The notes: generated by a model not told the origin, from the sequence alone. Shown: positions 1 to 32,980, counted from the first letter of the stretch. The stretch is DNA of 32,980 nt from Alphaproteobacteria bacterium (GCA_021776685.1 JAJFFJ010000020.1:1-32980), one strand, 5' to 3'. Numbers and translations are program-made.

Positions 1-881
1 GTAGCGTTGCCGGTGACGTTGATGTTGCCCTGGACCTGGGGCGAGGTGCCGGTGAAGTCGAAATGGATATCATCGCCGGCGACCTCCACGGCCACACGGA
101 TGGGGATGTCCACCGTGCCCATGCCGTCACCATCCATCACGTCCTCGAAGGTGTAGCGCCCATCGGGAATTTCGGCGACGCCGGCACGCATGCGGCTGGC
201 GGTGCGCTCGATGATCTGGCCGAAGGCGTCATGGATCGCAGCGGGGCCATAGGTATCGCAGATTTCCTTGAGGCGCTTTTCGCCGAGGCGGCAGGCGGCG
301 ATCTGGGCGAAATAATCACCCCGCCGCTCGGTCGGCACCCGCACATTCAGCAGGATCAGGTCCATCAGGTCCTGTTGCAGCTCGCCGCGGCTGAAAAGCC
401 GAACCACCGGGATGCGCAGGCCTTCCTGATAGATTTCCGTCATGCCACCGGCCATGCTGCCGGGCACGGACCCACCTACATCCGCATGGTGGGCGATGTT
501 GCAGACGAAGCCGACCAGGTCGCCGTCATGGAAGACGGGTGCCGCCAGGTTGATGTCCGGCAGGTGGGTGCCGCCGGCCACGTGGGGGTCGTTGGCGATG
601 AAAATGTCGCCCTCGTGGACGTCGTCGCCGAATTTCTCAAGCAGGGCCGACATCAGCCCGGTCATGGAAGCGAGGTGGATCGGCAGCGAAGCTTCCGCCT
701 GCACCACCAGTTGCCCCCGGATGTCCATGATCGTCGTGGAATGGTCGCGCCGTTCCTTGATGTTGGTGGAATAGGCGCTTTTCATCAGCGCAATGAAGCT
801 CTCGTCCGCCACCGACCGGAAGGCATTGAACATGATCTCGAGTGTGATCGGATCCAGCGCGCCACTCTGTTTAGGACTCAT
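1..881 (-). CDS. hyuB: Hydantoinase B/oxoprolinase family subunit (HyuB-like), 3' end cut by window edge
   Basis: About 293 N-terminal residues are visible; the frame stays open to the left edge, so the C-terminal half is missing. It begins MSPKQSGALDPITLEIM and carries the HyuB signature region IFIANDPHVAGGTHLPDIN near residues 100-115, followed by FVCNIAHHADVGG. HyuB-type proteins pair with HyuA as the ATP-dependent subunits of N-methylhydantoinases, 5-oxoprolinases and acetone/acetophenone-type carboxylases. The ATG overlaps the TGA of hyuA in an ATGA, so the two are translationally coupled. In this catabolic setting a carboxylase or a cyclic-amide hydrolase are both possible; the sequence does not choose between them. 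Family assignment is firm, substrate unknown. Confidence 0.9.
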   Translation of the reverse strand, partial: MSPKQSGALDPITLEIMFNAFRSVADESFIALMKSAYSTNIKERRDHSTTIMDIRGQLVVQAEASLPIHLASMTGLMSALLEKFGDDVHEGDIFIANDPHVAGGTHLPDINLAAPVFHDGDLVGFVCNIAHHADVGGSVPGSMAGGMTEIYQEGLRIPVVRLFSRGELQQDLMDLILLNVRVPTERRGDYFAQIAACRLGEKRLKEICDTYGPAAIHDAFGQIIERTASRMRAGVAEIPDGRYTFEDVMDGDGMGTVDIPIRVAVEVAGDDIHFDFTGTSPQVQGNINVTGNA

Positions 882-2935
882 TGGCCGGTTCCTCCCACGG
901 TGACGATCAGGTTCCCGGCGTCATCCACGCGCACACGGTCGCCGGGGAAAATGACGGTTGTCGAGTCGAACTGTTCGACGATGGCTGGGCCGTCAAATGC
1001 GAAGCCCGGCGCGAAATCTGCACGGTCATAGACCGGCGTGTCCTGGGGGCCGGTGTCTTCGAACCAGACCGGACGGAGGTCCCTGGGGACGGCGGTCCCT
1101 GAGGGCATTTCCTTTGCAGCGTCTGCGCGGGCCAGTTTGCCCGTGGCCTTGACCCGCAGGTTCACCACCTCAATCGGATCATGGGGATTGTGGAAGCCGT
1201 AATAGCGCGTGTGTACATCGAAGAATTGCGCGCGGATCGCCTCGCTGTCCGGCAGGTCGGGCAGATTACCTGGCTCTGTGCCGGTAAATTCTACGGGCAG
1301 TTCGAAATTCTGGCCCACATAGCGAGCGTCGAGCGTGATATCGAGGCGGCGGTCCGCCGGGTCCACCTTTTCTGTGTCGAACCATGCGGTGGCGTCGGCG
1401 GCAAGCTGTGTCAGGGTCGCGCGCAGCCCCGCTTCCGTCTCTGGCGCGACCGGGTGGCGGCCACTGCGGACGAAATCTTCCTTGAGGTCGGAGACGATCA
1501 GGCCCTGGGCACAAAGAATGCCGGGCGCCAGCGGCACGATAATTTCGGTCATGCCGAGGGTGCGGGCCACGTCGACCGCATGCAGCGGCCCGGCGCCGCC
1601 AAAGGGCATAAGTGTATAGTCCCTTGGGTCGTGGCCGCGTTCGACAGAAATGGTGCGTACCGCCCGGACCATGTTCGACACCGCGATGCCGAGCACGCCA
1701 AGGGCGGTCTGTTCGACGCCAAATTCCAACCGTTCGGCAACCGTCGTCAAGGCTGACCGCGCCGCATCCACATCCAGCGCCATGCGCCCGCCGACAAGTC
1801 CACCGGGGGAGAGACGCCCGAGCACCAGGTTGGCGTCGGTGACTGTGGCTTCCGTGCCGCCGTGTCCGTAACAGGCCGGCCCCGGGTCTGCGCCGGCGCT
1901 TATGGGCCCCACCTTCATCAGCCCGTCCCGGTCGAACCAGGCGATTGAGCCGCCGCCCGCCCCTACCGTGTGAATGTCGACCATGGGCAGGCGGACGGGA
2001 AATCCCGAGACATCCCGGTCGAAACTGATGCCCGGGTCGCCGTCACGAATCAGCGCCACGTCCGCACTGGTGCCGCCCATATCCAGGGTGACCACGTTGG
2101 GCCGGTCGGAGCGCAGGCCCTCATGCACCGCGCCCACGGCCCCGGCGGCGGGACCGGAGAGCGCCGTGCGGATGGGGAAGTGCTTCGCCCGCGCGACCGA
2201 CATAAGACCGCCGCTGGACTGATAGATGCGGATTGGCGCGCCGGGCGCAATCTCCGCCATCTGATCTTCCAGGTATGTGAAATAGCGTGCGAGTACCGGC
2301 TGCAGATAGGCGTTCAGGACGGTGGTGGAAAATCGCTCATACTCGCGGAACTCCGGCTGCACCTCTGCCGAGAGCGAGACGTGCATATCGCTGTTGAGGC
2401 GTGTCAGGGCCGCGCCAATGCGCTGCTCATGGTCGGGATTGAGGAAGGCGAACAACAGACCCACCGCACAGGCCTCCGCGCCCGAGTCCGCAACCGCGCG
2501 CACGGCGGCATCGATGGCCTCGTCGGTCAGTTCCCGGTGGACGCTGCCATCGGCGTCAATCCGCTCTGCGATTTCGATCCTGCGTTCCCGCGGCACAAGC
2601 GGCGGCGGTTGATCGATCTGCAGCGAATACATGTGGGGTCGGGTCTGCCGGCCGATTTCCAGCAGGTCGCGAAAGCCCTCTGTGGTGATCAGGGCGACAT
2701 TGCCGCCTTTCCGCTGGATCAGCGCATTGGTCGCCACGGTCGTACCATGGCAAAGCCGGCTCAGGTCCTTCGGATCAAGGCCGATTTCCGCCGCCATTTC
2801 CTGCAGACCATGAACAATCGCCTCGCCAGGGTTCCCCGGTGTGGACGGTCGTTTGAAATAGTGCGCGCCCGCGTCGGAGACCGCGTAGAAGTCCGTGAAC
2901 GTGCCGCCCACGTCGATGCCAACCAGCCAAGACAC
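878..2935 (-). CDS. hyuA: Hydantoinase/oxoprolinase A subunit (HyuA-like ATPase)
   Basis: This 685-residue protein has the HyuA layout: N-terminal phosphate-binding GIDVGGTFTDFY at about residues 5-16, the Hydant_A core with TLDMGGTSADVALIRDG, then VGAGGGSIAWFD and ISAGADPGPACYG, and a C-terminal beta-rich end. The family phosphorylates a carbonyl or amide substrate with ATP for hydrolysis or carboxylation. I prefer the GTG at 2935 (VSWLVGIDVGG), because AAGGAG lies 8 bases upstream; a GTG 11 codons earlier lacks such a site and lies inside a palindrome at 2963-2977. It is the first gene of hyuA-hyuB and diverges from the oxidoreductase at 3031. The substrate cannot be predicted. Confidence 0.92.
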   Translation of the reverse strand: MSWLVGIDVGGTFTDFYAVSDAGAHYFKRPSTPGNPGEAIVHGLQEMAAEIGLDPKDLSRLCHGTTVATNALIQRKGGNVALITTEGFRDLLEIGRQTRPHMYSLQIDQPPPLVPRERRIEIAERIDADGSVHRELTDEAIDAAVRAVADSGAEACAVGLLFAFLNPDHEQRIGAALTRLNSDMHVSLSAEVQPEFREYERFSTTVLNAYLQPVLARYFTYLEDQMAEIAPGAPIRIYQSSGGLMSVARAKHFPIRTALSGPAAGAVGAVHEGLRSDRPNVVTLDMGGTSADVALIRDGDPGISFDRDVSGFPVRLPMVDIHTVGAGGGSIAWFDRDGLMKVGPISAGADPGPACYGHGGTEATVTDANLVLGRLSPGGLVGGRMALDVDAARSALTTVAERLEFGVEQTALGVLGIAVSNMVRAVRTISVERGHDPRDYTLMPFGGAGPLHAVDVARTLGMTEIIVPLAPGILCAQGLIVSDLKEDFVRSGRHPVAPETEAGLRATLTQLAADATAWFDTEKVDPADRRLDITLDARYVGQNFELPVEFTGTEPGNLPDLPDSEAIRAQFFDVHTRYYGFHNPHDPIEVVNLRVKATGKLARADAAKEMPSGTAVPRDLRPVWFEDTGPQDTPVYDRADFAPGFAFDGPAIVEQFDSTTVIFPGDRVRVDDAGNLIVTVGGTGQ

Positions 2936-2962
2936 CCGGCAAACTCCTTGCTTGGTAATTTT

Positions 2963-2977
2963 ATACACTTTGTATAT
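2963..2977. promoter_or_regulatory. Palindrome between hyuA and the divergent oxidoreductase (candidate operator)
   Basis: A 15-base site has perfect 6-base arms TATACA and TGTATA around a CTT spacer. It sits 28 bases upstream of the hyuA GTG and 53 bases upstream of the ATG at 3031, within an AT-rich stretch in otherwise GC-rich DNA. Position and symmetry fit a dimeric repressor (GntR- or TetR-type size). No regulator gene adjoins it. I could not define convincing -35/-10 boxes. Confidence 0.5.
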
Positions 2978-3030
2978 TAATACGGATGCCGCGGCAATGC
3001 GGTGTTTTGAGACGATCTGGAGGCAGCGCC

Positions 3031-4035
3031 ATGCGGGCGGTTTTGGTGAAAGAATTTGGGCCGATTGGCTCTCATCAGGTGGAAGAAGTGCCTGATCCCG
3101 AGATCGGGCCGGGCGAGGTTCTGATCGAGAATCACGCCATCGGACTGAATTTTCCCGACGCGCTAATGCTGCAGGGCAAATACCAGAAAAAGCCGGACCG
3201 GCCCTTCGTGCCTGGCCGGGACCTTTCAGGCGTCGTCCGCGCGGTCGGTGCGAATGTCACCCGCTGCAAGCCCGGCGACAGGGTCGTGGCGCAGGTCTTC
3301 AAGGGTGCGTTCGGCGAACTGGTCCCGGCGCCCCAAGAGCGCTGCTTCGTCATGCCGGAAGACATGCCCTTCGAGGAAGCAGCCGGCATGATCACCGTCT
3401 TCAACACGGCCTGGGTGGCGGTGGAGATGCGCGGCCGGGTGCAGGCTGGCGATACGGTGATGATTACCGGCGCGGCCGGTGGCGTCGGCCTGGCGGCGGT
3501 GCAGCGGTGCAAGGCCCGCGGCGCGACGGTGTTGGCCGCAGTTTCATCCCCGGAGAAAGGCGAACTGGCCCGGCAAAATGGTGCGGACCATGTGATCGAC
3601 ACCAATGCGGATGACCTGGATGGGCTCAAGCGCCATCTGCAGGCCCAGGTGGAGGCGGCAACCGGCGTCGCGGAAGGCCGCGCCTGCAATGTGGTGATCG
3701 ACACCGTGGGGGCCGACCTGTTCGAAGCCGGCCTGCGGGTCCTCGCCTTTGGCGGCAGCCTGGTGATCGTCGGCTTTTCCGGCGGCTCAATCCCGGCCGC
3801 CAAGGCGAATTACCTGCTCTACAACAATCTGGGTGTGATGGGCGCGCCGCTGGATATCCAGTTCGAGCACATGTATCCGGAGATGGAGCGCGGCGTGAAT
3901 GACATGTTCCGCCTATGGACCGAAGGCAAGGCGCGGGCAAATATCAACGCCCGCTTCCCACTGGAAGACTTCGCACAAGCCTTCGATATGATCACCGGAC
4001 GCAAGGTGATGGGCAAGGTGGTGCTGACCGTCTGA
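3031..4035 (+). CDS. Zinc-independent MDR oxidoreductase (NADPH:quinone reductase family)
   Basis: This 334-residue medium-chain dehydrogenase/reductase has an N-terminal GroES-like half (PGRDLSGVVRAVG near residues 61-73) and a Rossmann half with the nucleotide-binding AAGGVG at residues 148-153. The structural and catalytic zinc ligands of true alcohol dehydrogenases are absent, which is typical of quinone oxidoreductase and enoyl reductase members. The start at 3031 is chosen because GGAGG ends 7 bases upstream; the reading frame is open further upstream without a ribosome site. Likely role: NADPH-dependent reduction of a quinone or an activated double bond. It diverges from hyuAB, so the two may be co-controlled through the palindrome at 2963-2977. 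Confidence 0.88.
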   Translation: MRAVLVKEFGPIGSHQVEEVPDPEIGPGEVLIENHAIGLNFPDALMLQGKYQKKPDRPFVPGRDLSGVVRAVGANVTRCKPGDRVVAQVFKGAFGELVPAPQERCFVMPEDMPFEEAAGMITVFNTAWVAVEMRGRVQAGDTVMITGAAGGVGLAAVQRCKARGATVLAAVSSPEKGELARQNGADHVIDTNADDLDGLKRHLQAQVEAATGVAEGRACNVVIDTVGADLFEAGLRVLAFGGSLVIVGFSGGSIPAAKANYLLYNNLGVMGAPLDIQFEHMYPEMERGVNDMFRLWTEGKARANINARFPLEDFAQAFDMITGRKVMGKVVLTV

Positions 4036-4064
4036 CCTGGCCCAAACGCGAAGCGGCCCCAGGT
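4035..4064. terminator. Possible bidirectional terminator between convergent genes
   Basis: ACCTGG at 4035-4040 pairs with CCAGGT at 4059-4064, with two further inner CC/GG pairs and a bulge, followed by TTTGT. It lies exactly between the ends of two convergent genes. The T-run is short, so this is tentative. Confidence 0.38.
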
Positions 4065-4087
4065 TTGTCAGCGCGGGTCGCCGCGGG

Positions 4088-4339
4088 TTAGCGTGGGTCG
4101 AGGATCGTGATCTGTTTGCCGCGAAGTACCTTGATGCCCATTTCCGGCGCCCGGTTTTGCAGGTCTTCCGGCATCAGCGCCGTGCAACGATTGCCGCGCA
4201 GCAGGATGATGGCTTCTAGAGGCAGTTTTTTCGCTTCGGTCTTCCCGCAGTCTATGGACCGGTAGATGATCGCGGCGAAAGCCGGTGCGCAAAGGGCGAT
4301 ACCGGCAGTCATCAACGTCAGGGTGGCCAACAAACGCAT
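4088..4339 (-). CDS. Small exported protein of unknown function
   Basis: An 83-residue protein with a clear Sec signal peptide: MRLLATLTLMTAGIALCAPAFA, with predicted cleavage after AFA near residue 22. The mature part is about 60 residues with two cysteines (SIDCGK and GNRCTAL), which could form a disulfide in the periplasm. The ATG at 4339 is preferred over a TTG five codons earlier because GGGAG lies 8 bases upstream. It is a single gene convergent with the upstream oxidoreductase. I do not recognise the family. Confidence 0.72.
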   Translation of the reverse strand: MRLLATLTLMTAGIALCAPAFAAIIYRSIDCGKTEAKKLPLEAIILLRGNRCTALMPEDLQNRAPEMGIKVLRGKQITILDPR

Positions 4340-4452
4340 TTTTTGCTCTCCCAAGTTCTGCGCAGACGCTAGGCGCGCCCGGCGGGAACAGCAATGCAGG
4401 ACGCTGGGGCCAATCTCGAATTACCGGAATATCGGGGATAGACCGGATCGGC

Positions 4453-5988
4453 CTATCCGCTGAAGTCGTCGCGAAGCCGGTTTTTCAGAATCTTGCCCAT
4501 GGCGCTCTTGGGCATCTCATCCACAAATGACACCCGTCGCGGCACCTTGTAGCCGCCGATCAGTTCCCGGCAGTGGGCAATGACCGTCTCGGCATCCAGG
4601 CTGGCGCCCGGCGTGACCACGATGACGGCAGTGACCGTTTCGCCCATGCGCTCGTCCGGCGTACCGATCACCGCGCATTCGTGGATATGCGGGTGCTGGT
4701 AGAGAGCAGCCTCCACCTCGGACGAGTAGACATTCTCGCCGCCGGTGATGATCAGGTCTTTCTTGCGGTCGACCAGGTAGACATAGCCGCGGTCATCGAT
4801 GCGTCCCACGTCACCAGTGTGGAGCCACCCGTCCCGCAGCGCGGCTGCGGTTTCTTCCGGCAGGTTCAGATAGCCGGGGGTAATGTTCGGGCCGCGGGCC
4901 AGGATTTCGCCGACACCATCGGGCGGCAACTCCGCGCCGCTTCTGTCCACTACCTTCAGCTGAACCAGCCCATTGGGTTTGCCGACGGAGGCCAGCACCG
5001 GGTCATCCGCGGCCAGGGCATCGGCAAACTCATCCGGGTTGAAGACCGTCAGGTCCGGCGCGGTCTCGGTGAGGCCATAGCTGTTGGCGAGCTGGCTGTG
5101 GGGGAAAGCATCCGCGGTGCGGCGCAACCAGGCCGGATCCATCGGCGATGCGCCAAAGCCCAGAATGCGCAGGCTGGAGGTGTCCGCATTCTCAATGGCG
5201 GGGTCGGTGACTGTCATCATCAGCATGGTGGGTACAGTGACGGTGACGGTCACCCTGGAGTCGCGGACGATATCGAGAAATCCCTGGGGGCTGAAGGCGG
5301 GCAGATAGGCGTGGGCCGCCCCGAGCATGAACCAGCCGGTCGCCAGTAAATCTGCCGAATGAAACATGGGCGCCACATGCAGATAGGTATCGTCCGCCCG
5401 CCCGCGGTAGGCCATGGCGAAGGCGGTGGCGCAGGACAGGATATTGGTATGGGTCAGGCGGACGCCCTTGCTGCGCCCGGTGGTGCCGCCGGTGTAGAGA
5501 ATCAGTGCATCGTCGTCCGGGCTCGCCGCGGTCATGTCTCCCGCCGACGCCGTGTCGAACAGACGGTCATAGGCGGGCACATCATCCGGGCCATCGCTGT
5601 CCAGGCAGACGAGCTTCTGTCGCCAGGCCGCCAGCTCCGGCGCTTCGAAGACAGGGATGAAGTCTGCTTCAACGAACACAGCCTCGATGGCCGAATCTGT
5701 CAGGATGTGGGCGATCTCGCCGGGGGCGAGGCGCCAGTTGATCGGCACACCGACCAGGCCGGCACGAAACCCGGCCCATTTCACCTCGTCGAAGCGGGCG
5801 GTGTTGCGGCTGTAAATGCCAATGCGTGCGCCCGGCGCCAGATCCAGTCCGGCGAGCATACCGGCGGCCACTGCCACGCGCTCGCTCACCTCTGCCCAGG
5901 TCGTTACCGATGCGCCGTTGCGTACCGCTGGCCGGTCGCCGAAATGGCGCCCGATCCGGGTCATTTGCTCGGCAAGCGTCAGCATCAT
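4453..5988 (-). CDS. Acyl-CoA/aryl-CoA ligase (AMP-forming)
   Basis: This 511-residue protein belongs to the class I adenylate-forming superfamily. The ATP P-loop-like motif LYTGGTTGRSKGV is near residues 165-177, followed by NSYGLTETAP, the core TGDVGRIDDRGYVYLVDRKK with its hinge, the GGENVYSSEVE motif, and the C-terminal catalytic lysine in SAMGKILKNRLR. It activates a carboxylic acid via an acyl-AMP to its CoA thioester. Its ATG overlaps the TGA of the upstream FAD monooxygenase (ATGA), so hydroxylation and CoA activation are probably coupled steps. The specificity pocket cannot be read with confidence; medium/long-chain or aromatic acids are both possible. Confidence 0.92.
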   Translation of the reverse strand: MMLTLAEQMTRIGRHFGDRPAVRNGASVTTWAEVSERVAVAAGMLAGLDLAPGARIGIYSRNTARFDEVKWAGFRAGLVGVPINWRLAPGEIAHILTDSAIEAVFVEADFIPVFEAPELAAWRQKLVCLDSDGPDDVPAYDRLFDTASAGDMTAASPDDDALILYTGGTTGRSKGVRLTHTNILSCATAFAMAYRGRADDTYLHVAPMFHSADLLATGWFMLGAAHAYLPAFSPQGFLDIVRDSRVTVTVTVPTMLMMTVTDPAIENADTSSLRILGFGASPMDPAWLRRTADAFPHSQLANSYGLTETAPDLTVFNPDEFADALAADDPVLASVGKPNGLVQLKVVDRSGAELPPDGVGEILARGPNITPGYLNLPEETAAALRDGWLHTGDVGRIDDRGYVYLVDRKKDLIITGGENVYSSEVEAALYQHPHIHECAVIGTPDERMGETVTAVIVVTPGASLDAETVIAHCRELIGGYKVPRRVSFVDEMPKSAMGKILKNRLRDDFSG

Positions 5989-7229
5989 GGGGCATCTCCC
6001 GGGCGTGTGGCGAAGACGGCGGCGTCCGGATCATGTAGCAGATGGGGCGCGCCGTAGTCGCGCATGATTGTCTTTTCGTCCGGGGGGACATGACCCGGTT
6101 CCGGCAACACATATCCACCCAGATAGCGGGCGTGATCCACCAATCCGTTGCCGAGCGTGCGTTGACGTGCGTCATAGGCGGAGAGCGCCGCTGCAACATC
6201 GCCAGTATCGGACAGGACATCCACCAACGTTGCGGCGTCCATCGCTGCCTTGGTGATACCGCCCGCAACATGGGGACGGGCGACAAAGGCGGCGTCGCCC
6301 AGAAGCGCGATCCGGCCATGATTCAGGCGTGGGGAGGCCAGATCCGAGATCGCCTGCAACATCGGCTGCTGGGACCGCGCCACCACCGCGGCCGTCCCGG
6401 GCGAAAACATTTGAGCCGCCCGGTCGCGCAGGTCCTGGATCAGCGCCGGCCGGATCAGGGGCGGCGGGATGGATACGCCATGATTTTGACCCCGCTCATC
6501 CGTGAAGAGATCCGCAAAGGCGTCGCCGGCCGCGGGGCAATACCAGATGAAATAGTAGCGGCCACCGGGCCCGGCTTCTGCGGTTAGCGCCGGCACCGGC
6601 ATGGTCAGCATCATCTCGCCGCCCGCGGCCTGCCGGTCGAAGGAAAAGACGATATGGCCATCGATCTCCCGGCGCGCCGTATCCGGCAGGTCGGCGGCAT
6701 CGACCACCCCGCGCCAGGCCACATAGCCTGCCTGCCGGGGGGACACGTCGGGCAGCAGGTAGGCTCGGACCGTGGAGAGACTGCCGTCTGCGGCCACCAG
6801 CAGGTCGCCCTTTTCACGGCTGCCATCTTCGAAGATTGCGGTGACGCCATCGGCGTCCTGTTCAACATGTGCGAGCACGCGGCCTGATTGATAATCCCGG
6901 TCCGGAAAGCCGGTCCGCAAGGCCTGATAGATCCGCACCCAGGCGCTGGCGCCCATGGCGCGCGGATACTCGAAGAGTGTCTCGCCCGACCGGTCGCGCC
7001 AGACAAAGGAGTCCACGGCCAGCCCGATGGTTGCATCAATCTCTGCGCCGGCGGCAGCCAGCGCATCCAGCAGTTCACGGGTGATGCCCACGCCGGCGCC
7101 GCGCCCGGCGAGATCGCCCGCGGACCGTTCATAGACCACCGCATCCCACCCGGCGCGATGCAGCATGCGGGCGGCAAACAGCCCGCCCACCGATCCACCA
7201 ATCACAAGGGCTCTGGGACGATCACTCAT
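5985..7229 (-). CDS. FAD-dependent aromatic hydroxylase-type monooxygenase
   Basis: This 414-residue single-component flavoprotein has the N-terminal dinucleotide fold VIGGSVGGLFAARML (residues 9-23) with the ribose-binding acid in VVYERS, the central DG motif LVAADGSLSTVR, and the C-terminal FAD motif LLGDAAFVARPHVAGG. The layout is that of p-hydroxybenzoate hydroxylase-like enzymes; the N-terminus with ERSAGDLAGRGAGVGI reminds me of the 2,6-dihydroxypyridine 3-hydroxylase branch, which is recollection rather than a search. It should hydroxylate an activated ring using NAD(P)H and oxygen. It leads a two-gene operon with the CoA ligase and diverges from the carboxyltransferase at 7352. No clear ribosome site precedes the ATG. 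Confidence 0.87.
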   Translation of the reverse strand: MSDRPRALVIGGSVGGLFAARMLHRAGWDAVVYERSAGDLAGRGAGVGITRELLDALAAAGAEIDATIGLAVDSFVWRDRSGETLFEYPRAMGASAWVRIYQALRTGFPDRDYQSGRVLAHVEQDADGVTAIFEDGSREKGDLLVAADGSLSTVRAYLLPDVSPRQAGYVAWRGVVDAADLPDTARREIDGHIVFSFDRQAAGGEMMLTMPVPALTAEAGPGGRYYFIWYCPAAGDAFADLFTDERGQNHGVSIPPPLIRPALIQDLRDRAAQMFSPGTAAVVARSQQPMLQAISDLASPRLNHGRIALLGDAAFVARPHVAGGITKAAMDAATLVDVLSDTGDVAAALSAYDARQRTLGNGLVDHARYLGGYVLPEPGHVPPDEKTIMRDYGAPHLLHDPDAAVFATRPGDAP

Positions 7230-7351
7230 GGCTGAACACTAACAGGTTGGCGGCGGCGCGAAAGCTTGTCCCCCACGGCCAGCGGGGATTTGGCAGGCTG
7301 GCGCTGGCAGTGTAGATACAGGCGGGAATTTCGCAGGAGAAGAAACCGGGC

Positions 7352-8881
7352 ATGAGCTGGGAACAGGACGCAAAAGAAATCGCTGAGAAACGCGCCATGG
7401 CGCGGGAGCTGGGCGGCGCGGAGTCGGTCGAACGGCATCACGCCAAGGGCCGCCTGACGGTGCGCGAACGCATCGACGGCGTACTCGACCCGGAGAGCTT
7501 CCGCGAAATCGGCGCTGGCGCGGGCGGGGCGGAACGTGACGAGGATGGCACTCTTACCGGCTTCAGCCCGGCCAACTTTGTGCTTGGTTTCGGCAAGATC
7601 GGTGGCCGGCTGTGTATCGTGGGCGGCGAGGATTTTACGCTGAAGGGAGGCTCCCCCAATGAAGCTGGCCTGCGCAAGAGCGTCTATACCGAGGAACTGG
7701 CCTGCCAGTACAAGGTGCCGCTGATCCGCGTTCACGAAGGCGGAGGCGGTAGCGTCGCCGGGGCGGGGCCGAAATCCAAAACAGTGGGCAACCCGGTCTT
7801 TACGCCGCCACGCTTTCAGTCGGTGGCGCGGGCCCTGAAGACCGTGCCTGTGGCCTCCGCTGCGCTGGGGCCGGTTGCGGGCCTGCCGGCGTCCCGGCTG
7901 GTGGGGTCCCATTTCAGCGTCATGACCCGGGAGTCCCAGGTGATGGTTGCAGGCCCGGCGGTGGTGGCCCGCGCGCTCAGCCGTGAGGTCACCAAGGAAG
8001 AACTCGGCGGGCCTGACATTCACGCCAAGAATGGCGTTGTCGACAATCTGGTGGAGGATGAGGCCGAGGCATTCGCGGAAATCCGCCGTTTCCTCAGCTA
8101 CCTGCCCCAGAATATTCACGAACTGCCGCCCACGGCCGGCCCGGCGGATGACCGCGACCGCCAGGCAGAGGAGCTCCTGACCATCATCCCGGAGGACCGG
8201 CGCAAGGTCTATGACATGCGCCAGCTAATGGGCCATGTGCTGGACCCGGGCAGCTTTTTCGAGATGGGCCGCAAGTTTGGGCCAGGGCTGATCACCGGCC
8301 TCGCCCGACTGAACGGCCTGCCCGTGGGCGTTTTCTCCAACGACTGTTTCCACTACGCCGGGTCGATGACCGCGGCCGCGGCGCAGAAGGTGACCAAGCT
8401 GATCCGCCTGTGTGAGCAGTTTCACCTGCCCATTGTCACCTTTGTTGACGAGCCTGGATTCATGATCGGCCAGGACGCGGAGAAGGCCGCGACCATCAGA
8501 TACGGCACCGAGGCGGTGCTGGTGGCGTCCGACTGCACGGTGCCTTGGGCGACGGTTCTGGTGAAAAAGAATTTCGGCGTTGCTTCTGCGGCCCACTATG
8601 GCCCGGGCGCCTATGTGCTGGTGTGGCCGTCGGCAGAAATGGGCGCCGTGCCAGCGGAAGGCGGGGTCGCCGTCGCCTTTGGCCGGGAGATCGCCGCCGC
8701 CGCTGACCCGGACGCCCGTCGCCGTGAGTTGGAAGAGGCGATGTTTGCCCAGCAGGGACCGGTGGCCCGCGCGGAATCATTCGCCATGCATGAACTGATC
8801 GACCCGCGCGAAACCCGCCCGGCGCTCTGCGACTGGTCTGAGCGGGTGCAACCGCTTCTCTCCCAACATCTGCCGAGTTGA
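7352..8881 (+). CDS. Acyl-CoA carboxylase carboxyltransferase subunit (PccB/MmdA type)
   Basis: This 509-residue protein has the two crotonase-like carboxyltransferase halves of propionyl-, methylcrotonyl- and acetyl-CoA carboxylases: GRLTVRERIDGVLDPESF near residue 30, the glycine-rich VHEGGGGSVAGAG, and in the second half FVDEPGFMIG followed by an AAHYGPGAYV region. It transfers carboxyl between biotin and an acyl-CoA. An AGGAG site precedes the ATG. The next gene, 10 bases downstream, is a free biotin carrier. No biotin carboxylase is in the window, so the enzyme either borrows one or works as a decarboxylase/transcarboxylase. Confidence 0.92.
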   Translation: MSWEQDAKEIAEKRAMARELGGAESVERHHAKGRLTVRERIDGVLDPESFREIGAGAGGAERDEDGTLTGFSPANFVLGFGKIGGRLCIVGGEDFTLKGGSPNEAGLRKSVYTEELACQYKVPLIRVHEGGGGSVAGAGPKSKTVGNPVFTPPRFQSVARALKTVPVASAALGPVAGLPASRLVGSHFSVMTRESQVMVAGPAVVARALSREVTKEELGGPDIHAKNGVVDNLVEDEAEAFAEIRRFLSYLPQNIHELPPTAGPADDRDRQAEELLTIIPEDRRKVYDMRQLMGHVLDPGSFFEMGRKFGPGLITGLARLNGLPVGVFSNDCFHYAGSMTAAAAQKVTKLIRLCEQFHLPIVTFVDEPGFMIGQDAEKAATIRYGTEAVLVASDCTVPWATVLVKKNFGVASAAHYGPGAYVLVWPSAEMGAVPAEGGVAVAFGREIAAAADPDARRRELEEAMFAQQGPVARAESFAMHELIDPRETRPALCDWSERVQPLLSQHLPS

Positions 8882-8891
8882 AGGATTTCTC

Positions 8892-9113
8892 ATGGCTGAC
8901 AAGATTGTGCGTTCCCCGGTCACCGGCACGGTGTGGAAAATCGAGATGGCGGCGGGCGACGCAGTGGCCGAAGGCGCAGTCATCATGATCCTCGAATCCA
9001 TGAAAATGGAAATTCCGATCGCCGCTCCCGACGCCGGCACGTTGAAGGAGCTGAGCGTCGCCGAGGGCGACCAGATCGAGGAAGATCAACCCCTGGCCAT
9101 CATCAGCGCCTGA
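8892..9113 (+). CDS. Free-standing biotin carboxyl carrier protein
   Basis: This 73-residue protein is essentially one biotinyl domain. The biotinylation motif ESMKME is at residues 35-40, with K38 the predicted modified lysine, in the hairpin turn between two half-barrels that start RSPVTGTVWKI and IAAPDAGTLKEL. It lacks the Pro/Ala-rich N-terminal region of AccB. It follows the carboxyltransferase subunit by 10 bases and is the obvious partner, carrying carboxybiotin between active sites. Small solo carriers occur both in acyl-CoA carboxylases and in decarboxylase or transcarboxylase systems. Confidence 0.93.
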   Translation: MADKIVRSPVTGTVWKIEMAAGDAVAEGAVIMILESMKMEIPIAAPDAGTLKELSVAEGDQIEEDQPLAIISA

Positions 9114-9163
9114 GGCGGAACATCTGAGTCGATGGCCCGGCGTATCGGCGGGCGGAGCGGCTC

Positions 9164-9202
9164 CGGACTAAAGCCCCGGACTAGTGCCTCGGACTAATAA
9201 TT
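9164..9202. repeat. Three tandem 13-base repeats at the end of the dehydrogenase gene
   Basis: The heptamer CGGACTA recurs at 9164, 9177 and 9190, an exact 13-base period, with the remaining six bases of each unit partly conserved (AAGCCC, GTGCCT, ATAATT). The last unit contains the TAG stop of the minus-strand 3-hydroxyacyl-CoA dehydrogenase, and each unit places a TAG on that strand. This looks like slippage or duplication past a gene end. Confidence 0.7.
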
Positions 9203-10039
9203 ATGCCAGCCGCGCCCGGCCTTGCGGCCGAGGGCGCCGTGGCCGATGAGCTCACGGAGCGCCTTGCTGGGGGCAAACCGGTCACCATAGGCCTGCTCCA
9301 AAATCTGGTGGATGCTAAGCGCCAGGTCATTGGAGACGTGGTCCATCAGCTCGAACGGGCCGACCGGATGGCCGAGTGCGAGGCGGCAGGTCCGGTCAAT
9401 GTCCTCGACCGTTGCGACACCCTCGTCCACGAGCCGTTGCGCCTCTGTCAAAAGGGCGAAGAGCAGACGGTTCGATGCAAAGCCCGCCACGTCTTTGGAA
9501 AACGTGGGTTGCTTGCCCAGCACGGCCGCGAATTCCGTCGCCATCTCGATGGCGGCATTGGCGGTCGCTTCACCGGGAATGATCTCCAGAAATTTCATGC
9601 GGCTGACGGGCGCTGCAAAGTGCATGCCGATAAACCAGTCCCGCCGTTCGGCGGGCAACGCTTCGGCCAGCAGGGAAATGGGCAGACTGGAGGTGTTGCT
9701 GGCGATCAGGGCGCCGGGATTGGTGGTCGTGGCAATTTCCGCCAGCACCTTGCGCTTGAGCGCCTCGTCCTCGGGTATGGCCTCAATGACCACAGTGGCG
9801 CCGGAAAGGTCGGCCAGCCGCTCCGTATAGGTCAAACGGGCATGGACGCGGGCGCGGTCCGTGTCCAGATACCGGGTGCCGCCCAGCAGCGCGCCCACAT
9901 GAAGATCCGCCGAGGTGAGGGCGGCCGGATCCGGGTCCACGTTCCAGGTGGGAAAATCCGCCAGGGCGAAGACCAGCGCGATTTCCCGGCCCATCTGGCC
10001 AGCGCCGACGATCCCGATACTGTGTGCGCCGGCGATCAT
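9194..10039 (-). CDS. 3-hydroxyacyl-CoA dehydrogenase (HBD/FadB-like, single function)
   Basis: This 281-residue protein matches the usual length of stand-alone 3-hydroxybutyryl-CoA dehydrogenases. The Rossmann motif is IVGAGQMGREIA at residues 9-20, followed by SNTSSLPIS and the catalytic-His segment GMHFAAPVSRMKFLEII, then the C-terminal helical domain with GHPVGPFELMD. It oxidises (S)-3-hydroxyacyl-CoA to the 3-oxo compound with NAD+. Three bases separate it from the upstream thiolase-like gene, so it is the last gene of an SDR-thiolase-dehydrogenase operon that provides a full lower beta-oxidation set. Three 13-base repeats cover its 3' end. Confidence 0.93.
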   Translation of the reverse strand: MIAGAHSIGIVGAGQMGREIALVFALADFPTWNVDPDPAALTSADLHVGALLGGTRYLDTDRARVHARLTYTERLADLSGATVVIEAIPEDEALKRKVLAEIATTTNPGALIASNTSSLPISLLAEALPAERRDWFIGMHFAAPVSRMKFLEIIPGEATANAAIEMATEFAAVLGKQPTFSKDVAGFASNRLLFALLTEAQRLVDEGVATVEDIDRTCRLALGHPVGPFELMDHVSNDLALSIHQILEQAYGDRFAPSKALRELIGHGALGRKAGRGWHNY

Positions 10040-10042
10040 GGA

Positions 10043-11287
10043 TCAGGTCCGCCCTAATATGGTGATACAGGCCACGGATTCCTCGATGCCATAGATGCCG
10101 CCGCCATTCTCCGCGATGGCGTTACGCGCGCCGTCTACCTGCCGCGCGCCGGCCTCTCCTCGCACCTGGGTCACCAGCTCGTAGATCTGGCCAAGGCCGG
10201 TCGCGCCGATGGGGTGCCCCTTGGATTCAAGCCCGCCCGACGGATTTACCGGGATCCGGCCTCCGAGCGTCGTCTCGCCCTGTTCGGCGATCCAGCCACC
10301 TTGGCCGAATTCACAGAAGCCCAGGCACTCGGTCTGGGTGATTTCGCCCATGGCGGTGGCGTCATGCACCTCGGCCACATCCATGTCCTCCGGGCCCATA
10401 CCCGCCATTTCGTATGCGCGTCTGGCGGCCAGGTGGCTGAGATGCTTGTCGACCTCGTCCATGGTACGGCTGACGCCGGTACCGATCACTGAGGCATGCA
10501 CCTTCACCGCCCGCTCCCGCGCCTCCGGAAAACGGTCGAGCGCATCCTCGCTGACCAGGATCGCCGCTGCGCCACCGTCCGATATGGGAGAGCACATGGG
10601 CAGCGTGAGGGGCCAGGAGATCAGCCGCGCATCCAGAATATCCTCGACGCTCATGTCGTCCTGATACTGGCTGAGGGAATTGAGGGTGGAGTGCTTGTGG
10701 TTCTTGGCGGCGACGGCGGCGAGCTGACGCTGGGTCGAGCCGAAGGTGCGCATATGGTGTTTGGCGAAGGCCGCATAGACATCCATGAACGGGCTGCGCT
10801 TGGCATTGGGGATCACCGTGCCTTCCGGCGGTTCCATATCGCCGCCCAAAGCCGCAAGGTTGGCGAAGGTCTTCTCCGTCTCATGCACGTCCCACGCACC
10901 ATCAAATATGGCAAAGGAGCGTTCCTTGTCTTCCGCATACATCTTGTCGGCGCCGACCGCGAGGGCGATGTCCGAGAACCCCGCTTTGATGGATGTGAAG
11001 GCGCCATTGAAGGCGGTCGATGCGCTGGCACAGGCATTCTCTACGTTGGTCATGGGAATGCCTTCGAAGCCCATGTCCCGCAACGCCACTTCGCCGGCTA
11101 CCAGATACTGACCTTCCAGAACGCTCTGGGTGGTGTTGGAGAACCACGCGCCGTCGATATCGCCTTGTGAAATGCCTGCGTCGTCGAGAGCGCCACTGAC
11201 GGCTTCTCGTGTTTGGTCCTTGACCGATTTTTCGTAATAGCGGCCAAAGGGCGTCATCGATGCGCCGATCACATAAACGTCTCTCAT
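10043..11287 (-). CDS. Thiolase-fold protein, SCP2/lipid-transfer type
   Basis: This 414-residue protein has the thiolase fold with the nucleophile segment NVENACASASTAF (C86) and the active-site GHPIGATG loop (H358). The third classical element, a CxG near the C-terminus, is replaced by NGGGIYG, as in SCP2-type thiolases and the Ltp2-like aldolases of steroid side-chain loss. It therefore either cleaves 3-oxoacyl-CoA thiolytically or acts as a retro-aldolase. It lies 20 bases downstream of an HSD10-like SDR and 3 bases upstream of the dehydrogenase. Ltp2-type enzymes need a DUF35 partner; one is fused to the protein encoded at 28863-30317. Confidence 0.88.
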   Translation of the reverse strand: MRDVYVIGASMTPFGRYYEKSVKDQTREAVSGALDDAGISQGDIDGAWFSNTTQSVLEGQYLVAGEVALRDMGFEGIPMTNVENACASASTAFNGAFTSIKAGFSDIALAVGADKMYAEDKERSFAIFDGAWDVHETEKTFANLAALGGDMEPPEGTVIPNAKRSPFMDVYAAFAKHHMRTFGSTQRQLAAVAAKNHKHSTLNSLSQYQDDMSVEDILDARLISWPLTLPMCSPISDGGAAAILVSEDALDRFPEARERAVKVHASVIGTGVSRTMDEVDKHLSHLAARRAYEMAGMGPEDMDVAEVHDATAMGEITQTECLGFCEFGQGGWIAEQGETTLGGRIPVNPSGGLESKGHPIGATGLGQIYELVTQVRGEAGARQVDGARNAIAENGGGIYGIEESVACITILGRT

Positions 11288-11307
11288 ACTACCTGTCTCC
11301 TCTGCCC

Positions 11308-12066
11308 CTACAGGGTCACGCGGTAACCCGCATCGAGGCGCACAACCTCGCCATTGAACATGGAAATCTCGCAGATACTCTTAACCAGCTTACCGAAATC
11401 CATCGGGTCGCCCATGCGTTTTGGGAAGGGCACACGGGCCAGCATTTTCTCACGGATTTGGTCGTCCAGCTCGCGCCGGGCCATCGGTGTGTCGAAGATG
11501 CCGGGGGCAATGGCCACGACCCGGATGCCATAGCGCGAGAATTCGCGCGACAGCGGCATCGTCAGTCCTGCAACCCCGGCCTTGGCGGCGGCGTAGGAAG
11601 CAGAGCCCGTGGCGCCGTCTATACCCGCGATGGAGGTCGTGTTGATGATGACACCCCGTTCACCGTCGTCGGTCAGGGGGTCGAGGGCGCGGATGCGGTT
11701 GGCCGCCAGACGGCAGACATTGAAAGTGCCGGTCATATGCACGTCGATCATCCGGCGAAACTGGTCCAGCGGCATGACGGCGCCGTCGCGGCCCAGCACC
11801 AGCATATTCTCGCCGATACCGGCGCAGTTGACGATGATGCGCGGCGGGCCGTGCAAGGCAGAGGCCGTATCGAGCGCCTGATTGACGGCGCCTTCTTCCG
11901 TCACATCGCAGGCGATGGACAGACCCACATTGTCGGTAGCGCCGGTCCCGTAGGCGGGGTCGAGCCCGGCCACTTTTACGCCTGCGGCCTGCAATACTTC
12001 AGCCGTTGCCGCGCCCAGACCGGACGCTGCGCCCGTGACGATCGCCGATGCGCCGTCTATTTCCAT
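11308..12066 (-). CDS. SDR, 3-hydroxyacyl-CoA dehydrogenase type 2-like (HSD10-like)
   Basis: This 252-residue classical short-chain dehydrogenase has cofactor motif TGAASGLG at residues 11-18, an NCAGIG motif at 80-85, and a complete catalytic set S145, Y158, K162 (YAAAK). D36 after the second strand points to NAD(H). The insert between NCAG and the catalytic Ser, together with the IIINTTSIAGIDG style, resembles HSD17B10-like enzymes that oxidise hydroxyacyl-CoA or hydroxysteroids. It is 50% or more similar by eye to the SDR at 17399-18154. It heads the operon with the thiolase and the second dehydrogenase, and diverges from the MDR-P450 pair. Confidence 0.92.
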   Translation of the reverse strand: MEIDGASAIVTGAASGLGAATAEVLQAAGVKVAGLDPAYGTGATDNVGLSIACDVTEEGAVNQALDTASALHGPPRIIVNCAGIGENMLVLGRDGAVMPLDQFRRMIDVHMTGTFNVCRLAANRIRALDPLTDDGERGVIINTTSIAGIDGATGSASYAAAKAGVAGLTMPLSREFSRYGIRVVAIAPGIFDTPMARRELDDQIREKMLARVPFPKRMGDPMDFGKLVKSICEISMFNGEVVRLDAGYRVTL

Positions 12067-12081
12067 GTGCCGTCCCCGTTG

Positions 12082-12095
12082 CTATCGTCCGATAG
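12082..12095. promoter_or_regulatory. Palindrome in the divergent SDR/MDR promoter gap (candidate operator)
   Basis: CTATCG and CGATAG form perfect 6-base arms around a TC centre. The site lies 16 bases upstream of the SDR start and 78 bases upstream of the MDR start in a 106-base gap. No regulator gene is adjacent. Confidence 0.42.
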
Positions 12096-12172
12096 AAGCA
12101 TTAGCGGGCGGCATCTGCCAAGCCATCAGATTGTCCGCAGATCATCACACAATTCCAGGAAGACACGCGCCC

Positions 12173-13153
12173 ATGCATGCCATTCAGTTATTTGAGACCG
12201 GTGGACCCGAGGTTCTGCAATATGTGGAGGTGCCCGATCCGTCACCCGCCGCCGGCGAAGTCCTCGTGCGCATGGAAGCGGTCGGCGTCGCCAAGCCGGA
12301 TTTTCTCGTCAGGTCGGGCCGCTATCGCTGGATGCCGCCCCTGCCGGCAATTCCTGGCAACGAGATGAGCGGCCGAATCGAGGCGCTTGGGCCGGGAGTG
12401 GACGGCCTGGAAATCGGCCAGCGGGTGTTGGTGTGGGGCTATTCCCAGGGCTGTTACACGGAACTGGGCGCCTATCCGCTGGACCGGATCCAGCCGCTGC
12501 CGGACGGGATCAGCTTCGATGCGGCGGTGTGCATTCCCAATTTTCTGGTGGCCTGGGCATTGTTGTTCGAGGTGCCCGGCGGACCACCGCCCAAGCGCGT
12601 CTATGTGAACGGCGCGGCAGGTGGCGTGGGTACGGCTGTGATCCAGATCTGCAACGCCAAGGGGATCGAGGTGATCGGCGGCGCGAGCAGCGCCGAAAAA
12701 TGCGCGTTTATCTCCGACATCGGTGCTGACCACACGATCGACTACAGCCAGGAAGATGTGGTCGACCGCCTGGCGGATATCACCGGCGGCGAAGGTGTCT
12801 CCCTGTTTCTGGACCAGATCATTGGCCCGGACTTCACGCGCAACATCAAGGCGCTCGCCATCTTCGGCACAATCGTTTCCTTCAATGCCCTGGGCGGCCT
12901 GCCGGAGCAGGAAACCTTCGCCGCCATGCGCGAGACATTCGGCAATAGCCCCGGCATCCGCTGCTTCTCCTGGCACAGCTATGATCAGAATCCGGAACTG
13001 GCCGCGCCGGTGATGGCCGCGGTGCTGGCGCTGATGGAAAGTGCAGGCATTGAGCCGCCGCTCCACGACCGGTTGCCGCTGTCCGATGCTGCGCGCGCCC
13101 ATGAATTGCTGGACGCCCGGGCGATCCTGGGCAAGCTGGTGCTGATACCCTAG
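12173..13153 (+). CDS. MDR-family quinone oxidoreductase-like protein
   Basis: This 326-residue MDR protein starts MHAIQLFETGGPEVLQYVEVP, typical of quinone oxidoreductases, with GroES-like domain motif IPGNEMSGRIEALG near residues 60-73 and nucleotide-binding GAAGGVG at 147-153. Zinc ligands are not apparent. The start at 12173 is preferred over an upstream frame extension because it matches the family N-terminus, with AGGA about 12 bases upstream. It is only distantly similar to the MDR protein at 3031. Thirteen bases separate it from the P450 gene, suggesting a two-gene operon; a reductive step on an enone or an accessory redox role are both possible. Confidence 0.87.
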   Translation: MHAIQLFETGGPEVLQYVEVPDPSPAAGEVLVRMEAVGVAKPDFLVRSGRYRWMPPLPAIPGNEMSGRIEALGPGVDGLEIGQRVLVWGYSQGCYTELGAYPLDRIQPLPDGISFDAAVCIPNFLVAWALLFEVPGGPPPKRVYVNGAAGGVGTAVIQICNAKGIEVIGGASSAEKCAFISDIGADHTIDYSQEDVVDRLADITGGEGVSLFLDQIIGPDFTRNIKALAIFGTIVSFNALGGLPEQETFAAMRETFGNSPGIRCFSWHSYDQNPELAAPVMAAVLALMESAGIEPPLHDRLPLSDAARAHELLDARAILGKLVLIP

Positions 13154-13166
13154 AGGACAACAGGAC

Positions 13167-14432
13167 ATGCACGACGCCATTCGCGAGGCCGGCCCGGGGA
13201 AGGCTGCTGAAAATCGCCCAGACCCTCTGGCCGGTACCAACCTGACCGACCCGTCCATCATTGCCGATCCGCACCCGGTCTATGGTGCGCTGCAGGCGGA
13301 GACGCCGGTGGTGTGGAATCAGCAGCTGCATGGCTGGGTGGTGACTGGATACGAAGCTTGCCGCAAGGCGATGCTGCATCCCGGCATGTCGGTGGAGAAG
13401 CTGGACCCGTTTGTGCGCCACTCCAGCGCTGCTGACCGGAAGAATGTGGAAACCCTGGGGGAAGTCCTGGGCGACTGGATGGTCTTCAAGGACCCGCCCA
13501 CCCACACGCAGCTCCGTCGGTCGCTGAAGGACGCCTTCATGCCGGCGGAAATCCGCGAGCTGCAACCCCGCGTACGCGCCATCGTGGATGACCTGATGAC
13601 CGCGCTGCCTGTTGGCGCGCCGGTGGATATGGTGGCCAATTTCGCGTTTCCGTTGCCGGCGATGGTTATCGGTGACCTGTTCGGCATGCCGAGGGAGGAG
13701 CTCGATACGCTCAAGACCTGGTCGGACGATCTGGGAAAATTCGTGCTCGCCTCCGTGGATGCGGAACAGGACCGCATCTATCTGTTGGCGGGCGAAGCCG
13801 CCCGGCAGATGAAGGCGCGCTTCCAGGTGTTGCTGGACGACCACCGCGCCAACCCGCGGGACGATTTCACCTCGCGCATGATCGCCAACAGCGACGGGCT
13901 GACCGACGACCAGATCGTGCACAATCTGGTGCTGCTGCTGTGGGCGGGGCACGAAACCACCACCAACCTGATCGCCACCAGCATCCACCATTTGTGCCGC
14001 GACCCGGCGCGATTTACGGCGCTCAAGGATGATCCGGCACGGGTGCCGGGCACGGTGGAGGAAAGTTTGCGCATGGATGGCCCGGCGCAGATGCTGGTGC
14101 GTTTCGCAAAGGAAGACCTGGAGCTGGAAGGCCACATCATCCCCAAGGGTGAGATGGTCTATGTCATGCTCAATACCGCCAACCGCGACCCGGCGATGTT
14201 CGACGCGCCGGAAGCCTTCGACGCGGCCCGCGAGGTCAACAAGCATCTGGGCTTCGGCCGCGGCATTCACATGTGCCTGGGCGCGCCACTCGCGCGTCTG
14301 GAGGGGGAACAGGCGCTGCATGGGCTGACGGAATGCTATGCCTCAATGCGCTTCGCCGGCCCGGGAACCGAATGGCGGCAAAATCTGATCATCCGCGGCC
14401 CGCGCAAGCTTGAAGTGCTGCTGGCGGGGTAA
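13167..14432 (+). CDS. Cytochrome P450 (bacterial soluble class)
   Basis: This 421-residue protein has all P450 landmarks: I-helix oxygen-activation motif AGHETTT at 260-266, K-helix ExxR at E299-R302, and heme loop FGRGIHMCLG with the thiolate ligand C370. No membrane anchor is present, so it is a soluble bacterial enzyme that needs ferredoxin and ferredoxin reductase partners; none is adjacent. It should hydroxylate an unactivated carbon of a hydrophobic substrate, in keeping with a terpenoid, steroid or alkylated-ring pathway. It follows the MDR gene on the same strand with a GAGGA ribosome site. Confidence 0.95.
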   Translation: MHDAIREAGPGKAAENRPDPLAGTNLTDPSIIADPHPVYGALQAETPVVWNQQLHGWVVTGYEACRKAMLHPGMSVEKLDPFVRHSSAADRKNVETLGEVLGDWMVFKDPPTHTQLRRSLKDAFMPAEIRELQPRVRAIVDDLMTALPVGAPVDMVANFAFPLPAMVIGDLFGMPREELDTLKTWSDDLGKFVLASVDAEQDRIYLLAGEAARQMKARFQVLLDDHRANPRDDFTSRMIANSDGLTDDQIVHNLVLLLWAGHETTTNLIATSIHHLCRDPARFTALKDDPARVPGTVEESLRMDGPAQMLVRFAKEDLELEGHIIPKGEMVYVMLNTANRDPAMFDAPEAFDAAREVNKHLGFGRGIHMCLGAPLARLEGEQALHGLTECYASMRFAGPGTEWRQNLIIRGPRKLEVLLAG

Positions 14433-14456
14433 CTGCCACGGGTTGATACATTATTT

Positions 14457-14502
14457 TATGTAACATATTGACGATCTAGAGGATATATAATATGTAACAT
14501 AT
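14457..14502 (+). promoter_or_regulatory. Twin palindromes over a promoter-like region of the AT-rich islet
   Basis: TATGTAACATA occurs twice, at 14457-14467 and 14491-14501, starts 34 bases apart. Each is a dyad of TATGT and ACATA around a single A; the second extends to 6-base arms (14490-14502). TATAAT at 14486-14491, a perfect -10 hexamer, abuts the second copy, and the first copy covers the place of the -35, where I see no good match. Two repressor sites bracketing a promoter about three helical turns apart fit tight control, perhaps by the RHH-like protein encoded just downstream. Confidence 0.55.
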
Positions 14503-14537
14503 AGAATGATGAAATTGAATTTTTGGAGGAGCCACTG

Positions 14538-15098
14538 ATGCCGGTGATCCGGATTAGCGACGCCACATTTGTTGATCTTCGTTCGGTGGCCACATGGCTA
14601 GGAACAAACACCCCAGGGGCGACCATTGAGCATCTTGTTCGCGAGCACATGGAAAAACTTGGCTTGGAAAGGGATATCGCGAGCAATAGTGCGCGAGCAG
14701 ATGACACCCAGAACATTATCGAATTCGAAAAGGCACCAGGTCTGACTTTTACAAGGATTCTTTCATCTTCGGTACAAGGTGAATTATTGGAAAAACCGAA
14801 CTGGGCGAATTTGCTTTTGAGGATGATAAGGTCATTGAAGGCGAAACTTAGATCGCCGGAATCAGTCGTCGCCGAGCTACAAATTTCTGCAAAAGTAGGC
14901 AGGTACGAGTTGGATGGTTATACATTCCAATTCGATTTGGGCCTCTCCGTTCAAGGACAATCTGCTTCAGATGCCTGGAAAGAAATTAGCCGATTGGCAG
15001 AGAAGCATGAAATTCCAGTCGAAGTGAAATTCCAATGGCGCGACAACGAAAAAGCGCAGCACCCTGGTCGAATAGGAATTATTCGAGCTGGTTCTTGA
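14538..15098 (+). CDS. Orphan protein with RHH-like N-terminus, likely horizontally acquired
   Basis: This 186-residue protein has no firm family match. The first 42 residues read as a short strand (PVIRIS) and two helices (DATFVDLRSVATWLG, then GATIEHLVREHMEKLG), the pattern of a ribbon-helix-helix or SeqA-N-like dimer. A second domain from about residue 68 carries LTFTRILSSSV and KPNWANLLLRMI and ends in alternating strands and one helix. Start: ATG at 14538, with GGAGGAG 7-8 bases upstream. Codon use is strikingly different from neighbours (TTG, AGA, AGG and ATA common; AT-rich throughout), indicating transfer. Autoregulation through the upstream twin palindromes is an inference. Role unknown. 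Confidence 0.75.
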   Translation: MPVIRISDATFVDLRSVATWLGTNTPGATIEHLVREHMEKLGLERDIASNSARADDTQNIIEFEKAPGLTFTRILSSSVQGELLEKPNWANLLLRMIRSLKAKLRSPESVVAELQISAKVGRYELDGYTFQFDLGLSVQGQSASDAWKEISRLAEKHEIPVEVKFQWRDNEKAQHPGRIGIIRAGS

Positions 15099-15128
15099 TT
15101 GGGGTTTCGTTGTTGCTGGCTATGGCGC

Positions 15129-15461
15129 CTAGCCCTTCGCCGCTTTCTTCGCGTCGAAATACTTCTTCGTTGTGAAGCTCAGGCCCCGGTCGGCATAGCC
15201 CCGGCACTGGCGGTCCTTGAACTCGACGGCCTTTTCCCATTCGTCCACGTCATAGGTTTCGCGCTCGGCGACGCAGCGGATTTCCGAGACCGTGCGGGGG
15301 TCAAGGCCGAGCTTCTCGCCGATCTGTTCATCCGAAAAGCCGGGCTGGCGCTTTTCAGCCGGCATATGCTCCGGATAGTTGATCTGGATGGACTGGGCCA
15401 TCTCCACCACCTGGTCGCGGTATTTTTTGTAGACCTCGGGGTCGACGAAATAGAACGGCAT
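15129..15461 (-). CDS. Small HTH-like protein of unknown function
   Basis: This 110-residue protein begins MPFYFVDPEVYKKYRDQVVEMAQ. Residues 42-66 (FSDEQIGEKLGLDPRTVSEIRCVAE) have the spacing of a helix-turn-helix, as in sigma-factor or MerR-like readers; the rest is charged and lacks membrane segments. Start: ATG with GGAGG at 15470-15474, 8 bases upstream. It is the last gene of the CoA ligase-SDR-Fe-S-Fe-S operon, so it may regulate that operon or be a small accessory subunit of the Fe-S proteins. Two cysteines (in EIRCVAE and DRQCRGY) do not form a cluster motif. Family not recognised. Confidence 0.75.
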   Translation of the reverse strand: MPFYFVDPEVYKKYRDQVVEMAQSIQINYPEHMPAEKRQPGFSDEQIGEKLGLDPRTVSEIRCVAERETYDVDEWEKAVEFKDRQCRGYADRGLSFTTKKYFDAKKAAKG

Positions 15462-15478
15462 GATGATGTCCTCCGGTC

Positions 15479-15558
15479 CTACCTGAGCTGACGTTTTTCG
15501 GCGCGTCTTATCTTAACTGGCGCTTTTCAGCGTCTTATCTTAATTGGCGCTTTTCAGC
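15479..15558 (-). repeat. Three successive coding ends for the same C-terminal peptide AEKRQLR-stop
   Basis: On the minus strand, 15535-15558 is the true 3' end of the Fe-S gene (AEKRQLR then TAA). It is followed by a near-exact 27-base tandem copy whose coding end is 15508-15531, with one base changed and the same peptide and TAA. A third, diverged copy at 15479-15502 encodes the same AEKRQLR with different codons and a TAG stop. The third copy sits 4 bases from the GGAGG of the next gene, a normal operon junction. The synonymous differences suggest it is the remnant of another paralogue rather than simple slippage. Confidence 0.8.
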
Positions 15559-16407
15559 GCCGACGGGGCAAACTCGCATACATTCGAAACACTGGCCCTG
15601 GCTGATGTTGGCATAGGTCATCGACCAGAGCGTTCGCGTCATCAGGGTCGAATTGAGGATCATCCGGCGCTTCTCCCGGTCATCCTCTTCAAACAGCTTT
15701 TCCATGGTCTTCTGGAATCCCGGCACCCAGTAGGTCTGGACGCGGGTGGTGCAGCGGGCCTGGTCGAAGCTGCGGCTGGCAATCTCGCCATCCTCGATCG
15801 TGCCGCCGATGCAGCCGCCGTCTTCGATGGGGCAGACAGCCATGCAGGGCGTCTTGCCCAACTCGTCATACATCTCCACGCATTCGGGCGCGGGGCAGGC
15901 TGGGGTTTCAGGCTGGGGGTCCGGTGTCATCGGCAACGTTGTAATGACGGCGGCGTAATACATGAAGCCATGTTCGGGGTGCAGCACGGGTCCTGCCAGA
16001 CTGGGCGACCCGCAGCCTGACAGTTCTGCCGCCAGCGACATGCTCAGAAACGGCTGCCGCCCCTTGTCCAGCGCCTGGGGCACGTTCAGCGCATAGTAGC
16101 CATAGGTGCGCTCGATGTGGGTCGCGACCCGATTGCCGAGCGCGCCAATGCGGTCGGTGGTCGAGCTCACTTCCATATGTTCGTATTTCGGGCTCTGCCA
16201 GTCCGCCGCCCGCGGCTGGGCGCCGCCCATGACGACGACGGATTTAGCACCGGGAAGATAGTCTGTCGGGCGATTGCCTTCCGGTGAGGCGGAAAACGCC
16301 TCAGCATCCGCCACCCCCATCACGACCGCGCCGCCTTTCTGGGTGAAGGCGCGCAGGTCTTCCTTGACGTTGCTGCCGATGTCCGCGCTTGCCGTTTCGT
16401 CCGCCAT
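15535..16407 (-). CDS. 4Fe-4S dicluster-type protein, second tandem paralogue
   Basis: This 290-residue protein has an N-terminal alpha/beta domain (YLPGAKSVVVMGG near residues 50-62) reminiscent of the non-cobalamin part of QueG/reductive-dehalogenase-like proteins, and a C-terminal cysteine-rich region: C171, C176, C188, C192 (PCMAVCP), C199, C219, then CFECMRVCP at C273, C276 and C280. Two 4Fe-4S clusters are likely. There is no Tat signal and no cobalamin-binding domain. It begins 7 bases after its paralogue (16415-17323) and ends in AEKRQLR, whose coding sequence recurs twice downstream. Probably an electron-transfer or reductase subunit forming a heteromer with the paralogue; substrate unknown. 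Confidence 0.8.
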   Translation of the reverse strand: MADETASADIGSNVKEDLRAFTQKGGAVVMGVADAEAFSASPEGNRPTDYLPGAKSVVVMGGAQPRAADWQSPKYEHMEVSSTTDRIGALGNRVATHIERTYGYYALNVPQALDKGRQPFLSMSLAAELSGCGSPSLAGPVLHPEHGFMYYAAVITTLPMTPDPQPETPACPAPECVEMYDELGKTPCMAVCPIEDGGCIGGTIEDGEIASRSFDQARCTTRVQTYWVPGFQKTMEKLFEEDDREKRRMILNSTLMTRTLWSMTYANISQGQCFECMRVCPVGAEKRQLR

Positions 16408-16414
16408 GACCTGC

Positions 16415-17323
16415 CTACTTCAGTTTCCGCTCGCCACGCCCAATGGGGCAGACGCGCATACATTCGAAACACTGGGCGACGCTTTCCTTGTAAAAGCTGA
16501 CCGCGCCACAGGAACGGGAGAAGAAATCCGAATTGATCATCATCTTCCGCTTGTCGTTGTCTTCCTCCTCGGCAATCTGGTCGAGCGCCTTCTGGAAGCT
16601 GGAAATACCGAAATTCATGGAGCGGGAGACGCAGCGTTCCCGGTCGTAATAGACGTGCTCCATGTTGCCGTCTTCGTCGATGGACCCGTCCAGGCAGCCG
16701 CCGTCGTCCGACGGGCAGGCCGCCATGCACGGCGTCTTGCCGATCTGCTTGTATGTCTGCACGCACATAGGCGCGGGGCACACGCCCTGCTCAAGCATGT
16801 CGTCATAGTCCAGCTCGAGCGTGGTGATGCAGGCGGAGTAGTAGAGGAGACCGTATTTCGGGTTGAGTATGATGTTTGCTGCGAAGGACCGGGTACCACA
16901 ACCTGCGAGCACGGCCGCCAGCATCATCGACATGCGCGGCTGGTAACCGGCGGTCGGCAGGGCCGGTCCCTGCAATGCGTAGTAGCCCAGCTTGGTCTCG
17001 ATATGGTCGGCGATCATGTGGATGGCGCGGTCATTGGCGAAGTCGTAGCCGTTGACCTCCATGATCCGGTGGTTAGGCGAGCGCCATGCGCCGGCGTTGG
17101 GCCCGCGCACGCCGACCACGATCACGGACTTGGCGTTCGGCAGGATGTCGTAAGGGCGATAGCCCTCCGGCACGAAGCTTTCCCAACGCTCAACAGGCGC
17201 GATGCCGACCACATCGCCGCCTGCCTTGAGAGCGAAGCCTTTGATCTGTTCCGTCAGCGCGGCCCGTTCGGTAGCGGTATCATCCGCCGCTTCTGTCTGG
17301 GCGTGTTCTTGCTGTGATGGCAC
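16415..17323 (-). CDS. 4Fe-4S dicluster-type protein, first tandem paralogue
   Basis: This 302-residue paralogue of the next gene shares its layout: YDILPNAKSVIVVGVRG near residues 58-73, KYGLLYYSACITTLE, then C182, C187, C199, C203 (PCMAACP), C210, C231 and CFECMRVCP at C285, C288 and C292. Two 4Fe-4S clusters are likely. The start is a GTG at 17323 with AAAGG about 7 bases upstream. It lies 75 bases downstream of an SDR gene, with a 7-base-arm palindrome in that gap. Cytoplasmic by absence of a signal. Database labels for such proteins are often epoxyqueuosine reductase-like; the pairing with CoA ligase and SDR argues against a queuosine role. Confidence 0.8.
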   Translation of the reverse strand: MPSQQEHAQTEAADDTATERAALTEQIKGFALKAGGDVVGIAPVERWESFVPEGYRPYDILPNAKSVIVVGVRGPNAGAWRSPNHRIMEVNGYDFANDRAIHMIADHIETKLGYYALQGPALPTAGYQPRMSMMLAAVLAGCGTRSFAANIILNPKYGLLYYSACITTLELDYDDMLEQGVCPAPMCVQTYKQIGKTPCMAACPSDDGGCLDGSIDEDGNMEHVYYDRERCVSRSMNFGISSFQKALDQIAEEEDNDKRKMMINSDFFSRSCGAVSFYKESVAQCFECMRVCPIGRGERKLK

Positions 17324-17337
17324 GATGCGCCTTTCCG

Positions 17338-17357
17338 TTTTTACAGCTTCGTAAAAA
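17338..17357. promoter_or_regulatory. Palindrome upstream of the Fe-S gene pair
   Basis: TTTTTAC and GTAAAAA form perfect 7-base arms around AGCTTC in the 75-base gap between the SDR stop and the first Fe-S gene. It could be an internal operator, giving the Fe-S genes separate control, or an RNA hairpin in the operon transcript. There is no strong T-run for a terminator on the minus strand beyond the arm itself. Confidence 0.45.
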
Positions 17358-17398
17358 ACGTAAGTGGCCGATGACTAACAGTCAAATTCTGCAGCGAG

Positions 17399-18154
17399 CT
17401 AGGCCAGCCGCACTGCGCCGTCGAGGCGCACCAATTCCGCATTGATCATCGGGTTTTCAACCATGTGGATCGCGAGAGCTGCAAATTCCTCCGGCTTGCC
17501 CAGGCGGTTGGGGAACGGGATGCTTTCGCCGAGCGATTTCTGGATATTTTCCGGTAGGGTATCCATCAGTGGCGTGAGAAAAATGCCGGGCGCGATTGCG
17601 TTGACGCGGATGCCATGCCGGGCCAAATCGCGCGCGATCGGCAGCAGCATTGAGGCGACACCACCTTTCGACGCTGCATAGGCGGCCTGTCCGCGTTGGC
17701 CGTCAAAGGCGGCTACCGACGAAACATTGATGATGACGCCGCGTTCGGTCGTGTCGAGGGGCTCCAGCGCGGTCATACCGGCTGCTGCAAGGCGCAACAC
17801 GTTAAACGTCCCGATCAGGTTGATATTGATGATGCGGGCAAAGTCTTCCAGCGGATGCGGGCCTTCCTTGCCGACGGTCAGCTTTGCCCCGCCGATGCCG
17901 GCCGCATTGATGCAGATCCGTGGGGTGCCGATGGCGTCGCCGACCGTCTTGAGCGCGGCCTCAACCGCATCGGGATCGGTGACGTCGCACACCACTGCTG
18001 GGCCGCCGGTATCAGCGGCGACTTTTTCCGCCAGTTCCGCGTTGCGGTCCAGGATGGCGACCTTGGCGCCTTTACTCGCCAGCATACGGGCGGTTGCTTC
18101 GCCCAGTCCGGATGCGCCGCCTGTGACGAGGGCTGATTGGCCGTCAATATCCAT
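17399..18154 (-). CDS. SDR, 3-hydroxyacyl-CoA dehydrogenase type 2-like (HSD10-like)
   Basis: This 251-residue classical SDR has TGGASGLG at residues 11-18, an INAAGIGG motif, and catalytic S146, Y159 and K163 (YAASK). D36 at the end of strand 2 favours NAD. It is a paralogue of the SDR at 11308-12066, sharing the MxIDGxSAxVTGxASGLGxAT start. It follows the CoA ligase by 41 bases, with AAGGAGAGGAA upstream of its ATG, and precedes the Fe-S pair. Probable job: NAD-linked oxidation of a hydroxyl on the CoA-bound intermediate made by the ligase. Confidence 0.92.
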   Translation of the reverse strand: MDIDGQSALVTGGASGLGEATARMLASKGAKVAILDRNAELAEKVAADTGGPAVVCDVTDPDAVEAALKTVGDAIGTPRICINAAGIGGAKLTVGKEGPHPLEDFARIININLIGTFNVLRLAAAGMTALEPLDTTERGVIINVSSVAAFDGQRGQAAYAASKGGVASMLLPIARDLARHGIRVNAIAPGIFLTPLMDTLPENIQKSLGESIPFPNRLGKPEEFAALAIHMVENPMINAELVRLDGAVRLA

Positions 18155-18195
18155 ACTTCGGTTCCTCTCCTTGGAATTTCCCTGCCGTCGGCCAG

Positions 18196-19722
18196 CTAGC
18201 CGTCGGCGATTGATTGCTCGCGTAACGCAAGCTTGTCGGTCTTGGCAGCCCCGGTCTTGGGGAGCGCATCGACCATCATGATTTTTGCCGGCACCTTGTA
18301 TTTTGCCAGCTGTTCCGCGCAGTAAGCGCCGAGCACGCCGGCATCAAGCTCGCTGTCCGCGTGGCGCACCACATAGGCGTGAATTGTTTCACCCGCTTTC
18401 GGGTGGGGTACGCCGACCGCGGCGGCATCCAGTACTTCCGGATGGCTAAAGAGCACTTCGTCGATTTCCCGCGGAAATACATTGAAGCCGTTGACGATGG
18501 CCATATCCTTCTTGCGGTCAACGATAACCAGGTCGCCATCTTCGTCCAGATGGCCGATATCACCGGTATGCAGCCAGCCGTCGCGGATCGTGTTGGCCGT
18601 TTCCTCCGGGCGGTTCCAGTAGCTCTTCATCATCTGCGGGCCACGAAAACAGATTTCGCCATTTTCGCCCTGGTCCAGCACCTTGCCGACGTCTTCCAGA
18701 TCGACAATACGGAGTTCCGTACCTGGCGCTGCGGGACCGCAGGTGCCGATCTTGTTTTGACCATCGAAGGGCGTAAACGAAATGGGAGCGCCTTCCGACA
18801 TCCCGAATCCTTCGTGGATCGTGACGCCGGTTCCGGCTTTCCACGCACGTTCGGTTTCAATCGGGATTGCGGAGCCACCGCCCGCACACATGCGCAGGCT
18901 TGAATAGTCCGTCGTTTTGAAGTCCGGGTGGCCCATCAGACCGTTGAAAATCGGCGCCGGGCCACCGGCGAAGATCGTCACCTTGTGTTTCGGGATTGTG
19001 GCCAAAACCTTGTCCGGCTCGAACGCCGCGGTCATGACCACCGTATCGGCGCGCAGCACGGGGGCGAGCGATGTCATGGAAAGGCCCCAGATGTGAAATT
19101 GGGGCGCAACATTCAGCCAGACTTCGCGGCCGCGGTCGCCCTGCCAGGTCAGGTCCACCTGCTTCGCGCCCGCGATGATTTCCGAATGCAGGTGCAGTGC
19201 ACCCTTGGGCAGACCGGTTGTGCCACCTGTATATTGCAGCGAGCCTATGTCGTCGGGCGCAGGGGTGTGGATCGGGTAGTCGCCACCGATGGCAGCCAAT
19301 TCGGACCAGGTGGTGCCGCCCGGTCCGAGCGCAATCCGGTTTTCAACACCTGCCGCGGCGGCAATGGGGTCCATCTTTTCGCCGAGGGCCGCCGTGTAGA
19401 TAATAGCGCACGGCGCCGCGTCCTGGATCAGCGGCACCAACTCCCGCTCGGTGTAGAGCGGGTTGAGCAACACGATCACACCGCCGGCGCCCCAGATGCC
19501 GTAGATCGCCGCGGACATATCAACTGAGTTGGCCATCAAGACGACAACGCGTTCGCCCTTCGCGCCCAGGGCATCGAGTTGCGCCGCCAGCGCTGCGGCG
19601 GCGGCGCGATACTGCCGATAGGTGGCCTGGTCGTCGCCGACGATAACGGCAGGATGGTCCGGTGCAGCCTCAGTCGAATGGACAAAGGCCTCGACCATGG
19701 TCTGGAAATCTGAGATTGCCAT
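18196..19722 (-). CDS. Acyl-CoA ligase (AMP-forming), long-chain/medium-chain type
   Basis: This 508-residue adenylate-forming ligase has LQYTGGTTGLPKGALH, HEGFGMSEGAPISF, GWLHTGDIGHLDEDGDLVIVDRKK, NGFNVFPREIDEV and the C-terminal catalytic lysine in GAAKTDKLALRE. The FNVFPREIDEV wording is typical of FadD-like long-chain ligases. The ATG at 19722 is chosen because GGGGG lies 5 bases upstream and the protein then starts like its homologues; the frame runs 55 codons further upstream without support. It heads the operon ligase-SDR-FeS-FeS-HTH and diverges from the PaaK-like gene. It is the probable entry enzyme supplying the CoA substrate of that operon. Confidence 0.92.
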   Translation of the reverse strand: MAISDFQTMVEAFVHSTEAAPDHPAVIVGDDQATYRQYRAAAAALAAQLDALGAKGERVVVLMANSVDMSAAIYGIWGAGGVIVLLNPLYTERELVPLIQDAAPCAIIYTAALGEKMDPIAAAAGVENRIALGPGGTTWSELAAIGGDYPIHTPAPDDIGSLQYTGGTTGLPKGALHLHSEIIAGAKQVDLTWQGDRGREVWLNVAPQFHIWGLSMTSLAPVLRADTVVMTAAFEPDKVLATIPKHKVTIFAGGPAPIFNGLMGHPDFKTTDYSSLRMCAGGGSAIPIETERAWKAGTGVTIHEGFGMSEGAPISFTPFDGQNKIGTCGPAAPGTELRIVDLEDVGKVLDQGENGEICFRGPQMMKSYWNRPEETANTIRDGWLHTGDIGHLDEDGDLVIVDRKKDMAIVNGFNVFPREIDEVLFSHPEVLDAAAVGVPHPKAGETIHAYVVRHADSELDAGVLGAYCAEQLAKYKVPAKIMMVDALPKTGAAKTDKLALREQSIADG

Positions 19723-19907
19723 TTCTACCCCCCTTGCGACGCCCCGCATTGTCCTACTGGCCATGCCTTCTTGTGGGCACGATACACGGGCCAGCAACGA
19801 CGTCACTTCACGCGCAAGAAAAATGTTAGCATATTGGCGAGATGTGCACGCGCCTGATTCCGGGAACGTGTGCTGCATCCCTTGCAACGCACTTCAGGGT
19901 ATCCTTC

Positions 19908-21206
19908 ATGACCGATCCATTTCACCTGCCCGCTTCGCGTGCGGAAATCCAGGCGCTTCAGAAAAAGCGCAAGCGCGAAGCCTTCGAGCGGGCGAAGCAG
20001 GCGAAGTGGTATCAGGGCAAACTCGACCACATCAATCCGGACCATCTGGATGAGCCGGAGGAATGGGCGAAAATCCCGATCCTCGACAAGGAAATCCTGC
20101 GCCAGTGGACCCACCAGGAGTTCATGGATCAGATCTGCATCGTCGGCAAACGGGAGATCGCGGAATATTGGCGCTCCGGCGGCAGTACCGGGAAACCGGT
20201 CTACTACCCTCGTACTTTCGCGGACGTCGAGAACGGCATGTTGTCCTGGCGGCGGGCCTGGGGCGTGACCGAGACACCGCCCGGCGAACTGGCGCATATC
20301 TGTTTTCCCATCGGGGTCCACCCGGCGGGACAGGTCTGGGCGCGGGGCGCCCATGGCGCCGGCGTTGGCGTCATGTGGGCGGGGGCGGGCAACGCCATGC
20401 CGACGAAGGCCCAGCTCGAGCTGATCGCCAATGTCGAGGCGACCGTGCTGGTGGGCATGCCCAGCTTCGCCTTGCACATGGCGAACATCGCCGATGCCGA
20501 GGGCATCGACCTGAGGCAAAGCAGCATCACCAAGATCATCACCGCTGCCGAAGCGCTCTCCGACGCCAAGCGGGAGAAGCTGGGCCGTGACTGGGGCGCC
20601 GAGGTCTTCGATGTTTTCGGCATGTCCGAATCGGGATTGATGGGCGGCGAAGGCAGCGCCCATGATGGCGTCCATGTCTGGACCGACATGTATTTCATTG
20701 AAACCGTCGATGAGGACACCCTCGAGCCAATCACCGACGGCCGGCCGGGTCTTTTTCTCGTGACGCCGCTCGTCACCGGCCACGCGACGCCATTTTTGCG
20801 CTGGAACTCCGGCGACATCGTCACATTGCATGAACAGGGAAGCAGCGGCCATCGGTATGCGGACCTGTTCCCGATGATGCGCCACGCCCACCGGACCGCG
20901 GGCTTCTTCAAGGTGCGCGGCGTCAACGTCAATCACACGGAATTCGAGGACTTCATGTTCGCGGACCCGAACGTCAACGATTTCCAGGTGGTGCTGAAGA
21001 CGGCAGAGACAGGCCTGGAAGATATGGTCGTGCGGATGGAACTGAAACGGGGCGTCGCCGCGGCGGACGCGGTCGATGCCCTCAGCCAGCGGATACGTCA
21101 GACGTTCGAGGTGGCGGCTGTCACCGAAGTGCTGCCCAACGGAGAGCTCGGCAAGGATTTCGAGAAATTCATGAAGGCCCCCCGTTTCGTCGACGAGCGG
21201 GTGTAG
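19908..21206 (+). CDS. Phenylacetate-CoA ligase-like adenylating enzyme (PaaK/CapK family)
   Basis: This 432-residue protein has the compact PaaK layout rather than the FadD one: N-terminal helices, the phosphate-binding YWRSGGSTGKPVYYP near residues 87-101, then TAAEALSDAKREKLG, VFDVFGMSESGLMGGE, RWNSGDIVTLHE and a C-terminal ACT-like lid with GELGKDFEKFMK. The family forms aryl- or acyl-CoA via an adenylate. The start at 19908 (MTDPFHLPASRAEI) fits the family; an in-frame ATG at 19842 would add 22 residues with no domain. Its ribosome site is weak. It diverges from the FadD-like ligase operon and ends 4 bases from a convergent gene. Confidence 0.87.
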   Translation: MTDPFHLPASRAEIQALQKKRKREAFERAKQAKWYQGKLDHINPDHLDEPEEWAKIPILDKEILRQWTHQEFMDQICIVGKREIAEYWRSGGSTGKPVYYPRTFADVENGMLSWRRAWGVTETPPGELAHICFPIGVHPAGQVWARGAHGAGVGVMWAGAGNAMPTKAQLELIANVEATVLVGMPSFALHMANIADAEGIDLRQSSITKIITAAEALSDAKREKLGRDWGAEVFDVFGMSESGLMGGEGSAHDGVHVWTDMYFIETVDEDTLEPITDGRPGLFLVTPLVTGHATPFLRWNSGDIVTLHEQGSSGHRYADLFPMMRHAHRTAGFFKVRGVNVNHTEFEDFMFADPNVNDFQVVLKTAETGLEDMVVRMELKRGVAAADAVDALSQRIRQTFEVAAVTEVLPNGELGKDFEKFMKAPRFVDERV

Positions 21207-21210
21207 CGGT

Positions 21211-21540
21211 TCAGCTCACGCCCTTTTTGCAGCGGCCCCAGACTTCCAGTCCCCCGCCTGCGGGGCGCACATGCAGCACATATTCGCCTTGCTGCGCGCC
21301 GGTGACCTTGCCGCCGGCGCCCTTGTCCCCCGGCGGTATCACATAGGTGAAGCCATGCCGGTGATAGTCCGCGGTGAGGCGCTTGCCACTCGGGATGACC
21401 ATCTTCCGCCCATCAACATGAAGGCGGCGACCGTCCTTGTGGCACCAGTGACCATCGACCGCGTCGGCAAGGGCCACGCCTGGTGGAAGAAGCAGCACGG
21501 ACAATATTGCCAGGACGGATACTTGGAAGGTGTGGCGCAT
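21211..21540 (-). CDS. Small exported protein of unknown function
   Basis: A 109-residue protein with a Sec signal peptide: MRHTFQVSVLAILSVLLLPP, with cleavage likely after VALA near residue 25. The mature domain starts near DGHWCHKDGRRLHVDGRKMV, contains DYHRHGFTYVIPPGDKGAG, and ends with WGRCKKGVS. Two cysteines (C33, C104) probably bridge the ends of a small beta-sandwich. The ATG has GGAGG 5 bases upstream. I recall similar single-domain exported proteins in alphaproteobacteria without an assigned function. It is convergent with the PaaK-like gene and divergent from the symporter. Confidence 0.75.
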   Translation of the reverse strand: MRHTFQVSVLAILSVLLLPPGVALADAVDGHWCHKDGRRLHVDGRKMVIPSGKRLTADYHRHGFTYVIPPGDKGAGGKVTGAQQGEYVLHVRPAGGGLEVWGRCKKGVS

Positions 21541-21649
21541 GGGGTCCTCCGGCCTCTTGGTTCTGTTTTCCAGTCGTTCCGTAACCTAACATTGTCCTGT
21601 TGCCGGCGCATCGCCGCAGATTGATCCAAGCCAATACAGCTGCACGAAT

Positions 21650-21670
21650 ACACCCGCAATAGGCGGGTGT
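21650..21670. promoter_or_regulatory. Hairpin/palindrome upstream of the symporter
   Basis: ACACCCGC and GCGGGTGT are perfect 8-base arms around AATAG, 55 bases upstream of the symporter ATG and in the gap between divergent genes. It could be an operator or a 5' leader hairpin. Only TT follows the stem, so it is a poor terminator. Confidence 0.45.
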
Positions 21671-21725
21671 TTGCAAGCTGGACGGGCGATTTCGATCAAC
21701 CGTTCCACGCTAGGAGTTACAGGCC

Positions 21726-23078
21726 ATGCCCCAGGTTCATTCAATCCGCTCATTTGTAAACCGGGCGGAAATCTGGATTCGCAGCCGACTCTGGCTGCAG
21801 GTGATAGTGGCGCTGGTATTGGGCGTTGGGGTGGGCGCATTGCTGGGCCCAGATGTAAACTGGGTGGAGCAGGATCTGGCTGACGACATCGTCCGTTGGC
21901 TTGCCTTGCCGGGCAAACTGTTCCTGGGATTGATCACGCTGGTCTTGGAGCCGCTTGTTTTCGCGTCGATCATCCAGGGCCTGACCGGCCGGGCCACGGG
22001 CAGCGAACTGCGTCGGGTGGGCACAAGGCTTCTGGCTTTTGTGGTGCTGACCACGCTGGCGGCAACGGCTCTCGGCCTGGTGCTTGCAACGACCATCAAT
22101 CCCGGCAGTCAGGTCACCATGCCCGCGGGTGCAGCGGCCAAGCCGGCGACCGCCCCTAGTGCAGCAAGCCCATCACTGAAAAAGGTGCCGGATCTGATCG
22201 AGAAGCTGATCCCGACCAATCCGACGAAGTCGATTCTGGACCGTGACCTGCTGGCGATCGTGCTGATCGCAATCTTGCTGGGCCTGGCCGCACGCCAGGT
22301 CGACCCCGAGCTCGTGGCGCCCTTTCTCGGATTCATGAATGCGCTTCTTGGTATCGCCATGACAATTGTCAAATGGGCGATGTTCCTGACGCCTTGGGCG
22401 GTATTCGGATTGATGGCCCAGGCTGTATCCAAAGTAGGTCTCGCAACCCTCGGCGGGCTCGGCGCCTATGTTGGCACGGTCCTGGTCGGGCTCCTGGCGC
22501 TCTACATAATATATCTTTTGCTGGTCTGGGTTCTGGGGAGGCGTAACCCTTTCTGGTTCGCGCGGAATATTGGCGGTGCGCAGCTGCTCGCCTTCTCGAC
22601 TTCCAGTTCGGCGGCGGTGATGCCGGTGTCGATTGAAACGGCGGTCACCCGGCTGGGCGTGCGCGAACGGATTGCCAGTCTCGTGGTGCCGCTGGGTGCG
22701 ACGATCAATATGGCCGGCACTGCACTCTACCAGGCCGTTGCCGTGCTGTTCCTGGCGCAGCTATCAAATGTCACCTTGGGCGTCGGCGACCTAACGCTGA
22801 TCGTTTTTACCCTGGTGGCGGCGTCGATCGGCGCACCCGGCACGCCCGGTGTCAGTATTGTCATATTGTCGACGGTGGTAACCGGATTTGGCATTCCGGC
22901 GGCCGGACTGGTGCTTGTGCTTGGGGTCGACCGGTTACTCGATATGGCGCGCACGGTCGTTAACGTCACCGGTGATCTGGCGGCCTGTGTGATCCTGCGC
23001 GGCAGTCTGGATGCGGAGACTGCCCAGGCGCCGCCGTCGCCCGATCCCTCGCCTGCGCCGGACCGTCTTGTGACCTAG
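21726..23078 (+). CDS. Dicarboxylate/amino acid:cation symporter (DAACS family, Glt-type)
   Basis: This 450-residue membrane protein has the family layout of eight helices and two re-entrant hairpins. HP1 carries the serine-rich FSTSSSAAVMP (290-300), HP2 has IGAPGTPGVS (369-377), and TM8 has D402, D406, R409, N413 and D417, matching the GltPh residues that bind acidic amino acids. The TM7 motif, normally NMDGT, reads NMAGT (328-332), so the acidic residue of the third sodium site is alanine; ion coupling may differ. A loop rich in Ala, Pro and Ser (134-150) lies between TM3 and TM4. AGGAG precedes the ATG. Probably imports glutamate, aspartate or a related dicarboxylate. Confidence 0.92.
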   Translation: MPQVHSIRSFVNRAEIWIRSRLWLQVIVALVLGVGVGALLGPDVNWVEQDLADDIVRWLALPGKLFLGLITLVLEPLVFASIIQGLTGRATGSELRRVGTRLLAFVVLTTLAATALGLVLATTINPGSQVTMPAGAAAKPATAPSAASPSLKKVPDLIEKLIPTNPTKSILDRDLLAIVLIAILLGLAARQVDPELVAPFLGFMNALLGIAMTIVKWAMFLTPWAVFGLMAQAVSKVGLATLGGLGAYVGTVLVGLLALYIIYLLLVWVLGRRNPFWFARNIGGAQLLAFSTSSSAAVMPVSIETAVTRLGVRERIASLVVPLGATINMAGTALYQAVAVLFLAQLSNVTLGVGDLTLIVFTLVAASIGAPGTPGVSIVILSTVVTGFGIPAAGLVLVLGVDRLLDMARTVVNVTGDLAACVILRGSLDAETAQAPPSPDPSPAPDRLVT

Positions 23079-24178
23079 GCCGCTGCCTTCTTGAGGGCTG
23101 CGGCGGCTTCCAGGCCGCGGGTCTTGGCGTCGTCATAGTCCGGGGCCGTGAGATCAAGGCTATCGAGGACCTGCTGCATTTCGGTGTGATAGGCGTACCG
23201 CAGCTTCTCGTTGCTGTGCTGTTTCAATCCCATGCGCCGCCACATCTCGCTGTTGCGGGAGTTCTCGCCGCCAAAGGCCGCCATGTGGAACGGGTAGAAA
23301 TGTTCGTCGAGGCGCTTCTGCACATGCGCGCGTCCCGTTTCGTCGGAGGACTCAAGAAAGTCCCGCACGTTCAGATAACCCATGTTGCAGTGACCGCGTT
23401 CGTCCTTGACGATTTTGAGCGCCACGCCGGCGAGTGGTGCGTAGGAGCTTTGCACCCATTCAAAGGCCTGATAGGTGCCGAGCCGGTCCGCCAGCATGTT
23501 GAAGATGGCGTAGTCGAGCCAGGTGCCGTCGGTCTTCACTTCCATATAGGCGCGGAAGACTTCCAGCTCGTGCTGATGGATTTTGTGGGGCAGCTGCGGA
23601 TCGTAGGCGCTGTAGAGTTCGTAGAACAAAAACGTGTGGCGCAGCTCCTCGTTGGCGAAGTTGGAGAAGCGCAGCCGGCCCGTGGCGTTCGGCGCCTGAC
23701 GGATGATTTTCTCGTCAATGATCTCGTACATGCTGCCCACGTCCTTGGCCTCTTCGCCAAAGAGCGGCACCATGCACTCGCCGTGGGCGTAGAACAGCTT
23801 CTCGAGCCATTCACGGTAGTCATCCGGCAGATCGGCGCTGCCGTCATACTGGCGGGGGCCGGCAATACGCTCGACGCCGTCGTCATCCGCAGCATGAGCC
23901 AGAAACATGTCCGGGATGCCGGCGAAGAAGGTGCGGGTTGCTTTGGGCAGCGGGCCATAGGGCTCGGAGAAATGCCGCTCCATCGACCAGACGAAGTCCT
24001 CGCGCCGTCCGCCATGCGCCTCCAGGTAAGGCGTCATGGCCTCCGCCAGTTCCTCCAGGGTCGCGCAGCCGTTCCAGGTGTCCGCCGGTACGTCGTCCAG
24101 GGCAGCGCACAGCGCCGGGATCACGTCCGGGGCGGGGTACCAGATGTTCTGCACGGCGCGACGGTCGATGGGGAACAT
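23075..24178 (-). CDS. PaaA/BoxB-like ferritin-fold diiron oxygenase
   Basis: This 367-residue, all-helical protein has paired iron-ligand motifs: E178-x2-H181 in NEELRHTF and E260-x2-H263 in KDERGHCN, the second followed by GYLNVRDFLE. This fits the PaaA epoxidase subunit and its relatives, which epoxidise CoA-bound aromatic rings. The usual partners PaaB, C, D and E are absent. The start at 24178 (MFPIDRRAVQNIWYP) is backed by AAGGA about 8 bases upstream. Its stop shares a CTAG with the stop of the convergent symporter. It is divergent from a CoA ligase-TetR operon with a strong dyad between, so its substrate is probably the CoA ester made by that ligase. Confidence 0.78.
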   Translation of the reverse strand: MFPIDRRAVQNIWYPAPDVIPALCAALDDVPADTWNGCATLEELAEAMTPYLEAHGGRREDFVWSMERHFSEPYGPLPKATRTFFAGIPDMFLAHAADDDGVERIAGPRQYDGSADLPDDYREWLEKLFYAHGECMVPLFGEEAKDVGSMYEIIDEKIIRQAPNATGRLRFSNFANEELRHTFLFYELYSAYDPQLPHKIHQHELEVFRAYMEVKTDGTWLDYAIFNMLADRLGTYQAFEWVQSSYAPLAGVALKIVKDERGHCNMGYLNVRDFLESSDETGRAHVQKRLDEHFYPFHMAAFGGENSRNSEMWRRMGLKQHSNEKLRYAYHTEMQQVLDSLDLTAPDYDDAKTRGLEAAAALKKAAA

Positions 24179-24250
24179 GGGCAAGTCCTTGCGTAATTGC
24201 ACCGTGCCCAATGGGGCCGGCGCGTTGATTTTTCTAGCCGAATGAACTCT

Positions 24251-24278
24251 ATGATAATCAAACTGACCCATGAGTCAA
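24251..24278 (-). promoter_or_regulatory. Promoter for the diiron oxygenase gene
   Basis: On the minus strand TTGACT (24278-24273) and TATCAT (24256-24251) are separated by 16 bases; each matches the sigma-70 consensus at five of six positions. The -35 box lies inside the left half of the 31-base dyad. This gives a leader of roughly 65 bases before the ATG at 24178. Confidence 0.6.
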
Positions 24279-24296
24279 TTAATTTGACACATGGGT
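24266..24296. promoter_or_regulatory. 31-base dyad operator covering both divergent -35 boxes
   Basis: Outer arms ACCCATG and CATGGGT and inner arms GTCAA and TTGAC are all perfect, separated by one unpaired A on each side, around a TTAAT centre (24279-24283). The dyad contains the -35 hexamer of each divergent promoter. Twelve paired bases per arm is far above chance in this GC-rich DNA. The TetR-family gene at 26048, in the operon it would control, is the natural candidate to bind here. Confidence 0.72.
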
Positions 24297-24312
24297 ACTA
24301 AACGCCGATGAT
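24284..24312 (+). promoter_or_regulatory. Promoter for the CoA ligase-tetR operon
   Basis: A perfect -35 hexamer TTGACA (24284-24289), 17 bases, then GATGAT (24307-24312), four of six matches to the -10 consensus. The -35 is inside the right half of the dyad, so repressor binding would block polymerase. The leader before the ATG at 24396 is about 75 bases. Confidence 0.5.
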
Positions 24313-24395
24313 AGAGCAAGATTTGAGCGACCGTGGGGCGGGCGAAATGGCCCGTAACCCGGCGGCGCGCTCTTGCAAGCTGAGGGAGAAAAGGG

Positions 24396-26024
24396 ATGTC
24401 GGACCCGCATACCGATCAACGGATTCTGCAGCGTGATCAATGTGTCATCCGCTACGTACTCGACCGGCACGCTCGCGAGCAGGGAGACAAGACCTTCATC
24501 GCCTTTCCCGATGGCCGCACCCTCAGCTATGCCGAAGTGCGTCAGCAGGTGCTGGCGACGGCCGACGCGCTGCGCGAACTGGGTGTGGAAAAAGGCGGTT
24601 GCGTCATGTCGTGGCTGCCAAATGGCCTGGACATCATCAACGTGCTGCTAGCCGCCAACTATCTTGGTGCGGTCCATGTACCGATCAATACCGCCTATCG
24701 TGGCAATCTGCTGGAGCATGTTGTGCGCAATTCCGGCGCCACCGTCATGGTTGCCCACCACGAGCTGACCGGCCGATTGGCCGACATTGATCTCAGCGAG
24801 CTGAAGCACCTGGTCAGTGTTGGCGGTCCGGCGGTTGACGTGCCGGCGGCGCTCGGCGTCCATGGTACGGATATATTCGACCGTCCTCCGCCGGACAGCC
24901 TTCCGGAGCCGGAGGCGCCGATCGAGCCCTGGGATACCCAGTCGATCATCTACACCTCAGGCACCACCGGGCCGTCCAAAGGCGTGCTGTCGTCCTATTT
25001 CCACCTGTGGTCCATGGGCGAGGCGACCTGCTACTACGCCGGGCCTGACGACCGCAGCCTCTGCTACCTGCCTTTCTTCCACGCGGCCAGTCTGGCCGGC
25101 TTCATGAAGATGGTCTGCGACGGCGGTTCCATCGGCCTGGTCGACGCCTTCGACACGGCGCGCTTTTGGTCCGACATCAATGCGACCCGGTCGACCACCT
25201 GCATGATGCTCGGCTCCATCGCCACCTTCCTGGCGAAGCAGGGCCGTACCGCAGAAGAGGAGGCAACGACGCTCAAGACGCTGTTGGGTGCGCCACTGAA
25301 TGCCGACGCCGTGGAGATCTGCCAGCGCTCGAACTTCGAGGGCTACGCCTGCTGGAACATGACCGAGACCTCGACACCAATCATTAGCGGCGCCAATCCA
25401 ACCAAAGCGGGTACGTGCGGCGTGGTCCGGGCGGGCGCACAGGCGCGGCTGGTGGACGATAATGATTGCGAGGTGCCGGTGGGCGAGGTTGGTGAACTGC
25501 TACTGCGCACCGATGCGCCCTGGGCCATGAACTCCGGCTACAACAAAGATTCGGAGGCGACGGCCCGGGCCTGGCGGAACGGCTGGTTCCACACCGGCGA
25601 CGCCTTCCGCATGGACGCGGAAGGCGACTTCTTCTTTGTCGACCGCATCAAGGACGCCATCCGCCGCCGGGGCGAAAACATCTCGTCCATGGAGGTGGAG
25701 CGTGAGGTCAACGCGCATCCGATGGTCGCTAATTCCGCCGCGGTCGCGATCCCCAGCGAATATGGCGAGGACGAAGTTATGATCGTGGTCGAGCCGGCGA
25801 CGGGCGAAACCGTTGACCCGGCGGAACTGACCGAGTTCCTGATTCCGCGCATGGCACACTTCATGGTCCCACGTTACTTCCGCTTCATCGACGAATTGCC
25901 CAAGACCCCGACCATGAAGATTCAGAAGAACCTGCTGCGCGCTGAAGGCATTACCGCCGAGACCTGGGACCGGGATGCCGCGGGCATCAAAATCAGCCGC
26001 GAAAAGCTCGGTGCGGGTTCCTGA
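24396..26024 (+). CDS. Acyl-CoA ligase (AMP-forming), CaiC-like
   Basis: This 542-residue adenylate-forming ligase has IIYTSGTTGPSKGVLS near residues 184-199, CWNMTETSTPI, NGWFHTGDAFRMDAEGDFFFVDRIKD, RRGENISSMEVEREV and the C-terminal lysine in TPTMKIQKNLLR. The RRRGENISS wording and overall length are like crotonobetaine/carnitine-CoA ligases and related enzymes. It forms the CoA thioester of a carboxylic acid. It is followed after 23 bases by the tetR gene and is divergent from the diiron oxygenase, suggesting CoA activation followed by oxygenation of the same substrate. Carnitine itself is not implied. Confidence 0.92.
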   Translation: MSDPHTDQRILQRDQCVIRYVLDRHAREQGDKTFIAFPDGRTLSYAEVRQQVLATADALRELGVEKGGCVMSWLPNGLDIINVLLAANYLGAVHVPINTAYRGNLLEHVVRNSGATVMVAHHELTGRLADIDLSELKHLVSVGGPAVDVPAALGVHGTDIFDRPPPDSLPEPEAPIEPWDTQSIIYTSGTTGPSKGVLSSYFHLWSMGEATCYYAGPDDRSLCYLPFFHAASLAGFMKMVCDGGSIGLVDAFDTARFWSDINATRSTTCMMLGSIATFLAKQGRTAEEEATTLKTLLGAPLNADAVEICQRSNFEGYACWNMTETSTPIISGANPTKAGTCGVVRAGAQARLVDDNDCEVPVGEVGELLLRTDAPWAMNSGYNKDSEATARAWRNGWFHTGDAFRMDAEGDFFFVDRIKDAIRRRGENISSMEVEREVNAHPMVANSAAVAIPSEYGEDEVMIVVEPATGETVDPAELTEFLIPRMAHFMVPRYFRFIDELPKTPTMKIQKNLLRAEGITAETWDRDAAGIKISREKLGAGS

Positions 26025-26047
26025 CCTGCGAGCCTGATCATCGAACC

Positions 26048-26653
26048 ATGACTCAACCCGCCCGCACCAAACAGGATGTTGTCGCCGAATTCCGGCAGTC
26101 GGAAATTATCGATGCTGCCCGCCGGGTCATCGCCCGCGACGGCCCGCAGAAGGCGTCGATGGAGCGGATCGCCGAAGAAGCAAACATCTCCAAGGGCACG
26201 CTCTATCTCTACTTCGACAGCAAGGGTGCGCTGGTCCGGGAAGCCACCGAACGCGGCCATGCGGAGATGGCAGCCTATGTCAATGCAGCGATGTCGGATG
26301 CCGGGTCCGCAATCGGGACGATCAACGCCTATGTGCGGTCGACCCTGGCGTTTTGCGACGAACATGAGATGTTGTTTCGCGCGATGAACACTTATCCGGA
26401 CAGCGACGGCGACGTCACCAGCAACGCGGTGGCCCGTTACGTCGACGGCTATATCGAGCGTCTACAGCAGGTGGTGCAGCAGGGCGTCGACGCCGGGGAC
26501 CTGCGGCCGGTGAATGCCCGCCGGTTCGCCCGCCTGCTGGTCGAGGCCGTGCGCGGTATTGTTATCGAGCGCCTTCGGGAAAAAGCGCCCTTGCCGGTCA
26601 ATGAAGATGCGGAGGCTATTGTCGCCATTTTGCTGGATGGCGTGCGCGCCTAA
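26048..26653 (+). CDS. TetR-family transcriptional regulator
   Basis: This 201-residue regulator has an N-terminal TetR helix-turn-helix at about residues 37-60 (SMERIAEEANISKGTLYLYFDSKGAL) and an all-helical C-terminal ligand domain ending in a long helix. Regulators of this type usually repress and are released by a pathway metabolite, often an acyl- or aryl-CoA. It is co-transcribed with the CoA ligase; the 31-base dyad at 24266-24296 in front of that operon is its likely target, which would make it autoregulated. No clear ribosome site precedes the ATG, so it may be translated at low level. A terminator hairpin follows. Confidence 0.92.
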   Translation: MTQPARTKQDVVAEFRQSEIIDAARRVIARDGPQKASMERIAEEANISKGTLYLYFDSKGALVREATERGHAEMAAYVNAAMSDAGSAIGTINAYVRSTLAFCDEHEMLFRAMNTYPDSDGDVTSNAVARYVDGYIERLQQVVQQGVDAGDLRPVNARRFARLLVEAVRGIVIERLREKAPLPVNEDAEAIVAILLDGVRA

Positions 26654-26689
26654 AAAAACAAGCGAAAGGGCGGGTGACAAACCCGCCCT
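26652..26689 (-). terminator. Intrinsic terminator between tetR and the convergent thiolase gene
   Basis: AGGGCGGGT (26667-26675) pairs perfectly with ACCCGCCCT (26681-26689) around a GACAA loop. Read on the minus strand, the hairpin is followed within about 14 bases by seven T residues, so it should end the thiolase transcript; it may also stop transcripts from tetR. Confidence 0.72.
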
Positions 26690-26713
26690 CGATACGTCCT
26701 GCCGGACGCTGGT

Positions 26714-27916
26714 CTAGTTCTCGTACCTGCCCACGATCGATACGCTGCTCACATTCTGGTGCGGGAAGCCGCCCAGATTGTGGGTCAGGCCGATCCGCGG
26801 GTCGTCAAGCTGGCGCTCGCCGGCGCGGCCGAGAATCTGACTGTACATTTCATAGAGCATGCGCAGACCTGACGCGCCGATCGGGTGGCCGAAGCATTTC
26901 AGGCCGCCGTCTATCTGGCAGGGGATCTTGCCGTCGGCATTGTAGAAGCCGTCGAGGATGTCCTTCCAGGCCGTGCCTTCCGGCGACAGATACAGGTCTT
27001 CCATGGTCACCAATTCGGTGATCGAAAAGCAGTCGTGGCACTCGAGCATCGAAACTTCTTCGCGGGGCTTCTTGATGCCGGCTTCGGCATAGGCCCGTTC
27101 CGCCGCCCGGCGGGTGGTCATGAAATAACTGCCGTCCCAGGAATTGTGGCTCGCCTCGGTGCCGTTGGAGACGGCTAGTTGCAGGGCCTTGACCGAGACC
27201 AGGTCGGTTTTGCCCAGGGAGCGCGCGATCTCTGGTGTCGTGACGATGGCCGCGGCGGAGCCGTCGGAGACGCCGCAACAGTCGAACAGGCCGAGCGGCT
27301 CGGCGACCATCGGCGCGTTCAGGACCGTGTCGATGTCGATTTTGTTGCGCAGATGGGCGCGCTCGTTCTTGGCGCCGTTGTCATGGCTCTTCACCGAGAC
27401 CTGGGCCATGGCCTTCTTCAGCTCCCCCGCGTCCACACCATGCTTGGCGGAGTAGGCCGTGGCGAGCTGGGCAAAGCTGCCCGGGGCGGAGAAGTTGGGC
27501 CAGTACATGTCTGCGACCGCGCCGCGCATGCGCTGGGGCAGGCCGCCATAACCGGTGTCCTTCAGCTTCTCGACGCCTACGGCGATGGCGATGTCGGCAG
27601 CACCGGAGGCTACGGCATAGACCGCACCGCGGAAGGACTCGGTGCCGGAGGCGCAGTAGTTTTCCACCCGGGTCACCGGGATGTAAGGCAGGCGCAGTGC
27701 GACCGCGAGGGGCACGCCGGACTTGCCTACATGAACTTCTTCGATCGCCGTCGAGAACCATGCGGCGTCGATCTGGTTCCGCTCGACGCCGGCGTCATCA
27801 AGGCATTCCTCGACCGCCTCGACAATCAGGTCCTCGGCGTTCATGTCCCAGCGCTCGCCGAATTTCGAGCAGCCCATGCCCAGAATGGCGACCTTGTCCT
27901 TGATTCCTTTCGGCAT
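26714..27916 (-). CDS. Thiolase-fold protein, SCP2/acetyl-CoA acetyltransferase-like
   Basis: This 400-residue thiolase-fold protein has the nucleophile segment VENYCASGTESF (C88) and the FGHPIGASG loop (H344). As in the thiolase at 10043, the C-terminal CxG is absent; HNLGGFPHQN stands in its place, typical of SCP2-type thiolases and of proteins that work with DUF35 OB-fold partners. The ATG at 27916 is preferred over the GTG directly before it; GGAGG is 5 bases upstream. It is the last gene of the minus-strand group that includes the HAD hydrolase and the HMGCS-like/DUF35 fusion, a possible partner. Thiolytic cleavage or retro-aldol cleavage are both open. Confidence 0.88.
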   Translation of the reverse strand: MPKGIKDKVAILGMGCSKFGERWDMNAEDLIVEAVEECLDDAGVERNQIDAAWFSTAIEEVHVGKSGVPLAVALRLPYIPVTRVENYCASGTESFRGAVYAVASGAADIAIAVGVEKLKDTGYGGLPQRMRGAVADMYWPNFSAPGSFAQLATAYSAKHGVDAGELKKAMAQVSVKSHDNGAKNERAHLRNKIDIDTVLNAPMVAEPLGLFDCCGVSDGSAAAIVTTPEIARSLGKTDLVSVKALQLAVSNGTEASHNSWDGSYFMTTRRAAERAYAEAGIKKPREEVSMLECHDCFSITELVTMEDLYLSPEGTAWKDILDGFYNADGKIPCQIDGGLKCFGHPIGASGLRMLYEMYSQILGRAGERQLDDPRIGLTHNLGGFPHQNVSSVSIVGRYEN

Positions 27917-27998
27917 CACTGCCTCCTCAATTCGGGTCTTCTGCGGTTGTGCCTAGGTTAAGTCGTGATGGCGGTTTTAGGAACCACCTTTGAAATCT

Positions 27999-28090
27999 CA
28001 CCACCCCGGACGCCGAAGGTGATCCGGGGGCCAGTGGCGCCGCATCTGCGTTCTGGTCCCCGGCTCTCGCGCTGCTCGGCCGGGGTGGTG
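27999..28090. repeat. Nested palindromic intergenic element
   Basis: Perfect 11-base outer arms CACCACCCCGG (27999-28009) and CCGGGGTGGTG (28080-28090) enclose inner arms CCGGGGGCCAG (28024-28034) and CTGGTCCCCGG (28053-28063) with one mismatch, and a small CGCA/TGCG stem at the tip. It occupies most of the 184-base gap between the HAD and thiolase genes. It looks like the REP/RIME-type palindromes dispersed in alphaproteobacterial genomes, though only one copy is visible here. It could also act as a processing or termination structure. Confidence 0.6.
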
Positions 28091-28100
28091 TGTTAGTTCA

Positions 28101-28817
28101 CTACGCCCCCAGCGCCTCGGCCAGTTCCGGGAAACTGTCGACGATGATGTCGTGGGCGGGATTTGGTTCGGGGTCCGGCGGCCCGCCCGGTCCCCATTCG
28201 TCCGGCCGTTTGACGAAGGCGGTCTTGAAGCCTACCGCCTTGGCCGCATCCAGATCGAAGTTATGGCAGGCGACCATGCAACACTCACTCACGTCCAGCT
28301 GCAGATATTGCGCGACGGTCTGATAGGACTCAGGCAGCAGCTTGTATTTGCCGATGCCCTCGCAGGAAAAGACGGCGTCCCAGGACAAGCCGTTCTTTTT
28401 CGCCGTGTCCAGGATCAGCCGATAGGACAGGATGGTGAAAGAGCAGACGTAGAATTTCTTGCGCAACCTGGGCTGGGTATCCGGAAAGTCGGGCCAGCAT
28501 TCGAAGTTGTGCGGCGCGTCAAAGGCGATCGCGTGGAGGTCCTCTTCGGTAAAGGCGTCCAGGCCATTTTCCTTGACCAGATCATCGACGGTGAAGCGGT
28601 GCGCGCCGTCGAAAGTGTAACCGGGCGGTTCATTCTCTCCCAGGTTCAGCATCGCCTTGAGGGACCGGCGGCGGAGTTCGTTGGTGATCTCCCCCCAGTC
28701 CTTGTCGATGCCATGCTTCTGACCGGCCTTGGCAAAGGCGGCGGAAAAGCCCCCGTGCCAGTCCAGGATTGTGCCGCCTGTGTCGAAGGTCAGCGCCTTG
28801 ATGTCGTTGATGCTCAT
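28101..28817 (-). CDS. HAD-superfamily hydrolase, haloacid dehalogenase type II-like
   Basis: This 238-residue protein has motif I FDTGGTILDW with nucleophile D12. The second Asp of the usual DxD is glycine, as in L-2-haloacid dehalogenases where this position is not acidic, so it is more likely a dehalogenase-like hydrolase than a phosphatase. Motif II is in VCSFTILSY, motif III lysine in GKYKLLPESY, and motif IV in MVACHNFDLDAAKAVGF. The ATG at 28817 has GGAGG 10 bases upstream; the frame extends 8 codons further without support. It is 45 bases downstream of the HMGCS-like gene. Substrate unknown; dehalogenation is only a family-level hint. Confidence 0.82.
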   Translation of the reverse strand: MSINDIKALTFDTGGTILDWHGGFSAAFAKAGQKHGIDKDWGEITNELRRRSLKAMLNLGENEPPGYTFDGAHRFTVDDLVKENGLDAFTEEDLHAIAFDAPHNFECWPDFPDTQPRLRKKFYVCSFTILSYRLILDTAKKNGLSWDAVFSCEGIGKYKLLPESYQTVAQYLQLDVSECCMVACHNFDLDAAKAVGFKTAFVKRPDEWGPGGPPDPEPNPAHDIIVDSFPELAEALGA

Positions 28818-28862
28818 TCTTGATTTTCCTCCCCGGTCCACGCCCCAGTTGATTTTCTTGTA

Positions 28863-30317
28863 TTACGCCGCCCGTTGGTCGGGAACAGCTTTCCAGAAAT
28901 ACTTCTTGAAACCCCGTTTGTCGTCCACGGCCTTGACGCGGAAGGACATGCGCACGGGCATGCCAACTTCCACCTCGCCCGGGCTGACGTCGGTGATGTC
29001 CGCCATCAGGCGGCCGCCTTCCTCGAACACGACCATGCCGAAGTGGGTCGGCGGGTCGGGGCTGTAGGTCAGGTTGTCCGCCGTCCAGCTCTGGATGCTG
29101 GCCGGGATTTCCGCGAACGGATGCGGTTCCTGGCTGTTGAACTCGCCGCAATTGGGGCTGACACAGACCCGGCTGGCCGGATATTGCACCGTGCCGCAGG
29201 TCCGGCATTTGCCGCCCACGAAGCCGAGGATCATGTCCTTGTTGCGATAGAGCGCGCTGATTGCCGTCGGGGAATCCACCTCCGCCCGGATGCCGCGGTC
29301 CTGCAGCACAAGGTTGTTGAATGAGAGATAGCGGTTGTAGTTGGTGTCTTCCTTGCGGCGCGCCAGCGACCCCTTGACGCCATTGCGGGGTGAGAGGTCC
29401 TTCAGTGCATCGGTTACACGGAACAGCAGCACGTCGCAGCCATTGCCCCAGCCGACAACCATGATGATCTGGCCGGGCTCTGCGTCCTGCAGGGCGTCCA
29501 CCAGCATGACCAGCGGATGGGCGGAGCCGGCCTCACCCAGATTGCCATGCAGCTGGTCGCGGATGGCCTCGGCCTTGATGCCGGCCTCTTTCGTCAGCCG
29601 TTCCGGCACCCGCCGGATCAGGCAGGGCATGACGAAATGGTCGATGGTGGCGGCGTCGACACCGGTTTTCTCGAGTGCGGCGGCGATTGCGCGGGGGACA
29701 ATCTTGAAATAGCCCTCGTCGCGGATCCAGCGCTCCTCCCAGTTATAATCGAAGTCCTCGTTGCCGCCGCGATAGTGGTCGACGAAGTCGATGGCCAGTT
29801 GATAGCCACCCAGATATTCCGCGATCACCCCGTCACTGCCGACCGTAAATGCTGCCGCCGCGTCACCGAATTGCAGCTCCTGGGGGCCTGCAGCTTTGGT
29901 GCGGCGCTTGTCGCTGGCCGTGATCAACCCAGGGCTGCCCTTGCCCCCGGCCACGTCCATTGCCTGGACCAGACCTGACGTACCGGCGCGCTGTGAGCCG
30001 ACAATATCCATCACCGTGATGTCCTCGCCGAAGTTCAGCGCGGTCGCCATGATGCCGGCATTCTGCCGGTCGTCGAAGGGCAGGGTTGTTGAGGCAAAAT
30101 AGAGCGCGGAAATTTCTTCCGGCCGCTCGCCCGCCAGGCAGTCCCGCGCGGCCTCGACGGCCATGGTCAGGCTGTCCTCATCCCAGTTGCAGATGGCGCG
30201 CTCGCCCTTCGCCAGGCCCTTGATGGCGGGGTTGAACCAGGCGTTGGCGTCGACAATCGCCTGCCGTTGCAGGCGCAGGCGGGGCACATAGGCGCCGTAA
30301 GCAGTAATTCCGATCAT
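28863..30317 (-). CDS. HMG-CoA synthase-like protein fused to a DUF35 zinc-ribbon/OB-fold domain
   Basis: This 484-residue protein joins two parts. Residues 1-340 are a thiolase-superfamily synthase fold of HMG-CoA synthase/KAS III type (MIGITAYGAYVPRLRL; YFASTTLPF; GDAAAAFTVG; HGNLGEAGSAHPL). Where active members have the acylated Cys, the segment reads VGSQRAGTSGL, so Q109 sits at or next to that position and no Cys is present. Residues 360-484 are a DUF35 domain: rubredoxin-like knuckles C371, C374, C385 and C390, then an OB-fold. DUF35 proteins bind CoA esters and partner SCP2-type thiolases and aldolases. A lyase or scaffold role with the neighbouring thiolase is plausible; classical condensation is unlikely. 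Confidence 0.85.
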   Translation of the reverse strand: MIGITAYGAYVPRLRLQRQAIVDANAWFNPAIKGLAKGERAICNWDEDSLTMAVEAARDCLAGERPEEISALYFASTTLPFDDRQNAGIMATALNFGEDITVMDIVGSQRAGTSGLVQAMDVAGGKGSPGLITASDKRRTKAAGPQELQFGDAAAAFTVGSDGVIAEYLGGYQLAIDFVDHYRGGNEDFDYNWEERWIRDEGYFKIVPRAIAAALEKTGVDAATIDHFVMPCLIRRVPERLTKEAGIKAEAIRDQLHGNLGEAGSAHPLVMLVDALQDAEPGQIIMVVGWGNGCDVLLFRVTDALKDLSPRNGVKGSLARRKEDTNYNRYLSFNNLVLQDRGIRAEVDSPTAISALYRNKDMILGFVGGKCRTCGTVQYPASRVCVSPNCGEFNSQEPHPFAEIPASIQSWTADNLTYSPDPPTHFGMVVFEEGGRLMADITDVSPGEVEVGMPVRMSFRVKAVDDKRGFKKYFWKAVPDQRAA

Positions 30318-30365
30318 GGGGCGATCTTATCCATTGGTAATGCTGCGAGGGTTTTCGCCGGAATC

Positions 30366-30547
30366 TGACTCTATCTCAAGAACCCGTGTTCCCTTCGCGT
30401 CATTCCGACCGGAGCCCTGAAGGGCCGGAGCGGAGGGTTCTTGCCTGCGCGCTATATTCACCTGCCAGCAAGCCGAGGTCCCAGTCCAAGGTCCCAGTAC
30501 CGCGCCGGGCGATGCCCGGCTTCGCTCGGGATGACGTTTGACTCTAT
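30366..30547. mobile_element. MITE-like palindromic element with 9-base flanking direct repeats
   Basis: TGACTCTAT occurs at 30366-30374 and again at 30539-30547, bracketing a 164-base stretch full of palindromes: CGTCATTCCGA (30398-30408) against TCGGGATGACG (30526-30536, one mismatch), CAAGAACCC (30377-30385) against GGGTTCTTG (30435-30443), and GCCCT/AGGGC at 30413-30424. GGTCCCAGT is also repeated twice near 30477-30498. No coding frame is credible. The flanking repeat looks like a target-site duplication; the right copy overlaps the stop codon of the flavin monooxygenase gene. Alternatively it is an ancestral RIME-like repeat with chance flanks. Confidence 0.55.
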
Positions 30548-31686
30548 TCCGCCGCGGCGGCCAGTGCCTGAATCGGATGGGGCCGCGGATTGATATCGCT
30601 CCGGCCCACTTCCACGCCCACGTCCAGCGCTTTCACCCGAGGCAGCACTTTTTCCGCGAAGGTATGGATATTCTGCTTCGCCATGTCATGGGGCATCCCG
30701 CCATAGCTGAAGACGCCCATGAAGCCGGCGCAATCCGTCATCCGCTGATAGTCGGCCATCTTCTTGTAGACCTCATCCGGGGTGCCCCAGATCTGCAGGT
30801 CCGCCAGGAAGTCGATGAACTGGTCGACGCCGTGCTTGTTAATGTTCTTGGAGAGGCCGGCGTAATATTCATAGCCCTTCACGTCCGCCAATCCCTCGTT
30901 GTTGAATTCGTAATGATCAAGGGCGGATTTTGAGTAGCCACGGATATATTTCGCGCGCATTTCCTGTGCGGTTGCCGCGTCTTCGTGACAGCCGATGAAG
31001 GCCAGCATGATCGGCTTCGGCGGCTCGGCGCCGTCATTTTCCTCGCGATAGATGGTGCGGTAATTCTCCAGGTCTTCCAGGGTCTTGTCCCAGGGCTTCT
31101 GGGCGATGATCAGCACGCCTGCACCCATGCGTGCGCCGATCCGGGCGCTCTCAGGCGAAACCGCTGACATGTAGGCTCGGCCGTGGAAGGTGGCGAACGG
31201 CGCCGGACGGATATCCGTGGGCACCTGTTTATATAGCTCGCCGTCATGCTGGATCGTGCCGGTGTCGAGCGCATTCAATACGGCATCGGAATATTCGATG
31301 AAGCGCTGCCGCGATTCGTTCATGTCCTTCTGGAATCCCTCGAACTCGATCCGGCCGAGACCGCGGCCCATGCCGAGGATCGCCCGTCCGCCGGACATAT
31401 GGTCGAGCACCGAAAACTCTTCCGCCACGCGGATCGGGTCGTGCCACGGCAGGACCACCACCATCGAGCCGAGCTTCACACGGGTGGTTCGGCCGGCCAT
31501 GTAGGTGAGAAACTGGAGCACGTTCGGACACATGGTGTAGTCGTCGAAGTGATGCTCGGCGGACCAGATCGAGTCGAACCCAAGTGGTTCCGCGAGATCC
31601 GCCATCGACAGTTCGTGGGCGTAGACCTCGGCATCGGACATGCCCGGAATCTTGTTCTGAAAAAAAGCGCTGTAACCCATATGCAT
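30544..31686 (-). CDS. LLM-class flavin-dependent monooxygenase (luciferase-like)
   Basis: This 380-residue protein has the bacterial-luciferase TIM-barrel pattern: GFDSIWSAEHHFDDYTMCPN near residues 36-55, TTRVKLGSMVVVLPWHDPIRVAEE near 66-90, and LGMGRGLGRIEFEGF near 105-120. It uses FMNH2 supplied by a separate reductase, which is not in the window, and oxygen to oxidise ketones, aldehydes or rings. The ATG at 31686 (MHMGYSAFFQNK) has GGGAG 8 bases upstream, better than a TTG five codons earlier. Its stop codon lies in the right flanking repeat of a palindromic element. It diverges from the atypical SDR, with a 10-base-arm palindrome between. Confidence 0.9.
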   Translation of the reverse strand: MHMGYSAFFQNKIPGMSDAEVYAHELSMADLAEPLGFDSIWSAEHHFDDYTMCPNVLQFLTYMAGRTTRVKLGSMVVVLPWHDPIRVAEEFSVLDHMSGGRAILGMGRGLGRIEFEGFQKDMNESRQRFIEYSDAVLNALDTGTIQHDGELYKQVPTDIRPAPFATFHGRAYMSAVSPESARIGARMGAGVLIIAQKPWDKTLEDLENYRTIYREENDGAEPPKPIMLAFIGCHEDAATAQEMRAKYIRGYSKSALDHYEFNNEGLADVKGYEYYAGLSKNINKHGVDQFIDFLADLQIWGTPDEVYKKMADYQRMTDCAGFMGVFSYGGMPHDMAKQNIHTFAEKVLPRVKALDVGVEVGRSDINPRPHPIQALAAAAE

Positions 31687-31744
31687 GGTGGATTCTCCCA
31701 AATCGTTGAGGGCACTCCATCAAACGATTGCTCCTCGGTCAAGA

Positions 31745-31768
31745 ATTTTCTAATTTGGATTAGAAAAT
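31745..31768. promoter_or_regulatory. Perfect palindrome between flavin monooxygenase and SDR genes (operator)
   Basis: ATTTTCTAAT and ATTAGAAAAT are perfect 10-base arms around TTGG. It is 58 bases upstream of the monooxygenase start and 32 bases upstream of the SDR start, in an AT-rich patch. A TTGACC (-35-like) on the minus strand lies just beside it. This is a strong candidate binding site for a dimeric repressor whose gene is not in the window. Confidence 0.7.
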
Positions 31769-31800
31769 GAATTTATGCGAAAGCAGAGGGAGCGGGCGCT

Positions 31801-32568
31801 ATGGGTGATTTTCCGGATACAGGCTGCGCCATTGTCACCGGCGGCAGCGGCGGCATCGGCGCGGCGGTGGCGGTGCTGTTGGCCGAAAACGGCGTCGATG
31901 TGGTCGTGACATATAACAGCAATCACGGTGCAGCCGCGGAAACGGTCGCCGCGGTCGAAGCCAAAGGGCGGCGGGCCCAGGCGGTGCAGGTGGACCTGCG
32001 CGACGACGCGGCGGTCAAAGCCGCTGTGGATGCCGCCACAGGCGACTTTGGCGGGCTCCATACGCTGGTGTCCGCTCATGGGCCCTTCATCCACATGCAG
32101 CATATCTCGAAAATGTCGCCGCAGCTTTTCCGCGAGACCATGGAGACGGATACATTCGGCGTCTTCCATCTGGTCCACGCCGCCCTGCCGCATCTGCGCG
32201 AGAGCCGGGGGGCGCTGGTTGCAATCGCGACACCGGCGATCCAGCGTTATGCAGTGAAGGACCTGCTCTCGGTCGCGCCCAAGGCGGCGGTTGAGGCCAT
32301 CGTCCGCGGCGTGGCGGCGGAAGAAGGACGGTTCGGCATACGTGCCAACAGCGTCGGTGTCGGGGTTATTCAGGACGGGATGTTTCAGGCGCTGGTTGAT
32401 GACGGCGCCTTTGACGACCGCTATCTCGAGGCCGCGACGGCTAACACCGCGCTCCGCCGCCTGGGCACGGCCGATGAGATTGCAGAGGCGGTGGTGTTCC
32501 TTGCCTCAAATCGCGCGCGCTGGATCACCGGCCAGCAGCTCAACGTCGACGGCGGTTACGCGATGTAG
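31801..32568 (+). CDS. Atypical SDR lacking the catalytic tyrosine
   Basis: This 255-residue protein has an SDR Rossmann fold with TGGSGGIG at residues 13-20 and an acidic VDLRDD after strand 3, and ends with the usual ITGQQLNVDGGYAM. The catalytic centre is changed: NAG is replaced by SAHG (91-94), Ser by T144, and the YxxxK motif reads SVAPK, with S157 in the tyrosine position and K161 retained. It may bind NAD(P) without classical dehydrogenase chemistry, or use a different general acid. AGAGGGAG precedes the ATG. It is divergent from the flavin monooxygenase and convergent with the Rieske gene. Confidence 0.85.
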   Translation: MGDFPDTGCAIVTGGSGGIGAAVAVLLAENGVDVVVTYNSNHGAAAETVAAVEAKGRRAQAVQVDLRDDAAVKAAVDAATGDFGGLHTLVSAHGPFIHMQHISKMSPQLFRETMETDTFGVFHLVHAALPHLRESRGALVAIATPAIQRYAVKDLLSVAPKAAVEAIVRGVAAEEGRFGIRANSVGVGVIQDGMFQALVDDGAFDDRYLEAATANTALRRLGTADEIAEAVVFLASNRARWITGQQLNVDGGYAM

Positions 32569-32598
32569 GTTCGCGCGGTCCCGGTCGCTAACGCGTTC

Positions 32599-32980
32599 CT
32601 AGGCGATCGCTTTCTGAATTTGCTGATGGAAATGATGCAGCGCCGGTTCGTTGCGGCCGAAGATGACCTCGTCCACGGCCCCGGACTGCAATGCCCGGTA
32701 GGCTTCCTCGGAAACGATGAAATCCTCGCTCTCGGTCACCTTGAGCAGGAAGTCCAGATTGTAGTCGTAGAGCGCCTGGGCTTCGTCCGAGGTGACCTCA
32801 TTCGGCGTGTAGAGATCTACCTGGAACACGGTCTCGTTGAGCGGGTCCTTTCCGGGGAACAGCCGCCACAGCTCCAGATGGCCGATCTGGAAAACAATCA
32901 CCGTATTGGGAAACAGCACCCAGACAAGGGTGGCGTGGGGGATCAGGTCCCAGTCCGCTTCTGGCTGGTCGCGCAGCTTT
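32599..32980 (-). CDS. Rieske non-heme iron oxygenase alpha subunit, C-terminal part (5' end beyond window)
   Basis: The frame is open to the right edge, so only about 126 C-terminal residues are seen. They match the catalytic-domain tail of ring-hydroxylating oxygenase alpha subunits: HATLVWVLFPNTVIVFQIGHLELWRLFPG, then DEAQALYDYNLDFLLKVTESEDF and the terminal GRNEPALHHFHQQIQKAI. The Rieske cluster and iron ligands lie outside the window. A GTG inside the visible part is not a start, because homology continues upstream of it. Such enzymes dihydroxylate or demethylate rings or quaternary amines. It is convergent with the SDR gene 30 bases away. Confidence 0.85.
   Translation of the reverse strand, partial: KLRDQPEADWDLIPHATLVWVLFPNTVIVFQIGHLELWRLFPGKDPLNETVFQVDLYTPNEVTSDEAQALYDYNLDFLLKVTESEDFIVSEEAYRALQSGAVDEVIFGRNEPALHHFHQQIQKAIA

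Follow-up and report, generated by a model that had tools for sequence, protein, structure and literature searches.

The closest described systems are PaaA of the PaaABC(D)E phenylacetyl-CoA epoxidase and the benzoyl-CoA epoxidase BoxB. The iron ligands of PaaA are Glu42, Glu72, His75, Asp126, Glu155 and His158, and a further residue, Lys68 (the 'lysine bridge'), has been proposed to participate in electron transfer (PMC4498308). BoxB binds iron through Glu120, Glu150, His153, Asp211, Glu240 and His243 (PMC5489048). It is monomeric, needs no structural subunit and is the studied member of this stand-alone kind (PMC4498308). PaaR and MbdR are TetR repressors that respond to CoA thioesters, which release them (PMC4424350). 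Here, we describe a diiron protein that forms part of a rare branch of the PaaA/BoxB family and is encoded opposite a CoA ligase and a TetR-family regulator. Stand-alone members of the superfamily are already known from BoxB, and the source genome itself has several PaaA-like proteins without PaaB. What is new is a clade with its own N-terminal region and a recurrent CoA-ester context, of which we found no description in the open literature searched.

The window, meaning the whole stretch of 32,980 nucleotides analysed here, is contig 70 of a 4.54-Mb assembly (158 contigs, 98.9% complete). ORF and Pfam analysis placed the diiron gene on the minus strand, facing the ligase and tetR genes on the plus strand (Table 1). 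These three reading frames, named in a preliminary description, were recovered at their positions, each with coding-type GC3 and a Pfam match. The ligase matches PF00501 with an E value of 1e-63; its closest NCBIfam model is PRK06155, below whose cut-off it stays (478 against 722 bits). Next to the tetR gene, on the opposite strand, lie a thiolase, a HAD hydrolase and a fusion protein (28863–30317) that joins an archaeal-type HMG-CoA-synthase-like domain to a ChsH2/DUF35 zinc-ribbon/OB-fold domain. The thiolase, whose link to the diiron gene is purely positional, is a possible downstream enzyme.

Table 1 Features of the diiron–ligase–tetR locus, in window coordinates
Feature	Position	Strand	Basis
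Diiron protein, 367 aa	23075–24178	minus	PaaA_PaaC superfamily PF05138, alignments, tree
AMP-forming CoA ligase, 542 aa	24396–26024	plus	PF00501/PF13193; NCBIfam
TetR-family regulator, 201 aa	26048–26653	plus	PF00440, E 4e-17; 23 bp after ligase
Palindrome, likely operator, both −35 boxes inside	24266–24296		8/2000 shuffles equal or better
Promoter-like site for ligase–tetR, TTGACA-17-GATGAT	24284–24312	plus	Promoter scan
Promoter-like site for diiron gene, TTGACT-16-TATCAT	24251–24278	minus	Promoter scan
Thiolase, PRK06157 type	26714–27919	minus	NCBIfam, 693 bits against cut-off 403

The start of the diiron gene had been set at 24271, about 31 codons too early. We place it at 24178 (MFPIDRR) because the homologues open with M-FPIDKR at the equivalent position, an AAGGAC ribosome-binding-like (Shine–Dalgarno-like) site lies just before it, and the predicted promoter occupies 24278–24251. 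With the promoter there, the transcript would begin below 24271 and would not cover the 31 additional codons at the front of the longer reading frame.

The diiron protein exceeds the gathering cut-off of PF05138 (PaaA_PaaC; 54.8 against 28.5 bits, E = 1.1e-14) and stays under those for PaaA (TIGR02156; 39.3 against 280 bits) and PaaC (TIGR02158; 29.2 against 133.35 bits). We rejected the possibility of a mislabelled BoxB: at E ≤ 0.001 the BoxB model TIGR03225 (cut-off 499.1) does not report the protein in its own genome, whereas it reports two true BoxB copies there, at 780 and 860 bits. Compared with solved structures, a profile of the clade matched PaaA (4iit, 1e-13), 4mud (2.4e-6) and, weakly, BoxB (0.17). 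In profile comparison, PaaA-like proteins from the source genome and other genomes matched as a group with probability 99.8, E. coli PaaA with 97.9, BoxB with 79.8 and PaaC with 0.4; similarity to the first three begins at about residue 102–115, and to BoxB at 115.

In the phylogenetic tree, six proteins including that of the window form one clade (support 100/100). Their nearest relatives (89/92) are PaaB-independent PaaA-like proteins encoded beside a PaaK-type ligase, found on contig 76 of the source genome, in L043 and L048, and as G830 in L067. These share with the clade the independence from PaaB, the HxE motif on helix A and AMP-ligase neighbours, but have only ~28–34% identity to it, lack the N-terminal region and accompany another type of ligase. 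The 235-residue 4mud, related to PaaA and PaaC and deposited as a ring-oxidation-complex-related protein, is a single-domain relative with a solved structure, but is too short to contain the N-terminal region.

Both ExxH motifs of the preliminary description are present, as E178LRH181 and E260RGH263. The predicted ligand set comprises E134, E178, H181, D231, E260 and H263, with E134 less certain than the others. The last five align with Glu72, His75, Asp126, Glu155 and His158 of PaaA and with Glu150, His153, Asp211, Glu240 and His243 of BoxB, and all five are invariant across the six-member clade. In the alignment, most of these ligands are lost from the non-catalytic E. coli PaaC. E134, located on helix A within an HxE motif common to the sister group, is likewise invariant in the clade. 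It is the least certain ligand because the stretch before it is two residues shorter than in PaaA and BoxB, with 12 residues from the conserved PxxYR to E134 against 14 in both of these. The position of PaaA Lys68 is occupied by Phe174. An AlphaFold2 prediction of the diiron protein from two sequences (window and L009) had a pLDDT of 44.8, too low for a usable model. In G830 (L067:8104–8925), the nearest outgroup of the clade, Ser replaces the Asp ligand; a PaaK-like ligase and a thiolase are encoded close by.

The N-terminal ~110 residues are specific to the clade and conserved within it, and align with none of the PaaA-like group, PaaA, BoxB or PaaC. Searches of Pfam and the PDB with this region returned no convincing match. 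It holds ERHFSEPYGPLPKA, among the best conserved blocks of the whole protein, and may stand in for the missing PaaB and PaaC partners. Compared with PaaA, the diiron protein thus shares the PF05138 core, five clearly aligned iron ligands with E134 as a less certain sixth, the C-terminal motif, the CoA-ester pathway context and, in PaaR, a precedent for TetR control. It differs from PaaA in its extra N-terminal region, a longer loop between helices A and B, and the replacement of the bridging lysine; PaaB is missing from the chromosomal clade genomes, and neither PaaC nor PaaE is linked. With BoxB it has in common its stand-alone character and the profile similarity over the region from residue 115, but its N-terminal region has no counterpart in the alignment, BoxC is not encoded alongside and the protein falls outside TIGR03225.

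No PaaB, PaaC, PaaD or PaaE gene had been seen nearby, and the window indeed contains none. The preliminary description had allowed for partners elsewhere on the chromosome. For PaaB, this is excluded within assembly completeness, because the gene is absent from all five chromosomal clade genomes (G000, G091, G123, G227 and G655). A PaaE-like reductase does occur in the source genome, the sole one found (67 bits against a cut-off of 421), but it lies on another contig, 142, and belongs to another cluster. In that cluster (L045:5847–8629), a PaaA-like diiron gene directly follows an SDR gene and the reductase, which is of the Fer2-FAD-NAD type. The homologues are not found inside paaABCDE operons, and the diiron gene of the clade has neither a linked reductase gene nor a recurring partner gene alongside. 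At least seven other PaaA_PaaC-domain proteins are encoded in the source genome. Two of the PaaA-like genes are adjacent on contig 76 (L042:7001–11735), together with genes for a TetR regulator, a PaaK-type ligase and an enoyl-CoA hydratase. They make up a further PaaA-like module free of PaaB, to which related genes occur in L043 and L048.

The five homologues of the diiron protein have 53–67% identity over the aligned length and come from a betaproteobacterial metagenome-assembled genome (L009), a plasmid of Variovorax sp. WDL1, which was obtained from linuron-contaminated soil, and three genomes that belong to the same class as the window (L039, L040 and L041). The clade therefore spans alpha- and betaproteobacteria, and it is rare. 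It is present in 4 of 289 genomes of the window's class, counting the source genome, which is the only carrier among 61 relatives. Among 399 genomes of the order of L009, the clade occurs in that of L009 only, and one further genome has a distant relative that lacks the N-terminal region. Scans of viral contigs and of phage records found no further relatives.

The preliminary description proposed a compact module of a stand-alone diiron protein, a CoA ligase and a TetR regulator. This linkage recurs in another genome: L009 keeps the head-to-head pair and the regulator, again without PaaB, with identities to the window of 63% (diiron protein), 71% (ligase) and 54% (TetR). There, the diiron gene faces the ligase gene, followed by a thiolase and the TetR gene, with ABC transporter genes behind; two MaoC-type reading frames, one under the Pfam cut-off, come after the diiron gene. 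In the other four of the six clade members, this ligase is not found opposite the diiron gene. On the WDL1 plasmid, genes for an AMP-ligase of a different, PaaK-like type, two MaoC-type proteins and a thiolase face those for the diiron protein, an SDR and a ChsH2-type OB-fold (DUF35) protein. Behind the OB-fold gene of this cluster, thiolase-like pieces without an annotated gene (L058:22290–22976) are probably a broken gene. In L039 and L040, the series is SDR, diiron protein, luciferase-like oxidoreductase, a 170-residue protein, enoyl-CoA hydratase and TetR; L039 also encodes a B12-dependent mutase near the cluster, and L040 has similar reading frames. The window also encodes a luciferase-like (LLM) protein (30547–31701), but at 21–23% identity we rejected it as a close counterpart of those beside the diiron gene in L039 and L040.

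Besides following the locus in the window, thiolase genes thus adjoin the diiron gene in both L009 and WDL1, and four of the six neighbourhoods include a TetR gene (window, L009, L039 and L040; L041 is a short contig). The common denominator of the clade neighbourhoods is CoA-ester metabolism. The pairing with the ligase therefore stands for the window and L009, but 'compact' does not describe the clade, whose other members lie among thiolase, MaoC, SDR, DUF35, enoyl-CoA hydratase and B12-mutase genes. Because these members lack the ligase and sit amid such genes, the diiron step probably belongs to a more extended CoA-ester pathway.

The 'strong shared operator' of the preliminary description proved to be a 31-bp palindrome, ACCCATGAGTCAAttaatTTGACACATGGGT, between the divergent genes, in which 12 of the 13 arm positions pair. 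Of 2000 first-order Markov shuffles of this intergenic region, 8 contained a palindrome at least as good. This region also contains two promoter-like sites, compared with 0.3 expected, and their −35 hexamers, TTGACA (plus strand, 24284) and TTGACT (minus strand, 24278), each form the inner part of one arm of the palindrome. A protein bound there would therefore block both promoters. We infer that this protein is the TetR regulator of the window, which combines a PF00440 domain with a palindrome over both predicted −35 boxes, as a CoA-ester-sensing regulator of the PaaR/MbdR type would. As in MbdR and PaaR, a TetR repressor, an operator over promoter elements and adjoining CoA-ester catabolic genes are predicted for the window; the operator sequence, in contrast, differs from the ATACN10GTAT of MbdR (PMC4424350). 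By analogy with PaaR and MbdR, the regulator may sense a CoA ester, the simplest inducer to propose because CoA thioesters release those two repressors. Conservation of the operator sequence was considered and rejected for L009 and WDL1, in neither of which the window palindrome was found. A different, perfect 16-bp palindrome, GACTGACGCGTCAGTC, lies upstream of the diiron gene in L039 (8023–8038), L040 (10140–10155) and L041 (675–690), common to all three although the remaining upstream region differs. Within the window, a half-site resembling one operator arm, CCATGACTCAA (26046–26056), overlies the tetR start codon and is a possible second, autoregulatory site of tetR; 0.01 occurrences of its pattern, which was picked after both sites were seen, would be expected in the window.

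Taken as a whole, the locus reads best as a TetR-controlled catabolic module of a stand-alone CoA-thioester monooxygenase and a ligase, an interpretation that we favour with somewhat better than even confidence. In this scheme, whose catalysis, CoA-ester substrate, electron supply and inducer are proposed, the divergent ligase would turn an acid into its CoA ester. The diiron protein, with the ferritin-like fold of PaaA and BoxB, would then add one oxygen atom to this ester by epoxidation or hydroxylation. It probably does so alone, needing, like BoxB, neither a structural subunit of the PaaC type nor PaaB as a bridge, while a reductase encoded elsewhere would supply the electrons. Thiolase-, dehydrogenase- or hydratase-type enzymes would handle the product. 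On the palindrome, the TetR regulator would cover both −35 boxes and repress both genes until the inducer, most simply the CoA ester, frees it. Points against the scheme are the shortened stretch before E134, Phe174 at the place of the bridging lysine, the lack of a linked reductase gene, the poor AlphaFold2 model, the four clade members without this ligase on the divergent side and the failure to find the window palindrome in L009 or WDL1. That the oxygenated ester is the product of the adjoining ligase is suggested by analogy with the PaaR and MbdR systems.

It is this last connection that the most serious alternative disputes. The diiron protein could receive its substrate from elsewhere, for example later in side-chain or ring degradation, with the ligase and the regulator sharing only its promoter region, as genes that all serve one larger pathway. 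Such an arrangement would fit the four clade members without this ligase opposite and the diiron genes of WDL1, L039 and L040, set amid thiolase, MaoC, SDR or B12-mutase genes, and ligases of the same subfamily, with about 50% identity, are widespread in other contexts. The window and L009, which belong to different classes, nevertheless keep the pairing, and their ligases are far closer to each other (71%) than the other matches are (46–54%). We consider shared regulation alone unlikely but retain it with appreciable weight, because the pairing is limited to these two loci and the subfamily is so widespread.

Dependence on partners, in which the protein would be a subunit of a scattered complex, pairing with another PaaA-like protein and borrowing a PaaE-type reductase, appears less probable still. 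In the absence of PaaC, PaaA is insoluble (PMC4498308), and the source genome offers both the other PaaA_PaaC-domain proteins and one PaaE-like reductase; yet PaaB is missing from every chromosomal clade genome, no partner gene recurs beside the diiron gene, and the clade-specific N-terminal region together with the BoxB precedent provides a simpler solution. Least probable, and by a wide margin below an even chance, is that the diiron protein keeps this fold but is no oxygenase, serving for example as a desaturase, or that its iron site is altered. The shortening of helix A ahead of E134 and the Ser in the near relative G830 would agree with this, but no other ligand varies within the clade.

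A second lineage of the stand-alone kind, equipped with a conserved N-terminal region of its own and found in chromosomal genomes that all lack PaaB, would show another build of CoA-ester oxygenase. In proteobacteria, its presence would also indicate an aerobic CoA-ester route not yet described, carried in one case on a plasmid from linuron-contaminated soil. For the favoured module, the adjoining ligase makes the substrate of the diiron protein a directly testable question. More speculatively, and with a confidence well short of even, the clade could represent a self-standing family of CoA-ester oxygenases in which the N-terminal domain replaces PaaC and PaaB, another electron route replaces PaaE and the first iron-binding helix is re-registered. 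If so, the family would add a third architecture to those of PaaABCE and BoxAB, and its substrate would be neither benzoyl-CoA nor phenylacetyl-CoA.

Apart from the diiron locus, the window (15535–17323) and L043 (2634–4657) each encode tandem proteins of ~300 aa that contain Cys-rich motifs of a 4Fe-4S-like type; one of these proteins has a weak likeness to reductive dehalogenases (26 against 160 bits). In L043, the genes next to the two Fe-S proteins encode a PaaK-like ligase and a HAD protein homologous to those of the window (48% and 41%, respectively). The co-occurrence of tandem Fe-S proteins, PaaK-like ligase and HAD protein in both places suggests a second conserved cluster.
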